From Flavobacterium tegetincola DSM 22377 (GTDB taxonomy: Bacteria > Bacteroidota > Bacteroidia > Flavobacteriales > Flavobacteriaceae), in the NCBI RefSeq assembly GCF_000425485.1, contig NZ_AUDN01000020.1, positions 1-64,000 on the forward strand: a stretch of 64,000 bases of DNA, given 5' to 3'. Below the pieces are notes generated by a model that saw only the letters and a program-made list of their open reading frames with translations, ran no database searches and had not been told where the DNA came from. The position numbers and the translations under genes are program-made. Below, one piece after another: positions 1 through 64,000 of this stretch (position 1 is the stretch's first letter; every line of letters begins with the position of its first letter).

Positions 1-260
1 AAGGTGTTTTGGAACGTTTTTGGAGCGTATACAAGTATTCTTGGACTTGCTCTACATCCAATTCGGTTGGGATTTTACCAAAGTGCAATGCTATTGATGC
101 AACATGTTGGGCATAATTCCTGTAGGTACTGTCGCTCCTGCCTAAAATGGACATCGCTCGTTCAAATCGGTGAAGTAATTCTGCAAATTCAGGAACTTGA
201 GCAACGGCTCGACTCAGAATTGTGTTGGATCCAACTAACTCATCTGCTTTTTTTTGTCAT
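1..260 (-). CDS. Tyrosine recombinase/integrase, N-terminal part only (runs off left edge), frame broken near start
   Basis: Read on the minus strand, about 82 codons are open from position 247 to the window edge. They contain a SAM-like core-binding domain: residues such as SDSTYRNYAQHVA followed by an ELDVEQVQEYL helix are typical of Bacteroidota tyrosine recombinases, including those paired with IS91-type transposases. The catalytic domain lies outside the window. The best upstream ATG (260-258) is out of frame with the domain: a run of eight A (248-255) leads to a stop, and a run of seven would restore the frame. An in-frame ATG at 154-152 is an alternative start that would lose part of the first helix. 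It could be a decayed gene, a sequencing indel or a slippage site. The truncated family protein at 314-640 lies just upstream on the same strand. Confidence 0.55.
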
Positions 261-313
261 TGTAATTAATTTTTAATTAGTTTTACAAAGGACTAACATT
301 TTCAGGTAATACG

Positions 314-640
314 CTACCGAAGGTTTAGTTCAACACGTGCACTAGACAAGTCGCAGACTTTAATTTCTTGTACAAGCGCCATCATTCTTCCGTGCAGCGT
401 GCCGTCAATACTGTGCAATAAATACTCTTGCAAAGACAAGCGAAGCAATTTTTTAACACGAGAAGCGGCGCCAAATTCGCTGCCATTCTCGCGCACGCGT
501 ACCATCGAAGTCTTACTTTTTATCGCTTTTCCATTGAAACCGCCACCACTTTTTCGCGCCACAGCAACACCTTTTCGCATATAAAAATTGATACCGCCCA
601 AAGTGCCTTCCAACTGAATGATTCCTTTTTGCTTTGCCAT
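314..640 (-). CDS. Short, probably truncated member of a flavobacterial protein family of unknown function
   Basis: The 108-residue product begins MAKQKGIIQLEGTLGGINFY and continues with a Gly-rich ARKSGGGF segment, an RENGSEFG motif and an amphipathic helix. The first ~95 residues align by eye with the 253-residue protein at 50348-51109 (same start, GGLNFY, RKAGGGF, RHNGTEFG). It stops where the longer paralogue continues with a second domain, so it appears truncated, although a short natural form cannot be excluded. The function of the family is unknown; a small basic protein with N-terminal beta structure is all that can be seen. About 50 bp separate it from the recombinase gene, so insertion or decay at a recombinase-linked boundary may explain the truncation. 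Confidence 0.6.
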   Translation of the reverse strand: MAKQKGIIQLEGTLGGINFYMRKGVAVARKSGGGFNGKAIKSKTSMVRVRENGSEFGAASRVKKLLRLSLQEYLLHSIDGTLHGRMMALVQEIKVCDLSSARVELNLR

Positions 641-957
641 ACTTGTCGAATTTTATTACAGGAACTAAGTTACTACTAAATAGTGATGTAAGATACTTTT
701 ATAGCGTATATATAGCGTCTTTATAACATGTGTGGAATGTTAATGCTTAATAGCAACTACTCAATAGCATACCAGATGTCAACCTGAAATTCTTTAACGT
801 TCCTTAAACAACTGTTTGTTTCCACACTTCGTATTTTTGCAAAAGGAACTGCAGAACCACTGCGGCAGTGTCAAGCGATAGCAACCTGAAAATCGTCCGA
901 TAGAATGGTGTTCTGACCAAATCCCAAACGTTGTTTAATTAAAATTTACAAACAAAA
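641..957. other. Intergenic region, no gene seen
   Basis: This is AT-rich sequence between two divergent genes. It should hold the promoters of the minus-strand 108-residue gene and of the OYE gene. I see no RNA gene, hairpin or convincing coding frame. Confidence 0.5.
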
Positions 958-2082
958 ATGAATTCAAGTACTAAAAATATCCTTTCGCCTTTTACTTTTC
1001 CTGTTTCAGGTATTGAAATAACGAGTCGCATTGTAATGGCTCCAATGACCACCTATTCCGGAAACGACGACGGGACAACCAACGATGCAGAAATTGAGTA
1101 TTACCGCGAACGCAACCAGACGGCTGGATTATTACTTACCGCTTGTGCGTACGTAACTAAACAAGGAAAAGCATTTCACGGCCAGATCGGAGTAGATACG
1201 GATGTAATGATTCCTAGTTTACAACGAATCGCAACGACTTTAAAAGAAAACGGCAACAAAGCCGTACTCCAAATCCACCACGGAGGACGAATGTCGGCTC
1301 CCGAAGAATTGGCGGACGGCCAATCCATCAGTGCTAGTGCGGTTGCTGCAGAACGCGAAGACGCTCAAGTACCAAGAGAAATGACATCGACTGAAATTGA
1401 GGAAACAATTGCCGCTTATGGAGAAGCCACGCGTCGTGCAATCGCGGCCGGTTTTGACGGTGTGGAAATCCACGGTGCGAATACCTATTTAATTCAGCAA
1501 TTCTTTTCGCCGCATTCCAACCTTAGAACCGACAAATGGGGTGGAAGCTTACAAAACCGAATGAATTTCCCACTAGCGGTAACAGATGCTGTTTTAAAAG
1601 CAGCAGCACTTGCGCCACGACCATTTTTGGTGGGGTACCGTATTTCGCCAGAAGAAGCGGAAAATCCAGGCATTACAATCAAGGATACACTGCAATTGGT
1701 GGAAGCGCTTGCAATGAAAAAACTAGATTATCTGCATGTTTCGGTAATGGATTTCTGGGGAGGTTCAATACGGGACACGACTGATGCAACGCCTAGAACA
1801 CAGCTTATCGCAGCGCAAGTGGGTGCCAAACTTCCGGTGATTGGTGTTGGAAATATCCACACACCAGAAGAAGTAACCCGCGTTTTGCATACTGGAATTC
1901 CTTTAGTTGCAATGGCAAGAGAATTGTTGATGGACCCAAAATGGTTAATAAAAGTAGAAAACAATACAACGGATCAGATAAAAACCGAATTGGATCTCAA
2001 CGACCAATCGGCACTTAAAATTCCAGATCCACTTTGGGAGCGACTCATTTCCAACGGAGATTGGATGCCAATTAAAAAATAA
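958..2082 (+). CDS. NADH:flavin oxidoreductase, Old Yellow Enzyme family
   Basis: This 374-residue FMN-dependent oxidoreductase probably reduces activated C=C bonds with NAD(P)H in the cytoplasm. It shows the TIM-barrel layout of the family: an N-terminal strand RIVMAPMTTYSG contacting FMN, then LQIHHGGRM, then the segment GFDGVEIHGAN with LIQQFFSPHSNLRTDKWGGS, which is the family signature for the flavin and substrate site. GVGNI and a phosphate-binding MAREL stretch follow near the C-terminus. The usual HGAH reads HGAN here, as in several YqjM-like members. The length is normal for the family. It stands alone with no operon partner; a hairpin at 2304 probably ends its transcript. The physiological substrate cannot be read from the sequence. 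Confidence 0.9.
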   Translation: MNSSTKNILSPFTFPVSGIEITSRIVMAPMTTYSGNDDGTTNDAEIEYYRERNQTAGLLLTACAYVTKQGKAFHGQIGVDTDVMIPSLQRIATTLKENGNKAVLQIHHGGRMSAPEELADGQSISASAVAAEREDAQVPREMTSTEIEETIAAYGEATRRAIAAGFDGVEIHGANTYLIQQFFSPHSNLRTDKWGGSLQNRMNFPLAVTDAVLKAAALAPRPFLVGYRISPEEAENPGITIKDTLQLVEALAMKKLDYLHVSVMDFWGGSIRDTTDATPRTQLIAAQVGAKLPVIGVGNIHTPEEVTRVLHTGIPLVAMARELLMDPKWLIKVENNTTDQIKTELDLNDQSALKIPDPLWERLISNGDWMPIKK

Positions 2083-2940
2083 TGCAGTAATTCCTGTCTC
2101 ATTCATGCGACCTTTCATGTTTCTAAGATCGGTACCGCAGTGCCATGCATTGTAATGGTGTATCATTTTAAAAATTTTGCAGTTTCGCATCAATTTTTAA
2201 AATGAAAATACAGTGTTATTTTGCGTATTTTTAACGCAGGCTCACGTCTCTTTTTGCAACAAAAAACAGCACTAATTTTTGTGAACAGTACACATAAATA
2301 ATCCATACGGTCAGTCACTTACTTCTGGCCGTATGTTTTTAGTTTTGAAAATCATATGAGAATAATTTGAAGTGAAGTGGAGCAACTGTTGACGCAAACG
2401 CTCATCCATTTCATTTTTTCTTTGTCAAATTATTTTAGCTTTTGCATTTGCAACTTTCGTATGATTTGTAACACTTCAATAAATCTTTAAGTAAAGTATT
2501 GGATACGAACATGTTAATTTTTGAAAACCAATATTTTAGAGTTGCACTATTTCACGGCACCGTTTATAATTCCGGATGGATTACATTTATACCACAACCT
2601 AGTAGAACGGGAAAAAACTTTCAAAAAGGAGGTTCTCTATTTTTCACGCTTTACATTTATTTGATGATCTCCATATAGTTTTCAAACTTGTAAGATCTAT
2701 TAGAAATTACATACAATTTAACGGGCTAAATTTCGTAAATTCGTGAAACGGTACTGTCTAAATATTTTTTACAGATTACTGACCTTTTTGCAACATAATT
2801 TTAGCCTACATATTTAAAGTTATCCTTGTGAAATTTCTACAGGAATTGTTTTAAAATAGTCTTCACTACCAAAGAAACAAGCGTCAAATTAGACACTTTT
2901 CTACAAAATCGAATTATAAACACAAAATAAATACTACAAG
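2083..2940. other. Long AT-rich intergenic region, no supported gene
   Basis: These 858 bases separate two metabolic genes. Apart from the hairpin at 2304-2335, I find only short frames with no recognisable motif. A 55-codon frame starting near 2510 has nothing to support it. The right end must contain the promoter of the dehydrogenase gene at 2941. Confidence 0.5.
2304..2340 (+). terminator. Intrinsic terminator-like hairpin
   Basis: An 11-bp stem (2304-2314 with 2325-2335, one G-U pair) and a 10-base loop are followed by a short T run. It lies 220 bp after the OYE stop codon. The stem core CATACGGTCAG resembles the stem of the hairpin at 3843. Confidence 0.6.
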
Positions 2941-3837
2941 ATGAACTACAAAAATATTACAGTCGCAGGAAGTGGCGTTTTGGGATTTCAAATTGCCTTC
3001 CAAACCGCTTTTCATGGTTTTCAAGTCACAGTTTATGATATTAATGACGCCGCTTTAGAACGTGCCAAAGCTAAATTTGACGGTCTGAGCAAGGAATTTA
3101 CCAAAGATTTGAATGCGACACCAGAACAATTAAAGCAAACATTTGATAATTTAACTTATTCGTCAGATTTAGCGGAAGCGGTAAAAAATGCCGACTTACT
3201 GATTGAATCGGTGCCTGAAAATCCAACGATCAAAATTGGCTTTTACGAAAAACTAGCAAAGGTCGCTCCTGCAAAAACGGTATTTGTAACCAATTCTTCT
3301 ACCATGTTGCCTAGTGAATTTGCAGACGCAACGGGAAGACCTTCGCAATTTCTTGCATTGCACTTTGCCAACAGTATTTGGAAACACAATACCGCAGAAA
3401 TTATGGGACATCCCGGGACCGACCCAAAAGTTTTTGAGGATATTGTTGCGTTCTCCAAAGCTATTGGAATGCTGGCTTTGCCTCTAAAAAAGGAACAACC
3501 GGGTTACATCATCAACTCAATGTTGGTGCCTTTCTTTTATTCCGCTACGGATTTACTATTAAGCGAAGTGGCCGATGCGCACACAATTGATAAAACATGG
3601 ATGAAAGCAACCGGCGCTCCTGCAGGTCCATTTGGAATGGTAGACGTCGTTGGGATTACTACTTTATACAATGTTATAAAAATGAATGCCGAAAAAACAA
3701 AGGACCCAATTAGAATCAAAACGGTAGCCTTTTTAAAGGAAAACTTTATAGATACCAATAAACTCGGCGTTGCCACCGGTGAAGGATTTTATCAGTATCC
3801 AAATCCTGCCTACAAAGAGGAAGCATTTTTGAAATAA
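2941..3837 (+). CDS. 3-hydroxyacyl-CoA dehydrogenase (3-hydroxybutyryl-CoA dehydrogenase-like)
   Basis: This 298-residue enzyme is predicted to oxidise 3-hydroxyacyl-CoA to 3-ketoacyl-CoA with NAD+, in beta-oxidation or butanoate metabolism. The N-terminus has a Rossmann fold (ITVAGSGVLGFQIA, with acidic YDIND at the end of strand 2, favouring NAD). The middle has the catalytic stretch NSSTMLPSEF, followed by LHFANSIW with the expected His. PGYIINSMLVPF begins the all-helical C-terminal dimerisation domain, which ends in GEGFYQYPNP. The length matches the single-domain Hbd class rather than the fused FadB type. No thiolase or acyl-CoA gene is adjacent. A strong hairpin follows immediately. 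Confidence 0.88.
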   Translation: MNYKNITVAGSGVLGFQIAFQTAFHGFQVTVYDINDAALERAKAKFDGLSKEFTKDLNATPEQLKQTFDNLTYSSDLAEAVKNADLLIESVPENPTIKIGFYEKLAKVAPAKTVFVTNSSTMLPSEFADATGRPSQFLALHFANSIWKHNTAEIMGHPGTDPKVFEDIVAFSKAIGMLALPLKKEQPGYIINSMLVPFFYSATDLLLSEVADAHTIDKTWMKATGAPAGPFGMVDVVGITTLYNVIKMNAEKTKDPIRIKTVAFLKENFIDTNKLGVATGEGFYQYPNPAYKEEAFLK

Positions 3838-3842
3838 TAGAA

Positions 3843-3890
3843 GAAACAAATACGGTCAAACTGCAAAGTGTTGACCGTATTTGTTTCCTT
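3843..3890 (+). terminator. Strong intrinsic terminator
   Basis: A perfect 17-bp stem (3843-3859 with 3871-3887) with an 11-base loop lies six bases after the dehydrogenase stop. The A-rich left arm and T-rich right arm suit termination in both directions. The core TACGGTCA also occurs in the hairpin at 2304. Confidence 0.8.
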
Positions 3891-4019
3891 ATATGGTTAA
3901 GCAGCTGGTGTTGAGGTTGCAATGCTTAACTGATTTTTTAATGAAGTAGTAAAGCATTAAAATGAATTGCCGCTTTACTTTTTATAAATTTACGTAAGAA
4001 TTATAAATTGCTATTTGTT

Positions 4020-5393
4020 ATGCAAATAAAATTACTTTCAACAAGCCGACTTTTTCTCTTCTTTTCGTTCTTTACGACTTCGGTGGTATGTTCCCAACAA
4101 TTAGACCCCGAATTAAAAAAATTGATTACAAAAGGTTTGGAAAAAAGCCATAATGTGCAAATTAAAAATTTTGACGCTGCTCAAGCGCGAATCGACCAGA
4201 CCAAAGCGAAATCGGTATTCCTTCCCAAAGTAACGTTCAACGGAAGTTACACCCGACTGGACGACGACATCACCTTTGACGACAATACTCAAAATCTTTT
4301 ATTGGCAACCCAGAAGCTATTGATTAAAGAAGCCACCGGTATACCGTTTAACAGTGCTTTTCCAGATGGATTTCCGCTAGAAGCTGTTCCCAATTTGCAG
4401 AACAAAGACATTTTAAAATCATCTGTTGATGTGGACTGGGTTTTATTCACGGGACTGGAAGCACGTAATGCATTCAAAGCAAGTAAATCCAAAGAGGCAT
4501 CGTTGCAGTATTTGGCTTTGGCCGAAAAGGATAAAATTGCACTGAATATTATTGAAACTTACGACAAACTGGCTTTAGTATATGCATCAAAAAAAGTACT
4601 GACGACTTCTGAAAACTATCTAAAAGAGCAAGAGTTTTATGTCAAAAAAGCAATTGAAAACGGATTGGCAACACCTATTGGTCGTAAGAAAATAGAATTG
4701 GCACAATTGCAACTCGCAGGTAAAATGTTAGAATTCAATCAGAACAAACAGTTGCTTATTGAAGTCTTGCACCAACTTACCAATGAAAGTAAAGAAACGC
4801 TGATGCTGCTTGAACCAACTTTGCAACCCTTCGCTATTGAAGGTTCTGGCAAAACAGAGAAAAGAAATGAAATTAAAGCATTGGAGGAAGCTGAAAAGGC
4901 AACGTTATTTAAGTCCAAGATGGAAAAAAGCAGTTTCATTCCCAAATTAGCACTAAAAGGACATTATGAATTTCTAGAAAACGATTTATCGTTGTTTGAC
5001 CCCAGATGGTACATTGGTGTCGGCATCAAGTGGAATGTTTTTGATGCAAACGAATCGCGGCTGAAAAGCCAACAGTCGTTGATTGAAGGCCAGAAATACC
5101 GCCAACAAGTAGAAGAAGCAGATGAAATGATTGCTTTAAGCGTGGTCAAAGCCCAATTGGAATACGAAGCAGCGTTACAAAATACGGACATGATTCAAAA
5201 AGAAATTGAGTTAGCAGAAGAAACCTACGAAATGGTAGACAAGCAATACCGCAATGCATTGACGTCAATAAAAGAAGTTTTAGATGCGTTAAATGAAGTG
5301 GAAAAAGCCCACTTTAAATTGCAGCAATCTTATTTTGAGCAAAGAAGAGCGGTTGCCAATCTTCTTTTTGCAAAAGGAGTTCTCGCGTATTAA
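4020..5393 (+). CDS. TolC-family outer-membrane efflux protein
   Basis: This is the outer-membrane channel of a tripartite exporter. I start it at the ATG at 4020 rather than the upstream in-frame TTG because a clear signal peptide begins there (MQIKLLSTSRLFLFFSFFTT, cleavage near VCSQQ). The mature protein shows the duplicated OEP pattern: long coiled-coil helices (for example NVQIKNFDAAQARIDQTKAK and a second copy near KSKMEKSSFIPKLALKGHYE) separated by beta segments that would build the barrel. The length of about 457 residues is normal. It is the first gene of a tight operon with an HlyD-type adaptor (22 bp gap) and an ABC-2 permease. The substrate is unknown. Confidence 0.88.
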   Translation: MQIKLLSTSRLFLFFSFFTTSVVCSQQLDPELKKLITKGLEKSHNVQIKNFDAAQARIDQTKAKSVFLPKVTFNGSYTRLDDDITFDDNTQNLLLATQKLLIKEATGIPFNSAFPDGFPLEAVPNLQNKDILKSSVDVDWVLFTGLEARNAFKASKSKEASLQYLALAEKDKIALNIIETYDKLALVYASKKVLTTSENYLKEQEFYVKKAIENGLATPIGRKKIELAQLQLAGKMLEFNQNKQLLIEVLHQLTNESKETLMLLEPTLQPFAIEGSGKTEKRNEIKALEEAEKATLFKSKMEKSSFIPKLALKGHYEFLENDLSLFDPRWYIGVGIKWNVFDANESRLKSQQSLIEGQKYRQQVEEADEMIALSVVKAQLEYEAALQNTDMIQKEIELAEETYEMVDKQYRNALTSIKEVLDALNEVEKAHFKLQQSYFEQRRAVANLLFAKGVLAY

Positions 5394-5414
5394 TCACCTG
5401 AAAAAAGTTTAAAA

Positions 5415-6371
5415 ATGAAAGCTATTCTAAAAATAATTCCTTTGACCATCCTAATAGGACTTGCAACTTCATGTGGAAAAGAAACCATAACAGGTTATCA
5501 GGGAAAAGTAAAGTTTGAAACCATTGCCGTAAGTAGCAAACTTGCCGGTAGAGTTAGTAAATTGTACGTAAAAGAAGGCCAAACCGTTCAAAAAGGAGAT
5601 ACGCTTGCTTTTATAGATATTCCCGAAGTCAACGCGAAAATGATGCAGGCGGAAGGGGCAATTACTTCGGCTCAAGGCCAATTGAATATGGCGAGTAAAG
5701 GTGCCACGGCAGAACAGTTGAGTCAAATTGACGGTCAGATTGACGCCGGAAAAGCCCAATTGAATTTTGCGCAAGAATCCTTCAACCGACTGAATGCAAT
5801 GTACAAAGATTCACTCGTTAGTTTACAGCAATTGGACGAAGTAAAAATGAAACTGGAAATGGCAAAAGCACAAGTTTCCTCATTGAATGCCAAAAGAAAA
5901 GAAATAGGTTCAAGTGCTCGAAGCGAACAACTAGACCAGGCCAAGGGACAATTGAACCGTGCCGTTGGGGCAAAAGAGGAAGTGCTTTCTGCGGAAAGTG
6001 AAAAGTATTTGATTGCTCCAGCTGACATGACCATCGAAACAATCTCCTTGCATGTGGGCGAACTTTTAACGCCAGGTTTCACACTCTTCAATGGGTATGA
6101 AAAAAACAGCATGTACTTTAGATTTACCATTCCCGAATCAAAAATATATGATTTTAAGGTAGGGAATAAGGTTACGTTGGTCAATCCATATACCAAAACA
6201 GAAACGGCAGGCGAAGTAGTAGTCATCAAGCAAATTGCAGCGTATGCCGATGTAACAAGCACTGCTCCTTTGTATGATTTATCAGAATCCATTTATGAAT
6301 TAAAGATACTTCCTACGTCAAAAATAACCGACCAGTCGTTCTTTCTAAACGCCACTATTCTTCTAAAATAA
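5415..6371 (+). CDS. HlyD-family membrane-fusion lipoprotein (efflux adaptor)
   Basis: This 318-residue periplasmic adaptor links the inner-membrane permease to the TolC partner. A lipoprotein signal ends in GLATSCGKE (lipidated Cys at residue 20). Next come a half biotinyl-lipoyl domain (VSKLYVKEGQTVQKGDTLAF), a long alpha hairpin rich in Gln, Ala and Lys, and the second half of the lipoyl domain (SEKYLIAPADMTIETISLHV). A beta-barrel domain closes the protein. The order is that of YbhG/HlyD adaptors. It sits between the TolC gene and the permease gene, which starts 7 bp downstream, so the three are surely co-transcribed. Lipid anchoring replaces the usual N-terminal helix. Confidence 0.88.
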   Translation: MKAILKIIPLTILIGLATSCGKETITGYQGKVKFETIAVSSKLAGRVSKLYVKEGQTVQKGDTLAFIDIPEVNAKMMQAEGAITSAQGQLNMASKGATAEQLSQIDGQIDAGKAQLNFAQESFNRLNAMYKDSLVSLQQLDEVKMKLEMAKAQVSSLNAKRKEIGSSARSEQLDQAKGQLNRAVGAKEEVLSAESEKYLIAPADMTIETISLHVGELLTPGFTLFNGYEKNSMYFRFTIPESKIYDFKVGNKVTLVNPYTKTETAGEVVVIKQIAAYADVTSTAPLYDLSESIYELKILPTSKITDQSFFLNATILLK

Positions 6372-6378
6372 TAACAGT

Positions 6379-7572
6379 ATGAATGATTTTATCAGATTAG
6401 TCCGGGTCGAATTTTCACGCATTTTTTCCAATAATGTCTTGCTTGCCATCTTTATTGGAGCGCCTATTTTTTATGGAATCATATTTGGATATGTGTACCA
6501 ACAAGGAAAAGTGGTTGATTTGCCTATTGTGATTGTGGACCAAGACCGCAGCCCGACTTCTGATAAAATCATTGACGCGTTTTCAGACAATGAAGTCTTG
6601 TATGTAAGCGATATTCGATATTCGCCGGGAAATATCCTAGCAGATATGCCTGTAAAAGAATATGCCGCGGTAATCACCGTACCTTCTAATTTTGAAGCAG
6701 ATATCTTCCAAAAACGGCATCCCGAAATACGCGTTGATTTGAATATGGCCAATATCGTAAACGCCAACACAGCGAGTAAAGGGATTCAATCAGTACTGAT
6801 GACCCTAAATGCTGGTATTGAAATCGAAGGATTAAAAAAATCAGGTATTCCTGCTGTAAAAGCCGCCGCTACTTACGAAAGTTTTAAGATTAATTTCAAT
6901 AAACTCTATAATTCTAGTGGCAACTATGTTACTTTTATGCTACCGGGAATGCTTGCGGCAATCATGCAGCAAATTATCTTTCTAGCCATGGCACTGGTTT
7001 TTGCCCGAGATTTTGAAGACAATTATTTTGGCAGTTTGGTGCAGGAAAGCAAACTTTCATTATACCATATTGCTGTAAAAGCGACGCCGTTTTTCATCAT
7101 GATTCCAATCATGTGGGGGATTGTAAGTAGTTTTATTCCCTATTTTAAAATTGAAGCAGACGTATTCAATTTCCCCATGCTGCTTTTGGTGTTCCTGTTG
7201 ACTTTGGCATCAATGTGTATTGGAATGCTGTTTTCGTTGGCCATTCCAAGCCAGTTGAAAGCAACGGAACTTTTGATGGTCATTTCAACTCCCGCATTTG
7301 TACTAAGCGGATTTACATGGCCCACATCAGCGTTTCCAAGTGCAATTGCGAATGTGGCCCAATTTATTCCGCTGACGCAATTTTTAAGTGGATTCAGAAA
7401 AATTGCTTTTTACGGCGGTAATGTGGCTTCCATAATGCCCGAAATCAATAAATTATTGCTGATTATTGCGATAACTTTTATCGCGATGGTAACTTTACTA
7501 CAATTTAAAATAAATAAACATACCAAGAAGTTGCAAGTAGTGGAAGAACCAATAGAGGAGCAGCAACGCTAA
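6379..7572 (+). CDS. ABC-2 type transporter permease
   Basis: This 397-residue inner-membrane protein resembles the YhhJ/YbhR permease family. One N-terminal membrane helix (LLAIFIGAPIFYGIIFGYV) precedes a large periplasmic domain of about 150 residues. At least five further helices follow from about residue 185 (FMLPGMLAAIMQQIIFLAMA onward), including the family segment VISTPAFVLSGFTWP. The C-terminal tail is charged and cytoplasmic. It is the last gene of the TolC/HlyD/permease operon. No ATP-binding subunit and no second permease is encoded here, although these transporters work with an ATPase, which must be supplied from elsewhere if the system is active. The substrate is unknown. Confidence 0.85.
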   Translation: MNDFIRLVRVEFSRIFSNNVLLAIFIGAPIFYGIIFGYVYQQGKVVDLPIVIVDQDRSPTSDKIIDAFSDNEVLYVSDIRYSPGNILADMPVKEYAAVITVPSNFEADIFQKRHPEIRVDLNMANIVNANTASKGIQSVLMTLNAGIEIEGLKKSGIPAVKAAATYESFKINFNKLYNSSGNYVTFMLPGMLAAIMQQIIFLAMALVFARDFEDNYFGSLVQESKLSLYHIAVKATPFFIMIPIMWGIVSSFIPYFKIEADVFNFPMLLLVFLLTLASMCIGMLFSLAIPSQLKATELLMVISTPAFVLSGFTWPTSAFPSAIANVAQFIPLTQFLSGFRKIAFYGGNVASIMPEINKLLLIIAITFIAMVTLLQFKINKHTKKLQVVEEPIEEQQR

Positions 7573-7795
7573 ATAAAAAGATAATGGACACCTTGCAACT
7601 TGATGTATTTCAGTTTCAAAAGTGTACCACAAAGTCACGCATTTCCCGATGTTAAAGTTAGGTTACTTTTTTAAAATCGTTTTTATTGTAGCATTTATCG
7701 TATATATTTGAAAAATCAATAGCGACAAACAGATAATTTTTCTAAAGCTGAAGGGCATGAAAAATGATTAATTTTAATTTACAAAGCATCCATAA

Positions 7796-8629
7796 ATGAG
7801 AATCTATTTACTACTTGGCATCGTATCCACATTTACTATCCTTTCTTGTAAAGAAAACCCATCAGAAAAAGCGACGGAATCGGTTGTTACTGTAACGGAA
7901 GAAGCTGCGCCAACTTTTCAAAATAAAGCGCATCAATTGGTATACGATATGACTCAGAAAGTAGGAGATTACATGCAACTTAGGGATAAGAAAGATGTGG
8001 TGTATACTTACTCTTATAAAACGCCGGATGGTATGGAAGATGTAGTAAAAGAACAATACCTCTTTGACGGAGAATTATCATATGGTGCTTATCAAAAACA
8101 CGAGCGAACGCTGACTCAATATCCTGGACTTATAGAGCAAGGTTACGATGGAACTACCTATTGGCTAAAGCATGAAGGCGTAGCTATTACAGATGCTGAA
8201 GCTTTGAAAAAAGTGGCCTTTAATCGTCCGACCAATTTTTATTGGTTTACAATGATGCAGAAATTGACGGACCCCGGACTACAATACGAATATATAAAAG
8301 AACAAAAAATAGGTGATGCTACGTACGATGTGGTCAAAGTGAGTTTTGAAGCAAAGGACAACAAGCCTACAGATATTTACCAATTGTACATCAATAAAAA
8401 GACCCAGTTAGTGGACCAGTTTCTTTTTACCGTTATGGATTTCGGAAAGGCTGACCCATTATTGATGGAGCTAGAATACGAGAATATCGAAGGGTTGTTA
8501 TTGCCTACAAAACGCAGATACAAAGCCTCCAACTGGGATGCAATGGTAACTGCTGAGCCTTGGATAGTAGTAAATTGGTCCAATGTGAAATTTAATAACG
8601 GATTACAAAAAGCAGATTTTATGCAATAA
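7796..8629 (+). CDS. Lipoprotein of unknown function, DUF6503-like
   Basis: The 277-residue product has a lipoprotein signal (MRIYLLLGIVSTFTILSCKE, lipidated Cys near residue 18) followed by a low-complexity linker of Lys, Glu, Thr and Val. The rest is predicted mostly beta: YTYSYKTPDG, SYGAYQKHE, GYDGTTYWLKHEG and YQLYINKKTQLVDQFLFTV resemble a LolA/LolB-like half barrel, as seen in the DUF6503 family of Bacteroidota lipoproteins. This is pattern recognition rather than an alignment. It stands alone, about 220 bp after the export operon. A role in the cell envelope is likely, but no specific activity can be assigned. Confidence 0.65.
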   Translation: MRIYLLLGIVSTFTILSCKENPSEKATESVVTVTEEAAPTFQNKAHQLVYDMTQKVGDYMQLRDKKDVVYTYSYKTPDGMEDVVKEQYLFDGELSYGAYQKHERTLTQYPGLIEQGYDGTTYWLKHEGVAITDAEALKKVAFNRPTNFYWFTMMQKLTDPGLQYEYIKEQKIGDATYDVVKVSFEAKDNKPTDIYQLYINKKTQLVDQFLFTVMDFGKADPLLMELEYENIEGLLLPTKRRYKASNWDAMVTAEPWIVVNWSNVKFNNGLQKADFMQ

Positions 8630-9172
8630 ATGGTTGATGCAATTTGAGCATTTGGCTTGTATCGTTAAATACATTTTAGCGCAGACTAGACTATGAATTG
8701 CTCAATTGTTTTTAAAATTGACAGCAAGATTAATCGAAATTCGCAATTAAGAAGAACAGTTATTAGCTGCAGTGTTAATACTTGTATTTTGAAATAAAAG
8801 ACCCGCTTTTTAGTAGAGTTTTGCTTACAAAATAGTTATCTCTAATTCAGATTTTATAGTGGAAGATTGTATTTTACTAAATTCCGCATTGCTTACTTGC
8901 GCATCTGTATAGAAATGTCCTTTTAAAAATGCACTGAATACTCTTCAGTTAAAGGAAACAGTTTACAAGTGTCAAATATCAATCAATGGAATTACAACAC
9001 TATTTTTCTGTGAAATTGACCATCAATTCTAGTTTGAACAAATTAAATTTCTTACATTTAAAGATAGAAGTCGCTGCTGTAGTAGAGGTGGATTCGTGTA
9101 CGTTTGTAGTACAGATAATTAGGTCCATTACCGAATACATTGCAATCTTACAGAAGCATTAAATATATTTAA
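8630..9172. other. Intergenic region, no gene seen
   Basis: These 543 AT-rich bases lie between a lipoprotein gene and the DUF445 gene. I see no open frame with recognisable content, no strong hairpin and no repeat of the families found elsewhere in the window. Confidence 0.5.
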
Positions 9173-10450
9173 ATGAAAAATAATCTCGGAACTATTTCAC
9201 TAATTATCGCCTTTTCGGGATTGGTGTTGCTTGAAATACTGTTGCATTTTCAATTTTTAGTACATCCAGGTTGGAACATTGCACGAGCTGGTTTTGAAGC
9301 GGCAACCATTGGTGGTGTAGCCGACTGGTTTGCAGTTCGGGCATTATTCCATGAAATTAAAATCCCATATATCAGAAAGCATACCAATATTATTGTCAAG
9401 AACAGAACTAAATTGACCGAAGGTATTGTGGATTTGGTAACCAATAAATGGCTTTCTCCCGAAGTAATAACGGAAAAATTAAGTGAAGTAGACGTGGCTT
9501 CGGCCATTTTAGAATTTTTGCAAAACCCAAACAGTCAGCAAAAAACGGTAAGTTTTATTCGTGAAATGGCGTTGAAATTGACTGCAGAAATGGACAGTCC
9601 CGAATTTGTAAATGCCGTTCAAAAAATAATCAACAAACAAATTGCAGCCATTGATTTGGCACCTACTATGGGCGCTTTTTTGGAAAAATCAATTCACAAT
9701 GGCGACCATAACAAGTTGTGGGAATTGGTCATTGAAGCCAGCGAAAAATCATTGAATAACGTAGAAAGCAAGGAATTAATTCTCTCAAAATTAGAAGAAG
9801 CCATTCAAGAATACGGTGAAGAAGGTTTCTTTAAGAAAGCAACTTTATTTCTGGCAAAGAAAACCGGTGGCATCGATCTTGATAAAATTACCGCTGAACT
9901 ACTGTTTAAAACAAGCGAATTATTAACCGAAGCCAAAGAAAATCCACAACATCCGATCCGAATTAAATTTGACACTTGGATGCTTGAATTTGCACAAAAA
10001 TTATCGGAAGGCGACGAAAGTGCCATCAGCATCATTGACACACTCAAACTAAAATTGATTGCTTACTTGGAGACCGAAAATACGCTGGCACACTTGATGT
10101 CCAATTGGAAAAAGTCCATTTCCAAACAACTGGAAAATAATGAAACCGGTTTAATGCAGTTTTTAATAACCCATTTAAACCGCATGATAATAGACTTGCA
10201 ACAAGACAAGGAAGCGCAAGATAAGATCAACCATTGGATTACCGAATCGGTTTCAGAACTGCTGACAAAATTTCATGGCGAGATTGGAAATATGGTGCGT
10301 ACGAGTTTAATCAAACTGGATAATGAAGAACTAGTTGCTCAAATTGAAGGCAAAGTGGGTAGCGATTTGCAATACATCCGACTCAATGGTGCCGTGGTTG
10401 GCGGATTAGTTGGGATCATAATTGCTTCTATAAAATTACTGCTGAATTAA
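9173..10450 (+). CDS. DUF445 family membrane protein
   Basis: This 425-residue protein has the DUF445 hallmark near the N-terminus: a membrane helix (TISLIIAFSGLVLLEILLHF), then GFEAATIGGVADWFAVRALF and IKIPYIRKHTNIIVKNR. A long helical middle follows, and a C-terminal helix (AVVGGLVGIIIASIKLLLN) makes a second membrane anchor. The two ends therefore sit in the inner membrane with a helical domain of about 370 residues between them. The family is widespread and its biochemical role is not established. It is a single gene, with nothing around it to suggest a partner. Confidence 0.85.
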   Translation: MKNNLGTISLIIAFSGLVLLEILLHFQFLVHPGWNIARAGFEAATIGGVADWFAVRALFHEIKIPYIRKHTNIIVKNRTKLTEGIVDLVTNKWLSPEVITEKLSEVDVASAILEFLQNPNSQQKTVSFIREMALKLTAEMDSPEFVNAVQKIINKQIAAIDLAPTMGAFLEKSIHNGDHNKLWELVIEASEKSLNNVESKELILSKLEEAIQEYGEEGFFKKATLFLAKKTGGIDLDKITAELLFKTSELLTEAKENPQHPIRIKFDTWMLEFAQKLSEGDESAISIIDTLKLKLIAYLETENTLAHLMSNWKKSISKQLENNETGLMQFLITHLNRMIIDLQQDKEAQDKINHWITESVSELLTKFHGEIGNMVRTSLIKLDNEELVAQIEGKVGSDLQYIRLNGAVVGGLVGIIIASIKLLLN

Positions 10451-10550
10451 AAGGCCGAAATCAAAAAGTATAAGGTATTCTGAAATAGATTGTAATTTCA
10501 TTCAAACTGTAGTAAGTTGGCAGTCTCAAAATGCACTAAAATTGCCAGCA

Positions 10551-11395
10551 ATGAAAAAAGTATCTGTTCTGTTCTTATTTTTTACATTCGCAGTGCTGCA
10601 AGCGCAAGTGGTATTTGAAACAGCGCTGGAAACTGCTTTTCAAAAACGCAACAGCAAAACAAACCCGTATTCATTGAATATTTTAATTCAGATTGTTCGG
10701 TATGCAAGCGTTTGGGGAAATTGCTTCGCGAAGATAGCGAAGTGAGCGAATACTACAATGCGAATTACATTAGTTATGCGATGAACACCTATAACGAATT
10801 GCCTGCGCAGGAGCACGCTTTTTTGAAGAATGCGCATCTTAATTTTAACAGTGTTCCGGTGTTATTGTACTTCGACAAAGATAAAAAGTTCTTGCATTAT
10901 AGTACTCCAGAAATCAATGCCGAATTTATAATTTCGGAAGGGAAAAAAGCGTTATTTCCAGCCTTTAACGCTGCAGGCTTAAAGTCGAAATACGAGGCAG
11001 GAGATCGAACCGTTCGTACACTGTACGCGTTCAGTAGTTTTTTGGTCATCCAAGAAAATACGCAACTTCTTAATAAAGTGACCCAAGAATTATACGACTC
11101 TTTTCGTAAAGGAGAATTGCCAACCAAGAAAAGTTACATCATCTTGAAAAACGTGGTACAATCTTCAGATAATGGGTTTTTTCAATATTGGATCAACAAT
11201 TTGAGTGGGTTAACTGGTTTTGAAAGCGGAATTAAATCGGGTACAGAATTCAGTTATTTGCAAACCATTGTTTTAAAAGAGGTAAGCGATCCAAATAGTA
11301 AAAACTGGGACGAGGCAAAGAAAAATAAATACAAAGAGTACATTGTCAAGTTGAAAATGTCTGAAAATCCTGATGTGTTTTTTGAAATTCTTTAA
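10551..11395 (+). pseudogene. Secreted thioredoxin-fold protein, frameshifted
   Basis: Two overlapping frames form one protein of about 280 residues. The first (from the ATG at 10551) gives a signal peptide, MKKVSVLFLFFTFAVLQAQ, and ALETAFQK. The second carries NKPVFIEYFNSDCSVCKRLG, a thioredoxin-like strand and a CxxC redox motif, then GKLLREDSEVSEYYNANYI and the rest to 11395. The break lies between 10640 and 10655, where an A5 run (10642-10646) is one base short of the length that joins the two frames (CAA AAA ACG CAA). It could be a recent inactivating deletion or an assembly error, because the downstream frame is otherwise intact. The family resembles the DUF255/thioredoxin_7-type periplasmic proteins; the substrate is unknown. 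Confidence 0.7.
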
Positions 11396-11668
11396 GGAAA
11401 GAATTCAACCTTCAGTATGATGTAATTCTATCAAATTCATGCGGTACTAAAACACTTTATAGTAGGAAATCGATGCAATACAAGTTCATCAGTTGGAAAA
11501 ATGGATGGGTACCTTATAAGTTATTTCAGAAAAGGTATAAGACAGTCACAGGGTGATTGTTATTATATTGCAGTTGGTAGAAATAGTTGTAAATAGGTCT
11601 AATTAGAAGCTTTTTCACAACTATTTTCACACTAAAAAAGTTTAAAAAACACCTGACCGAATACAATT

Positions 11669-12556
11669 ATGAAAAAGATATTACTGAAGTTTAGCGCTAT
11701 TTTATTAGTCGCTGTGACTTCTTGCAAAGATAAAACAACAGACGGCGCTGCGAAAGTAGACAAGGAAAATACCAAAGTTGTGCTTCCCGAAAGAGTGGAA
11801 CCTAAAGATCCGACTTTTGTAATGGCGTTTACTAAGGATTGGCTCGCGGCAAATAAGGACGATTCACAGAAAATGAACTTAGTGTTAGCTGCCAACCGTA
11901 CGGACGCTAAAAATATTACTACGATGGATTCTATTATAATTCCAAAGGATTTTTCGGGTGATATTGCTTACTATATGCCGTTTCCGCTTGAAGTGAAAGC
12001 ATTGCAAAGTGTAGATAAAATTATATTTTTCTCCTATCCATCGCAGACTTTTGCAACGTATGAAAAGGGTGCATTGATCCACACTGGGCCAACCAATATG
12101 GGAAGCAAGAAACATAAAACGCCAACGGGACTGTTTTTCAGCAACTGGAAAGCAGAAGAAACCATCAGCACGTTTGACGACGAATGGAAATTAAAGTGGA
12201 ATTTTAATGTCGAAAATTTAGAAGGAGTGGGATGGCATGAATATTCGTTACCTGGATACCCAGCTTCACACTCGTGCATGAGATTGCAGGAAAAAGATGC
12301 AAAAATACTGTACGATTGGGCAGATCAATGGGTATTGGCTGATGCAGAAACCGTAAAGGTGAAGGGAACGCCCACTGTAATATTTGGTTCGTATGATTTT
12401 GAGGCTCCAAAACCTTGGCTCAAATTAGTTGAGGATCCAAAAGCTTTGACCATTACAGCAGAAGAACTGGAAGAAGTAGTTTCACCCTTCCTGACTGAAA
12501 TTAAAGCGGCTCAGACCAATAGAAAAGCACAAAAAGAAGTCGCAACTAATAAATAA
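11669..12556 (+). CDS. L,D-transpeptidase (YkuD domain) lipoprotein
   Basis: This 295-residue envelope enzyme probably cross-links peptidoglycan or attaches proteins to it. A lipoprotein signal (MKKILLKFSAILLVAVTSCK) is followed by a linker and a YkuD catalytic domain at about residues 110-235. The domain includes IFFSYPSQTFATYEKG, HKTPTGLF and the active-site region GWHEYSLPGYPASHSCMRL, with His190, His201 and the nucleophile Cys203. The usual SHGC reads SHSC here, which keeps the catalytic Ser-His-x-Cys layout. A C-terminal helical tail of about 50 residues ends in Lys/Glu-rich sequence. It is a single gene with its own terminator at 12573. Confidence 0.85.
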   Translation: MKKILLKFSAILLVAVTSCKDKTTDGAAKVDKENTKVVLPERVEPKDPTFVMAFTKDWLAANKDDSQKMNLVLAANRTDAKNITTMDSIIIPKDFSGDIAYYMPFPLEVKALQSVDKIIFFSYPSQTFATYEKGALIHTGPTNMGSKKHKTPTGLFFSNWKAEETISTFDDEWKLKWNFNVENLEGVGWHEYSLPGYPASHSCMRLQEKDAKILYDWADQWVLADAETVKVKGTPTVIFGSYDFEAPKPWLKLVEDPKALTITAEELEEVVSPFLTEIKAAQTNRKAQKEVATNK

Positions 12557-12572
12557 TGTTCTACCTAACAAG

Positions 12573-12602
12573 AAGCCTTTCAGTTGAGAGGCTTTTTTTT
12601 TA
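12573..12602 (+). terminator. Intrinsic terminator
   Basis: A 9-bp stem (12573-12581 with 12586-12594, one U-G pair) with an AGTT tetraloop is followed by a T run of more than six bases, 16 bp after the L,D-transpeptidase stop. Confidence 0.85.
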
Positions 12603-12690
12603 AGTTACCTTTTGTTCAGGATTGTGTAAGTAAATTGTATACCTTAGAGCTCTTTTTAATAGAATAACTACTCCAAAAGCATTTTTAAAA

Positions 12691-14085
12691 ATGTCTGAAA
12701 TAATAGAGGACCGTCAGATTTTTTCACTTTTAGAAGTCGCCAAGAGTGTTCAGAAAACCATAACTGAACGCTATACATCGGCCTTTTGGATCAAAGCTGA
12801 ATTAAACAAGCTGAATTATTACAGTCATTCAGGACATTGTTATCCTGAATTGGTAGAGAAAAGAGACGGAAAGGTAATTGCACAAATCAAGTCCATCTTG
12901 TGGCGAGACGATTTCTATAAGGTCAATCAAAATTTTTTGAAGGTGCTTCAAGAACCTTTGAAAGAAGGAATTAAAATTTTGTTTTTGGCTAAAATCAGTT
13001 TTGATGCAACCTATGGACTATCCTTACAAATTATAGATATCGATCCCAGCTTTACGTTAGGCGATTTGAATCGTGAAAAACAGGAAACGATTGACAGGCT
13101 AAAATTAGAAGGGATTTTCGAGTTAAATAAAACAAGAAAAATGCCTTTGTTGTGCAAGCGCATTGCCATAATTTCCGTTGAAACGAGTAAAGGATATGCT
13201 GATTTTTTAACTATTTTGGACCATAATGAATGGAATTATAACTTCTTTCATTTACTTTTTCCTTCCATTTTGCAAGGTGAAAAGGCGGTTGCTGGAATTT
13301 CTGCACAATTGAAGCGCATTGAGAAGGTCTTACCTCACTTTGATGCGGTAGTAATTATTCGAGGCGGCGGTGCAGATATAGGATTGTCGTGTTTTAATAA
13401 TTATCAGTTGGCGAAAGCCATAGCTACGTTTCCAATTCCCGTTTTAACAGGTATTGGTCACGCGACAAATCTGACGGTGAGTGAAATGGTTTCGTATCAA
13501 AATGCAATTACTCCTTCAAAAATAGCGGAGTTTTTAATTCAGAAATTCCATCATTTTTCGGAACCACTAAAGAGAGCACGGCAAACTATTGTGGATAAAG
13601 CAAAATATTTGATTATTTTGGAACGATCCAAATTGCAATCTGAGCTTAAAATGCTTCGTGCGGTAGCGCAAAATAAAGTCGTTCAAAATCAGCAAGCAAT
13701 TTTGGTTTTCAAAAATCAGATATTGTTGCAGAGTGATGTGCTTCTTAAAGCAAATAATCAAAAGTTGGATTCCATCCAAGAAAAAATTATAACAACGGCC
13801 CAATTTCGTATTGCAGAAAACACGCAAATTTTGAAGCAAGCAACTCTAAAATTAGAAGTGGCAACCCAATTAAAAATAGAAAAAGAGCGTTTGTACCTAG
13901 CCAATTTTACACAAACAATGCTGTTGTTGGATCCTTTAAATATCTTGAAAAGAGGGTACAGCATCACGAGACTCAATGGAAAAATCATAAGCAATGTTGC
14001 AGGTTTAGAGGAAGGCGCTCGTATTGAAACGCAATTGCAACAAGGCACACTAATAAGTACTGTAAATACAAGTAAAAATGACTGA
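12691..14085 (+). CDS. xseA: Exodeoxyribonuclease VII large subunit
   Basis: This 464-residue protein is the catalytic subunit of exonuclease VII, which degrades single-stranded DNA in both directions. The N-terminal OB fold is visible (SAFWIKAELNKLNYYSHSGH, VIAQIKSILWRDDF, GIKILFLAKISFDATYGLSL). The central catalytic domain has RIAIISVETSKGYADFLTIL, VVIIRGGGADIGLSCFNNY and PVLTGIGHATNLTVSE, which hold the conserved Arg, Gly and His residues. A long coiled coil (about residues 280-410) that binds the small subunits follows, and the C-terminal ILKRGYSITRLNGKII segment is typical. The gene overlaps xseB by 8 bp, indicating translational coupling. Confidence 0.95.
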   Translation: MSEIIEDRQIFSLLEVAKSVQKTITERYTSAFWIKAELNKLNYYSHSGHCYPELVEKRDGKVIAQIKSILWRDDFYKVNQNFLKVLQEPLKEGIKILFLAKISFDATYGLSLQIIDIDPSFTLGDLNREKQETIDRLKLEGIFELNKTRKMPLLCKRIAIISVETSKGYADFLTILDHNEWNYNFFHLLFPSILQGEKAVAGISAQLKRIEKVLPHFDAVVIIRGGGADIGLSCFNNYQLAKAIATFPIPVLTGIGHATNLTVSEMVSYQNAITPSKIAEFLIQKFHHFSEPLKRARQTIVDKAKYLIILERSKLQSELKMLRAVAQNKVVQNQQAILVFKNQILLQSDVLLKANNQKLDSIQEKIITTAQFRIAENTQILKQATLKLEVATQLKIEKERLYLANFTQTMLLLDPLNILKRGYSITRLNGKIISNVAGLEEGARIETQLQQGTLISTVNTSKND

Positions 14086-14275
14086 AACACCCAATTACAC
14101 AGCAGCTTTTGAGGAACTGAAATCCATCGTTTCTGAAATGGAAAGTGGTGCAATTTCCATAGACGAATTGTCGGACAAATTAAAGCGGGCTACAGAATTA
14201 ATTAAAATTTGCAACGCAAAATTGACAGCAACTGAAGGCGATGTAAAAACGATCTTGAAGGAATTGGAACAATAA
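14078..14275 (+). CDS. xseB: Exodeoxyribonuclease VII small subunit
   Basis: This 65-residue helical protein has the family pattern: NYTAAFEELKSIVSEMESG, then ISIDELSDKLKRATELIKIC and a short C-terminal tail. Several copies coat the coiled coil of XseA in the holoenzyme. Its ATG lies inside the last codons of xseA, so the two are made together. The length is normal. Confidence 0.93.
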   Translation: MTETPNYTAAFEELKSIVSEMESGAISIDELSDKLKRATELIKICNAKLTATEGDVKTILKELEQ

Positions 14276-14645
14276 GATTTTAAGGAATTAGAATTATCTT
14301 TAAAATCCGCGACTGGTGTGAAAATGAATCAACCTTGTAGCCAGTGTAAAATTACACAAGTTGCATGATACACATTTAGGAAGGTTTTGAGCTTAAAAAT
14401 AGGTAGAAAATTAGTAGTACTTTTTTGTTTATTTCTTTAGTGCAATCAAATCGTTTTCTACTGTACATAGCATTGGATATGCTCACGGTATTTGGGGATT
14501 TTTAGTAAAGGATCATGCGATTTATACTTGACATGTTATCGCATACATCAAGCAAGATGTTTGCCGAGATGAAAGTGTATCGGTCTGTTTAAAATAGTTG
14601 GATGCAATACATAAAATCCATGAACAGAGTCAAGTAGTGCAAAAA
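14276..14645. other. Intergenic region between convergent genes, no gene seen
   Basis: These 370 bases lie between the end of xseB (+) and the terminator of the RND operon (-). The sequence is AT-rich, with no recognisable frame, repeat or RNA gene. Confidence 0.5.
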
Positions 14646-14684
14646 AAATAGGGCTTGCTTTAATTAAAAAGCAAAACCCTATTT
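14646..14684 (-). terminator. Terminator of the RND operon, probably bidirectional
   Basis: Arms at 14646-14661 and 14667-14684 pair through AAATAGGG/CCCTATTT and TTGCTTT/AAAGCAA with a small bulge. Read on the minus strand, the hairpin ends in a run of eight T. It lies about 40 bp after the stop of the outer-membrane factor gene. Confidence 0.8.
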
Positions 14685-14724
14685 CACAACAATAAATAAC
14701 CAACTTTATTTTATGGACGGGAGT

Positions 14725-16182
14725 TTATTTCCAACCACCTCCAAGTGATTTGTACAGGTTCACATGTGCCAAAAGTTGTTCTTTTTTAGTTTCAACCAAT
14801 TCTAATTTGGACTCTAATGCATCGCGTTGCGTTAGTAATACCTCCATATAATCAGCTCGAGCCGACAGGAATAGTTTATTGGTAATGGCAATAGAATTGG
14901 TTAGCGCTTCCACTTGCTTTTCCTTCTGGTCGTAGCTCTTAGCTAGATTTGCAATTTTAGACATGCCATTCAAAACTTCGATATGTGCGTTTAAGATGGT
15001 TTTTTCATAGTCGAAAATAGCTTGCAATTGTTTGTCATTTGCATTGTAATAGGTCGCTTTAATAGCGTTTCTGTTAATTAACGGTGCTACCATATCGCCG
15101 GCTAAACCATACATTACAGAAGCAGGAGTCTCTGTAATGTATTTTAAATTAAAGGATTCTAAACCTAATCCTGCTTTAAGTGTAAAATTGGGATAGAAAT
15201 TAGCGCGAGCTGACTTGGTATCTAATTTACGGGCTTGCAATTCAAATTCCGCTTGTCTGATGTCTGGACGATTTGCCAATAACTGTGAAGGAATACCCAC
15301 ATTGATGTCATCGATTTTCTTTTCGATGAAAGTATCGGAATTGCGAACGATGGGTTGCGGCATTCTACCTAATAGAAAATTGAGTTGGTTTTGCACCTCC
15401 ACAATTTCCTGTTCAACAGCATACAATTCGCCCGTATTTTTATATACTTCTGCTTCTAAACGTTGTACACCTAATTCAGTAGCTTTTGCAGCTTCTTTTT
15501 GCAAGCGAATCGTTCGTAAACCGGTATTTTGAAGCTCTAAATTTTGTTTTAAGATAGAAAGTTTACTGTCTAACGCTTGAAGTTCGTAATACGAATTGGC
15601 AATTTCAGCAATCAAGTTGGTAACCATAAAGTTTTTTCCTTCCACAGAAGAAAGGTATTCCATGGCGGCTGCTTTCTTAGCATTTCGTAATTTTTTCCAA
15701 ACATCTAATTCCCAAGTTGCAAATGCACCTACTTTGTAATTCGTCAAAGGTTCTGGAAATTCTTTTCCGTCTTTGATTTCAGTAGTAGCATCGTTGGCAC
15801 CTTGGCTGGTGTATCTTCCCACTTTTTCAACTTCACCTGCCGCTTGAATGCCTAGAAAAGGAAGGTATTCACCCTTTCTGGTTTTTATTTCATTTCGCGC
15901 TATGTCTACTTGTTGCAACATGATGTTTAGCTCTTGGTTGCGTACCAATGCAGAGTCAATTAAAGTAGTGAGGTCCTCATCGTTAAAGAAGGATTTCCAT
16001 TGAATTAATGCAGTGCTTGTTGTATCGTTTGTTGTAGCATTTGAAAACGTATCGGGTAAATCTGTTTTTTCACTTCGAATAGTCCGTGTTGGAACACAAC
16101 TTTGTAATACGGAAACCGCAAGCAACACTGCAAGTGCAGACTGCGGTATTTTATAATTGAAAATCGGTTTAATCATTTTCAT
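14725..16182 (-). CDS. RND efflux outer-membrane lipoprotein, NodT/OprM family
   Basis: This 485-residue outer-membrane channel belongs to the RND pump encoded upstream. The lipoprotein signal ends in AVSVLQSCVPT. The protein carries two OEP repeats, with typical stretches such as GVGRYTSQ-like beta turns, YEL-rich helices (NLIAEIANSYYELQALDSKL) and the family segment VGIPSQLLANRPDIRQAEFE, which is characteristic of NodT-type factors. Acyl anchoring and length fit OprM. The ATG lies within the last codons of the pump gene (14-bp overlap), so adaptor, pump and channel form one operon read leftward. The start could be the first or the third codon (MKM). Confidence 0.93.
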   Translation of the reverse strand: MKMIKPIFNYKIPQSALAVLLAVSVLQSCVPTRTIRSEKTDLPDTFSNATTNDTTSTALIQWKSFFNDEDLTTLIDSALVRNQELNIMLQQVDIARNEIKTRKGEYLPFLGIQAAGEVEKVGRYTSQGANDATTEIKDGKEFPEPLTNYKVGAFATWELDVWKKLRNAKKAAAMEYLSSVEGKNFMVTNLIAEIANSYYELQALDSKLSILKQNLELQNTGLRTIRLQKEAAKATELGVQRLEAEVYKNTGELYAVEQEIVEVQNQLNFLLGRMPQPIVRNSDTFIEKKIDDINVGIPSQLLANRPDIRQAEFELQARKLDTKSARANFYPNFTLKAGLGLESFNLKYITETPASVMYGLAGDMVAPLINRNAIKATYYNANDKQLQAIFDYEKTILNAHIEVLNGMSKIANLAKSYDQKEKQVEALTNSIAITNKLFLSARADYMEVLLTQRDALESKLELVETKKEQLLAHVNLYKSLGGGWK

Positions 16183-19100
16183 TTTTTTTCAGTAATTGTT
16201 TAATTTGTTTGTTCATTGCTTTAAGTTTGGCTTTTAACGAACCTTCTCCATCACTTTTTCGCATCAGTTCTTCTGAAACGGGTTCAAATTTTTCATCTTT
16301 GATTAAGCTTTTACCTTCAGACATTTTTGCAAATACATAATAGAGTCCTGGAATGAGGATGACACCAAATAAAGTTCCTATCAACATACCTCCAAGTGCC
16401 GAACCACCAATAGTACGGTTACCAATAGCACCTGCTCCAGTAGCCATAACCAGCGGAATTAATCCTGCAATAAAAGCAAAAGAAGTCATCAAAATAGGAC
16501 GGAAACGCATTTTAGCACCTTCAATAGCGGCTTCTAAAATTGTGGCGCCTTGATTTTGTTTTTGAACGGCGACTTCCACAATAAGAACGGCATTTTTACC
16601 TAAAAGTCCGACGAGCATAATGACACCAATTTGGGCATACACATCATTTGACAGTCCCATGAGTTGCAAAAGCAAGAAGGAACCAAAAACGCCCACAGGT
16701 AAAGAAAGTAGTACTGCAAACGGAAGTAAAAAACTTTCGTATTGAGCAGCAAGTACGAAGTAAACAAAGATAAGTACGATTCCAAAAACATATAACGCAT
16801 CGTTACCTCGGTTGGCTTCATCATACGATAAACCTTCCCATGCAATGTCATAACCATGAGGTAATTTCTCTTTGGCGACTTCTTTAATCGCTTCAATCGC
16901 ATCGGCACTTGTAAAACCTTTAGCAGGAAGTCCACGGATAGAAGCCGAATTGTACAAATTGTACCGCGTAATTTCATTAGGACCTAAGGTTTTTTCCATG
17001 GTCATGAAAGAAGAATACGGAACCATTTCTCCAGCTTCATTTTTCACAAATAATTGTTCTAAATCAGAAGGGAGTTTGCGGTATTCTGGAGCGGCTTGGG
17101 TATATACTTTAAAGAAATAACCATATTTAATGTACCCTTGTTCATAGGTACTACCAATTAAAATATTTAAATTTTCCATGGCACTTCCAATAGAAACGCC
17201 TTTTTGCATGGCGGCTTTATTGTCAATATCTAATTTGTACTGCGGATAATTGGCAGAATAAAAAGTAAAAACACCAGAAAGTTCTTTTCTTTTGGCTAGC
17301 TCGGCAAGGAAATCATTGTTGATTTTATCAAACTCGTGGTAATCTGTTCCGTTGGTTTTATCTAACAAACGCAATGAGAAACCACCAGATGAACCAAAAC
17401 CAGGTACTGCAGGTGGTTCGAAATATTCAATTACAGCTCCTAAGTCTTTGGATTTTTCTTCCAATTCTTCCATGATTTCATGAACCGTATGTTTTCTATC
17501 GGACCATGATTTTAAGTTAATCAAACAAGTACCTGCATTAGAACCACGTCCTTCCGTCATGATTTCATATCCGGCAAGAGACGACACTGACTCTACTCCT
17601 TCTACTTTTTCACAAACTGCTTGCAATCTTTTGGCTACATCATTTGTTCTTTCCAAAGTAGCTCCTGGAGGTGTTTGAATAATGGCATAAATCATTCCTT
17701 GGTCTTCACTAGGAATAAATCCTGCAGGCAAAGTGGCATTGGTAACATAAGTTCCGACACAAAAAGCAATTAAGATTCCAAAAGTAATTACACGACGGCT
17801 GACTATGTATTTTAATAACCCAACATAGCGGTTGGTAAGTACGTCAAATTTTCCGTTGAACCAATCAATAAATCGGTTGATAGGCGTTTTTTTACGCGGT
17901 TTTCCATGCGGATTTTGAAGCAACATAGCACACAAAACAGGTGTAAGCGTCAAAGCTACTACAGCAGAAATGATAATAGAACCTGCCATTGTGATGGAGA
18001 ATTGTCTATAAAAAACACCAACCGGACCCGACATAAACGAAATAGGAATGAAAACAGAAACCATCACCAAAGTTATTGCGATAATGGCACCACCAATTTC
18101 ACCAAGGACTTCTTGAGAAGCTTTGAAAGGGGAGAGGTGTTCCTCGTGCATCTTGACGTGGACTGCCTCGACGACGACAATGGCATTATCGACCACAATA
18201 CCAATAGCCAATACAAGCGCGAATAGGGTAATTAAATTGATAGAAAGTCCAAACATTTGCATGATGAAAAAGGAACCAATTAACGAAACGGGAACGGCAA
18301 TAATTGGGATTAAAGTCGAGCGCCAGTCACCCAAAAATAAGAATACAACAATAGCCACTAAGATAAAAGCATCTCGCAAAGTATGCAGTACTTGTTCAAT
18401 CGAAGCATCCAAGAAATTGGAAACATCGTAACTCACTTTATATTCTACTCCTGGAGGTAAGTCTTTACCAAGGTCGGCTAGTTTTTCTTTTACTTCTTTA
18501 ATTACATCGCTACCGTTACTTCCAAATGTCTGTTTTAAAACGATTGAAGCGGAAGGATTTCCATCTAAATTAGAATAAATATCATAAAATTCACTCCCTA
18601 ATTCTACATCAGCAATGTCGCCTAAAGTAATGGTTTCTCCTTCGGAGTTTGCTTTGATAATGATACTTTTATATTCATCAGGTTCACTAAAACGGTCGCG
18701 GTACGTAAGCACGTATTCTAAAGATTGCGACTTTTTACCGGAACTTTGTCCTAAACGACCTGGACGTGCCAAGATACTTTGTTCTTGCATGGCTTCCATG
18801 ACTTCGGTGGCCGAGATTTTATAGGCTCTCATTCGATCTGGTTTCAACCAAACCCGCATCGCATATTTTCTACTTCCTAGAATCTGGGCACTTGCTACAC
18901 CTTTAAGACGCTGAATTTCAGGAATCATTTTAGTATAAGCGTAGTTGTACAAGAATTTTTCGTCGTTGTTTTTGTTTTTACTGAACAAGTTGATGTACAT
19001 TAACATACTTGGCTGAACAGGAGTGATTACAACTCCTTCTCTTTGAACCAAATCAGGCAGTAAAGGCATCACTTGATCGACCCTAGTTTTGACCCTAACC

Positions 19101-19411
19101 ACAGCGTCATTTGGGTCGGTTCCTGGTTCGAAAATGATACGTAAAGTTCCTTCACCAGCACTTGTAGCATCTGAAGCAATGTACCGCATTCCTTCCACAC
19201 CGTTAATGGCCGTCTCAAGAGGAATTAAAGTAGATTTAACAAGTACATCTGAACTCGAACCTGGATAAGCAATGAAAATATTAACGGTTGTAGGGGCAAT
19301 CTCGGGAAACTGTGAAATAGGCAATTGTTTGATTGCTAACAACCCCATGAATACGATTATGACCGAAATAACAATTGCTAAGACGGGTCTTTGTATAAAT
19401 TTTTTAAACAT
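16169..19411 (-). CDS. RND efflux pump, HAE1 (AcrB-like) family
   Basis: This 1080-residue inner-membrane proton antiporter probably exports drugs or other amphiphilic compounds. It shows the duplicated RND layout: helix 1 (PVLAIVISVIIVFMGLLAI), a large periplasmic loop starting PISQFPEIAPTTVNI, and helices 2-6 with the relay motif GIVVDNAIVVVEAV near residue 410. A second loop follows, then helices 8-12 with VGLLGKNAVLIVEVA, which holds the relay Lys. AcrB has two Asp at the first relay site (407 and 408); here the second is Asn. The C-terminal cytoplasmic tail is Lys-rich. It lies 23 bp after the adaptor gene and overlaps the channel gene. Confidence 0.95.
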   Translation of the reverse strand: MFKKFIQRPVLAIVISVIIVFMGLLAIKQLPISQFPEIAPTTVNIFIAYPGSSSDVLVKSTLIPLETAINGVEGMRYIASDATSAGEGTLRIIFEPGTDPNDAVVRVKTRVDQVMPLLPDLVQREGVVITPVQPSMLMYINLFSKNKNNDEKFLYNYAYTKMIPEIQRLKGVASAQILGSRKYAMRVWLKPDRMRAYKISATEVMEAMQEQSILARPGRLGQSSGKKSQSLEYVLTYRDRFSEPDEYKSIIIKANSEGETITLGDIADVELGSEFYDIYSNLDGNPSASIVLKQTFGSNGSDVIKEVKEKLADLGKDLPPGVEYKVSYDVSNFLDASIEQVLHTLRDAFILVAIVVFLFLGDWRSTLIPIIAVPVSLIGSFFIMQMFGLSINLITLFALVLAIGIVVDNAIVVVEAVHVKMHEEHLSPFKASQEVLGEIGGAIIAITLVMVSVFIPISFMSGPVGVFYRQFSITMAGSIIISAVVALTLTPVLCAMLLQNPHGKPRKKTPINRFIDWFNGKFDVLTNRYVGLLKYIVSRRVITFGILIAFCVGTYVTNATLPAGFIPSEDQGMIYAIIQTPPGATLERTNDVAKRLQAVCEKVEGVESVSSLAGYEIMTEGRGSNAGTCLINLKSWSDRKHTVHEIMEELEEKSKDLGAVIEYFEPPAVPGFGSSGGFSLRLLDKTNGTDYHEFDKINNDFLAELAKRKELSGVFTFYSANYPQYKLDIDNKAAMQKGVSIGSAMENLNILIGSTYEQGYIKYGYFFKVYTQAAPEYRKLPSDLEQLFVKNEAGEMVPYSSFMTMEKTLGPNEITRYNLYNSASIRGLPAKGFTSADAIEAIKEVAKEKLPHGYDIAWEGLSYDEANRGNDALYVFGIVLIFVYFVLAAQYESFLLPFAVLLSLPVGVFGSFLLLQLMGLSNDVYAQIGVIMLVGLLGKNAVLIVEVAVQKQNQGATILEAAIEGAKMRFRPILMTSFAFIAGLIPLVMATGAGAIGNRTIGGSALGGMLIGTLFGVILIPGLYYVFAKMSEGKSLIKDEKFEPVSEELMRKSDGEGSLKAKLKAMNKQIKQLLKKNEND

Positions 19412-19434
19412 GATTTATTTTTTTAAAGGGTAAT

Positions 19435-20517
19435 TTACTCAGCATAAACATCTAAACGCGCCATTACTTTTTTAGGGTCTTCGAGTTTGTATTTAATGAT
19501 GTCTTTGTCTTTTACCAAGCGAATTCCTTCTAGTAAAATTTTATCTCCTGTTTTTAAGCCGTTTTGCACAACAAATAAGTTAGGTAAACTGGTACCAACT
19601 GTAATTTCTGTTTGATGTACCGCATTTTTACTGTCAATTACAAATACATAACGTTTGTTAAGCACTTCAAAAGTCGCTTTTTGTGGAATAATCATAACAT
19701 TTTTTAACGGCACCGTCATCAAAATTGTTCCTGTTTCTCCGTGACGCAATATGTTTTGTGGATTGGGAAACGAAGCTCTAAAAGCGATATTTCCTGTTTC
19801 GTTATTAAATTCTCCTTCAATAGTTTCTACGGTTCCCGTTTGATTAAAAACCTGACTGTTGGCCATCAATAATTTCACTTTTTCTTTTTCACCTTTTTTA
19901 GCAAGCATCATATAATTAAGATATTCTGCTTCAGAAACATTGTAGTACACCCACATTTGACTGTTGTCTGATAAAGTGGTAAGTAGTTCGCCTTCTTCTA
20001 AGATGCTTCCTTCTCGTGCTAACAAATGATCCACTACACCATTAAAAGGTGCTTTAATGTTGGTAAAACCCAAGTGTGTTTGTGCCAATAAAACTTCGGC
20101 TTTTGCTTTGTTGACTTTCGCTTTTGAAAGTGCCAATTCATTTTCCGAAACTACTTTGCTATCGGCTAATAGTTTAGTGTTTTTGTATTCAATGGTAGTA
20201 GCATCCTCTTCTGCCTTAGCTTTATCTAGTTCAGCTTGATAGATATTACCCATAATTTTGAAGAGATTTTGGCCTTTCTGAACTTTTTGACCTTCATCTA
20301 CAGCTATATGTTCTAAATATCCTCGTTCCATTGAACGCACTTCAATATGGCGAATGGAGTGTATTTGACATACATATTCTTTGGTAATTAAAGTATCCAT
20401 TACAATTGGAGTAGATACTTCAAAAATGCGTTCTTCTTTTTTTTCTTCTTGGTGTTCCTTACAACTAAGGATAGATAATGAGGCCATAAGACCTATGAAA
20501 ATTGATATTTTTTTCAT
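19435..20517 (-). CDS. RND efflux periplasmic adaptor (AcrA-like lipoprotein)
   Basis: This 360-residue membrane-fusion protein is the first gene of the RND operon. A lipoprotein signal (SLSILSCKEHQ) is followed by a lipoyl half (EVRSMERGYLEHIAVDEGQK), an alpha hairpin (about residues 95-150, Ala/Lys/Glu-rich), and the second lipoyl half with ITNIKAPFNGVVDH-like sequence (TNIKAPFNGVVDHLLAREGS). A beta-barrel with LRHGETGTILMTVP and a membrane-proximal domain ending in LEGIRLVKDKDIIKYKLEDP close the protein. All are standard for AcrA/MexA. No dedicated repressor gene is adjacent; the only gene in front is the small secreted protein at 20672. Confidence 0.93.
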   Translation of the reverse strand: MKKISIFIGLMASLSILSCKEHQEEKKEERIFEVSTPIVMDTLITKEYVCQIHSIRHIEVRSMERGYLEHIAVDEGQKVQKGQNLFKIMGNIYQAELDKAKAEEDATTIEYKNTKLLADSKVVSENELALSKAKVNKAKAEVLLAQTHLGFTNIKAPFNGVVDHLLAREGSILEEGELLTTLSDNSQMWVYYNVSEAEYLNYMMLAKKGEKEKVKLLMANSQVFNQTGTVETIEGEFNNETGNIAFRASFPNPQNILRHGETGTILMTVPLKNVMIIPQKATFEVLNKRYVFVIDSKNAVHQTEITVGTSLPNLFVVQNGLKTGDKILLEGIRLVKDKDIIKYKLEDPKKVMARLDVYAE

Positions 20518-20671
20518 GATTGCTTTTGCTTTTTAAAACGAAATTTTTGGATTTTATCAAGTGTAGATTAAAAATCAACACAAAAATTTTACCTAGATAA
20601 AGAGTTATCGTGAGGATAATACTCTTTAAAAGGTGCATTTTAATACTTTAAAATGGCTGCAAAGCAATCAA

Positions 20672-21094
20672 TCAAATTCTGAATACCTCGAAAATAAGGT
20701 ACAGCGAAGAAGCTGTTTTTGATTGAAAAAAAATAGGGTGTAAAGCGGAAGTACAGCTTTTTGGTACAGGTAAGATTAATTGCAGTCGCTGTTTATGGTA
20801 TGAGCATGCAACATTAATTAAAGTTGAAATTTTCTTACTGCTGAAATGCTCCGTGTCATCTTCATCATTTTCAGATAAAAATTCATTTTTAACGAACTGA
20901 TCTCCCGATGAATTATTTTTAGAATACACATTTTCTACTGCTTTACTGGACTGAAAGTTACTGAAGTTAGCAGCTGTAATGGCAAGAAATGGTGCAGTTG
21001 AAACCGCTTGCGTAGAAACATTCGCCAATAGTGAATTGCAGCAAATAAGGAGTGCAATAACCAACAAAGCTATATGTTTAGACGGTTTTTCCAT
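20672..21094 (-). CDS. Small secreted or envelope protein of unknown function upstream of the RND operon
   Basis: From the ATG at 21094 the product is 140 residues. I prefer this start over one 13 codons upstream because a signal peptide begins here: MEKPSKHIALLVIALLICCN with cleavage near SLLANVS. The rest is Ser/Asn-rich (AITAANFSNFQSSK), then acidic (FLSENDEDDTEHF), and ends in a more hydrophobic, Cys-containing tail. No known domain is recognised. It reads in the same direction as the adaptor gene 155 bp downstream and may share its regulation. It could be a small periplasmic modulator, but nothing in the sequence proves that. Confidence 0.5.
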   Translation of the reverse strand: MEKPSKHIALLVIALLICCNSLLANVSTQAVSTAPFLAITAANFSNFQSSKAVENVYSKNNSSGDQFVKNEFLSENDEDDTEHFSSKKISTLINVACSYHKQRLQLILPVPKSCTSALHPIFFQSKTASSLYLIFEVFRI

Positions 21095-21348
21095 AAAGGA
21101 TGCAAAACTATGTACTGGAATCAGTATCAACAAACACTTACTACTAAATGTTTGTTAAAGTGAAAGAGGTTTTGGTAACGGGTGGAGAAATGGATACTAT
21201 TTTATTTTTAAGACGAGGTCATTCTATTAGAACCAAGAATTTATTTTAGATGGAAAGGATAGTGTATTTAAACATTTTTTTAATGGGACAGTGCAATTGG
21301 CATTAATATAAACATAACATCGTTTAATAAATACTGCTCCTTCGCAGA

Positions 21349-21420
21349 CTTCCAATCCCTGCGAGGGTTAATACCGAAAATAATAACGGATTGTAGTCCT
21401 GTAATCATAAGCACTTCCAA
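21349..21420 (+). repeat. 72-bp dispersed repeat, copy 1
   Basis: This copy matches 27171-27242 in the same orientation over 72 bp with about six mismatches counted by eye. The first half contains CCTGCGAGGGTT, related to the 33-bp palindromic elements at 42366, 50294 and 51473. The second half (AATAATAACGG ... AATCATAAGCACTTCCAA) is shared only by these two copies. Confidence 0.8.
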
Positions 21421-21481
21421 CTTTAGTAGTAAAATTTCTTTCTTAATTATAGCAAATTATGCGAACGACCATTCCAGTACT

Positions 21482-21729
21482 ATGAATACTCAAGAAATAC
21501 TAATCTCTCAAAACGGAGATGAAACTCTCAAAATAGATGCAGTTTAAAAGAAGAAAGGGTTTGATAAAATCAACTCAAACTGCTTTGCTTTTTTGAAAAA
21601 ACCAGCAGTACAATTACGGAGCATAATTCGACTGTTTTTAAACACAGTGAATTAGAGGAAAATGTGGCATTTTATAAATTTCGACTATTTACTTCGCGTG
21701 ATGATATTCAATTGCTACTACCGAAGTAA
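21482..21729 (+). pseudogene. Remnant of a RhuM-family gene
   Basis: A 21-codon frame starting at 21482 reads MNTQEILISQNGDETLKIDA and then stops, like the N-terminus of RhuM-family proteins. After a frameshift, positions 21589-21729 read FEKTSSTITEHNSTVFKH and then SELEENVAFYKFRLFTSRDD, matching the next family block (a TI-x-EH helix followed by GELEENSVxxKFR). The C-terminal half is missing. RhuM proteins often accompany type I restriction loci or mobile elements, and a second remnant lies at 41608. Confidence 0.6.
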
Positions 21730-21841
21730 GTGCAGCTGTAATTTGCAGTACGTTAAATTAAGTTTTTACTTTTAACTTACACTCTCAGCTAAATTAGTAT
21801 ATCCAGAATAAACTATCCCTGTTTCAAGAAAAATTTTACAA

Positions 21842-22498
21842 TTAGCGTTTGATCGTAATCAATTCATTTTCTACCGCGTATAGCATCAATCCAGCCGTGT
21901 TTTTTACACCCGATTTAACAAATATATTATTTTTATGTCCTTCAATTGTTTTGGGCGATAGGAACAACAACGCTCCAATTTCATTGGTTGTTTTCTGTTG
22001 GGCTATCAAGTGAATGATTTCTAATTCTCGTACCGTAAAGAATTCCTTTACCGTCAAATTAATTTTTGGAGTGTGATCATTGATTTGACTTTTTAGATAA
22101 ATCAACTGTTCTTTTGAAAAATAATAACCTTCTCGCAGTACTTGATTAATAACAGCCATCAACTCGGTAGGAAGCAGTCCTTTTGGGAGATAGGCATTGA
22201 AGCCCATTTTTAATACATTTCCAATCTGATTGTCCTGAAAATGAGTGGATATTAATAAAATGGGCAACACGTCGCTGACTGTTCGCAAATAGGAAACAAC
22301 GGTATTTCCCGTGCCATCCTTTAATTGGTAATCAATTAGAATCAAGTCGGGTAAGTTGCTACTATCATAATAAGCTAAGGCTGTTTTGCAATTGTGAAAT
22401 TGGTTTCTAACCTTTAAATTAGTATTGCTTTCCAGAAACTGTGAAAGCAATGTGACTGTTAGTACATCGTCGTCTATGATGTCAATTGTATTTTTCAT
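21842..22498 (-). CDS. Response regulator, NarL/LuxR type
   Basis: This 218-residue transcription regulator has an N-terminal receiver domain with the acidic pocket IIDDD, phosphoacceptor Asp56 in LILIDYQLKDG, Ser/Thr in ILLISTHF and Lys in AYLPKG. A C-terminal LuxR-type helix-turn-helix (FFTVRELEIIHLIAQQKTTN, then LFLSPKTIEGHKNNIFVKSG) binds DNA. It is the last gene of a four-gene operon, and its ATG overlaps the stop of the histidine kinase gene by 4 bp, so the kinase is its natural partner. The targets are unknown; the divergent lipase cassette from 24701 is an obvious candidate by position. Confidence 0.92.
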   Translation of the reverse strand: MKNTIDIIDDDVLTVTLLSQFLESNTNLKVRNQFHNCKTALAYYDSSNLPDLILIDYQLKDGTGNTVVSYLRTVSDVLPILLISTHFQDNQIGNVLKMGFNAYLPKGLLPTELMAVINQVLREGYYFSKEQLIYLKSQINDHTPKINLTVKEFFTVRELEIIHLIAQQKTTNEIGALLFLSPKTIEGHKNNIFVKSGVKNTAGLMLYAVENELITIKR

Positions 22499-23259
22499 GA
22501 ATTAATTTTTAAAAGCATTAGGTATTTCAATCCGCTATCTTTTAGGCGTTTGAATTTGAAATTCGCTTTCAGATATTGATTTCTAAACGCAATGTTTTTG
22601 TGCCCATTACCACCCAATTCAGCAGTAGACGGCAAAGTTGCTTGCAGCACACAGCAATCTTGGTAAACAAAGAGCAAAAGCCCTGGTCTTTCATAGATGC
22701 TAATTTTTACATGGCTGACTTTTGAATGCTTGAATGTGTTTTGAAGCAGCTCTTGGAAAATTCGGAACAGGTTAATTTTGTAATCCGCTGTCATGTTCGA
22801 ACCTAAATTGATACGGTTTTTATAAAGTTGGTACGGAAAAGAAGCAGCATATTTATCGGCTTCAGAAGCGATCAATACATCTATAGGGCTTTCATTTACC
22901 ATAGGTGGACTTACATCGTGAATGATCCGGCGGGTTTTGGATACCAACTCTTTCAATTCTGAAGCGGTAAGCTCCTGTTTCATTTCTACCTTAAATTGCA
23001 TGCGTAATAATTCGCCCATAAAGCCATCATGCATGTCTCGGGCAATCCGTTCTCTTTCATCCTCTTGCGATTTAATGATGGAGTGACTTATCTCAAATTG
23101 ATTTTTTAATTCGCTGTTTTTTTTATCGATTTCTAATTGGTGCGATTTGGCTAAAGATTTCATATACAAGGTATAAAAACCGGCAATCAGCAGTAGGATG
23201 AAAATCAAAATGAGTGCGAGCCAAAATATTAATATTTTGGGATTTTTCCATATTTCCAT
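22495..23259 (-). CDS. Sensor histidine kinase, HisKA_3 (NarX/LiaS-like)
   Basis: This 254-residue kinase has one N-terminal membrane helix (ILIFWLALILIFILLLIAGF), a coiled linker and a HisKA_3 dimerisation domain with phosphoacceptor His77 in DERERIARDMHDG. The ATPase domain has the N box (IFQELLQNTFKHSKV) and a late glycine box (LGGNGHKNIAFRNQY). The first glycine box, normally DNGxG, reads YQDCC here, so ATP-lid contacts are altered. There is no periplasmic sensor domain; sensing may depend on the polytopic protein encoded just upstream, whose gene overlaps this one by 31 bp. Confidence 0.88.
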   Translation of the reverse strand: MEIWKNPKILIFWLALILIFILLLIAGFYTLYMKSLAKSHQLEIDKKNSELKNQFEISHSIIKSQEDERERIARDMHDGFMGELLRMQFKVEMKQELTASELKELVSKTRRIIHDVSPPMVNESPIDVLIASEADKYAASFPYQLYKNRINLGSNMTADYKINLFRIFQELLQNTFKHSKVSHVKISIYERPGLLLFVYQDCCVLQATLPSTAELGGNGHKNIAFRNQYLKANFKFKRLKDSGLKYLMLLKINS

Positions 23260-23858
23260 GAATCAACGAATAAAAATAAATGAAATAAAACACAAAGTAA
23301 AGAGTAGGCAATCCATAATATAAAAATTTTGTGATCCTGGATGTTAATCAGAAAGTTGAGTACTAAAAAGTAGATAAAAGTAAAAGAGAAATACAATATA
23401 ATACTGAAATTTAAGCGAAGCAGTCGCGGGGACAAGGTAAATTTATAACTCGAATACAGAGCACAAAGGATAAAAAAAAGCGAATTAAAAACGCGGGAGA
23501 GTACAAATACAGATGCCGTTGGATTACGATAGATGATGGATACATCCATATGACACAATAAGATTCCTGCAAATACAAATCCATTTAAAATCCGACTGTT
23601 TACTAGTGTTTTGAAGTAGAGATAAAACAATACTAATTCAAGAACACTGAACAAAGGAATAAGCATTAAAGTTTCCCTATGGACATAAGCTCCGTAAAGA
23701 TTAATAATTTCTGAAAAAGCACATAAAATTAAGTAATAAAAGAATAAGGATTGATTCTTGGTAGAAAGGATACTTCTCAACAAGCAAAAAGTACCCAATA
23801 CTATAGTAATACTACTGGTACATAACGATATGTTTTTTAGTACGGTAAAAGCAATCAT
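23229..23858 (-). CDS. Polytopic membrane protein, probable partner of the histidine kinase
   Basis: The 209-residue product is almost entirely hydrophobic, with about six to seven membrane helices (for example SITIVLGTFCLLRSIL, LFFYYLILCAFSEIINLYGA, LIPLFSVLELVLFYLYF, NSLFFILCALYSSY, FSIILYFSFTFIYFLVLNFL, IFILWIAYSLLCVLFHLFLF). It has no recognisable enzyme motif. The gene overlaps the kinase gene by 31 bp and directly follows the stop of the unknown gene at 23859. In Bacteroidota, seven-helix membrane proteins next to small HisKA_3 kinases are common and are inferred to supply the sensing part; the same inference is made here. Confidence 0.7.
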   Translation of the reverse strand: MIAFTVLKNISLCTSSITIVLGTFCLLRSILSTKNQSLFFYYLILCAFSEIINLYGAYVHRETLMLIPLFSVLELVLFYLYFKTLVNSRILNGFVFAGILLCHMDVSIIYRNPTASVFVLSRVFNSLFFILCALYSSYKFTLSPRLLRLNFSIILYFSFTFIYFLVLNFLINIQDHKIFILWIAYSLLCVLFHLFLFVDSWKYGKIPKY

Positions 23859-24494
23859 TTAGTTGGTATCGACAGAAAGCGTATATAAACCAAGTTTTTC
23901 TATTCGACCGTAAGGCGGACACAATCGGGCTAAATCATAGTAAGAGGTTTGGTCTGCTTCACTGTGATTTTTGATAAATAAATCCGGTGTATAGCCCGTG
24001 CTGTCCTCATTTTCTACTTTCATGCCAAAATGAGCAGTATAGTTGTGGTTTAGCAAAAAATCATCTTTGCTGATGAGAAATGCATTAAAAAGAGTGTGCT
24101 CATCAATCCACTTTCTTAAAATTTCTTCATCTGCCCAAGCAGTTGCTCTTTTTATAGCTTCTGCTTCCTCTATTTCATAAGGATGGGATAATCCATCCCT
24201 TTTTTTAAGATCAATTGTAAAAATAAAATCTTCTATACTTTCAAGTTTTAGCAGTGTTTCACTTTGATCATTGAAGTCAGAAATAACATGCATAACGACA
24301 TTTTCTTTCAGAGTGTCTTCGTTTATTTTGAGTCCAAAATAAATGTGAAACTGCTCTTGGCATGCTGACATTTTGGGCACTCTAACTTCGAAATCGGTGT
24401 ACTTACTGATCGTTTCAAAAAAACGTTGCTTGTCTTTTTTCAAGTCATTCCAATTTGAAATGCTACTGACGATTGACTTTAACTCTGTATTCAT
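23859..24494 (-). CDS. Cytoplasmic protein of unknown function, first gene of the signalling operon
   Basis: This 211-residue acidic protein has no signal peptide or membrane helix. It mixes predicted beta strands (FHIYFGLKINED, NYTAHFGMKVENED) and helices (EAEAIKRATAWADEEILRKW). Two similar segments, FHIYFGLKI and YTAHFGMKV, hint at an internal duplication. I do not recognise the family. The stop codon directly abuts the ATG of the membrane-protein gene, so it is firmly part of the operon with the kinase and regulator. It lies divergent from the 259-residue gene at 24701, sharing a 206-bp promoter region. Confidence 0.6.
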   Translation of the reverse strand: MNTELKSIVSSISNWNDLKKDKQRFFETISKYTDFEVRVPKMSACQEQFHIYFGLKINEDTLKENVVMHVISDFNDQSETLLKLESIEDFIFTIDLKKRDGLSHPYEIEEAEAIKRATAWADEEILRKWIDEHTLFNAFLISKDDFLLNHNYTAHFGMKVENEDSTGYTPDLFIKNHSEADQTSYYDLARLCPPYGRIEKLGLYTLSVDTN

Positions 24495-24700
24495 TGTTTA
24501 TGTTATTTAGATGAAAACCAAAAATAACGATTTATTATGGGATAGGGAAAACCCTGGTGAATTAAAACGTAAGAATACCCTTGTTATCAAATGAAATTAC
24601 TGTCGTTAATTTGAAAATAAGTTTTTAACGTTAAAGACACGCAAACAGGGATGCCGAAAACTGAAAATAGAGTAAGCAAATAATATAAAATTTAAGAATT

Positions 24701-25480
24701 ATGGGAGCTATTAAAGATGCCATCAAAATGGCTAGTACCACCGATGAAGAAGTGAAAAAAGAGTTGAATCTTCAATTAGACAACATGACAGCACTTGCTA
24801 AAGCAAAAGCAGATTATTTTAATTTACTGTTGAGAGAAAAGCTTAGTAATGCTGGTTCAGGAACTAGTAAGGACATTCCAGTAAAATTTATAATTGACTA
24901 TACTTCTCAAACGCATGCATATGCATCTAATAGTAGTACTTCAATAGCTACAACAATTACAGGAGCTATTTCGGATTTTGTGAGTGGTGGTAAAGAAAAT
25001 GTAATGAACGGAGTTGGCGCATTAATGACCAAAGCGGTAGAGACATTATTTGGAAGCTCCGATGGAAGTGAAGATGAAATTCACTTCACATCTGTTTTTG
25101 CGGAAGGTAGAGCATTAGTACGCTTGGACTTGATGGCATGGAAACGATTTACTAAAGTACAAAAGTTGTCCACTTCTGCAGAGCAAATTAGTGCTTTTGT
25201 AATGTGTAAATCTACTATTGATGCACAAGTATTGGACTATAACACTTTTATCCAGCTCTATCAAAAAAATCTATATGAAAAAGCATCAGGTATAAATGCA
25301 GAACAAATAGCTAAAGAGTTGGATGAGATTGATGAAATTTATAAAAAGTTTTTAGCTTTTCAGAAAAATGACAGCAGTCTTAAAAGAGGAGGAGAATCCA
25401 GCTTACAACTTCCTACAGCAGAAGAATTAGCGAAAGCACTTGGTGAGGTTAAAAAGTCAGAAGCCTCTTTAGGGTGGTAA
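24701..25480 (+). CDS. Unknown protein, first gene of the lipase cassette
   Basis: The 259-residue product has no signal peptide. Residues 1-50 are helical (EEVKKELNLQLDNMTALAKA). Residues 60-110 are Ser/Thr/Gly-rich with a weakly hydrophobic stretch (STSIATTITGAISDFVSGG). The rest is helical with charged segments and ends in LGEVKKSEASLGW. No family is recognised. Because the next gene encodes a Tle1-like lipase, it may be an accessory, chaperone or immunity partner, but this rests only on position. A hairpin at 25498 separates the two genes, which are 58 bp apart. Confidence 0.6.
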   Translation: MGAIKDAIKMASTTDEEVKKELNLQLDNMTALAKAKADYFNLLLREKLSNAGSGTSKDIPVKFIIDYTSQTHAYASNSSTSIATTITGAISDFVSGGKENVMNGVGALMTKAVETLFGSSDGSEDEIHFTSVFAEGRALVRLDLMAWKRFTKVQKLSTSAEQISAFVMCKSTIDAQVLDYNTFIQLYQKNLYEKASGINAEQIAKELDEIDEIYKKFLAFQKNDSSLKRGGESSLQLPTAEELAKALGEVKKSEASLGW

Positions 25481-25497
25481 AACTTATAAACACAAAG

Positions 25498-25526
25498 AGT
25501 ACCCCTTAAAAGTGGGGTACTTTTAA
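25498..25526 (+). terminator. Hairpin between the unknown gene and the lipase gene
   Basis: An 8-bp perfect stem (AGTACCCC at 25498-25505 with 25514-25521) and an 8-base loop are followed by TTTAAATT. It may attenuate rather than stop transcription into the lipase gene, which starts 13 bp later. Confidence 0.6.
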
Positions 25527-25538
25527 ATTAAAAACATT

Positions 25539-26885
25539 ATGGAAAACAACAACACATTACGAATTAGCATTTTCTTTGACGGCACAGGAAACAACGCAAA
25601 GAATGCGTACGAAAGAGAAAAAAAAGGCAACGTAACTCCTAAAACGGGAGGAAGTTATGATATTTCGCCTACAAATATTTACAGGTTGTTTTGCAATCTA
25701 GAGCAAAATCAAAATGACACTAAGAAGGCACTTTATATAGAAGGAATAGGCACCTTTGAAGGTTTGGTTGACTCCACCATGTCCGCGGCAACCGGCTTTG
25801 ATATATGGGATGGGTATGACGCATCAGCTAAAACCAGTAAGGCTTTTCAAGCAGTTGAGAAAGTGATAGCGGACTTCAATCCTTTACCTTCAACGGGAAA
25901 CGTTTGCTTAAAATTTGACCTGTTTGGGTTCAGTAGAGGGGCTGCACTTGCCAGAAATTTCGCCAACATTTTGCAATCAGATCAAATAAAAAAAGACCGT
26001 ATCAAAACAATTTTAAACGATAAAAACCAGAAGCTTGAAGCGATTGAATTTGGATTTATTGGCTTATTTGATACAGTAGAGAGTATAATTTACCCTCCAA
26101 AAGTCGTACATTTCAATTTAGATTTGGCCGCAATTAAGGCAGACTGCATCTTTCACTTAGCAGCACTACATGAGTGCAGAGAAAACTTTCCGCTTACAAG
26201 CGTCATACAGAATAATAGTGGTACTACTTCTCCTAATCTTGATGAGCAGGGAAGTAGATGCAACACAATAAACAATACCTATGAATTGTTTGTGCCTGGA
26301 GCACACTCAGATGTTGGCGGCGGTTATAACGCCTGTCAGGACGAAAATGCTACAATAAATGATGATGCTACGTATACTAGAGAAGGAGCAAAAAAACTAG
26401 TTGAACATATTACTGAGGTAAACCCCGTTTTTCTGCCGCTGCTTTCGAGTATTCAATATGAATTTGAAACTTTAAGTGCAGGCTTTAATGCAATAAGTAA
26501 AAGGAAAAATGTACATGGGCACCTGCAACTTTTATATGCAAAATTAATGGCAGTAACGGCTCAAAAATTTGGAGTTCCATTTGATTTACAAGTCTTTGAT
26601 GTAAACCATACAATTCCAAACGATCTTATTCCGTACTATGAAAAATTGAGCGACAGCTCTCAAGCACTAATTGAGAGTAAGAAGTTTAAGGCATTACATC
26701 ACGAATTAACCCCAGAATTGGTGCAGAAGTATGTGCACATTTCCGTCTCTACTCGTACAATTATGGGTAAAGAAGAAGAGGTGGAAACAGGGCCACTGCT
26801 CAAATCGACCACCGCTGCTAGGGGTGGAGTTTATATTGTAAACCGACCAGCTAACGACTGGAAACGTAAAATCATTAGTTTATAA
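25539..26885 (+). CDS. DUF2235 alpha/beta hydrolase, Tle1-like phospholipase
   Basis: This 448-residue protein carries the DUF2235 signature in order: RISIFFDGTGNN at residues 8-19, the nucleophile elbow GFSRGAALARNF (Ser132), FGFIGLFDTV (Asp178) and LFVPGAHSDVGGGY (His256, Asp258). This is the layout of Tle1 phospholipases, antibacterial effectors of type VI secretion, which cut membrane phospholipids. There is no signal peptide, and no T6SS structural gene lies in the window, so how it would leave the cell is unknown. The C-terminal ~150 residues are lineage-specific. It is flanked by the unknown gene at 24701 and, after a 72-bp repeat, by a peptidoglycan hydrolase gene. Confidence 0.85.
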   Translation: MENNNTLRISIFFDGTGNNAKNAYEREKKGNVTPKTGGSYDISPTNIYRLFCNLEQNQNDTKKALYIEGIGTFEGLVDSTMSAATGFDIWDGYDASAKTSKAFQAVEKVIADFNPLPSTGNVCLKFDLFGFSRGAALARNFANILQSDQIKKDRIKTILNDKNQKLEAIEFGFIGLFDTVESIIYPPKVVHFNLDLAAIKADCIFHLAALHECRENFPLTSVIQNNSGTTSPNLDEQGSRCNTINNTYELFVPGAHSDVGGGYNACQDENATINDDATYTREGAKKLVEHITEVNPVFLPLLSSIQYEFETLSAGFNAISKRKNVHGHLQLLYAKLMAVTAQKFGVPFDLQVFDVNHTIPNDLIPYYEKLSDSSQALIESKKFKALHHELTPELVQKYVHISVSTRTIMGKEEEVETGPLLKSTTAARGGVYIVNRPANDWKRKIISL

Positions 26886-27170
26886 AGTGCCTATTTAAAA
26901 TTCGCAATTAGGTGAAAAAAGCGATAACTGTAGATTGATTGACAGGTAGTTCATCATCCTACTGCAAATCATAGTAGTTCATTTTTAGTTCCTGCAAAGG
27001 AGTATTTGTGAAACTTCGTGGCAAAAAACAGCCCAGCAGAGGTGGGGTTAAACCAGAAAGGACTTGCGAAAAAGCAAAGCCATCTCACTTTTCTGATCAA
27101 AGCAACTGTGTTAACTAAAATTTTCACATTTGAAAAAGAGGAATGCCTTTAAAATTGTAACCCTTGTAGG

Positions 27171-27242
27171 CTTCCAAACCCTGCGAGGGTTAATACCTAA
27201 AATAATAACGGGTTGTACTCGTCTAATCATAAGCACTTCCAA
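27171..27242 (+). repeat. 72-bp dispersed repeat, copy 2
   Basis: This is the same repeat and orientation as 21349-21420. The two copies bracket the rhuM remnant, the signalling operon and the two lipase-cassette genes. The rest of the 26886-27467 interval is AT-rich with no supported gene; the promoter of the gene at 27468 must lie at its right end. Confidence 0.8.
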
Positions 27243-27467
27243 TAACAGCTTGCACTTCTTTATAAAACCTTGAAGTAGGTAATATACATTTAATAACATT
27301 TAAATTGCATTTTTAAACATTATTGTCCAGTAAAAAGTAAAATCGGACCGTAATCTTTTGTAAATTTAAAAAATATTTAAGAACTAAAGGCGTAGTTGCG
27401 AATGGTTTACAAACGGTGTATGTGCCGGAATTTGTAGTAATGGGAATTAATTTTAATACGAGAAACA

Positions 27468-28409
27468 ATGGCTAGACAAGATGTACTCAACAAAGCGGAA
27501 TCGCAAAACGGAACGTTAGAATCACCAGCAAACAGTAATAAGACGGCGTATGGTTTGTGGTACCAACCTTCTTTAAACGGACAAAAATGGTGTGCCATGT
27601 TTGTGAGTTGGGTGTTTCACCACGCAGGACATCCGTTAGGACACATTCAAACCAAAAACGGCATCCACCACTGTCAATCTGCTCATAATTATTATAAGGA
27701 AAAAGGCAAACTTACATCCAATCCGCAACCCGGAGATATTGTAATTTACGACTGGGAAGGAAATGGATATGCCGATCACATTGGGATATTTATCAAATGG
27801 ACCACTGCAGCTCAAACAGCAATTGAAGCATGGGAAGGAAATACCTCAACGTCCAATAACAGCGACGGCGGCGGTGTGATGAAACGCATACGTTCAAGAA
27901 ATCTCATCAAGTCTTTTATCAACCCAGGCGTCTACTCCGAAACGGCCGTTACTCCAGTCGCTCTTGCATTGGCTAATGGAGCGAGAGGTTCACAAGTGAC
28001 TCAAATTCAGAAATACCTGTACGATATAGGCTATACAATAGAAATTGACGGTTACTTTGGCAACCAGACTGAAACACAACTAAAAGACTTCCAGACCAAA
28101 AACGCCATGGATGCAACAGGAATTGCCGATGCTGTCACGATTGGAGCTTTGCAAGAAGAGGCGAATGCAGTAGGAGTAGCCAAATCTAAATTTATTTCCG
28201 GAAGTTACCTCCGCCGTGGTAATGTAGGTTTTATGGTAACTGAATTACAACGTGCTTTGAATGCAAAAGACATAACATTAAACGTACCGATTACAGGTAG
28301 CTTTGATCTTGGAACGTTAAAGGCTGTAAAAATATTTCAAACTAAAAACCGTTTGCAAGTAGACGGTATAGTAGGTCCCAAGACTTTTGAAAAGTTGGGA
28401 ATCATTTGA
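27468..28409 (+). CDS. CHAP-domain peptidoglycan hydrolase with two peptidoglycan-binding domains
   Basis: The 313-residue product starts with a CHAP/NlpC-like domain (residues 1-150): QKWCAMFVSWVFHHAG holds the nucleophile Cys42, NPQPGDIVIYDW follows, and YADHIGIFI holds His104. Two PG_binding_1 domains follow at about 165-230 (GSQVTQIQKYLYDIGY ... IDGYFGNQTETQLKDFQ) and 240-313 (VGFMVTELQRALNAKD ... VDGIVGPKTFEKLG). It should cut the peptide stems or cross-bridges of peptidoglycan. There is no signal peptide, which suits a delivered or phage-like lysin more than a housekeeping hydrolase. The genes at 28450 and 29617 follow in the same direction. Confidence 0.85.
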   Translation: MARQDVLNKAESQNGTLESPANSNKTAYGLWYQPSLNGQKWCAMFVSWVFHHAGHPLGHIQTKNGIHHCQSAHNYYKEKGKLTSNPQPGDIVIYDWEGNGYADHIGIFIKWTTAAQTAIEAWEGNTSTSNNSDGGGVMKRIRSRNLIKSFINPGVYSETAVTPVALALANGARGSQVTQIQKYLYDIGYTIEIDGYFGNQTETQLKDFQTKNAMDATGIADAVTIGALQEEANAVGVAKSKFISGSYLRRGNVGFMVTELQRALNAKDITLNVPITGSFDLGTLKAVKIFQTKNRLQVDGIVGPKTFEKLGII

Positions 28410-28449
28410 CCTTCAGCACTTATTTAGAAACTATTAATGCGTTTGTCTT

Positions 28450-29490
28450 ATGGAAATGTCAAAAATATTGGAAATTTTGGTTGCCTTGGCCTTATTTTAT
28501 TTTCTGTTCAGTTCTTTAGTGTCAGTAGTTTTTGAATGGTATTCCTATCAAACACAAAAACGAGGCAAGTTTCTCTACCAATCCATTATAAAGTTGCTTA
28601 ACGATCCTGTAAATCAAAGTTATGGTGCGACACTGTATGCGCATTTTTCCATCGACCGGTTAAAAAAAAGCAAAGATTTTTACCCTCCTTATATTTCTTC
28701 GGATCTGTTTGCCGATGCGTTGATTGATGTAATTGGTTCGCAATCAGACCGTGTTTATTTTGATAATCCATTTGCTTCAAGCAATAAAGAGGCTTTTTTT
28801 GAGGTAAAAATGCAAGAGCAACGAATTACCGAGCCATTTGTCCGTTTTGGAGAAGGTCTAGCGTGCATGCACTACAGTCCGCTCAAAAACCAACTCCGTT
28901 TTTACTTCGAAAAATCGAGCACGTATGCCGAATTGCATTTCCAACTCAAAACCTGGTATGACGATTATATGTCGCGTGCCAGTGGTTGGTATAAAAACAA
29001 AACAAAAACATCTTTGTACATCATCAGTTTTATGGTTTGCGTTGGTTTTAATTTGGATTCAATTACCGTGGTTAAAAAAATCAACCGCGACGATGCCCTT
29101 CGAAAAAAAATGATGGTTGTGGCAGAACGAACGGTGGACCGCGAAAATAAATCAACGGATGCGACTGCCGAAAAAAAACAATCATTTGCCTATCCCACCG
29201 AAGATGCCTCAAATTTTACAATGGATTCAGACAAAAAACGTGGGGATGAGGTCCTCAACGAATACCTTAGAATAGAGCTGCAGTTGCGGGAACTAGAAGA
29301 CAATGCTCTACCCATTGGTTATTATGGATACAATAGTTTTCTCAATATTTTCAGTAGTTTATCCTCTTTTTTATGGTGGTTGTTGGGGTTGCTTATTTCA
29401 ACTTTGGCTTTGAGTTTTGGAGCTCCCTTTTGGTTTGAAGTCATGGCGAAAGCAATTAACATCAGAAGGTCTGGGGTAAAACCGAATTGA
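28450..29490 (+). CDS. Membrane protein of unknown function in the hydrolase cassette
   Basis: This 346-residue protein has an N-terminal membrane helix (ILVALALFYFLFSSLVSVVF), a cytoplasmic or periplasmic domain of ~150 residues, a second helix (SLYIISFMVCVGFNLDSI) and a C-terminal helix pair (SLSSFLWWLLGLLISTLALS) ending in GAPFWFEVMAKAINIRRSG. The GxNLDSI and GAPFWF blocks recur in a membrane protein family I have seen in many bacteria, without a known function. A Lys/Glu/Thr-rich linker lies between helices 2 and 3. Its place between a CHAP hydrolase and an amidohydrolase would suit an immunity or anchoring role, but this is inference. Confidence 0.65.
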   Translation: MEMSKILEILVALALFYFLFSSLVSVVFEWYSYQTQKRGKFLYQSIIKLLNDPVNQSYGATLYAHFSIDRLKKSKDFYPPYISSDLFADALIDVIGSQSDRVYFDNPFASSNKEAFFEVKMQEQRITEPFVRFGEGLACMHYSPLKNQLRFYFEKSSTYAELHFQLKTWYDDYMSRASGWYKNKTKTSLYIISFMVCVGFNLDSITVVKKINRDDALRKKMMVVAERTVDRENKSTDATAEKKQSFAYPTEDASNFTMDSDKKRGDEVLNEYLRIELQLRELEDNALPIGYYGYNSFLNIFSSLSSFLWWLLGLLISTLALSFGAPFWFEVMAKAINIRRSGVKPN

Positions 29491-29616
29491 TACACGTGCA
29501 GTAGTTGATACAGCGATGTTGCGACTTCTGTAGCTCCTTATCAAACAGGAGTAGCGAAAACATATTCTGCATAAAGAAGATGCCCTTTGGCAATAAACAC
29601 TAATAAATGAAGAAGG

Positions 29617-30819
29617 ATGACAAACAGATTCAACACGCACATTCATGTCTTTAACGGACAATGTGCACCAAAGGATTTTTTGCAAGTGGGACTTTCGGTA
29701 GGTGATGGTATTTCGACTTTTGTAAAGTGGCTTATTCAAACCAAGCCCGTATCGTGGGTAATTGTAAAGCTGGGTTATTTGATTCCCACAAAAATGCTGC
29801 AGTTTCTAAAAATTGGTGTAATGGCCAGTCAGGAAGAGGTGTTGCAGTATGTGCTCGACAACTACAAGCAATCGCACTATGCCGATGTAAAATTTATTCC
29901 GTTGACCTTGGATATGGATTACATGACCGATTCCAAAAACAAACCCAACCAAGATTATAAATCGCAGATTTATGAAATGACGCAATTGAAGAAAACCTAT
30001 CCCAATAGCATTTTTCCCTTCTATAGCATGGACCCTAGAAATCAGGAAAGCATGCAGCTCAAAGAGTTCAAGCACTTGTATGAAACCAATACTTTTTCGG
30101 GTTTAAAATTGTATCCACCCAATGGTTTTTTCCCGTTTGATCCACGGCTAGACCCCATTTATGAATATGCCGTAACGCACAATATTCCCATCATGACGCA
30201 TTGTACCCGCGGAGGAAGCTATTTTATAGGCAAAAAAGTGTGGTCTTTGATACCCGATGTGCCACCGTCGTTAAACCCGAGCCATCCTGAAATGCAAGTC
30301 ATTTACAAACGAATAGCCGCCTATAAAAAGACTACTGATACATTTTTCAAAGAAAACGGACGTATTTGCAACTTGTTTTCACATCCGTCCAATTACCTTC
30401 CGGTTTTGGACAAATACCCTACGCTGAAATTGTGTATCGCTCATCTGGGCGGTGATGTTGAGGTACTGGGTTCGAAAAATAAAAATGCGAAACAACTAAA
30501 AATACATACTAAGTCGACCCAGTTAGAAGAAAACGCGACTTCATGGTACCACTTTATTTTGGAGCATATTATTACTCCTTACCCCAATACCTACACTGAT
30601 ATTTCCTACACGTTAAGCGATACCGCATGTATGAAGGTGTTGTACAACGACTTGCAAAATGGAAAAGTAAATCCAGAGCGGCTTCTTTTTGGTACGGATT
30701 ATTTTATGATCCAAAAAGAGTTTACAGAACTCGAAGCCATCGGCACTGCCGAAAACGAACTCAAGCAGTATTTTGAAGCCATGATGGGGTCGAATAACTT
30801 TACCTACTTGAAACGGTGA
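29617..30819 (+). CDS. Metal-dependent amidohydrolase (amidohydrolase_2-like)
   Basis: This 400-residue TIM-barrel hydrolase opens with the metal-binding NTHIHVF motif (His8 and His10). It carries SGLKLYPPNGFFPF in the middle, IPIMTHCTRGGSYF with a third His, LKLCIAHLGGDVEV with a fourth, and ERLLFGTDYFM with the catalytic Asp near the end. These are the ligands expected of the superfamily. The natural substrate is unknown; no pathway partner lies nearby. It is the last gene of the cassette that starts at 24701 or 27468, about 125 bp after the membrane-protein gene. There is no signal peptide. Confidence 0.8.
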   Translation: MTNRFNTHIHVFNGQCAPKDFLQVGLSVGDGISTFVKWLIQTKPVSWVIVKLGYLIPTKMLQFLKIGVMASQEEVLQYVLDNYKQSHYADVKFIPLTLDMDYMTDSKNKPNQDYKSQIYEMTQLKKTYPNSIFPFYSMDPRNQESMQLKEFKHLYETNTFSGLKLYPPNGFFPFDPRLDPIYEYAVTHNIPIMTHCTRGGSYFIGKKVWSLIPDVPPSLNPSHPEMQVIYKRIAAYKKTTDTFFKENGRICNLFSHPSNYLPVLDKYPTLKLCIAHLGGDVEVLGSKNKNAKQLKIHTKSTQLEENATSWYHFILEHIITPYPNTYTDISYTLSDTACMKVLYNDLQNGKVNPERLLFGTDYFMIQKEFTELEAIGTAENELKQYFEAMMGSNNFTYLKR

Positions 30820-31127
30820 AGTCCTTGCTGTTGTGCTGTTGTTTAGAAAGGAAATACAAAATAGCAGCAATTCTTGAATTTTTTTTTACAAATAATCTCC
30901 GATTAAAAAAAGAATCAAATGATGCAGCGTCGTTGGCTTGAACTAAAAGTAAAGCCATTGCTGGAGACCGCTGGAGCTTCAGTCCTTTAATTCTACGGTA
31001 GATAAGGAGCCACACGACGATTGTTGTGATAATGTGTCGACCCAAATCGTCTAGGACAAAAAATGCCGCGGGAATCAGATTTCCTTAGTCCACGGAGCAA
31101 TTTCCGAATGGCAAGATTACTTTTTGA
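30820..31127. other. Intergenic region, no gene seen
   Basis: This 308-base stretch runs between the amidohydrolase stop and the first unit of the tandem repeat. No coding frame, hairpin or known repeat is evident. Confidence 0.5.
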
Positions 31128-31825
31128 GTTCCAGATCGCGTTTTAAAAAATATACTTTAGTGTATTTTACTTTAGCTTGCAAAAAATTAATAACCGCAAA
31201 TTTCACAAATTAGTGGGTACCCATTACTGTACTATGTGGTACCACATTGTAGACTTTTAGTCTATTTTTAGGTTCCAGATCGCGTTTAAAAAAATATACT
31301 TTAGCGTATTTTACGTTAGCTTTCAAAAATTAAATAACCACAAATTTCACAAATTAGTGGGTACCCATTGCTGTACTATGTGGTACCACCTTGGGGACTT
31401 TCAGACTATTTTTGGTTTCTAGATCGCGTTTTAAAAAATTTGCTTTAGCGTATTTTACGTTAGCTTTCAAAAATTATATAACCGCAAATTTCACAAATTA
31501 GTGGGTACCCATTGCTGTACTATGTGGTACCACCTTGGGGACTTTCAGACTATTTTTGGTTTCTAGATCGCGTTTTAAAAAATTTGCTTTAGCGTATTTT
31601 ACGTTAGCTTTCAAAAATTATATAACCGCAAATTTCACAAATTAGTGAGTACTGATTGCTGTAATTTGTGGTTGGAAATACGTGGTACCACCTTGCAGAC
31701 TTTCAGACTATTTTTGGGTTCCAGATCGCGTTTAAGAAATATACTTTAGCGTTTTTTACTTTAGCTTCCAAAAATTTCATAACCGCAAATTTCACAAATT
31801 AGTGGGTACCCATTGCTGTAATTAA
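31128..31825 (+). repeat. Five tandem ~144-bp repeats containing two palindromes each
   Basis: Units begin at 31128, 31272, 31415, 31559 and 31728 (GTTCCAGATCGCG or GTTTCTAGATCGCG). Spacing is 144, 143, 144 and 169 bp; the fourth unit has an insertion, and the fifth is cut short near 31825. Units 3 and 4 are nearly identical. Each complete unit carries a TTTAGCGTATTTTAC stretch, AACCGCAAATTTCACAAATT, and two 10-bp palindromes, TGGGTACCCA and GTGGTACCAC, about 20 bp apart. No reading frame persists through the units. The array ends about 150 bp before a Xre-type regulator gene. It could be an iteron-like protein-binding array or the relic of a mobile element. Confidence 0.85.
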
Positions 31826-31864
31826 CTCGTTTATAAATGCGGCAGTTCATTTTGCAAAAAATGC

Positions 31865-31941
31865 TGTGTCAAGAAAAAATTAAAATAAAAAAGTGACACA
31901 ACTTTGTGTCAAAGTTTTATGATATAGAATTTTTGACACAA
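31865..31941 (+). promoter_or_regulatory. Putative operator for the Xre regulator (TGACACAA sites)
   Basis: A perfect inverted repeat TGACACAA-CT-TTGTGTCA occupies 31894-31911. A third half site (TGACACAA) lies at 31934-31941 and a shorter one (TGTGTCA) at 31865-31871. They lie 40-115 bp before the ATG at 31981, a usual place for autoregulation by a Xre repressor. Confidence 0.6.
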
Positions 31942-31980
31942 AATAACGTTTGTACTTAACAACAGTAAATAGTAGTTCCG

Positions 31981-32526
31981 ATGAAAATTTCAAAAGCAAT
32001 TCGAAATGCATTTGGAGTCACACAGATGCAAATGGCGGTGTATTTACAAGTAACGCGAAGCCAACTCACGATGTATGAAAACGGTAAACGCGACTTGCCG
32101 TTAGCTGCTTTGGTCAAACTTTCCGAGATGGAAGTATTTCTAAACGTGTTAGAAGCAACACCGAATAGTACGTCAATGCCCTTCGAAGACGTACAATTGG
32201 AAAAGGCGGCCGTAGTTTTAGAAAAATATTTAAATGAAGCCGCCTTTCAATTGCTGGCTTTACAGAAGCAACTGGACACAATGCAAAAAGCCTACCGTCA
32301 AAATGGTCAATTACTGCAATGCATAGCCGCTTTAGAAATCAAAAACACAGCGGTACCTGGTGTTCCAGATAGTGGTTTGCAGCAGATGAAACGTACCGCA
32401 ACTGATAAAATAGATAAGAATGGTTTGCACCATCAAGCAAGGCTTTACTTAAAATTGAAAATGCAGATATTGCACGACAAGCAAAATTTTATAAATAATT
32501 TAACTAAAAATAGTCTAAATATATAA
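31981..32526 (+). CDS. Xre-family helix-turn-helix regulator
   Basis: The 181-residue product begins with a lambda-repressor-like HTH (residues 1-55: AIRNAFGVTQMQMAVYLQVT, then RSQLTMYENGKRDLPLAALV). The C-terminal two thirds are helical and Gln/Leu-rich (FQLLALQKQLDTMQKAYRQ), probably a dimerisation coiled coil. No peptidase or metal-binding motif is seen. It likely represses its own promoter through the TGACACAA sites just upstream. The next gene, 84 bp downstream on the same strand, encodes a small coiled-coil protein and may be co-regulated. Other targets are unknown. Confidence 0.8.
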   Translation: MKISKAIRNAFGVTQMQMAVYLQVTRSQLTMYENGKRDLPLAALVKLSEMEVFLNVLEATPNSTSMPFEDVQLEKAAVVLEKYLNEAAFQLLALQKQLDTMQKAYRQNGQLLQCIAALEIKNTAVPGVPDSGLQQMKRTATDKIDKNGLHHQARLYLKLKMQILHDKQNFINNLTKNSLNI

Positions 32527-32610
32527 AGTATTCTTAAAACTTTGTGAAGCAAATACTAAAAGAGTTGTTGTTTCGGTTATAGCGGTATAAACTTTTTTAA
32601 ATCTTTGCTT

Positions 32611-33021
32611 ATGGCGTATTCTGTTGCACAAATCACAACCGTTGCAGATTGTGATTTATTATTGTCGTTGGCTGCTAAAGAGAAAGCAGACCAAAATTTT
32701 AAAAAGCTTTCGGAAGAAAGACTTACCCTGAACTACAGCACCACTTCCATTGAGATTGATGCTGACCTGCAATCGGTAGCCACCGAAATTGCAGCGACTG
32801 AAACTGTTATTGCAACCTTGCCGGAAGGCAAAAGTAAAGAGGAAGCAATAAAGAAAAAAACAAAGCTGGAGTACCGCAGGTTTTTATTGAACAACAGAAA
32901 AGAAAGTTACGGCGTTTTGGCGTTACTTGAAAAAGAGTTGGATTTAAATCGAGTTACAGTAGAAATTAGCGAAATTGATGCGTTTATTACTGCAATCAAT
33001 GCGCGTAAAGCGGAGATGTAA
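32611..33021 (+). CDS. Small coiled-coil protein of unknown function
   Basis: From the ATG at 32611 the product is 136 residues; an in-frame TTG two codons earlier is less likely. It is nearly all helical: AYSVAQITTVADCDLLLSLA, KADQNFKKLSEERLTL, then KSKEEAIKKKTKLEYRR, with heptad-like spacing suggesting a coiled coil of two helices. No known domain is recognised. It follows the Xre regulator and is closed by a terminator at 33047, so the pair looks like a two-gene unit. A toxin-antitoxin relationship is possible, but no toxin fold is visible. Confidence 0.6.
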   Translation: MAYSVAQITTVADCDLLLSLAAKEKADQNFKKLSEERLTLNYSTTSIEIDADLQSVATEIAATETVIATLPEGKSKEEAIKKKTKLEYRRFLLNNRKESYGVLALLEKELDLNRVTVEISEIDAFITAINARKAEM

Positions 33022-33046
33022 CCGTTTTGTTTTTTGGATTGAGAAG

Positions 33047-33072
33047 AGCCTTTCGAAAGAATGGCTTTTTTT
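33047..33072 (+). terminator. Intrinsic terminator
   Basis: The stem AGCC/GGCT plus TTC/GAA with one mismatch and a short loop is followed by seven T. It lies 25 bp after the coiled-coil gene. Confidence 0.7.
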
Positions 33073-33310
33073 ATGCCCTTTTGGGATTTAGGATTTCTGG
33101 CACGGCGACTTAGGATTTTAATGTAGCATTTTGGAAACCTAGTGCAAAGGTTGATGCATTGAGGAAACATGAGCGGTTGCTACTGGGACGTGTTGTAAAA
33201 ACTGATTCTTCATTTTTAACGCACTGTTTTTTAACAAGCAGTGCCGTATTAGGTAAAGACTTTGATAATCATTTGACATAAAGTAAAAAATAAAAGTAGC
33301 AGAATGTGGA

Positions 33311-33342
33311 AAACCGTAAAACAAATCGTTTTACGGTTTTTA
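33311..33342 (+). terminator. Bidirectional terminator-like hairpin
   Basis: A perfect 12-bp stem (33311-33322 with 33328-33339) and a 5-base loop are followed by TTT. It insulates the restriction operon from upstream transcription. The interval from 33073 to this hairpin shows no gene. Confidence 0.75.
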
Positions 33343-33383
33343 TATTTGGAGCATAAATAAGCAATCAAGAGTAAAAATACTTA

Positions 33384-33414
33384 TTGTTAAAATCGTTTAA
33401 AAATGGTAGGTTTG
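33384..33414 (+). promoter_or_regulatory. Bacteroidota-type promoter of the restriction-modification operon
   Basis: TTG at 33384-33386, a 20-base spacer and TAGGTTTG at 33407-33414 match the flavobacterial consensus TTG-N17-23-TANNTTTG. It ends 22 bp before the hsdM ATG, which leaves a short leader. Confidence 0.7.
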
Positions 33415-33436
33415 GGAAAAGAAAATTACAACATAC

Positions 33437-34891
33437 ATGTTCGAACAAACATTTAAAAATATAGACGACCTTCTTTACAAAGATTCGGGTGCAGACAGTG
33501 AATTAGATTATATAGGGCAAACCTCTTGGGTAATGTTCCTTAGATATTTAGATGAATTAGAACAAGACAAAGCCGACCAAGCCGAATTAAAAGGAGAAGC
33601 ATACACTTTTATATTAGAAGAGGAATTTCGATGGCCAAATTGGGCTATGCCTAAAGATGCCGAAGGAAAACTAGACCATCATAGTGCTATGACTGGACCT
33701 GATTTGGTGCAGTTTGTAGATGGAAAACTGTTTCCTTATTTGGCTAAGTTTAAGCAAGAAGCAGATTCTGCCAATACTATTGAATATAAAATTGGGGAAA
33801 TCTTCTCGGAATTGAAAAACAAAATTCAATCGGGTTATAACTTGCGTGAGATTTTGGAATATGCGGATAGTCTTCCTTTTCGTGCTTCTACGGATAAGCA
33901 TGAGTTGAGCCACTTGTATGAAACCAAAATTAAAAACATGGGGAATGCAGGTAGAAATGGTGGACAATACTATACTCCTCGCCCATTAATTCGTGCTATG
34001 ATAAATGTGGTTGACCCACAAATAGGTGAAAAAATATACGATGGTGCAGCAGGTTCGTGTGGTTTCTTGGTGGAAGCGTATGACTATTTGTACCAACGCA
34101 TGGAAAAAACAACCGATAACCTAAAAACACTACAAGAAGATACCCTTTACGGAAAAGAGAAAAAGAACTTGGCTTATGTAATTGGGATTATGAACATGAT
34201 TTTGCATGGTATTGAAGCACCCAACATTATACACACCAATACACTAGGCGAAAACATACGCGATATACAAGAAAAAAACCGTTATCATGTTATTCTTGCC
34301 AATCCACCGTTTGGAGGAAAAGAACGACCAGAAGTGCAACAAAACTTTGACATTAAAACAGGAGAAACGGCTTTCTTGTTTATGCAACATTTTATAAAGA
34401 GTTTAAAAACAGGTGGTCGTGCCGCTATTGTTATTAAAAACACCGTTTTGAGCAATACCGACAATGCTTCGGTAGCGTTGCGTAAGTTATTACTAGAAGG
34501 TTCTAATTTGCACACTATTTTAGATTTGCCAGGTGGCACGTTTACAGGTGCAGGAGTTAAAACAGTTGTCTTGTTTTTTCAAAAAGGAGAACCTACTAAA
34601 AACATTTGGTATTACCAATTGAACCCAGGACGCAACATGGGAAAAACCAATCCTTTGAACGATAAGGATATGGAAGCTTTTGTAAGCCAACAAAAAACAA
34701 AACCCGAAACCGAACAATCGTGGAATTTAAAAGTAGCCGATATTGACGAAACTACTTTTGACCTAAGCGTAAAAAACCCAAACACACCCGAAGAAGCTGC
34801 CCTAAGAAGCCCAGAGGAAATACTAGACGAAATGGTGTATTTAGACAAAGAAACCAAATCTATTTTGAATTCAATTAAAGAGCTGATATGA
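33437..34891 (+). CDS. hsdM: Type I restriction-modification DNA methyltransferase subunit M
   Basis: This 484-residue N6-adenine methyltransferase modifies the host's own recognition sites and forms the core of the restriction complex. A helical HsdM_N domain (residues 1-150, TFKNIDDLLYKDSGADSELD onward) precedes the Rossmann methylase. The methylase has the SAM-binding region QYYTPRPLIRAMINVV and YDGAAGSCGFLVEAYDYL, and the catalytic motif VILANPPFGG. A C-terminal helical tail contacts HsdS. Length and layout are typical. The stop codon overlaps the hsdS ATG by 4 bp, so the two subunits are translationally coupled. The promoter is at 33384. Confidence 0.95.
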   Translation: MFEQTFKNIDDLLYKDSGADSELDYIGQTSWVMFLRYLDELEQDKADQAELKGEAYTFILEEEFRWPNWAMPKDAEGKLDHHSAMTGPDLVQFVDGKLFPYLAKFKQEADSANTIEYKIGEIFSELKNKIQSGYNLREILEYADSLPFRASTDKHELSHLYETKIKNMGNAGRNGGQYYTPRPLIRAMINVVDPQIGEKIYDGAAGSCGFLVEAYDYLYQRMEKTTDNLKTLQEDTLYGKEKKNLAYVIGIMNMILHGIEAPNIIHTNTLGENIRDIQEKNRYHVILANPPFGGKERPEVQQNFDIKTGETAFLFMQHFIKSLKTGGRAAIVIKNTVLSNTDNASVALRKLLLEGSNLHTILDLPGGTFTGAGVKTVVLFFQKGEPTKNIWYYQLNPGRNMGKTNPLNDKDMEAFVSQQKTKPETEQSWNLKVADIDETTFDLSVKNPNTPEEAALRSPEEILDEMVYLDKETKSILNSIKELI

Positions 34892-36324
34892 TGATTAAAT
34901 CAATAGAAAAATCAAATTCAGAAAGCTTAGTAAAGGAGTTATTATTAGCGAAGAAAGAATTAATTTCTTCAAAAAAAATAATGGATAAAAAGGATGGGCA
35001 CATTTATCCTATAAAAGATATACCATTCGAAATATCAGAAAATTGGCAATGGGCGTTTCTATCAGATATTTCAATTATTCAAGAAGGTCCTGGAATTAGA
35101 AAACATCAATATCAAGATGAAGGAATTCAATTTATTACAGTAACAAATATTTTAGAAGGTTCCGTTGATTTGTTAAAATCACAGAAGTATATATCTTTAA
35201 AAGAATATGAAGAAAAATATAAACATTATACTATAAATAAAGGAGATATTGTTACTGCTTGTTCAGGTGCTACTTGGGGTAAGTCTGCAATTTATGAGAA
35301 TGATATACCATTAATGCTTAATACAAGTACTTTAAGGTTAAGGTTTTTCAATGATTTAGGAGATAATAAGTATTTATACTATTTAACTAAATCAAATTAT
35401 TTTAAATCAAATTTAGCTTTGCATTTAACAGGACAACAACCGAATTATGGATATTCTCATTATTCTAAAATTCCTGTACCTATTCCACCACTACAAGAAC
35501 AACAACAAATAGTAGCTATTTTAGACCAAGGCTTTGAAGCCATTGACCAAGCCAAAGCCAATATTGAAAAAAACATAGCTAACGCTAAAGAGTTGTTTGA
35601 AAACACCCTGCAAAAATTATTCGACAAAAAGGACTGGGATTTAAAAAGACTTGGAGAAATCGCTACATTTAAGAATGGTATGAACTTTACTAATAGCAGC
35701 AAAGGTCAATCCATAGAAATTGTCGGAGTAAAGAATTTTAAGAACAACTTTTGGGTTCCTATTCATGAATTAGAAAATGTCATTCTTGATGGAGAAATGA
35801 GTGAATTGTATCAATTAAAGAAAGGCGATATATTAACTGTTCGGTCAAATGGAAATCCTAAATTAATTGGAAGAACACTTTTAGCAGATGAAGTAAGTAG
35901 TATTGTATCTCACTCAGGTTTTACAATCAGAATTCGATTGAATTCAAACACTATACTTCCCACATTTTTATGTCACTTTCTTAAAACTGCCAAAACAATA
36001 AAAGAACTCGTTGACAGTGGAAATGGTGTAGGTATTAAAAGTTTAAATCAAGTCTCGTTATCTTCATTAATGATACCTTTCCCAGAGTCAGAACAAGAAC
36101 AACAAATTATCGTCGATAAAATAGAGGAGATATCTATTCAAACAAAACAGATTGAATCACATTACAAACAAAAACTAAACAATTTGGAAGACCTAAAAAA
36201 ATCGATACTCCAAAAAGCGTTTGCAGGAGAGTTGACAAGTCCTGAAAGGACGCAGTATAGTAAGGATGGACGTAGTCCTTCCGATGAAACACAAACGAAT
36301 AAAAACCCTGAAAGGGTGACATAA
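34888..36324 (+). CDS. hsdS: Type I restriction specificity subunit S with a REP-derived C-terminal tail
   Basis: This 478-residue protein chooses the DNA target. The first target-recognition domain spans about residues 40-205 and ends at the conserved YSKIPVPIPPLQEQQQIVAI. The central helix is FEAIDQAKANIEKNIANAK. The second domain (about 250-395, ATFKNGMNFTNSSKGQSIE onward) ends at PFPESEQEQQIIVDKI with a distal helix and the usual end SILQKAFAGELT. After that, 27 residues (SPERTQYSKDGRSPSDETQT and so on) are encoded by palindromic REP sequence linked to the transposase gene that starts 3 bp later. The normal stop was thus lost and replaced by one inside the repeat. Whether the tail affects activity is unknown. 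Confidence 0.93.
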   Translation: MMIKSIEKSNSESLVKELLLAKKELISSKKIMDKKDGHIYPIKDIPFEISENWQWAFLSDISIIQEGPGIRKHQYQDEGIQFITVTNILEGSVDLLKSQKYISLKEYEEKYKHYTINKGDIVTACSGATWGKSAIYENDIPLMLNTSTLRLRFFNDLGDNKYLYYLTKSNYFKSNLALHLTGQQPNYGYSHYSKIPVPIPPLQEQQQIVAILDQGFEAIDQAKANIEKNIANAKELFENTLQKLFDKKDWDLKRLGEIATFKNGMNFTNSSKGQSIEIVGVKNFKNNFWVPIHELENVILDGEMSELYQLKKGDILTVRSNGNPKLIGRTLLADEVSSIVSHSGFTIRIRLNSNTILPTFLCHFLKTAKTIKELVDSGNGVGIKSLNQVSLSSLMIPFPESEQEQQIIVDKIEEISIQTKQIESHYKQKLNNLEDLKKSILQKAFAGELTSPERTQYSKDGRSPSDETQTNKNPERVT

Positions 36325-36326
36325 CT
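36241..36326 (+). repeat. REP-like palindromes to the left of the RAYT gene
   Basis: Short palindromes CCTGAAAGG, AAGGA ... TCCTT (around GGACGTAGTCC) and CCCTGAAAGGG lie within the last 84 bp of hsdS. They match in style the palindromes on the other side of the transposase gene. Confidence 0.65.
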
Positions 36327-36779
36327 ATGGGGCAGTCTTTAGTAAAAAACTACGTACACATAGTCTTTAGCACCAAACATAGGGAAGAATTAATTTATCC
36401 GCCCTACGAACAGGAGTTGCATGCCTATTTGGGAGGTGTCTGTAAAGAGTTAGATTGTGCAGTATTGATAGTTGGTGGCTATACAGACCATGTTCATATA
36501 CTATGTATGTTGTCTAAAAAAATGGCTTTGATGACCTTGGTACAAAAAGTAAAAGCTCATTCTAGTAAATGGATGAAAACGAAAGATAAGAGATTGGAAA
36601 ATTTCTTTTGGCAAGATGGTTATGGAGCATTTTCTGTAAATCCAAGTGAAGTAGATGTTGTGGTAAATTATATTAAGAACCAACATGAGCATCATAGTAA
36701 GAAGGACTTTAAGAAAGAGTATAGAGCATTTTTAAAAAAATATGAAGTTGAATATGACGAACAGTATGTTTGGGATTAA
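36327..36779 (+). CDS. REP-associated tyrosine transposase (RAYT, IS200/Y1 family)
   Basis: This 150-residue single-strand transposase has the Y1 layout: VHIVFSTKHR near the start, the HUH-type metal motif DHVHIL (His55, His57), KAHSSKWM, the FWQDGYGAFSV block and the nucleophile region VVVNYIKNQHEHH (Tyr115), ending ...YDEQYVWD. RAYTs are domesticated relatives of IS200 transposases that mobilise or maintain REP palindromes. Such palindromes lie directly on both sides (36241-36326 and 36787-36870). It interrupts the hsdM-hsdS-hsdR order and starts 3 bp after the hsdS stop, so it may be co-transcribed with the restriction genes. A homologue lies at 44525. Confidence 0.9.
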   Translation: MGQSLVKNYVHIVFSTKHREELIYPPYEQELHAYLGGVCKELDCAVLIVGGYTDHVHILCMLSKKMALMTLVQKVKAHSSKWMKTKDKRLENFFWQDGYGAFSVNPSEVDVVVNYIKNQHEHHSKKDFKKEYRAFLKKYEVEYDEQYVWD

Positions 36780-36786
36780 TTATTTC

Positions 36787-36870
36787 GCCCTTTCAGGGCT
36801 TAACACACTTATCTCACATTCGGCAGGACTTCGTCCCACCTTATCAAATAACATCCTTTCGGGATTAAAC
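36787..36870 (+). repeat. REP-like palindromes to the right of the RAYT gene
   Basis: GCCCTTTCAGGGC, GGACTTCGTCC and ATCCTTTCGGGAT occur within 84 bp between the RAYT stop and the hsdR start. Each is a short palindrome with a 3-4 base loop, typical of REP sequences. Confidence 0.65.
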
Positions 36871-36878
36871 CACTAATT

Positions 36879-39338
36879 ATGAACGAAGCACAAACCAAAC
36901 ACGATTTAATTACACCTGCTTTGCAAGCGGCAGGTTGGGGTATTGTTGAAGGCAGTCGTTTGCGTTTGGAGTTTCCCATTACTAAAGGTCGCTTAATTGG
37001 GCAAGGCAGAAGAGCCACACCACTTTTTGCAGACTATGTTTTAGAATATAAAAACAGAAGAATTGGTATTGTAGAAGCTAAGAAAAGAGATTTATATTAT
37101 ACTGATGGTGTTGGTCAAGCCAAGGATTATGCGGAGCGATTGAACATTCGCTACAGCTATGCTACCAATGGTTTACAAATCTACGAGATAGACATGGATG
37201 AAGCTGCAGAAGGTGAAGTCCCAAAATACCCAACTCCAGACGAGTTGTGGGAAATGACCTATCCTACTCCAAAAGAAACTTACAAAATAGAAATAGCCAA
37301 TTGGAAAGAACGCTTGTTCGAAATTCCTTTTGAAGACCGTGGTGGAACTTGGCAACCGCGATATTATCAGCAAAATGCTATTGCTAAAGTATTAGAGGGC
37401 ATTGCTGAAAAGAAAGACAGAATGTTGCTAACCTTAGCCACAGGAACAGGAAAAACAGCCATCGCTTTTCAGATTGCTTGGAAACTATTTCATGCCAAAT
37501 GGAATTTAAAACGAGATGCTACTAGAAGTCCAAGAATATTATTTTTAGCCGATAGAAACATACTAGCCGACCAAGCCTTTAATTCGTTTGGTGCTTTTGA
37601 TGTTATAGATGAAAACATAAAAGTTCGTATTAGTCCGAAAGAGATAAAAAAGAAAGGGCATGTGCCTACTAATGGAAGTATCTTCTTTACCATATTTCAA
37701 ACCTTTATGACCAGCAAGCAAAAGGAAGAAGAGGTAGAAGAAGAAATGGACTATTTAGAAGTAGCCGAACCTATGGAAGTGTATAGCAGTTCTGATTTTA
37801 ATTTTGGGCAATATCCACCAGATTTTTTTGACTTAATTATTATTGACGAATGTCATAGAGGTGGTGCCAATGACGAAGGTTCATGGAGAGCCATTATGGA
37901 CTACTTTTCTCCTGCGGTGCAATTGGGTTTAACGGCAACTCCAAAACGGGACGTTAATGCAGATACTTATAAATATTTTGGTGACCCAATATATACTTAT
38001 GCTTTAAAAGATGGTATTAATGATGGATTTCTTACTCCTTTTAAGGTAAAAGAAATCCAAACCAATTATGATGAATATACTGTAACGGCTGATGATGTTA
38101 TTATAGATGGTGAAGCCGAAGTTGGTGATACGTTTACTTATCGTGATTATGGTAGAAAAATTATCATTCAACAAGTAGAAGAATACCGCGTTAAAAAATT
38201 CTTGGAATTGATTAATCAAAATCAAAAGACTTTGGTTTTTTGTTCTACTCAAAAACATGCTGCCTTGATTCGAGATTTAGTTAATCAATTTTCGACCAGT
38301 AAAAGCATCAACTATTGTCATCGTGTGACTGCGGATGACGGAGCAATGGGAGAACAACATTTACGCGATTTTCAGGATAATGAAAAGAGTATTCCGACCG
38401 TTTTAACGACTTCACAAAAATTAAGTACAGGAGTTGATGCACCCGAAATTAGAAATATAGTTTTATTACGTCCTGTAGATTCTATGGTTGAATTTAAACA
38501 GATTGTAGGTCGAGGTACAAGGCTTTTTGATGGTAAAGATTATTTTACGTTGTTTGATTTTGTGCAAGCCCATCAGCATTTTAAAGACCCAGCTTGGGAT
38601 GGAGAACCTTTAGAGCCAGAAACACCACCTGAAGGAGGGAAATCTAGAGTTTGCAAAGTGTGTCAAGTAAAACCATGCGTTTGCGAAAAAGAGGAAGTGG
38701 AAGATTGCGAGGTTTGCAAAAATTACCCTTGTGTTTGTGATATTCCTGAAAGCAAAATAATACGCGTTAAGCTATCCGACAATAAAGAAAGAGAAATAGA
38801 TTCGACTGTAAAAACTTCTTTTTGGAGTCCGAGTGGAACACCTATTTCATCCACAGAATTTATACAACAATTGTTTGGAGATTTGCCAAGTTTCTTTACC
38901 AATGAAGAGGAATTGCGTAAACTTTGGAGCTTGCCAAGCACTCGAAAAAAATTACTCGTAGAGTTAAACGAAAAAGGCTATACCAATGAACAATTGGAAG
39001 AATTACGACTTCTAGTTCATGGAGAAGAAAGCGACTTGTTTGATGTGCTAAACTACATAGCCTACAGCAAGGACTTACTGCCAAGATTAGAGCGAGCTAC
39101 TAGAGCAAAAGTCCAGTTAGGAGATTACAATCTGAAACAACAAGAGTTTTTAAACTTTGTATTGGAACAATACGTGAAAGAGGGTGTTGATGAATTGGAT
39201 GATGTAAAACTTACCCCTTTATTGGTTTTAAAATACAAAGCGATTGCGGACGCTAAGAAAGAACTTGGTGAGATAAAGAGTATTAGGGATGCTTTCATTG
39301 GGTTTCAGAGATATTTGTATGGAGATAGAGTAAATTAA
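36879..39338 (+). CDS. hsdR: Type I restriction endonuclease subunit R
   Basis: This 819-residue motor and nuclease subunit cuts unmodified DNA after translocation. The N-terminal PD-(D/E)XK nuclease spans about residues 1-110, with Asp52 in LFADYVLEY and Glu66/Lys68 in IGIVEAKK. The helicase core has Walker A in LTLATGTGKTAIAF, DECHRGG (Walker B), GLTATPKRD, and the late motif IVGRGTRLFDGKDYF. At about residues 590-635 lies a Cys-rich insert with two C-x-x-C-x4-C-x-C units (CKVCQVKPCVC and CEVCKNYPCVC), probably a zinc-binding knuckle. The C-terminal helical domain docks on the methylase. It follows the RAYT gene by about 100 bp and may depend on read-through or its own promoter. Confidence 0.94.
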   Translation: MNEAQTKHDLITPALQAAGWGIVEGSRLRLEFPITKGRLIGQGRRATPLFADYVLEYKNRRIGIVEAKKRDLYYTDGVGQAKDYAERLNIRYSYATNGLQIYEIDMDEAAEGEVPKYPTPDELWEMTYPTPKETYKIEIANWKERLFEIPFEDRGGTWQPRYYQQNAIAKVLEGIAEKKDRMLLTLATGTGKTAIAFQIAWKLFHAKWNLKRDATRSPRILFLADRNILADQAFNSFGAFDVIDENIKVRISPKEIKKKGHVPTNGSIFFTIFQTFMTSKQKEEEVEEEMDYLEVAEPMEVYSSSDFNFGQYPPDFFDLIIIDECHRGGANDEGSWRAIMDYFSPAVQLGLTATPKRDVNADTYKYFGDPIYTYALKDGINDGFLTPFKVKEIQTNYDEYTVTADDVIIDGEAEVGDTFTYRDYGRKIIIQQVEEYRVKKFLELINQNQKTLVFCSTQKHAALIRDLVNQFSTSKSINYCHRVTADDGAMGEQHLRDFQDNEKSIPTVLTTSQKLSTGVDAPEIRNIVLLRPVDSMVEFKQIVGRGTRLFDGKDYFTLFDFVQAHQHFKDPAWDGEPLEPETPPEGGKSRVCKVCQVKPCVCEKEEVEDCEVCKNYPCVCDIPESKIIRVKLSDNKEREIDSTVKTSFWSPSGTPISSTEFIQQLFGDLPSFFTNEEELRKLWSLPSTRKKLLVELNEKGYTNEQLEELRLLVHGEESDLFDVLNYIAYSKDLLPRLERATRAKVQLGDYNLKQQEFLNFVLEQYVKEGVDELDDVKLTPLLVLKYKAIADAKKELGEIKSIRDAFIGFQRYLYGDRVN

Positions 39339-39371
39339 ATAATTAGAGTATGGCTGTAATTTTACGAATAA

Positions 39372-39467
39372 CAAAAAGCCATTGTAGAAAAAGTAAATGC
39401 TTTACTGGGTTTATGTGATCGTTTAGCGCAAGAAGTGCAACACAACCAAGAACTTAATGAGCAGTAA
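39372..39467 (+). pseudogene. Remnant of an hsdS C-terminus
   Basis: Thirty-one codons read QKAIVEKVNALLGLCDRLAQ, then EVQHNQELNEQ and a stop. This is the characteristic distal coiled coil of HsdS subunits of a subfamily unlike the intact hsdS here. An in-frame stop lies directly before it, so it cannot be made as part of a larger protein. It suggests that another hsdS once followed hsdR and was deleted. Confidence 0.7.
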
Positions 39468-39528
39468 TTGAAAAGTGTTTTGAGGGAGGTTTTTAAGGGA
39501 TAGAAGATTTTTATTAAAAGGAATAAAT

Positions 39529-40791
39529 ATGGATATAAAAGATTTTAGAAAATTAATTGAAACATCAGATTATAAAGACAAATTAAATAGTTTACAATTA
39601 ATAATTAACTATCCGCATTTAAATTCTGAAATAGAATTAAAAGGAATGCAGTCCATTTATAAATTTATAAATGAGCAAGTAATTGGTTGGAATAAAATAG
39701 AAAAAATACCACCTTATTTTCGTGCTTCCAAATTACATTTCGAAAATTTAAAATCTTCCATAATAAATTTAGCAAGTTCAAGCATCAAGGAATATTCCTT
39801 TGAAAATGACTTACGAAATTTTCAAAATAGTATAGTTAGTACCTCTAATAATAATAGAAGAGAATTTATTTTTATTTATGATGCACCAGAAACTGACTTT
39901 TTAATATCAGTCTTTAATAAAAAAAGCACATATTTTGATGGGTCTCTTGATTATATAACAGATACAAATTTTAACCATAGAAATGATCATAACTACTTTA
40001 CAGGTTTATTATTAGCTTATGAGTTTAAAAACCAAGGAGAAACGGAAATATTAAAAAGGAGAAATAATGAAAAAATAAGTTTATCACAAATAAGAATAAA
40101 GTACAACGATTATATTGTAGAAGCAGAACAACAATTAAATAGCAATATTTCTGATGCTAAAGATAATTTAATACATCATTTTGAAACTGTAGATAAGTTA
40201 AAAGAGGAAAAAGACAAAAATTTTAAAGATTGGTTTGGTGGCGTTCAAAGTGGTTTTGATACTTTCTTTACTAGTTCTACAGATTCAATTAAAGAGAACG
40301 AAGATTTATATAGAGAAAAACTAAGATTAGAAGCTCCTGCAAAATATTGGAAAGATAGAGCCATTGAACTTAAAAAAGAGGGAAATAAATATTTAAATTG
40401 GTTAATTCGAACGTCTGTAGTAGCTGCCGTTTTATTATTTACCTTATTAATGCTATTAGGAACAACTTATTTTGAAACAACATTTAACGATAATTTAAAA
40501 GGAATTAAATGGTCAATAATCTTAATAACAATAGTTTCATTACTGGCTTTTACTATTAAAATATTATCTAAAATGACATTTAGTTCATTCCACTTATCAA
40601 GAGATGCTGAAGAACGAGAACAGTTAACACATTTTTATTTAGCATTAAAAAAAGACACAAACATTGAGCCAGCAGAGCGTCAATTAATATTACAATCACT
40701 ATTTAGTAGAGCCGATACAGGACTTTTAAAAGATGATTCGTCACCAACAATGCCTACTAGTATTATTGAAAAATTTGCTGGAGGTAAATAA
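39529..40791 (+). CDS. Membrane protein of the restriction locus, DUF6161-like
   Basis: This 420-residue protein has a long soluble N-terminal part (residues 1-270, mixed alpha/beta, then a coiled coil around YIVEAEQQLNSNISDAKDNL). Next come LRLEAPAKYWKDRAIELKKE, two membrane helices (LIRTSVVAAVLLFTLLMLLG and WSIILITIVSLLAFTIKIL), then SSFHLSRDAEEREQLTHFYL and a C-terminal FSRADTGLLKDDSSPTMP. The APAKYW, HLSRDAEERE and SRADTGL blocks resemble the DUF6161 family of membrane proteins, which I associate with defence loci; this is recognition by eye. It follows hsdR on the same strand, and 10 bp separate it from the next gene. A role as a membrane effector is inference. Confidence 0.65.
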   Translation: MDIKDFRKLIETSDYKDKLNSLQLIINYPHLNSEIELKGMQSIYKFINEQVIGWNKIEKIPPYFRASKLHFENLKSSIINLASSSIKEYSFENDLRNFQNSIVSTSNNNRREFIFIYDAPETDFLISVFNKKSTYFDGSLDYITDTNFNHRNDHNYFTGLLLAYEFKNQGETEILKRRNNEKISLSQIRIKYNDYIVEAEQQLNSNISDAKDNLIHHFETVDKLKEEKDKNFKDWFGGVQSGFDTFFTSSTDSIKENEDLYREKLRLEAPAKYWKDRAIELKKEGNKYLNWLIRTSVVAAVLLFTLLMLLGTTYFETTFNDNLKGIKWSIILITIVSLLAFTIKILSKMTFSSFHLSRDAEEREQLTHFYLALKKDTNIEPAERQLILQSLFSRADTGLLKDDSSPTMPTSIIEKFAGGK

Positions 40792-40801
40792 TTATTAAAT
40801 T

Positions 40802-41275
40802 ATGACAAATTTTCAAAGAATTGGTAGTAGTAGTAATGCCGTTGCAGGAAAAAATTTCGAGTATGCTGCAAAAATCTATTTAGAGAACGTATTAGGTAGA
40901 AAACTTACGTTAAGCAAAATAGTTGAAGTTGGAATTTCAGGGATAAAAAAGTGTCATAAATTTGATATTGGCGATGACGAGACAATTATTGAATGTAAAA
41001 CGCACAGGTGGACGATAGGGGACCGTGTTCCAAGCGCTAAATTGACAGTCTGGAATGAAGCTATGTATTACTTCTATTTAGCACCTAAAAATTTTACAAA
41101 AATCTTTATTATCGAAAAACATCGTAGTGAAAAGAGAAATAAGACTTTAGGACAATATTACGTTGAAAAATACAAGCATTTCATTCCAGATGATGTTGAA
41201 ATTTGGGAACTTGATGAAGGAAATAATTGTCACGAAATAATTAAGCCAAAGACTATGATTCAGTCAATATATTAG
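40802..41275 (+). CDS. PD-(D/E)XK nuclease-like protein
   Basis: The 157-residue product has a restriction-endonuclease-like core: a helix GKNFEYAAKIYLENVLG, then HKFDIGDDETIIECKTHRWT with Asp55, Glu64 and Lys66 in the D-x9-ExK arrangement, then SAKLTVWNEAMYYFYLAP and FTKIFIIEKHRSEK. The C-terminus ends in VEIWELDEG and a short tail. I recognise the HKFDIG/ECKxHxWT/SAKLTVWNEAMYYF pattern from small proteins scattered through defence regions, with no settled function. It lies 10 bp after the DUF6161-like gene and is very probably in the same transcript. It could be a nuclease effector or a DNA-end binding protein. Confidence 0.7.
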   Translation: MTNFQRIGSSSNAVAGKNFEYAAKIYLENVLGRKLTLSKIVEVGISGIKKCHKFDIGDDETIIECKTHRWTIGDRVPSAKLTVWNEAMYYFYLAPKNFTKIFIIEKHRSEKRNKTLGQYYVEKYKHFIPDDVEIWELDEGNNCHEIIKPKTMIQSIY

Positions 41276-41607
41276 TAAACGAAAATTAATCCAAGGCCGA
41301 AACAAATTGTAAATGTTAAACAAGCCGCGAACGTACAATTTGTAATTCCTGTTTATCAGCAAAATTACGACTTCTAAAAATTTAGGATGCTACGAATTAC
41401 GGCATGATATAATTACGGTAAAAACAAATGAAAGAGGCAGGCATTTTATTAATAGAATCGTATTTATTCACGAAGTATTTTACAGACCCAATGTGTAGCT
41501 ACTCATCTTCTAGAATTTGAATCCCTATTAAGTCTATTATTAAAAATTTGAGGTAGAAATTAAAAGCTGCAATTAAAAAAAACAATTCGAGTAAATTGGA
41601 CACTGGC
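41276..41607. other. Decayed intergenic region, nothing recognised
   Basis: These 332 AT-rich bases have frequent stops in all frames. They probably belong to the same decaying insertion as the rhuM remnant that follows, but no fragment is identifiable. Confidence 0.4.
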
Positions 41608-42046
41608 GGAATTCTCATTTATCTAAATCAAAAATTCAATATTAAAATGATGTTCAGCTAGAAGAGGAATGACTTACTCAAGAACATATGGCACTATTCT
41701 ATTGGTAAATTAAAGTCGACTATCAACGAGCATATTTTAAACAGATAGGCTGCAAATGAATTAGTTGAAGAAGGAACTCTTAGAATAATCGGAATTTCCG
41801 ATTATTCTACAAAACCAACTAATTATTATAATTTCAGTTACTTACAGCGTAAAGTCCCAACAATGTACACAGTTTCGTATTTGGGCTAGCCAACGTTTAA
41901 AAGAATACGTAGTAAAAGAATTTACCTTGAATGACGATCGATTCAAGTAGGGCACATTAATGAACTATTTCAACGAATTGCAACAACGCACTCATGAAAG
42001 ACGATTGTTGGAAAAACTCTTTTATCAAAAAATAATAAAGACATGA
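41608..42046 (+). pseudogene. Decayed RhuM-family gene
   Basis: Broken by at least four stops and several frame changes, this region still reads in order: GILIY; DVQLEEE then LTQEHMALFYW; KSTINEHIL; GISDYSTKPTNYYN; SVKSQQCTQFRIWASQRLKE then YVVKEFTLNDDRFK; and NYFNELQQRTHERRLLEKLF then YQKI. These are the successive conserved blocks of RhuM-family proteins (VRLE, WLTQxQMAxLF, YYNLDxIxSVGYRVKSxxGTxFRxWA, LNxxRF, FYQK). Such genes commonly sit inside type I restriction loci, as here. It is dead beyond doubt. Confidence 0.85.
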
Positions 42047-42282
42047 AATATATCCTGACCAGAGACGTCCTTAAATCCGAATGCTCATGGCTTAAACGTG
42101 ATTTTATTAAAGGAGAAGTATTGTACTTGTATGACGGTGCGACTTACAATTGCATTAGTAAGCGTGGATTTGCATTTACTGAAGAATTGGATACTGTTCC
42201 CTTTTTTGAGATTCCACAAGATGCGGTTACGACATTAAGATATGATTTGCAGGGAAATCCTATTGGGCCGTTTGATTTATAA
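42043..42282 (+). CDS. Small protein of unknown function
   Basis: The 79-residue product begins MKYILTRDVLKSECSWLKRD and ends GNPIGPFDL. It looks like a small beta-rich domain (GEVLYLYDGATYNCISKRG, FAFTEELDTVPFFEIP). The ATG overlaps the last stop of the rhuM remnant. No family is recognised. Composition and frame length make it a plausible real gene, but it lies in decayed sequence, so doubt remains. Confidence 0.45.
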   Translation: MKYILTRDVLKSECSWLKRDFIKGEVLYLYDGATYNCISKRGFAFTEELDTVPFFEIPQDAVTTLRYDLQGNPIGPFDL

Positions 42283-42365
42283 CAGTGCGAAATAGGAGGC
42301 GATGGCTTTAAGGGTTTAGGTTTTATAGGGCCGTATTCTTTGACAGCGGTACGTAGGTATATTTT

Positions 42366-42398
42366 AACCCTCGAAGGGTTTGGAACCCTGTGAGGGTT
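42366..42398 (+). repeat. 33-bp double-palindrome element, copy A
   Basis: AACCCTCGAAGGGTT, a 3-base spacer and AACCCTGTGAGGGTT form two adjacent palindromes. Copies of the same length lie at 50294-50326 and 51473-51505, and partial copies inside the 72-bp repeats at 21349 and 27171. Confidence 0.75.
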
Positions 42399-42783
42399 AT
42401 TAGTGTACATTAAAATTCGAAGTAGCAAATTGAAACTATTTTGTATCGGTTATAAAGGAGGAGGGTAGGTACGCGTTGCAACCGGGTATTATTTGGAGCC
42501 TATTCCAAATGTTTTTTCATAATACGAATTGGAACAAATCGAACCTGTCGGAATTTCCGAACAGTTCAAAGAGTCGGTCATTGGTACGTTTGAAAAGATT
42601 TAGAACCTTATGATTGTGATTTCGTTATTTTGATGCGTTGAATAAATGGTTTGATCACCGTAGGACTGATTTGAGTTTTTAAGGACTACTGATATTGAAT
42701 TGTATCCTAGTATAATTATTGTTGTAAGATCGGAATAGGGACGTAGTACAATTGAAACGGTGTTGTATTTGCATGTTCAATAA
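42399..42783. other. Intergenic region, no gene seen
   Basis: These 385 bases between the 33-bp element and a small hairpin have no supported coding frame, RNA gene or additional repeat. Confidence 0.4.
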
Positions 42784-42784
42784 A

Positions 42785-42804
42785 AAACCCGCTATTGCGG
42801 GTTT
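42785..42804 (+). terminator. Short GC-rich hairpin, terminator-like
   Basis: AACCCGC (42786-42792), loop TATT and GCGGGTT (42797-42803) form a hairpin with only a short T run after it. Preceded by A5, it could also serve the minus strand. Confidence 0.6.
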
Positions 42805-42840
42805 GTATGTAGATGAAGTAGTTTACATTCTGTATTATTT

Positions 42841-42918
42841 TGACCCCGACTGGATTCAGACCAGTAACCTTTAGTGCATCGCTTAATTTAGACCGCCTGC
42901 TTAGAAGGCAGATGCACT
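42841..42918 (-). pseudogene. Remnant of tRNA-Arg (TCT), 3' portion with an insertion
   Basis: Read on the minus strand, AGTGCATCTGCCTTCTAAGC gives the end of a D-arm and an anticodon arm with a 5-bp stem, loop CTTCTAA and anticodon TCT. Then about 25 extra bases interrupt, followed by a T-arm (ACTGG / CCAGT) and the acceptor 3' strand CGGGGTCA. The 5' acceptor strand and most of the D-arm are missing because the regulator gene at 42917 begins there. The T-loop reads TCTGAAT rather than TTCGAAT. It cannot fold into a functional tRNA and looks like an attachment-site relic or a decayed copy. Confidence 0.6.
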
Positions 42919-43327
42919 ATTTATTAAGAAGCTTTTCTAAGTAACTTACTTTGTCCTTTTCAGCTTGTAGTAATCTTTCGTATAATTTCTCCTTTTCTTC
43001 AAAAAGTGCCATCATCTTATCTAACGGATTGAAAGTCGGCTGAATATTAATTGCATTGATTGTTGAGGTATCATTACTGGTAAATGTATTAGAAATAATA
43101 TTTACCGCCTGTTCTTCATCAAAATTCTGAAATGCCACTACTGGAATCTTCAAGGAGGTTGAGATTTGCGTAAGGATTGTGGTATCAATCACATCTTTTT
43201 GTTCCAATATAGAGATCTTTTTTTGGTTCCAATCGTCTCCCAGTGCATAAGCCAATGCTTCTTGCTTGATGCCTAGCATTTCTCTGAAACGCTTTACATT
43301 TCTTCCTTGGTGTATTTTTTGTTTCAT
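42917..43327 (-). CDS. Xre-family helix-turn-helix protein
   Basis: This 136-residue regulator has an N-terminal HTH (NVKRFREMLGIKQEALAYAL, DDWNQKKISILEQKD, ILTQISTSLKIPVVAFQNF) at residues 9-70. A Thr/Asn-rich linker leads to a C-terminal coiled coil (MMALFEEKEKLYERLLQAEK) likely used for dimerisation. This architecture is common in Bacteroidota accessory regions. It is a single gene, transcribed toward the tRNA remnant, with the large palindrome array starting about 100 bp upstream. Its target is unknown. Confidence 0.75.
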   Translation of the reverse strand: MKQKIHQGRNVKRFREMLGIKQEALAYALGDDWNQKKISILEQKDVIDTTILTQISTSLKIPVVAFQNFDEEQAVNIISNTFTSNDTSTINAINIQPTFNPLDKMMALFEEKEKLYERLLQAEKDKVSYLEKLLNK

Positions 43328-43429
43328 AACGAATTGTATTTTCTAAAGATTCAAAGATAACGCCATTTGGATTAAAATCTGTGTATCAAAGATAAAAAAA
43401 GATCCACTAAGAAAGCTGGTTTTGTCTAT

Positions 43430-44520
43430 TAAAATAATCGGTTGTTTTTATCAGCTGGAATAAATTCCAGCCCTACAATATGAGGCGAGCCTATGGCTCT
43501 AGAAGGGTTTCGTGTTAGTCTCGTAGAGACGGTGCATTTTGTAGCATCGGATTTTAATACGTTGTAAATAAAAAACGGTGCATTTTGTAGCAATGGATTT
43601 TAATGCGTTATAAATAAAAAATGATGCAATTTGTAGCAATGGATTTTATAATGGGTCGAGCCTACGGCTCTATTTATCTGGTTGTTTTTAACAGCTGGAA
43701 TAAATTCCAGCCCTACAATATGAGGCGAGCCTATGGCTCTAGAAAGGTAACGTGTTAGTCTCGTAGAGACGATGCATTTTGTAGCAACGGATTTCAATCC
43801 GTTGTAAACAAAAAACGAAGCATTTTGTAGCAATGGATTTTATAATGGGTCGAGCCTACAGCTCTAATTATCTGGTTGTTTCTAACATCTGGAATAAATT
43901 CCAGCCCTACAATATGAGGCGAGCCTACGGCTCTAGAATGGTAACGTGTAAGTCTCGTAGAGACGGTGCATTTTGTAGCAATGGATTTCAATCCGTTGTA
44001 AATAAAAAGCGATGCATTTTGTAGCAATGGGTTTTAATGCGTTGTAAATAAAAAATGATGCATTTTGTAGCAATGGGTTTCAATCCGTTGAAAATAAAAA
44101 ACAATGTATTTTGTAGCAACGGATTTTATAATGGGTCGAGCCTACGGCTCTATTTATCTGGTTGTTTCTAACAGCTGGAATAAATTCCAGCCCTACAATA
44201 TGAGGCGAGCCTATGGCTCTAGTAGGGTAACGTGTTAGTCTCGTAGAGACGGTGCATTTTGTAGCAATGGATTTTAATCCGTTGTAAACAAAAAACGATG
44301 CATTTTGTAGCAACGGATTTTAATGCGTTGTAAATAAAAAACGATGCATTTTGTAGCAATGAATTTTAATGCGTTTCAAACAAAAAATGACGTATATTGT
44401 AACAACGGATTTCAATCCGTTGGATATAAAAAACCATGTATAATTTAGCAAGGGATCTCAATCCGTTGAAGATAAAAATAATTATATTTAAGTTCCATAG
44501 GAACGACATATACAAACAAA
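43430..44520 (+). repeat. REP-like palindrome array, left half
   Basis: This dense array mixes two unit types. The short unit (~46 bp) is TGCATTTTGTAGCAACGG followed by ATTTTAATCCGTTG and an A-rich spacer; its core CAACGG...CCGTTG is palindromic, and about fourteen copies lie here. The long unit adds GAGCCTACGGCTC, CAGCTGGAATAAATTCCAGC, CGAGCCTATGGCTC and GTCTCGTAGAGAC, all short palindromes in a fixed order. Long units occur near 43650, 43840 and 44130, with a partial one at 43440. Copies vary in a few bases each. No protein is needed to explain the frames inside. Confidence 0.9.
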
Positions 44521-44524
44521 AATT

Positions 44525-44986
44525 ATGGCAAACACCTATCATCAGCTATACATACAAGTAGTTTTTGCTGTAAAGTATAGAGAAGCAGTGCTTCATAAAG
44601 ATTGGAGAAGAAATGTTTTTGGCGTGATCGGAAATTTAATAAATGAAACGGGCTGCAAAACTATAATTGTAAATGGAGTAGAAGACCATGTACATTGCTT
44701 TTTGGGATTGAAACCAACCGTTTCTATATCTGAATTAATGAAGACAGTAAAAGCAAAATCATCAAAATATATTAATGACAATCGTTTTTTATTAAATCGA
44801 TTTGAATGGCAGGAAGGCTACGGTGCATTTTCATATAATCATTCACAAATAGAAAAAGTGTACAACTATTTAGCGAATCAGGAAGAGCATCATAAGAAAG
44901 AAAATTTTAAAGAAGAATATTTGAATTTTCTAGAAAAATTTGAAATACCCTATGATGAGCGATATATATTTGCCGATTTACAGTAG
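44525..44986 (+). CDS. REP-associated tyrosine transposase (RAYT), centre of the array
   Basis: This 153-residue Y1 transposase is homologous to that at 36327. It shows YIQVVFAVKYRE, the HUH-type motif GVEDHVHCFL (His55, His57), SELMKTVKAKSSKYIN, FEWQEGYGAFSYNHSQIEKV and YNYLANQEEHH (Tyr115), and ends in the same PYDERYIF style. It is intact, with all catalytic residues. Palindrome arrays of about 1 kb lie directly on both sides, and the gene starts only 4 bp after the left array. In known RAYT systems the transposase binds and nicks REPs as single-stranded hairpins, so this is very likely the enzyme that built the array. Confidence 0.93.
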   Translation: MANTYHQLYIQVVFAVKYREAVLHKDWRRNVFGVIGNLINETGCKTIIVNGVEDHVHCFLGLKPTVSISELMKTVKAKSSKYINDNRFLLNRFEWQEGYGAFSYNHSQIEKVYNYLANQEEHHKKENFKEEYLNFLEKFEIPYDERYIFADLQ

Positions 44987-45965
44987 AAACGAAACTACGG
45001 CTCTAGAAGGGTATCGTGTTAGTCTCGTAGAGACGATGCATTTTGTAGCAACGGATTTTAATCCGTTGAAAATAAAAAATGATGCAATTTGTAGCAATGG
45101 ATTTTAATCCGTTGAAAATAAAAAATGATGCAATTTGTAGCAACGGATTTTAATCCGTTGTAAACAAAAAACGATGCAATTTGTAGCAATGGGTTTTATA
45201 ATGGGTCGAGCCTACGGCTCTATTTATCTGGTTGTTTCTAACAGCGGGAATAAATTCCAGCCCTACAATATGAGGCGAGCCTATGGCTCTAGAAAGGTAA
45301 CGTGTAAGTCTCGTAGAGACGATGCATTTTGTAGCAATGGATTTTAATCCGTTGAAAATAAAAAACAATGCATTTTGTAGCAATGGATTTTAATGCGTTG
45401 TAAATAAAGAACGGTTCATTTTGTAGCAATGGGTTTTAATCCGTTGAAAATAAAAATGATGCATTTTGTAGCAACGGATTTTAATCCTTTGAAAATAAAA
45501 AACGGTGCAATTTGTAGCAATGGATTTTAAAATGGGTCGAGCCTACGGCTCTATTTATCTGATTGTTTCTAACAGCTGGAATAAATTCCAGCCCTACAAT
45601 ATGAGGCGAGCCTATGGCTCTAGAAGGGTAACGTGTTAGTCTCGTAGAGACGATGCATTTTGTAGCAACGGATTTTAATCCGTTGTAATTAAAAAACAAT
45701 ACATTTTGTAGCAATGGATTTTAATCCGTTGAAAATTAAAAAGAATGCATTTTGTAGCAATGGATTTTAATCCGTTGAAAATAAAAAACAATGTATTTTG
45801 TGGCAACGTATTTCAATCCGTTGTAAACAAAGAACGATGCATTTTGTAGCAACGGATTTCAATCCGTTGTAATTAAAAAACGATGTATCATGTAATGTCA
45901 AATTTTAATCCGTTGTATATAATGAACGACGCATCTTGTAGCAATGGATTTCAATCTGTCGGAAC
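44987..45965 (+). repeat. REP-like palindrome array, right half
   Basis: The unit types and orientation match the left half. Long units lie near 45200 and 45530, with a partial one at 45000. About fifteen short CAACGG...CCGTTG units are present, increasingly diverged toward 45960 (for example GTCAAATTTTAATCCGTTG). The T/C and G/A changes are often paired so that the stem is kept, although this was checked by eye only. Confidence 0.9.
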
Positions 45966-46060
45966 CTTGAACTTGAGCATAAGAGTGGAATAAGCAATAA
46001 AAATCAAAATAAGTAAACTAAAAATACTAACTTTAAAACGGCAAAATAGGGATTGTATTT

Positions 46061-47584
46061 ATGAAGCAAAAAGTATTTCTTTCTAGTGTTCAGCGTGAGT
46101 TTACCCAAGAGCGGGAAGCGGTGTACCGGCATTTGCTTGTGGATCCGGTCTTGCACTTGTTTTTCGAACCGGTCTTGTTTGAAAAATTACCGGCAAACGG
46201 CACTCAAGCGAGTGCCGTGTATTTGAAAGAAGTGGCACAAGCGGATGTTTTTTTGATCTTAATTGGAACAGATTATGGTTTTGAAACGCCGTCGGGTATT
46301 TCACCTACCGAATTGGAGTACGATCGGGCTCAAGAGCACCAAGTATTTTCATTAGCTTTTATAAAAAACGAAAGTGAGGAAGGACGGCATCCGAAGGAAG
46401 AAATTTTGTTTCATAAAATTCAGAACAATTTATCCTACAAGCGTTTTGGCAGTAGTGCTGAACTGGTTATGGAAGTTACAAAAGCTTTGGTTGCCATTTT
46501 ACAACAAAAAGGCATTTTAAACAGTATTGATTTTGATTCGGAGGTGCATCCTACTGCATCGTTTGAAGCTATTGACGCAGATAAAGTAGCCCATTTTATC
46601 AATTTGGCACGCTACAAAAGAGGTTTTCCGTTGCACGAAGGAACTGCTTTGCCCAAGGTACTTTCGCATTTGAACTTTCTTTCGGAACAGAAAATAACCA
46701 ATTCCGCTTTGTTGGCTTTTGGCACAAATCCGCAACAGTATTTTCCTACAGCAGTGGTGAAGTGTGCTCATTTTCATGGGGTACATGTGGCCAAACCTAT
46801 TCCGGACCATCGTGTTATTAAAGGCGATGTTTTTACACAGGTAGATGAAGCAGTTGATTTTATTTTATCAAAAATTGCACTTGCGGTGGGACTGCGTTCT
46901 GAAAGCAATCAAGCCCCCTTACAATATGAAATTCCAAGAGCCGTTATTGCTGAGGCTATTGTGAATGCGGTGGCACATAGAGATTACCAAAGTAAAGGCA
47001 GTGTGCAACTGATGCTTTTTGCCGATCGTGTTGAAATCAGTAATCCTGGTGCACTTCCGCCAGAACTGACTTTGTATAACTTGAAAAACGACCACGCCTC
47101 GTATCCCAAAAATCCGCATTTAGCAGAAGTGCTTTATCAAGCTGGCTATATTGAACGTTTTGGAACGGGAACGGGGGAAATTTTACGCTTGTGCAAAGAA
47201 GCAGGATTGGTAGAACCTGTATTTGATTTGGGAGCAGGTTTTAAAATTACGATTTGGCGTCCGGAAGTCAGCAGTTCACAAGATAAAAAGAACCGCACCG
47301 ACCAAGTTACCGACCAAGTCACCGATCAAGTTACCGACCAAGTGAACGCGTTGATACAAAGATTGATTTTGATCACCGATCAGGCGTATTCGCGCCATGA
47401 ATTAATGGAGATTTTACAACTGAAGCACAATCCAAATTTTAGAGACAATTATTTGAATCCAGCCATTCAGGAAGGATACTTGTGCATGACGCTACCCAAT
47501 AAACCGAACAGCACCCACCAAAAATACCAATTAACCGAAAAGGGACAGCAATTAAAAACACAGTTAGAAAAGAAAGAGGACTAA
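46061..47584 (+). CDS. DUF4062 protein with ATP-binding domain and C-terminal winged helix (putative defence protein)
   Basis: This 507-residue protein begins with DUF4062, a TIR-like nucleotide-hydrolase fold (KQKVFLSSVQREFTQEREAV, VFLILIGTDYGFETPSG, SPTELEYDRAQ; residues 1-150). A domain like those of AlbA/Schlafen-type ATP-binding regulators follows (LLAFGTNPQQYFP, then a GHKL-type ATPase with AIVNAVAHRDYQSKG, RVEISNPGALPPE and RFGTGTGEILRLC, residues ~280-405). Four TDQV tetrapeptides in a row form a linker to a winged-helix end (SRHELMEILQLKHNP). The family is common in accessory regions; a role in phage defence or stress signalling is plausible but unproven. It stands alone, 95 bp after the palindrome array. 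Confidence 0.8.
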   Translation: MKQKVFLSSVQREFTQEREAVYRHLLVDPVLHLFFEPVLFEKLPANGTQASAVYLKEVAQADVFLILIGTDYGFETPSGISPTELEYDRAQEHQVFSLAFIKNESEEGRHPKEEILFHKIQNNLSYKRFGSSAELVMEVTKALVAILQQKGILNSIDFDSEVHPTASFEAIDADKVAHFINLARYKRGFPLHEGTALPKVLSHLNFLSEQKITNSALLAFGTNPQQYFPTAVVKCAHFHGVHVAKPIPDHRVIKGDVFTQVDEAVDFILSKIALAVGLRSESNQAPLQYEIPRAVIAEAIVNAVAHRDYQSKGSVQLMLFADRVEISNPGALPPELTLYNLKNDHASYPKNPHLAEVLYQAGYIERFGTGTGEILRLCKEAGLVEPVFDLGAGFKITIWRPEVSSSQDKKNRTDQVTDQVTDQVTDQVNALIQRLILITDQAYSRHELMEILQLKHNPNFRDNYLNPAIQEGYLCMTLPNKPNSTHQKYQLTEKGQQLKTQLEKKED

Positions 47585-47900
47585 CAGCGATTGGGATGAT
47601 GTATAATGTTTAACGATCAGTTCGCTCTTGTTGAACGGTTGATCAAATGAGGCATTAATCAATCTTTCAATCCTATCCTTTTAAACTTTTAACGCCCCAC
47701 GTTTCTGTGTTATTGCATTTTTTATATACTTTATTAGTAAAGTGCTGCACTTAGTTTATATAGGTGAATGGTACTACTGTATCCTATAAAGTACAGTTCT
47801 TCTAAAACATCCTTTTAATCAGGTTTTTAAGTCGTTTTCGGAATAGATTATTCTCTGCAAAGAAGCCAACTTTGGGTTTCAATCTTAAAACGCAAAGACA
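47585..47900. other. Intergenic region, no gene seen
   Basis: These 316 bases lie between the DUF4062 gene and the HEPN-like gene. They must contain the latter's promoter. No hairpin, repeat or coding frame is convincing. Confidence 0.5.
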
Positions 47901-49400
47901 ATGAAAAAGCAAGTAATTAATTATGAAACAAAACTTTGGGCGTGTTATGAAATTAAAAATCCCTTTGAAGTCCTTGACGCTTTCATTGACCATGCCCGTA
48001 CCGACTATTACAAACAAATAGTAAGTCAAGCGGTACTTCATGCAGAAAAACAGGAAGTGTATAATAAAGACTACCCAAGTCAACTCTTCATTTGCCATGC
48101 TGCTTTGCGCTCTTTTTTAAGAGCGTGCTCCCGATTGCACCACAAAAGCAAAAAATGGCAGGTAAAGCAAACCACCTCAGATTGCAAGTCTGTTCTGCAT
48201 CAAGCTTCATTAACTAAGGAGGAATACAATAATCCATTTAAAGTATTTCAAAATGCGTTTACCAAAAACTCCATACACGAATTAGAAAATAAATTAGCTG
48301 AAATAGTCTTTTTAGCAGTACTGCCTCAACAAGTTGACTACATCACGGATCTAAGCACGGCCTACATTCATATCGTAAAACTGCTAGATGCTGCCCAACT
48401 TATACGGGAAAGAGGGCTTGAAAAGCGCAAAAAAGAAACAACTTCATTCGAAGTATTGCAACAAGAATACAATGCGCCAAAAGAGCAAGAAATCTCGACC
48501 TTAACATTGGAAAACAGCAGTGAAGAAGACAAAATGAAGCAGGAACCACAAGAAGAAAACCCAACAATAGAGGAGGAGCAATACAACAATCAAAACCAAA
48601 TTACAACGCTGATTACAGCTAAAGTAGCTACCTATGGTATTTACTGTTTTGAGCAACGTACAATAAAGGAATGCTCTACACGTTTGCAGTCCAAGGCAAA
48701 GCAGTCCAATTCCACCCACTATTACTTGCTAGTTATAGTGCCAACCCTACCGCAAAATGCCACAGCCGACCTTGCTTATCTTATCAAAATACAAACGAGA
48801 GGACGTTGTACCGTCACTTTACTAATCCATACTGTAAGAGATTTGCGACGAGACAAAACCAACCAAGGCTATTTTTTCCAACAGCTAGTATTTGAAGGAG
48901 TAACGTGGTTCGAAGATTGGAGCAATACCACCCCACTCAATCTTGCGGATGCCACTAAAAGTCAGTTTAAACATCTAGAAAAGTATTGGCGTAACCGGAA
49001 AATTATACTAGAAGGTTTGATGGATGCAGCAGAAGCAATAGATCAGGACGGTAGCGATATCCTCAAAATCAATTTCTTACACCAAGCACTCGAACAGCTG
49101 TGTTTGGGGCTTATACATACTTTTCTGGGTTACCGACCGCACCATTTTGCTTTGGGCTATCTTTTGGACTTGTGCGACCTTTTTACCCCAATCGCTTCTC
49201 AATTTTTTCCGAGAAAGACCAAGCAAGAACTGAATGTAGTAGAACCTTTATTTCGCTCCATTCATGATGTGCGGTATTTAAAATCTTTAGGCAAAAGGAC
49301 ATCCCAGTTACCGACTATCCAACAGCGTTACCTGGCATTTTATGAGCATGCAAGTCGTGCAGTTGATCTTGAACTGCTGCGGTTGCAGGAAGTGAATTGA
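47901..49400 (+). CDS. Large protein with C-terminal HEPN-like domain
   Basis: The 499-residue product has three parts. Residues 1-190 form a helical domain with no known match. Residues 195-235 are an acidic Glu/Gln linker. Residues 240-360 form a mixed alpha/beta domain (THYYLLVIVPTLPQN, CTVTLLIHTVRDLRRD, GYFFQQLVFEGVTWFED), which could be a degenerate nucleotidyltransferase-like domain. Residues 375-495 resemble HEPN domains of Bacteroidota: NFLHQALEQLCLGLIHTFLG, HHFALGYLLDLCDLFTP, FFPRKTKQELNVVEPLFRSI then HDVRYLKSL. HEPN proteins are often RNases in toxin or defence systems; the canonical R-x4-6-H is not obvious. Two small paralogous genes follow. Confidence 0.65.
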   Translation: MKKQVINYETKLWACYEIKNPFEVLDAFIDHARTDYYKQIVSQAVLHAEKQEVYNKDYPSQLFICHAALRSFLRACSRLHHKSKKWQVKQTTSDCKSVLHQASLTKEEYNNPFKVFQNAFTKNSIHELENKLAEIVFLAVLPQQVDYITDLSTAYIHIVKLLDAAQLIRERGLEKRKKETTSFEVLQQEYNAPKEQEISTLTLENSSEEDKMKQEPQEENPTIEEEQYNNQNQITTLITAKVATYGIYCFEQRTIKECSTRLQSKAKQSNSTHYYLLVIVPTLPQNATADLAYLIKIQTRGRCTVTLLIHTVRDLRRDKTNQGYFFQQLVFEGVTWFEDWSNTTPLNLADATKSQFKHLEKYWRNRKIILEGLMDAAEAIDQDGSDILKINFLHQALEQLCLGLIHTFLGYRPHHFALGYLLDLCDLFTPIASQFFPRKTKQELNVVEPLFRSIHDVRYLKSLGKRTSQLPTIQQRYLAFYEHASRAVDLELLRLQEVN

Positions 49401-49583
49401 GTGCTCACACAATACTAATACTCAATTAGTGCTGACATGAACTTACTATATCAATGAAAATCAGTTTCAGGTAATAATGAAGGATGGTACTATCTGTAAT
49501 GATTAATTTAGAGAAAAAACAAAACTGAACCATCAAACATTAACAACCATCATTTTAAACTGAATGCAAAAAAAGTATGAATT

Positions 49584-49961
49584 ATGGAAAATCAAGAATC
49601 TACCACAACATCAAACTTTAATGAGGAATTAAAGAAATGCTTTTTTTTCAAGACGTTAATTCCGGCCTCTAATGAAAGCAATATGCATCAGGCAATCGTA
49701 AAATTTGACAGCTACTCGCATTTACTTTATGCCGTCAAGGACTTATTACAAATAGCGGTACATACACTTCATAATGACGGCAGTGAAAATTCAGGTCTGA
49801 TAGAAGATCCAGCATTTCACCTAACCAGCATATTAGAAATTGCAATTCAACTGCTACCCTGTCCAGAAGGCGAAGCGCTCGATTTACTGCACCAATTCTA
49901 TTTAGAATTAGAAAAGAATCAGAAACAAGAGGAGAATTTAAAAAAATCCCAAAACTTATAA
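49584..49961 (+). CDS. Small protein of unknown function, paralogue of the next gene
   Basis: This 125-residue acidic helical protein has a C-terminal block HLTSILEIAIQLLPCPEGEA, LDLLHQFYLELEK. The same pattern (IRGLLNIIEKMIPLEEAELL, DIMHQKYLAEVK) ends the 98-residue protein encoded at 50032, so the two are duplicates. No known domain is recognised. It lies 183 bp after the HEPN-like gene on the same strand; small helical partners beside HEPN proteins are often antitoxin-like, but nothing here proves it. It ends in a Lys/Gln-rich tail. Confidence 0.6.
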   Translation: MENQESTTTSNFNEELKKCFFFKTLIPASNESNMHQAIVKFDSYSHLLYAVKDLLQIAVHTLHNDGSENSGLIEDPAFHLTSILEIAIQLLPCPEGEALDLLHQFYLELEKNQKQEENLKKSQNL

Positions 49962-50031
49962 AATAGTAATCAAGAAAAAGAATAAAAAAAAACAGGAAAA
50001 AGAGTCGCAAAATCTAGAAAGATATTTCTCA

Positions 50032-50328
50032 ATGCTAGCACCAGCATCAGCAATCCGTAAAGATATATTCAACATTCAAATTGATGTAGGAGGCTACTCC
50101 GACCTATTCTTTCTAATCATCGATTTACTCAAAACAGCAATGCTCGCTTTAGAAGGCATGGAGAACAGTAACGACAAGTGCATTGAAAAAGAAATATACA
50201 TAAGAGGTTTATTAAATATAATCGAAAAAATGATTCCATTAGAGGAAGCAGAACTTTTAGACATCATGCATCAAAAGTACCTCGCAGAAGTTAAACCCTC
50301 GAAGGGTTCCAAACCCTGCGAGGGTTAA
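50032..50328 (+). CDS. Small protein of unknown function with repeat-derived C-terminus
   Basis: This 98-residue paralogue of the protein at 49584 shows a shared helical core SDLFFLIIDLLKTAMLALEG and IPLEEAELLDIMHQKYL. The last 11-12 residues (VKPSKGSKPCEG) and the stop codon come from the 33-bp double-palindrome element at 50294-50326, so the original C-terminus was replaced by repeat sequence. The N-terminus is shorter than in the paralogue, and the region between the two genes is A-rich, so it may be a partial duplicate. Expression is uncertain. Confidence 0.5.
   Translation: MLAPASAIRKDIFNIQIDVGGYSDLFFLIIDLLKTAMLALEGMENSNDKCIEKEIYIRGLLNIIEKMIPLEEAELLDIMHQKYLAEVKPSKGSKPCEG
50294..50326 (+). 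repeat. 33-bp double-palindrome element, copy B (inside a gene end)
   Basis: AACCCTCGAAGGGTT, spacer CCA and AACCCTGCGAGGGTT lie here. It overlaps the 3' end of the 98-residue gene; the stop codon TAA begins at its last T. Same family as 42366 and 51473. Confidence 0.8.
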
Positions 50329-50347
50329 ATTATTTTAAATCAAAAAA

Positions 50348-51109
50348 TCAACCCCCACAAAAAACACCAACACACCGCAAACCCACCAGATCCAATTCAT
50401 TAACCATAATCATTTCCTCCTCAGAAGTTTTATATAACGCAACACCTAAAAAAGCCAGTCTAAAATCTGGAATAGGAGGTAAGTTAGAAATTAGAAAATC
50501 AAGTTGGGAAGTTGTTTTATGCTCCTTAGATAACAATATTTTTTCGGCAGAGTAAGACTGCCAAGTTAAGGTATTAATATCATAATCGACAACAAAATAA
50601 TGCAGACCCAGATGAGTACCTTCGTTTTTAAATATAGATTTGTTAAGTTCAAAATCTTTTAAACAATAAGACAATCCTAATGATTCTGCTATCGGAAGCT
50701 TATTAAGCAGATTGTCCAAAGATTGATCTGGCGTAAATAAAAAATCTAGTAAAAGCCGCATTCCTTCAACCGTATTAAGTCCGCGTTTAACACTGCGACT
50801 ACCATGATTAGATAAATAATCTTCCGCTTTAATCTGAGTCAAAACCGAAACTAATGCACTGTGCCACTTCCTTTCCAAAAGCTTAGGTAAAGAAGTTATA
50901 ACAGATTCACGTATTAATCTTTTGACGGTAGAAAGGTTGCCAAATTCAGTTCCATTGTGGCGTACAGGCTCCATTGAAGGCATGTTTTTTATCGCATCAC
51001 GCGTAAATCCACCACCCGCTTTCCGTACCAAATCTTGTCCGTCACTAGAATAAAAATTTAATCCTCCAATAGTACCTGTAATTCGAAATTTTCCAACTTG
51101 TCTTGCCAT
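50348..51109 (-). CDS. Full-length member of the flavobacterial family also seen at 314-640
   Basis: The 253-residue product begins MARQVGKFRITGTIGGLNFY, with RKAGGGFTRDAIKNMPSMEP, RHNGTEFGNLSTVKRLIRES and a helix around WHSALVSVLTQIKAED. Residues 100-253 form a second part (EGMRLLLDFLFTPDQSLDNL, then beta strands LHYFVVDYDINTLTW and PDFRLAFLGVALYKTSEEE), ending in VGVFCGG. The N-terminal part matches the protein at 314-640. Members of this family are common in Flavobacteriaceae; the function is unknown. It is a single gene convergent with the preceding one. Confidence 0.65.
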   Translation of the reverse strand: MARQVGKFRITGTIGGLNFYSSDGQDLVRKAGGGFTRDAIKNMPSMEPVRHNGTEFGNLSTVKRLIRESVITSLPKLLERKWHSALVSVLTQIKAEDYLSNHGSRSVKRGLNTVEGMRLLLDFLFTPDQSLDNLLNKLPIAESLGLSYCLKDFELNKSIFKNEGTHLGLHYFVVDYDINTLTWQSYSAEKILLSKEHKTTSQLDFLISNLPPIPDFRLAFLGVALYKTSEEEMIMVNELDLVGLRCVGVFCGG

Positions 51110-51680
51110 AACCTACCATTTAAAAGATAAATATAACAAATAGTCGAATAAGATTTTATTTAAATTATTTATAATCAGTGTGTAACAAGAAAATTATTTT
51201 CAATATTGGTTATCCGTCTAAAAAAAAATATTAAGTAGAAAAATTCAATCTGCGATATTTAAATAACACAGCGACCTTTGAGCCCATCTTTATTTAATAA
51301 CAGAAAAACAAAGAATAGCATATAGATGGTAAAAATATACTAAAGCCCACCGTATGGCGTATATAAAGTATGGATTAAATATACTTCATCAGTAAAATAA
51401 TCATGCAACAAGCATAGTAAATTAAGCAATTAAACTAAAAATCTTCCTAAAAATTAATTGACAAATGTCCTCAACCCTCGAAGGGTTCAAAACCCTTCGA
51501 GGGTTATCGTCTTACAGTAATAATTAAAAGATTACTTACCAATACAATACGTTATTTTCCTTGCTATATCTAGTTTTTTCGTGTTTGTGTAGTACAAATC
51601 AAGTACTTCTGTAACCAATGAAGCGGGAATAAAAGAAAGTAAAAATAAAATATATTTACTGATTAAAATTTGCAAAGGAC
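51110..51680. other. AT-rich intergenic region with one 33-bp element
   Basis: These 571 bases contain no supported gene. A short patch just before 51681 continues the integrase homology (LKFAKD in frame with the next feature, after a TGA). The only other recognisable item is the palindromic element at 51473-51505. Confidence 0.5.
51473..51505 (+). repeat. 33-bp double-palindrome element, copy C
   Basis: AACCCTCGAAGGGTT, a 3-base spacer and AACCCTTCGAGGGTT: both halves are palindromes. This is the same element as at 42366 and 50294. Confidence 0.8.
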
Positions 51681-52193
51681 ATGTATATATTCAGCTTTTA
51701 CTGCATAGGCATGAACTTTATTGAGGTGTTGAAACTTACAAATGTAAATACTTACGATGATAGATTATCTTATTTACGAGCTAAAACAGGAGTTCATTTA
51801 GATTTTAAATTAAGAAATCATTCTTTTGAAATACTTAAAAAATACAATAAGAGTTCACTAAACTCTTATATTTTTCCTCTATTGCTAAATGAAAATATGA
51901 CCATAAGTCAAATTAAAAATAGAAGTCACAAATTACTGGGCCAAATTAATCCGGCTTTAAAAGAAATGATGGCAGTTGTAAAAATTAATAAGAATATAAC
52001 TTTTTATACCGCTAGACATACATTTGCTACATTTTTAAAATTTGAAAACACACCAATTGACGCTATTAGCGAAATGCTTGGACATACTGATTTCAGAACA
52101 ATACAAGCTTACTTGAATAAACTTCCCAATAAAAAGCTTGATAAAATTATCGATGATGTTTTTGAAAATTCTAAATTTTTTAAAAATAGTTAG
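51681..52193 (+). pseudogene. Truncated, inactive tyrosine recombinase (catalytic domain only)
   Basis: The 170-residue frame covers only the catalytic half of a Bacteroidota integrase: YIFSFYCIGMNFIEVLKLTN, ENMTISQIKNRSHKLLGQI, FYTARHTFATFLKFENTP (His-x-x-Arg region) and SEMLGHTDFRTIQAYLNKLP with the nucleophile Tyr. In active members the first block reads CRGM, and that Arg is catalytic; here it is Ile. The core-binding domain is missing, and a TGA sits six codons before the ATG. It is therefore a dead remnant, probably of the element that brought the neighbouring hip genes. Confidence 0.8.
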
Positions 52194-52439
52194 ATATGTA
52201 ATCTGGGTAATTATTTTTAGCTACATTAAAATATTGCTGTGGTAATCATTTCTAATCACCGCATCTACCTGCAATTATTACCGCCATAGCAGCAATTTAA
52301 TATCTCTTTCTTTTTTCATAAGCAAAAAGCATTATTTACAATTCTACTTTACCGCAATAACAGTAAAATATACTTACTTTCTATTAAAATATTTAATACA
52401 GCGAGTAAATTGACTACTTTTACCGCTTAAACAGTACAA

Positions 52440-52649
52440 ATGAGCAATCTTGATTTAGGTACTTTAATAAAAGACCATCGAAAAAAAGCAGGACTTACGC
52501 AGTTGGAATTGGCCAATTTAGCAGGAGTAGGGAAGACGACTGTTTTTGACATTGAAAAAAATAAGGAATCCATTCGCTGGAATAGCCTAATGGCTGTTCT
52601 TCATGTTTTGAATATTAAAGTCGAATTTAAAAGCCCTTTAATTAAATAG
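52440..52649 (+). CDS. hipB: HipB-like Xre antitoxin/regulator
   Basis: This 69-residue DNA-binding protein is almost only an HTH: LGTLIKDHRKKAGLTQLELA, NLAGVGKTTVFDIEKNK and SIRWNSLMAVLHVLNIKVEF. This fits HipB, which binds the hip promoter and represses the operon. The next gene starts 2 bp after its stop and the one after overlaps by 8 bp, so hipB-hipS-hipT form one transcript. In tripartite hip systems HipB augments repression or neutralisation, while HipS is the main antitoxin. Confidence 0.85.
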   Translation: MSNLDLGTLIKDHRKKAGLTQLELANLAGVGKTTVFDIEKNKESIRWNSLMAVLHVLNIKVEFKSPLIK

Positions 52650-52651
52650 TT

Positions 52652-52966
52652 ATGAGAAAAGCAATTGTATTGGTTCATGGAAAAAGAGCAGGAGTATTAA
52701 CCGAACTAGCGTCCAATGCGTATCAGTTTGAGTACGATAACGACTACGAATGTGATGCCGTATCGTTAACGATGCCAACTTCAAATAAAAAGTACGATTA
52801 CAATTCGTTTCCTCCCTTTTTTGAAGGTTTACTTCCAGAGGGAATTATGCTAGAAGGCTTATTACGAATTGCAAAAATTGACCAGAAAGACTATTTCTCG
52901 CAACTTATTGCAACAGGAAATGATTTAGTTGGTGCGGTAACCGTAAAATTGTTGGAAAATGAATAG
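52652..52966 (+). CDS. hipS: HipS-like antitoxin (HipA N-subdomain protein)
   Basis: This 104-residue protein corresponds to the N-terminal subdomain of HipA kinases: AIVLVHGKRAGVLTELASNA, YQFEYDNDYECDAVSLTMP, FPPFFEGLLPEGIMLEGLL and FSQLIATGNDLVGAVTVKL. In classical HipA it is fused to the kinase; in HipBST it is a separate protein that neutralises HipT. Its stand-alone length and position between hipB and the kinase gene match the tripartite type. The last 8 bp overlap the kinase gene. Confidence 0.83.
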   Translation: MRKAIVLVHGKRAGVLTELASNAYQFEYDNDYECDAVSLTMPTSNKKYDYNSFPPFFEGLLPEGIMLEGLLRIAKIDQKDYFSQLIATGNDLVGAVTVKLLENE

Positions 52967-53885
52967 ATGTCTCATTACCTACGAACTATGCGGAACCGCT
53001 AAATACAGCGAAAAAGGACTTCGATTGATAGCACCTAAACTGACTCATTTAAACGATTTACCTTACACGGCATCCGAGCTTCGCCAAGAAGCGGTTAATA
53101 GAGCAAAAAATCTTTCTATACAAGGAGTTCAACCTAAATTGAGTGCCACGATTTCGGTAGTTGACCAAGAGTTTAAAATTGTAGATCAGTTTGGAACGTT
53201 TATTATAAAACCGCAAAACGATTTATTTCCACAATTGCCAGAAAACGAGGATGTGACTATGCGAATGGCGAAAGTGTTTGGTTTGGAAGTGCCTTTCCAC
53301 GGAATGCTTTATGCAAAAGATGGAAGTTTGTCTTATTTTATTAAACGCTTTGATCGTTATGGTAAAGGAAAAAAACTTGCAACAGAAGATTTTGCTCAAT
53401 TAACGGGTAATTCACGAGATACAAAGTACAATTTTACAATGGAAAAATTGATTCCAGTATTGGATGAATTCTGTTCATTTCCTGCCATTGAAAAGGCAGA
53501 TTTTTTTAAAAGAATATTATTTTGTTACGTAACAGGCAATGAAGACATGCATTTAAAAAACTTCTCGTTAATTACCAAAGATGGAAAAACAACACTTACA
53601 CCCGTTTATGATTTTTTAAATTCCACAATATCATTAAAGAATCCACAGGAGGAAATGGCATTGACTTTAAAAGGCAAAAAAAGCAATTTTAGACCTTCCG
53701 ATTTTTTAGATTATTATGCAAAAGAACGGTTACAATTGAACGATAAAACCATAGATACTATTCTGTTGCAAATGGGGAGTGCATTGCCAAAATGGACAGA
53801 GCTTCTTGAATATTCGTTTCTTTCTGAAGTCATGAAGGAAAAATATTTTAATTTGTTAGAAACCAGAATGAAATTTTTTAAGTAG
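52959..53885 (+). CDS. hipT: HipT-like Ser/Thr kinase toxin
   Basis: This 308-residue HipA-like kinase lacks the N-subdomain, as HipT does. It has LSIQGVQPKLSATI (the regulatory Ser and Gly-rich loop, residues 52-65), FGTFIIKPQNDLFPQLPENE (ATP-binding Lys), SYFIKRFDRYGKGKKLATED, the catalytic loop GNEDMHLKNFSLI and the metal-binding YDFLNS. Known HipT has an SIS autophosphorylation motif; here the same place reads SIQ (Ser53), so one of the two serines is missing. E. coli HipT phosphorylates tryptophanyl-tRNA synthetase; the target here is unknown. It could cause growth arrest upon infection or stress. Confidence 0.83.
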   Translation: MNRCLITYELCGTAKYSEKGLRLIAPKLTHLNDLPYTASELRQEAVNRAKNLSIQGVQPKLSATISVVDQEFKIVDQFGTFIIKPQNDLFPQLPENEDVTMRMAKVFGLEVPFHGMLYAKDGSLSYFIKRFDRYGKGKKLATEDFAQLTGNSRDTKYNFTMEKLIPVLDEFCSFPAIEKADFFKRILFCYVTGNEDMHLKNFSLITKDGKTTLTPVYDFLNSTISLKNPQEEMALTLKGKKSNFRPSDFLDYYAKERLQLNDKTIDTILLQMGSALPKWTELLEYSFLSEVMKEKYFNLLETRMKFFK

Positions 53886-53908
53886 TGGAGTTTTCGCACT
53901 TTGATTTT

Positions 53909-54862
53909 CTAATGCATGATTTTCCTAAAAACATCCTCCAAATCATAATTATACAAACCTTCTAATCTTAACTGATCATCGCTTTTGTCATCAGTCATAT
54001 CCCAGATGGATGCATTAATACCAAGCTTTCGCATATAAGGTATTTTATCGTACATAATACTAGCAGCATTTTCACTCATGTCAGGAATAATAACTACTTT
54101 ATGTCCAATTAAACATTGTAGTTTGCCATTTGTCAAACCATTTATACCTCCGTACGCTATCCAATTGTACTGTGGTAAGTTAATGTGTCCAACAATCGCT
54201 GTTTTCTCACTTTCCACAAGAACAACCTTATCGACTCCTTTGAATTTATCATAAATAAGATGTTCACCAAATAAACAGGAATGATAACCATCTTCATTTT
54301 TATAGGGTACTTTAAATTTATTGGTTCGTTTTCCATTTGCATCATAATAGCAGACCTTTGCTTTTTGAATTTGCAACTCTGAATTGATGTTCCAGAATAT
54401 AGTTCCGCCATCGGGTGTTGATCCAATTCCATAAACTTCCTTTGCATCATCTACTTTTGCATTACCGTATTTAGCTCGTAAATACTTTAGTAGTTTGTTT
54501 TCAGGTTGAATGTAGTAATGTTCCCATAGAACCTCTTCTGGAATGTAATTTTGCAATTTTGCAGTTGGTTTTGCAATGCTACCTTTCGCAACTGCAAAGG
54601 ATTGGTTCTGTACCATTATTTCCGCTGACTCGAACTTTTTTGAAAATTCATTCCAGCTATACTGGTTTCCTTTTTCATCTTGATATAATTGTGGAGGCAA
54701 GGTCGCAATTCCACATGAATGGCAATAACCGTAAATTACAGGCACATTTGCAAAAGAGGAAAATTTCCCGTCATTATTGCTTTTATTGCAGCACGGTGTA
54801 ACGAGGTTTAATTCTCTTTTGCTACTGTATTTATAGTCCTCTATTATTTTAATTAAGTTCAT
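53909..54862 (-). CDS. DUF6371/toprim-like primase-type protein of a mobile element
   Basis: From the ATG at 54862 the product is 317 residues; I prefer it to one eight codons upstream because family members start near MNLIKIIEDYKYSSKRE. An N-terminal zinc finger (VTPCCNKSNNDGK, YGYCHSCG) is followed by a linker and a toprim-like region (KVVLVESEKTAIVGHIN, WIAYGGINGLTNGKLQ, HKVVIIPDMSENA). This is the layout of DUF6371 proteins, which accompany DUF3987 proteins in Bacteroidota integrative elements and probably help replicate the element. Its neighbour at 54955 is exactly such a DUF3987 gene. Confidence 0.75.
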   Translation of the reverse strand: MNLIKIIEDYKYSSKRELNLVTPCCNKSNNDGKFSSFANVPVIYGYCHSCGIATLPPQLYQDEKGNQYSWNEFSKKFESAEIMVQNQSFAVAKGSIAKPTAKLQNYIPEEVLWEHYYIQPENKLLKYLRAKYGNAKVDDAKEVYGIGSTPDGGTIFWNINSELQIQKAKVCYYDANGKRTNKFKVPYKNEDGYHSCLFGEHLIYDKFKGVDKVVLVESEKTAIVGHINLPQYNWIAYGGINGLTNGKLQCLIGHKVVIIPDMSENAASIMYDKIPYMRKLGINASIWDMTDDKSDDQLRLEGLYNYDLEDVFRKIMH

Positions 54863-54954
54863 AAAGCATAGGTATTGTATCTGCAACTTGCAACTTGGAA
54901 AACTTTATTTTAAGTTGTTAAAAAACTGAATAACAATGTTTTAATTTTGTAATT

Positions 54955-56250
54955 CTAATTAGTTGCAGTTGCAAGTTGCACATTGATTTTGCTATAAAGC
55001 CGTGAAACTTTAGATTTGTGCATTCCAGAAAAGTCTACAACTTCTTTTTGAGTTTTATTATTTTTAATTGCAAACCGAACGAAGTCATCTGGTGTTATAT
55101 CTTTTAATCCATCTTCTTTTAATTCCTCTAAAATAATTTTGAAGTTTGTAAAATAGAAGTCATTTAATAGAATGGCAGTTTCAACAGTTTGACATGTTAT
55201 AACTGTTGCAAAACTGGATGTTTCTGCGTGATTAATCAAATGAACGAGTAATACGAACTTGGAAATGCTTATTTGCATTTTTGCAATGTATTCGTAGGTG
55301 TAGTCAGTCTGCTTTTTTTGAAGATAAATAAGGCTTTGTACATATTCAAGTATCCTCTTTTCTGCATCTTGTGTTAATTTTATATTTACTGAATCAATTT
55401 CTGTATCACTCTCAATCTCATTTCGGTAATTCAACAAGTTGTTAAGTGGTTTTGTATAAGAATTTAAAACATCTTCATCTATTTTTTTATTTGAAACCAC
55501 ATCATTGCTTGTTAATTTTGTAGTAAATAAGAGGCGGTCAATAAGTCCGCTTTCCAAATTTCCATCAGCAAAGAGTTTTGGTACAAATTGACTTTGAATT
55601 GAACCCATAAGCGATGGGCAAGATTTTTCAATGCGATAACTCTCAGTAGTTTTTCTTGAAATATCTACCATTTTATTGGTATTGCCTTGGAGTAAAAATG
55701 TTCTCCATGCAGCACCTTCATTACTGTTTTTATTTGACATTTTTTGAACCAGGCCGAATAGTTCATCAACAAATACACCAATTGAGTATGGGTTTTTATA
55801 ATGTACAAACAATGCAGCTTCGATGGTAGCATCTTGTAATAAATACTGTTTTCGCTTAATTGTAGCTGTCGGATCTTCTTCTTTTAATCTATTAAATTCA
55901 TGATAATTTTCGTCATCATGTTTTTTTAACAGATCTGTAGCAAAATCCATTGGGGGAGATTTACTATCACCTCTACTTCCCACGATAGCGAAATACAAAT
56001 TCGGATAGTTTGTATAGGACATAGCTGTGATTGAAAAAGCTAATCCCGCAGCATTACAGTAAGCAAACAGGATGGAACTCAAAAGATACTCTTTCGGAAA
56101 TCGCTTGTATTTGAAAGCGTCTTCAATGATATTTTGAATAGGTTTAGGCAATTTTGTAATGATTTGATCAAGCTGCATTCTTGCAAAATCTTTGTTACAC
56201 ATTGATGCTCGATCAATATGAGTTGCTATTTGATTAAGTGTTGGTTCCAT
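54955..56250 (-). CDS. DUF3987 protein (primase/helicase-like) of a mobile element
   Basis: This 431-residue protein has the DUF3987 features: LPKPIQNIIEDAFKYKRFP, then LLSSILFAYCNAAGLAFSIT, a Walker-A-like FAIVGSRGDSKSPPMDFATD, VFVDELFGLVQKM (Walker-B-like Asp-Glu) and PSLMGSIQSQFVPKLFADGN ... SGLIDRLLFTT. The C-terminal part ends in a small HTH-like piece (NNKTQKEVVDFSGMHKSKVS). Such proteins are thought to replicate integrated elements together with DUF6371 proteins. It is followed 92 bp downstream by the DUF6371 gene and preceded 11 bp upstream by a zinc-finger gene. Confidence 0.82.
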   Translation of the reverse strand: MEPTLNQIATHIDRASMCNKDFARMQLDQIITKLPKPIQNIIEDAFKYKRFPKEYLLSSILFAYCNAAGLAFSITAMSYTNYPNLYFAIVGSRGDSKSPPMDFATDLLKKHDDENYHEFNRLKEEDPTATIKRKQYLLQDATIEAALFVHYKNPYSIGVFVDELFGLVQKMSNKNSNEGAAWRTFLLQGNTNKMVDISRKTTESYRIEKSCPSLMGSIQSQFVPKLFADGNLESGLIDRLLFTTKLTSNDVVSNKKIDEDVLNSYTKPLNNLLNYRNEIESDTEIDSVNIKLTQDAEKRILEYVQSLIYLQKKQTDYTYEYIAKMQISISKFVLLVHLINHAETSSFATVITCQTVETAILLNDFYFTNFKIILEELKEDGLKDITPDDFVRFAIKNNKTQKEVVDFSGMHKSKVSRLYSKINVQLATATN

Positions 56251-56261
56251 TATTTTGATGA

Positions 56262-56678
56262 TTATTGACGATTAATTAAATAAATGATTTGTTTTGTATC
56301 CAGATCATAAAAAGGTTTTGCACCGTTTGATTGTGACGGCATGTTTAAAACGGCATGATAGCGAGAAGTTAAAAGGTTTTTGACGTCTTGCAAATCTTTT
56401 TTAGTAGCGGGTTTATTCTCTTCTCGTATGAATAGGGAAGTGGCAAGATTAACTGCTAAAGTGCCAACTGCGGCATTTCCCACACCTGCTAAACTCATTT
56501 TATCAATAGTTGTTTTCGTAGGTTTCTTCCTATCGATTGATGGTAGGTTTAAACCTGAATTTTTTCTGATTGCAAAGGCTCTAGTCCTGCAACTATTGCT
56601 GCAATACTTTTGTTTCTTTCTTCTATTCGGTTTGTATTCTTTGCTACAATACTGACAGGTATATAAATAATTTTCCAT
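56262..56678 (-). CDS. Zinc-finger protein of the mobile element
   Basis: The 138-residue product starts with a four-Cys zinc ribbon (CQYCSKEYKPNRRKKQKYCSNSC, Cys pairs about 15 residues apart) and a basic helix. The middle is Ala/Val/Gly-rich (LAGVGNAAVGTLAVNLATSL) and the end is beta-like (KPFYDLDTKQIIYLI). The same Cys pattern occurs in the protein encoded at 59307. It probably binds DNA. It lies between the HTH gene at 56708 and the DUF3987 gene, all read leftward. Confidence 0.65.
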   Translation of the reverse strand: MENYLYTCQYCSKEYKPNRRKKQKYCSNSCRTRAFAIRKNSGLNLPSIDRKKPTKTTIDKMSLAGVGNAAVGTLAVNLATSLFIREENKPATKKDLQDVKNLLTSRYHAVLNMPSQSNGAKPFYDLDTKQIIYLINRQ

Positions 56679-56707
56679 TGTGCGTTATTTTTACGTTAGA
56701 TTGACGG

Positions 56708-57037
56708 TTAAAAGATTCTATTATTCGATAAATATTTATCTAGTTCAAGGTTTAAATCTGTTGTATTTTTTTGAGTGCCGCTTTTAACCCATTCCAAAAT
56801 ATCTGCTTTTACAAAGTAGAGCTGCTTTCCTTTTTTGATGAATGGAATTTTGTTTTTATGCACTAAACCATATACAGTTGGTACTGCTTTGTGAATAAGC
56901 GAAGCAGCTTCAGTTATTCTAATAAATGGCGGTTCATCTTCTGTCGTAGTAACATTGATGGTTCTGATAATGTTTTCAGAAACTTTTTCAGAAATACTTC
57001 TAATTAGCTCTTCGAAGAGCGCGTTGAAATTGGTCAT
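56708..57037 (-). CDS. Excisionase-like helix-turn-helix protein
   Basis: This 109-residue protein has a helical lead (LFEELIRSISEKVSENIIRT) and a MerR-like HTH_17 domain: FIRITEAASLIHKAVPTVYG, LVHKNKIPFIKKGKQLYFVK, ADILEWVKSG. Proteins of this kind act as excisionase or activator in Bacteroidota integrative elements. It is followed by the zinc-finger and DUF3987 genes on the same strand and preceded by a 139-bp gap that should hold a promoter. Confidence 0.8.
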   Translation of the reverse strand: MTNFNALFEELIRSISEKVSENIIRTINVTTTEDEPPFIRITEAASLIHKAVPTVYGLVHKNKIPFIKKGKQLYFVKADILEWVKSGTQKNTTDLNLELDKYLSNNRIF

Positions 57038-57176
57038 AATTTTTATTTTACTTGTTAATTATGGCGCAATCTATAATGAAAAAATCCCTAAAGAAATACT
57101 TTAGGGATGGCTTATGGATGGCTTACGGATGCTTTAAATTGTTGTAAAACAGTGCTTTAATGAATGATATTTGTAG

Positions 57177-58169
57177 TTATTTTTTCGGATACATTGTTTT
57201 GATTTGTTCAGAAATAATAGTTGCTCTATGTTTTTTTAATGTTTGTTTTGTCAAAGGCAAGTCATAATTAGTAATTTTGACAAATATATTATCGATTGTG
57301 GTTACCATATTTTTTAAACTGCCCTTTCTTAAAATTCCATTAATAACCTTGTGATAAGCTACATTTTTTGACGAACTTCCGTGAAAAATGGATATGTCTT
57401 TAATTTCTCCGATTAAAATTATAAGTTTAAATTTTTCAGTAATTGGTATTTCGTTTTTTTCAGCTAAACAAAGGTTCAAAACGAGTAATTGCTCATCACT
57501 TTCGAAATCTTGAGATATCTTTTTACTTGAAACTTTTTCTTCATTCAATTGTAGTTCCTCTTGAGGATTTTCTCTAATTATTGTCCAATTTAAATTTCCA
57601 TAATCATTTACGTTTTTTATGGCAAAAGGAATAAATTTGTCTGGATAAATTTTAGAAAATATGGCTCTGTATAATTCACTATTTATGACATGTCCATCAA
57701 AAAATTCTAAAGTAAAACTTGAGTAATCTCCCGAATCGTAGAAAAGCTCGTATAGGTCACTATTTTTACCTAATCTTTCTTCAATTTTTTGCAAACTGTG
57801 ATAAGTTATTAAATCATAAATGAATCGATTGAAACCATAATTATCGATTGCTTTATAATTTTTATCAATGGCTCTATTAACTTTTGTAACTAATTCAAAT
57901 TCTGTTTTAATCTCATTTTCGATTATCTTTGAAATTGAAGTTGTATTGCTATAGTAATCATTGCGAAAACAGAAAAGTCGGTAGCAACTTTCAAATAAGT
58001 TATAATTTTTGCCAATTAAATTATTATAATATTTTTCGGATAATTGAAATCTAATTCTGTCGATAGCATGTGGAAATGGTCTATCATCATTTTTAAATTC
58101 TTTAAACTGCTTTATTATAAAGTATTCAGCCTTGACGAAGACCTTTTTTAAAATGTAATCATAATCCAT
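57177..58169 (-). CDS. Unknown protein coupled to the integrase gene
   Basis: This 330-residue protein is helical and charged, without signal or membrane segments: FVKAEYFIIKQFKEFKNDDR, a central mixed region (YSSFTLEFFDGHVINSELYR, AIFSKIYPDKFIPFAIKNVN), and a C-terminal basic helix (PLTKQTLKKHRATIISEQIK). I do not recognise a family. The gene overlaps the integrase gene by 11 bp, so it is co-translated, and it may serve integration control or be cargo of the element. Confidence 0.6.
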   Translation of the reverse strand: MDYDYILKKVFVKAEYFIIKQFKEFKNDDRPFPHAIDRIRFQLSEKYYNNLIGKNYNLFESCYRLFCFRNDYYSNTTSISKIIENEIKTEFELVTKVNRAIDKNYKAIDNYGFNRFIYDLITYHSLQKIEERLGKNSDLYELFYDSGDYSSFTLEFFDGHVINSELYRAIFSKIYPDKFIPFAIKNVNDYGNLNWTIIRENPQEELQLNEEKVSSKKISQDFESDEQLLVLNLCLAEKNEIPITEKFKLIILIGEIKDISIFHGSSSKNVAYHKVINGILRKGSLKNMVTTIDNIFVKITNYDLPLTKQTLKKHRATIISEQIKTMYPKK

Positions 58170-59295
58170 CTAATTTCAAATTTATTCGGTTAGCTGCAAT
58201 TATTTTATTGCTATCAATTACTTTTGTATATATCTGTGTAGTTGCAACATTTTTATGTCCTAGCAGTTTTGAGACAGTATATATGTCTGCTCCATTTGCA
58301 AGTTGTAATGTTGCGTAAGTGTGTCTAAAATTATGGAAAGAAATTTTCTTTGTGATTCCAGAATCCACCAACCATTTTTTAAGTGGTCTTCCAATATCCG
58401 TGTATTTTACATCGCCAAAAACTAACGAGTTATCTTTCGGTTGCAAATTTATAATGTCCAAAACGCTCTGTGAGATGGGATGATTGAATAAATTTCCTGT
58501 CTTCTTCTCTCTCAATTTAATGTAGCTACCTTGATGTTTATCGTTATAAATATTAGAAAAAGGCAATGCTTTAACATCGACAAAGCGTAAGCCAGTCAAA
58601 GCAGAAAAAATTGCCATGTGTTTTAATTTTGGCATGTCGCACGGTGTGTCCCACAAAATTTCTAATTCTTCTTGGGAAAGGTATTCTCTATACGTTTGCT
58701 CTTCTTTAATAAAAACAATTTCGGAGGCAAGGTCTTTTTCAATAATGTTTTTCTTGTAAGCCCTTTTTAAAACAGAAGCAAAGTTTTTAAAATAGGAGGA
58801 AGCAGTATTGACTGATAATTTACCTTTGCCAGTTCTTAAATTGTTTGTTTTTAGAAGAAAGTTTCTGTATTTTCTTACATGCTCATCATTTAAAAAGTGT
58901 GATAGTAGTCGATTACCTGCAAAAGCTTTATAATAAGTAAGTGAAGCATTCCAACTTGAATGGTTTGAATCAGTTCCATTATTGTAGTATTCCTCAACGA
59001 CACTATTGTAGAACTCGATGAAATCGACATTGTAAGTGATGTTTTCCTTAAAACCAAACTCTTTATCTTTGATTTGAGTTAACCTTTTGGCGCGCACTAA
59101 ATTTGCAAACTCCAAAATTGATTTATTATGGGTTTTTTCAACCTCATTCTTTGGTTTTAAATAAACGTAAATTTTTAAAAATTCCCTGCGAGTGGGTTTT
59201 CCTGTCTTTGCACTTATAATTTCAGGGAAGAAATCTAAATACAAACTTGCTCTACCGTTTGCAATTGGTTTTTGACGTAGTGATACTGTTGCCAT
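58159..59295 (-). CDS. Site-specific tyrosine integrase
   Basis: This 378-residue recombinase integrates and excises the element. The N-terminal arm-binding domain (SLRQKPIANGRASLYLDFFP; residues 1-75) is followed by a SAM-like core-binding domain (about 90-190). The catalytic domain carries Arg237 in ALTGLRFVDVK, the HNFRHTYATLQLANGADIYT box (His321, Arg324), LLGHKNVATTQIYTKV with His347 and nucleophile Tyr356. All five catalytic positions are present, so it should be active, unlike the fragment at 51681. It overlaps the unknown gene at 57177 and is 11 bp downstream of the HTH/zinc-finger gene. Confidence 0.93.
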   Translation of the reverse strand: MATVSLRQKPIANGRASLYLDFFPEIISAKTGKPTRREFLKIYVYLKPKNEVEKTHNKSILEFANLVRAKRLTQIKDKEFGFKENITYNVDFIEFYNSVVEEYYNNGTDSNHSSWNASLTYYKAFAGNRLLSHFLNDEHVRKYRNFLLKTNNLRTGKGKLSVNTASSYFKNFASVLKRAYKKNIIEKDLASEIVFIKEEQTYREYLSQEELEILWDTPCDMPKLKHMAIFSALTGLRFVDVKALPFSNIYNDKHQGSYIKLREKKTGNLFNHPISQSVLDIINLQPKDNSLVFGDVKYTDIGRPLKKWLVDSGITKKISFHNFRHTYATLQLANGADIYTVSKLLGHKNVATTQIYTKVIDSNKIIAANRINLKLDGL

Positions 59296-59306
59296 TTGTT
59301 TATATT

Positions 59307-59867
59307 TTAGGTGAAAATGGAATCGATATCTTCTCTTTTTACTAGTACGAATTTACCCTGATTCCTTTTAGGGATATTGAAACGTTTTATTATATTGTAT
59401 AAAGCTCCATTTGAAATTTGAAATTTGTCAATAATTTCTTGCATGGTGTAGGAGTTATAAATTGTAATTTCATCTTTTGGATCAATTTTATTTTTTTCAA
59501 TTTCTTTTAAGTTGTTGTCAAAATATCTCTCGATGTCACTTCTTCTAATTAGTGTTTTTCTTTCAGAGAATTGTACCGCATTAATGGCTTCTCGCTCAAT
59601 CAATCTGTAAACGGTTTTTGGAGACATATTAAGTAGTATTGAAGCGTCCTTAACAGTTAAGAATTGCTTTTCTTTAATATCATCAAATACATCTTTTTGC
59701 TCTTTCTTCTGACTTAATGCTGTTGCTGCATTGCTGATTTCAATTTTTGCGTTCCTTTCTTTTAATTTTCCATTCTTACCTCGGCACTTATCAGAACAAA
59801 AACGAGTAGTTGTTTTTTGTGCAACAAATACATTTTTACATATCTCACAGACTCGATTTACTTCCAT
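59307..59867 (-). CDS. Zinc-finger and double helix-turn-helix protein, element regulator
   Basis: The 186-residue product has a four-Cys finger at the N-terminus (CEICKNVFVAQ, RFCSDKCRGK). An excisionase-type HTH follows (FLTVKDASILLNMSPKTVYR, REAINAVQFSERKTLIRRSD), then a second HTH (YTMQEIIDKFQISNGALYNI, KFVLVKREDIDSIF). It is the first gene of the leftward cluster and likely controls integrase expression or directionality. Its upstream region (59868-60056) abuts the mnmE terminator and should contain one end of the element. Confidence 0.8.
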   Translation of the reverse strand: MEVNRVCEICKNVFVAQKTTTRFCSDKCRGKNGKLKERNAKIEISNAATALSQKKEQKDVFDDIKEKQFLTVKDASILLNMSPKTVYRLIEREAINAVQFSERKTLIRRSDIERYFDNNLKEIEKNKIDPKDEITIYNSYTMQEIIDKFQISNGALYNIIKRFNIPKRNQGKFVLVKREDIDSIFT

Positions 59868-60056
59868 ATTTAGATAATTTATGATGTGTAGTAAAAAACT
59901 ATTATCCCAGTTACATATAAATAAGGGTAATTAAGGGACACAAAATTTATTTTTATTTTCAAAGATAGCAAAAATTTGAAACGAGGTACACTATAGGTAC
60001 AAAAAATAGCAAAAAATGCAAAAATCTTACAAAATGAAAAAAATATGAAACATAAA

Positions 60057-60081
60057 AAAACCCTTGATTTACAAGGGTTTT
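60057..60081 (-). terminator. Terminator of mnmE
   Basis: AAAACCCTTG and CAAGGGTTTT form a perfect 10-bp stem with a 5-base loop. Read on the minus strand it ends in seven T. It lies about 40 bp after the mnmE stop codon. Confidence 0.85.
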
Positions 60082-60122
60082 AGTGCTATTTATTTTGTGT
60101 TTTTTTGTTAAAAAAAGTGATT

Positions 60123-61559
60123 TTATTTTCCAATACAAAAGTTAGCAAATATATTCCCCAATAACTCATCATTCGTAACCTGCCCCGTAATTGTCCCAAA
60201 TTCAAACAACGCATCCTTAATATCAAGCGACATCAAATCAGCAGATAAATCGCTTTGCAATCCCCATTGTACTTTCTGAATCGCCTCCAAGGCTTTGATC
60301 AACGAATCGTAATGACGGGAATTGGTTACAATCGTCTCATTATTACGCAAAGCACCAGTGTTTACAAAAGATAGTAATGTATTCTTTAACGCATCAATTC
60401 CTGTTTTTTCTTTAGCAGAAATGGAAATCAGTTGTCGGTTGTCGGTTGTCGATTGCGAGTGATGTTCTGTAAGTTCGTGTGCAAAAAAGGATAGCTCATC
60501 CTCCGACAATAAATCCGATTTATTGATAACAATTACCAACGCCTTTAGCGGATATTTATTTTTTATTTTTTCAATTTCAGTTTTTAACGTATTAACCGAG
60601 AACCGAGAACTGTCAACAGACAACTGATATCCGTCAACCAAAAACAAAACAACCTGTGCTTGTTCCATTTTCTCAAACGTTTTTTTAATCCCGATACTTT
60701 CCACCACATCCGTAGTTTCGCGGATTCCCGCCGTATCGATAAATCGAAAACCAATACCGCCAATTACTAGTTCGTCCTCGATCGTGTCCCGCGTCGTTCC
60801 TGCAATTTCAGAAACAATCGCACGTTCTTCGTTCAATAAAGCATTTAGTAAAGTAGATTTTCCCACGTTTGGCTCGCCTACAATTGCTACAGGAATACCG
60901 TTCTTGATGACATTTCCCACAGCAAACGAATCGATAAGTCGTTTCAACACAAACTCAATTCGCGTTACCAATTCATTAAATTGCGTCCGATCCGCAAACT
61001 CTACATCTTCTTCTGCAAAGTCCAATTCTAGTTCAATTAGCGAAGCAAAATTCAATAATTCTTCTCGTAGTTTGGCTATTTCATTACTAAATCCTCCACG
61101 CATTTGCTGCATCGCAATTTGGTGACTTGCCTCATTATCTGACGAAATCAAATCGGCAACGGCTTCTGCTTGAGATAAATCCAGTTTTCCATTTAAAAAG
61201 GCACGCAATGTAAATTCGCCCGCTTGTGCCATTCTACCACCTTTTCGCAACAGCAATTGAATAATTTGCTGCTGAATAAAAGACGAACCGTGACACGAAA
61301 TTTCAATCGTATTTTCTCCCGTATAGGAATTTGTACCCTTAAAAATGGTCACTAAAACTTGATCCAAAACTTTTTGACCGTCCAAAATATGACCCAGATG
61401 CACCGTATGTGTTTTCTGCCTGCTCAAATCTTTCCCCGAAACCGACTGAAAAACAGATGCTCCAATAACAATGGCATCCGGTCCCGAAATCCGAATTACA
61501 GCAATCGCTCCAGCACCAGAAGGCGTTGCCAAAGCCACAATCGTATCTTGATAAATCAT
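60123..61559 (-). CDS. mnmE: tRNA modification GTPase MnmE
   Basis: This 478-residue GTPase modifies the wobble uridine of certain tRNAs together with MnmG. The N-terminal tetrahydrofolate-binding domain (DTIVALATPSGAGAIAVIRI, GEFTLRAFLNGKLDLSQAEA) is followed by a helical domain and the inserted G domain: G1 GEPNVGKST (228-236), G2/G3 AGTTRDT and DTAG, G4 NKSD (346-349), G5 SAK. The C-terminus is the required CIGK. Two unusual stretches in the G domain, about residues 311-322 and 368-377, are encoded by short tandem DNA repeats and seem to be insertions in surface loops. The integrated element lies directly downstream. Confidence 0.96.
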   Translation of the reverse strand: MIYQDTIVALATPSGAGAIAVIRISGPDAIVIGASVFQSVSGKDLSRQKTHTVHLGHILDGQKVLDQVLVTIFKGTNSYTGENTIEISCHGSSFIQQQIIQLLLRKGGRMAQAGEFTLRAFLNGKLDLSQAEAVADLISSDNEASHQIAMQQMRGGFSNEIAKLREELLNFASLIELELDFAEEDVEFADRTQFNELVTRIEFVLKRLIDSFAVGNVIKNGIPVAIVGEPNVGKSTLLNALLNEERAIVSEIAGTTRDTIEDELVIGGIGFRFIDTAGIRETTDVVESIGIKKTFEKMEQAQVVLFLVDGYQLSVDSSRFSVNTLKTEIEKIKNKYPLKALVIVINKSDLLSEDELSFFAHELTEHHSQSTTDNRQLISISAKEKTGIDALKNTLLSFVNTGALRNNETIVTNSRHYDSLIKALEAIQKVQWGLQSDLSADLMSLDIKDALFEFGTITGQVTNDELLGNIFANFCIGK

Positions 61560-61846
61560 AACATTTTAATTTTGTGCAAAAGTACGCAATTTCAGCCAAG
61601 CAATAAATACAACTGATGGACTATAAAAATTTTTTGGATCACGGCTTTTGGGCATTCTTTATTCCTTGTTCCCGCCATCCTCCCGCATCTGCACTAGATT
61701 GCTTCCTACGTTGGAAAGACTATGGCAGGACGCTCCTTCCTGTCGGGGATAGAAAAACAATCTTCAGGCTTCTTTTAATCCTTTTTCGCATTGCACGAAT
61801 GAAAGTTTTGATTAACTTTATAACAGAAATCATAAATACGCAACCG

Positions 61847-62686
61847 ATGATAAAAATCCTCTTTCCTACCGACTTTTCAGAAAAGGCAAACAACGCCTTT
61901 ATATATGCACTAAAATGGGCCGAAAAGTACGACGCCGAGATTACCACGCTGCACGTTTACGATTTGCCAATTTTAGACATGAGTTATGTAGATGTGCCTA
62001 TTTATCAAGCGGAAGTATACCAAACATTAGAACTCAACTCTTTTGAGAATTTTAAAGATCAAATTCCCGCTTTAAGAGAGGTAGCAGAAAGACACAATTT
62101 GGGACACATTCCAATTAAAAATGTGTTATTAAGTGGCGATTTAGTGTCAAATATCATAAACTTGGTGGAGTCAGAACACATTAATTTTGTGATTATGGGA
62201 ACTTCTCGGGCAAGCGGTTTTAAAGAGATGTTTTTAGGAAGTAATACCGCCAATGTAATGACTGGAAGTGATGCTTGCATTATCGGAATTCCAGACGACT
62301 CCTATTACAGACCAATCCGAAAAATTTGTTACACAACACAATTTTCTGATGAGGAACAAGAAGCGCTTCGAAAATTATTGCCCATCGCTAAAAAGTTTGA
62401 TGCCGAAATCGAATGCATTTTCATTCAAACCGAAGACAATGAAGTAAAGGATGTGATTGTGGCCAACTGGAAATTACTTTTTAAAGATGAAAAAGTGAGT
62501 TTTCATACCATTAAAAGTGAAAATGTAGAAGATTCCATTTTAAATTTTTTAGAAACCAATCACATTAATTTATTGGCTGTAGCCAAGCACAAACGCGGAT
62601 TCTGGGACAGTCTTTTTCATGCCAGTTTGACTAAAAAATTGGCCATGAACATTCATATTCCGCTTTTAGTACTACACGACCATTGA
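61847..62686 (+). CDS. Universal stress protein with two UspA domains
   Basis: This 279-residue protein contains two tandem Usp domains. The first (residues 1-145) starts MIKILFPTDFSEKANNAFIY and has INFVIMGTSRASGF and GSNTANVMTGSDACIIGIP (the nucleotide-binding G-x2-G-x9-G region, partly changed). The second (150-279) ends in NLLAVAKHKRGFWDSLFHAS and LAMNIHIPLLVLHDH. I chose the ATG at 61847 because the domain begins exactly there. The same frame stays open upstream to 61616, but those 77 codons show no domain and resemble repeat-like intergenic sequence. Usp proteins respond to stress and starvation; the exact role is unknown. Confidence 0.85.
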   Translation: MIKILFPTDFSEKANNAFIYALKWAEKYDAEITTLHVYDLPILDMSYVDVPIYQAEVYQTLELNSFENFKDQIPALREVAERHNLGHIPIKNVLLSGDLVSNIINLVESEHINFVIMGTSRASGFKEMFLGSNTANVMTGSDACIIGIPDDSYYRPIRKICYTTQFSDEEQEALRKLLPIAKKFDAEIECIFIQTEDNEVKDVIVANWKLLFKDEKVSFHTIKSENVEDSILNFLETNHINLLAVAKHKRGFWDSLFHASLTKKLAMNIHIPLLVLHDH

Positions 62687-62745
62687 TTTTTTAGTAATTA
62701 GGAAGTAGTTACAGTATATTTGTCAAAGTTTCAATACCAGATATA

Positions 62746-64000
62746 ATGTACCAAGAATTACAAGACCATTACCGAAGTCAATTAAAAATACGTACCCGGA
62801 AGTACAGTGCAATCAGTCTATTTAGAGTGGTAGTTGCTGTACTTTTTTTGGTAAATGCCTATTTGGCAATTGAAGCGTATCAAACCTTCCATTTCTATAT
62901 CGGAATCTTACTTGTGGCTGTTTTCATCGCCGTCATGCGATTTCACAAAGCGATTGAATTAAAAAGAAAGCTGGATCAAAATCTTATGCAAATCAATACC
63001 GCCGAAGCCGCTTATATCAATGAGCAAAAACTTCCCTTTGAAAACGGATCTGAATATATTGATTTTAAGCATGAATATGCCTATGATCTAGATGTTTTTG
63101 GACCGGATTCGTTGTTCCAGCACTTAAACCGAACGGCCACTTTTATTGGTAAGAAAAGATTAGCCAACCAATTACTTGCGTGTCAAAATCAGGAACAAAT
63201 ATCGCTCAATCAGCAAGCTATTCAGGAATTGGCCAAAGACCTCACTTGGAGGCAAGATTTTGAAGCAATTGCCAAGTTGAGTACTGATTCCGAGAAATTG
63301 TACACCAAACTTAAAAATTGGAGTACCGCGCCAAGTGCCCCAATTGGAACTTTCATGCACGTACTTTCGTATGTTACACCACTTTTATTTATTGCAGCAA
63401 TTACGACATACTTTCTTACAGAAAAATATGTTTTCTTATCGGTAAGTAGTTTTATCTTTGTTTTCAACTTGGGTTTACTGGGTAATTTCTTTAAACGCAT
63501 TATGATCGAAAATGCTAATTCGGAGCATATTGACAAAACCTTGTTGCATTACAGCTCACTTTTGTCAAAAATAGAAAAAAGTACTTTTTCGTCTCCGTAT
63601 TTAATTCAATTGCAGGATCAACTGCTTGCAAATAATGAAAAGACTTCGGTCAAAATTAAAAAGCTATCAGAATTATTTGCTCGGTTGGACAGTATTGGAA
63701 ATTTAGTAACTACGCCTATTTTTAATGGTGTTTTTCTGTTTCACATTCATACACTAAAAGCGCTAATTGATTGGAAGAAAAAGAACGGAAGTCAATTAAT
63801 GTCGGCCATTGAAGTCATGGGAGAGGTGGAAATGCTCAATAGTTTGGCAAATTTCACCTACAACAATCCCGAATATGCTTTTCCAAAATTAAATAACGAT
63901 TACGCCATTGCCTTCACGGATTTAAGTCATCCTTTATTGAATAAAAAAAATAGAATAGGGAATGACGTGAATTTTTCAAAAGAAAATTTCATCATTCTCA
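62746..64000 (+). CDS. Membrane-anchored MutS-family protein, N-terminal part (runs off right edge)
   Basis: The frame opens at the ATG at 62746 and stays open for 418 codons to the window end. Two membrane helices near the N-terminus (SLFRVVVAVLFLVNAYLAIE and FYIGILLVAVFIAVMRFH) are followed by DLDVFGPDSLFQHLNRTATF and IGKKRLANQLLACQNQEQIS, the MutS core region. A further hydrophobic pair (VTPLLFIAAITTYFLT, FLSVSSFIFVFNLGLLGNFF) and a helical clamp-like stretch come next, ending at AFTDLSHPLLN, the segment that normally precedes the Walker A of MutS ATPases. It is the membrane MutS-like type found in Bacteroidota, not the mismatch repair MutS itself. The ATPase domain lies outside the window. 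Confidence 0.8.
   Translation, partial: MYQELQDHYRSQLKIRTRKYSAISLFRVVVAVLFLVNAYLAIEAYQTFHFYIGILLVAVFIAVMRFHKAIELKRKLDQNLMQINTAEAAYINEQKLPFENGSEYIDFKHEYAYDLDVFGPDSLFQHLNRTATFIGKKRLANQLLACQNQEQISLNQQAIQELAKDLTWRQDFEAIAKLSTDSEKLYTKLKNWSTAPSAPIGTFMHVLSYVTPLLFIAAITTYFLTEKYVFLSVSSFIFVFNLGLLGNFFKRIMIENANSEHIDKTLLHYSSLLSKIEKSTFSSPYLIQLQDQLLANNEKTSVKIKKLSELFARLDSIGNLVTTPIFNGVFLFHIHTLKALIDWKKKNGSQLMSAIEVMGEVEMLNSLANFTYNNPEYAFPKLNNDYAIAFTDLSHPLLNKKNRIGNDVNFSKENFIIL

Follow-up and report, generated by a model that had tools for sequence, protein, structure and literature searches.

The palindrome arrays that enclose a transposase gene in Flavobacterium tegetincola DSM 22377 are probably a REP-like system (a 'REPtron') whose enzyme is a domesticated Y1 transposase of the IS200/IS605 type, subclass 1.2. 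This reading is supported by the anatomy of the arrays, the covariation of a short hairpin, the association of the repeat units with one tnpA clade, their dispersal in relatives, and a chromosomal site that is occupied in one genome and empty in others. The repeat module comprises, in order, a short hairpin (5 bp, with a 3-nt loop that is often GNA closed by C-G), an 8-nt spacer that usually begins with G, the sequence TTGTAG and a longer hairpin, which in relatives has a second short hairpin after it. The window is the whole stretch of 64,000 nt that was analysed (contig NZ_AUDN01000020.1, positions 1 to 64,000), and all coordinates refer to it.

Results

The enclosed transposase belongs to subclass 1.2

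The enclosed gene, tnpA (44525-44986, + strand), is an open reading frame for a Y1 HUH single-strand transposase of 153 aa, characterized by its Pfam and NCBIfam matches, an alignment and a predicted model. The protein matches Pfam Y1_Tnp (PF01797) at E 2.9e-26. It exceeds the cut-off of the NCBIfam IS200/IS605 model (74.9 bits, cut-off 55) and stays below that of the REP-associated tyrosine transposase model (21.7 bits, cut-off 80). All 42 aligned relatives match the IS200 model and 36 of them match the RAYT model at E 0.001. The motifs DHVH (in EDHVH), WQ (in WQEGY) and Y---Q--HH (as YLANQEEHH) are present, residues H55, H57, W95, Y115, Q119 and H123 are invariant in the alignment of 42 sequences, and Y115 is the presumable catalytic tyrosine. 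A conserved C-terminal stretch, HHKK..FKEEY..FL, was defined by our alignment rather than by the profile of PMC6006769. The predicted model (pLDDT 85.6) is nearest to the TnpA proteins of ISDra2 and IS608 (E ~1e-9) and more distant from TnpA_REP 4er8 (9e-6).

According to PMC6006769, subclass 1.2 TnpA_Y1 proteins carry DHVH, WQ and Y---Q--HH, occur mainly in Bacteroidetes and Cyanobacteria, are present in low copy, are not IS-like and have the entry 'no' in the REP table; the same paper gives Y---NP as the signature of class 2 (RAYT/TnpA_REP). TnpA is thus a class-1, IS200-like protein of subclass 1.2 and not a class-2 RAYT. The preliminary description had called the gene a RAYT, and in the strict sense this canonical identity was rejected, given Y---Q--HH in place of Y---NP and a RAYT score short of its cut-off. 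The Y---Q--HH motif is exact in 54 of 58 genus relatives. Named relatives number at least 580; among the best 80 of these, 76 have the exact motif, and the nearest are from Flavobacterium and other Bacteroidota. The genome has three tnpA matches, the other two being divergent paralogues (40% and 36% identical); identical or near-identical copies of tnpA were searched for in this genome and none was found. Low copy number and divergent copies, as described for subclass 1.2, are therefore found here, and the genome has no other gene of the close clade of tnpA, which is sited among its cognate repeats. The window contains two tnpA genes.

Two oppositely oriented modules build the array

The arrays enclose the complete gene on both sides and span roughly 43454-45961. 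A pattern parse resolves them into 18 short and 36 long hairpins. A mechanical hairpin scan with strict settings found 29 hairpins in 2,070 nt of array, whereas 200 first-order Markov resamplings averaged 2.0 (sd 1.4) and never exceeded 7. The density was 14.0 per kb, compared with 1.2 per kb in the mostly coding window outside 43000-46500. The large palindrome array around a complete gene that had been proposed earlier is thereby confirmed. The short hairpins comprise seven of type A1 (GTCTC-GTA-GAGAC) and eleven of type A2 (GAGCC-RTA-GGCTC), with at most one substitution. The long ones comprise B1, of the CAACGG..CCGTTG type, with 25 full units (at most five substitutions allowed) and five half units fused to the next hairpin, and B2 (GCTGGAATTTATTCCAGC, at most two substitutions) with six copies. 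Tandem periods of 46, 194 and 286 nt run through the array, and its copies are not independent events, since tandem duplication made them.

The array is composed of two module types in opposite orientation, which share one order of parts: a 5-bp triloop hairpin, a short spacer, TTGTAG and a long hairpin. Module I (+ strand) consists of A1, 8 nt, TTGTAG and B1 (CAACGGATT..AATCCGTTG), with one to seven B1 per module in steps of 45 or 46 nt when degenerate copies are counted, and with a half B1 as the terminal unit in five of the seven modules. Four of these forward modules lie upstream of tnpA, at 43518-43660 (A1 43518-43530, B1 43545-43564 and 43591-43610, and a half B1 fused to the next A2), 43758-43854 (A1, one B1, half B1), 43952-44140 (A1, three B1, half B1) and 44238-44468 (A1 and five B1, ending 56 nt 5' of tnpA). 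Three lie downstream, at 45022-45210 (A1, three B1, half B1), 45308-45541 (A1, four B1, half B1) and 45639-45961 (A1 and seven B1, of which the final two are degenerate). Module II (- strand) consists of A2, a spacer, TTGTAGG, B2, a second spacer and A2'. By the same parse it is truncated at 43454-43499 (B2 43454-43471, A2 43487-43499) and complete at 43658-43739 (A2 43727-43739, B2 43694-43711, A2' 43658-43670), 43852-43933, 44138-44219, 45208-45289 and 45539-45620. Just past the tnpA stop codon the sequence holds a truncated A2 remnant (44994-45003, - strand). The symmetric layout noted earlier is accordingly loose: modules occur on both sides, but in opposite orientations and with four forward modules upstream against three downstream.

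TTGTAG stands immediately 5' of the long hairpin and so places the 5' GT[AG]G of REPs at a hairpin foot. The immediate 5' flank of B1, TTTTGTAG, is 88-100% conserved over 24 full units, on par with the stem, TTGTAG itself being part of the search pattern (at most five substitutions allowed). In the preliminary description the units appeared to conserve their stems and to differ in loops and flanks. The variation is seen for one loop base (67%) and parts of the outer flanks (50-79%), but not for TTTTGTAG, nor for two stem positions at 54% (C/T) and 75%; between loci, foot and spacing are constant and stems change. Folded as single-stranded DNA, 45022-45068 gives hairpin A, an open TTTTGTAG linker and hairpin B (z -4.89, with 0 of 200 shuffles as good) and its - strand is nearly equal (z -4.60), so that folding gives no strand preference. 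On the - strand of 44138-44232 three hairpins form (z -3.25). Consensus or mechanical scans returned 13 terminator-like sites in the region, where 1.8 were expected; twelve are array hairpins on the + strand with weak T tails. Promoter-like sites numbered six, fewer than the 11.7 in shuffles. A tRNA-linked insertion was dropped as a candidate, as ARAGORN detected no tRNA gene anywhere in the window.

Covariation supports the short hairpin

The short hairpin was assessed at 129 long-hairpin units that were chosen by their own sequence, ignoring the short hairpin, with one place represented twice. At a fixed upstream register, 84 of the 129 units have a short hairpin with at least four of five Watson-Crick pairs; the remaining 45 include second and later tandem B copies, which have no short hairpin before them. 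The arms occur in 33 distinct versions, among them ATTCC/GGAAT, GTTCC/GGAAC, GTCTC/GAGAC, ATCCC/GGGAT, GAGCC/GGCTC and GTCCT/AGGAC. Over 66 distinct rows, 191 of 330 cells are paired, whereas shuffling of the 3' arms leaves 124 (sd 7.6, maximum 146). GNA triloops are very stable in DNA, according to the passage of PMC6479982 that cites Yoshizawa 1997, and such a loop is found in only 16 of the 33 distinct short hairpins.

Units are local in this genome and dispersed in relatives

In the present genome all 23 unit matches (at most three mismatches) lie inside the array, and the best match elsewhere to the left array (43440-44520) has E = 0.012; the assembly searched is a draft of 41 contigs, in which repeats outside the array may have been collapsed. 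Dispersal of the units was thus sought in this draft and not found, and the modules have multiplied locally only. The suggestion that the array may be an active source of REP spread finds no support in this genome.

Relatives give a different picture. A search of 61 same-genus genomes, again with at most three mismatches, found 31 units in genome G042 and 61 in G052, spread over the chromosome or contigs, and the reversed-pattern control found zero. Twenty stretches were fetched (18 of G042, one of G010 and one of G052); they hold 41 units, 40 of which lie outside open reading frames of at least 100 aa. The eleven G042 single-unit sites that were printed consist of a short hairpin, TTGTAG, a long hairpin and a second short hairpin; the short hairpin is imperfect in some, and an oppositely oriented module with other stems often adjoins. 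At one G042 site the flanks on both sides align nearly up to the site in three other genomes. The length between the flanks, from BLAST coordinates, is 177-183 nt in G042, 64 in G006 and 69 in G015; in G008 it is 220 nt and contains another inverted repeat. The site is occupied in G042 and empty in two relatives, a difference that is unpolarised and reflects gain in G042 or loss elsewhere. The preliminary description had named two findings that would speak against it, a lack of units elsewhere in the genome and identical arrays in distant strains. The outcome is split: no units were found elsewhere in this draft genome, and the arrays of related species are not identical.

Repeats follow the transposase clade

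Among 299 same-genus genomes, the unit pattern (at most two mismatches) is present in 43 of the 48 that carry the close tnpA clade, in 13 of the 64 with only other subclass-1.2 matches (E up to 1e-40) and in 19 of the 187 with neither kind of tnpA. Fisher tests of the first proportion against the second and third give 1e-13 and 2e-26; clade assignment relied on the best matches listed, with G278 and G066 placed in the clade as fragments, and genomes of one genus are not independent. The reversed pattern gave 0 in all 299. Unit totals, taken from tables that give the first places in each genome, are 435 (close clade), 49 (other subclass 1.2) and 46 (neither), copies adjoining tnpA included. Against a REP-like reading, the pattern is absent from five of the 48 clade genomes and present in 32 of the 251 others, and G217, outside the close clade, has 16 units.

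The repeats track the protein more than the host, as judged from the sharing of 10-mers (>2%) around hairpins. In different genomes, 129 of 168 locus pairs share them when the proteins are at least 65% identical, a count inflated by loci at conserved chromosomal positions that may share flanks by descent, against 79 of 1,425 pairs below 65%. Within one genome the counts are 3 of 58 (below 65%) and 2 of 2 (at least 65%). Pairs of loci without hairpins were left out of this comparison, and the tandem pair in L068 was counted with the other-genome pairs.

Hairpins accompany subclass-1.2 loci more generally

Two sets of loci were compared: a genus set of 58 subclass-1.2 loci from 26 same-genus genomes and a named set of 80 loci (the best 80 of at least 580 relatives), Cyanobacterial members falling outside both. 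Near regions were intergenic DNA within 600 nt. The genus set has 9.9 near hairpins per kb against 2.7 in far intergenic DNA, a far value that is raised by the window array, which enters the far set in this and the other genus comparisons below since the window has two tnpA genes; at least two near hairpins occur at 49 of the 58 loci and fewer at nine. In the named set, the best 80 of at least 580, the values are 11.0 and 2.2 per kb, with at least two near hairpins at 74 loci and fewer at six. With repeated hairpins counted once, near exceeds far at 53 of the 55 genus loci with enough intergenic DNA and at 47 of the 51 comparable loci among the best 80 named ones. The two sets have no near region in common at 95% identity over 300 nt; within the genus set, two pairs of loci (L068 twice, and L102 with L103) have near regions that are 95% identical.

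The triloop hairpins at these loci share flanking bases. In the named set (best 80 of at least 580), A stands at -1 (0.94), G at +1 (0.84) and A at +2 (0.68), followed by a T-rich tail with T and A favored at +11/+12 (0.51, 0.60); these values are locus-weighted, from 167 units at 58 loci, and the hairpins were oriented by the GNA loop alone. Genus loci show this pattern less strongly (A 0.68, G 0.56; 84 units, 34 loci). C-G closes 197 of 206 GNA loops in the best 80 named loci. Among the distinct triloops there, the GNA type accounts for 105 of 175 in near regions and for 10 of 33 in far ones; the genus set has 61 of 115 near and 18 of 55 far. At least one A|hairpin|G unit is found at 52 of the best 80 named loci and at 20 of the 55 genus loci. 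The full A|hairpin|GA signature marks 57% of 105 near hairpins of those best 80, together with 5 of the 10 far intergenic hairpins and 1 of the 15 coding ones. For the genus set the figures are 36% of 61 near hairpins, 4 of the 18 far intergenic ones (three from the window) and 2 of the 11 coding ones. The far control is imperfect, the signature being frequent in far intergenic hairpins as well.

GTAG is not among the 25 commonest hairpin feet at the 58 genus loci. A universal GTAG foot for subclass-1.2 loci was thus not found; feet look clade-specific, and TTGTAG is a feature of the clade of the window's tnpA. An association with type I restriction-modification had at first been suggested by two loci; homologues of the window's Hsd genes occur at four of the 80 named loci (best 80 of at least 580) and one of 54 genus loci, and the link was abandoned.

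Discussion

In the REP-like system that we favor, the strand, cut site and chemistry of TnpA action are modeled on related enzymes. In IS608/ISDra2 and TnpA_REP, as outlined in PMC8266576, the hairpin is preceded on its 5' side by a guide tetranucleotide, and the cut falls at a nearby dinucleotide. By analogy, modules would fold while single-stranded, for example on the lagging-strand template, and TnpA would bind their hairpins as the IS608 and ISDra2 enzymes bind their ends. The TTGTAG between the two hairpins might then serve as guide or cut region, and cutting and rejoining of the strand could bring modules to new intergenic sites or duplicate them in tandem. Recombination between modules would make the array grow, and rare transfer would leave dispersed copies. 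Tandem growth could also be plain slippage.

The system resembles subclass 1.2, as presented in PMC6006769, in its DHVH, WQ and Y---Q--HH motifs, its length of ~150 aa and its divergent low-copy paralogues, but it departs from the REP entry 'no' given there in that loci are flanked by hairpins and a dispersed repeat family matches one clade. With class-2 RAYT REPtrons it shares a GTAG foot by a palindrome, a cognate transposase, intergenic copies dispersed in relatives and inverted, BIME-like modules; unlike them it has a class-1 enzyme, a composite of short and long hairpin, and a large local tandem array with no dispersal in this genome. The ends of IS200/IS605 elements (IS608, ISDra2) are met by the same predicted TnpA fold and by hairpins close to a putative guide or cut region, the latter by analogy with what PMC8266576 describes; here there are many hairpin copies rather than two ends, and no gene-carrying mobile unit was seen. 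GTAG-/CGTC-tagged palindromes, as described in PMC3733652, likewise have GTAG at one palindrome end and are known in tandem groups, whereas the family in the window is a two-hairpin module; that text mentions Bacteroidetes once, for the CGTC type.

We consider it unlikely that the array is merely a run of hairpins grown by slippage beside an unrelated gene, with a role only at transcript ends or in mRNA stability. The 46-, 194- and 286-nt periods, the absence of dispersed copies from this genome and the excess of terminator-like sites would agree with it, but the repeat type tracks the protein clade across genomes, at least two near hairpins accompany 123 of 138 subclass-1.2 loci, and near exceeds far at 100 of 106 comparable ones (the named part of both counts being the best 80 of at least 580). 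The hairpins may have a transcript-end role as a further function, 12 array sites being terminator-like. A structured non-coding RNA made from the array seems highly improbable. Wobble cells are indeed mainly one-stranded (17 G-T against 3 A-C on the + strand), but 13 of the 17 fall at a single recurrent position, promoter-like sites are fewer than in shuffles, and an Rfam search of the array gave no match up to E 0.1.

The remaining alternatives keep the transposase and change its kind. An ordinary IS200/IS605 insertion sequence with tandemly duplicated ends would account for the class-1 protein, for nearest solved structures that are IS transposases with end DNA, and for hairpins on both sides of the gene; we hold it to be quite unlikely, as near-identical copies are missing from this genome, whose other two matches are 40% and 36% identical. 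It is very unlikely that the gene is a canonical class-2 RAYT (TnpA_REP) with unusually amplified REPs. The GTAG foot, the flanking repeats, the dispersed copies in relatives and the weak RAYT match, seen at E 0.001 in 36 of 42 relatives, are what such a gene would show, yet the sequence motif test largely refutes it, and the model scores and the fold, nearer to ISDra2/IS608 than to TnpA_REP 4er8, argue against it as well. The earlier view of the palindromes, if not that of the gene, is supported: in their clade association, their intergenic dispersal in relatives and the occupied and empty site, they behave like REPs cognate to the gene.

REP elements have hitherto been tied to class-2 RAYTs, with subclass 1.2 neither IS-like nor REP-bearing, as stated in PMC6006769, and in the open-licence PMC literature we found no reports of repeats for subclass 1.2. 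With some reserve, we lean towards a broader hypothesis, according to which the subclass-1.2 Y1 proteins of Bacteroidota (and neighbors) form a second branch of single-strand transposases that was domesticated independently, with an own cognate hairpin family per clade and a shared unit logic (A, a short stem with a C-GNA-G loop, GA, ~10 nt, TA) from which stems and tails diverge by clade.

In conclusion, the data suggest that a transposase branch thought to be repeat-free does have matching repeats in many Bacteroidota. The matching repeat family is a candidate substrate for subclass 1.2, whose role had been open, and enzyme-hairpin pairs that differ in stems, feet and tails offer a natural series on the evolution of specificity. 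The findings further suggest that IS200-type transposases may have been domesticated into REP systems more than once. If the broader hypothesis were true, REP-type systems would be found in class 1 as well as in class 2.

Orientation and pairing of the units

Triloop hairpins oriented by their GNA loop, on both sides of the gene, pointed towards tnpA more often than away from it, in the 58 subclass-1.2 loci of the genus (60 of 90 units) as well as in the 80 named loci (126/206). In the long CAACGG..CCGTTG-type hairpins of the window (B1 units, 43545-45961, plus strand), the cells departing from Watson-Crick pairing comprised 17 G-T, 3 A-C and 11 others, and a single recurrent C-to-T position gave 13 of the 17 G-T cells. 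The same C-to-T change is present in the units of L053 too (G022:C1:2890600-2907100), a locus of a relative at which an 87% identical tnpA and its array adjoin homologues of HsdM and HsdR, genes of type I restriction-modification.

Other tnpA genes and repeats

The window holds a second subclass-1.2 tnpA at 36327-36779, about 40% identical to the main one and flanked by an hsdS-like gene (Pfam Methylase_S) on one side and an hsdR-like gene (ResIII, EcoEI_R_C) on the other. As read by eye, small palindromes of other types (CCCTGAAAGGG, GGACGTAGTCC and GGACTTCGTCC) adjoin it. Elsewhere, about five units of 144-157 nt each stand in tandem at 31121-31823. The ORF at 46061-47584, with DUF4062, HATPase_c_4 and, at its C-terminal end, Fic-like domains, contains an in-frame 12-nt tandem repeat (47296-47343; TDQV repeats).

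Units were found in genomes without the close tnpA clade, namely G217 (16), G295 (8) and G161 (6); possibly these are remnants, or are used by another tnpA. At L208, the counterpart in G008 of a module site occupied in the relative G042, there is a different long inverted repeat, of the TTTCGAGCGGAGTCGAGAAAT type.

Four further loci of relatives (L100, L101, L104 and L105) carry a different subclass-1.2 tnpA, whose hairpins are of the CCTCCAGAT/CCAACATCT type and whose foot resembles TTGAATTG. Its neighbours, read by eye, are putative cobalamin genes. The chromosomal place of this tnpA is apparently common to several species, which suggests that it has been retained vertically.
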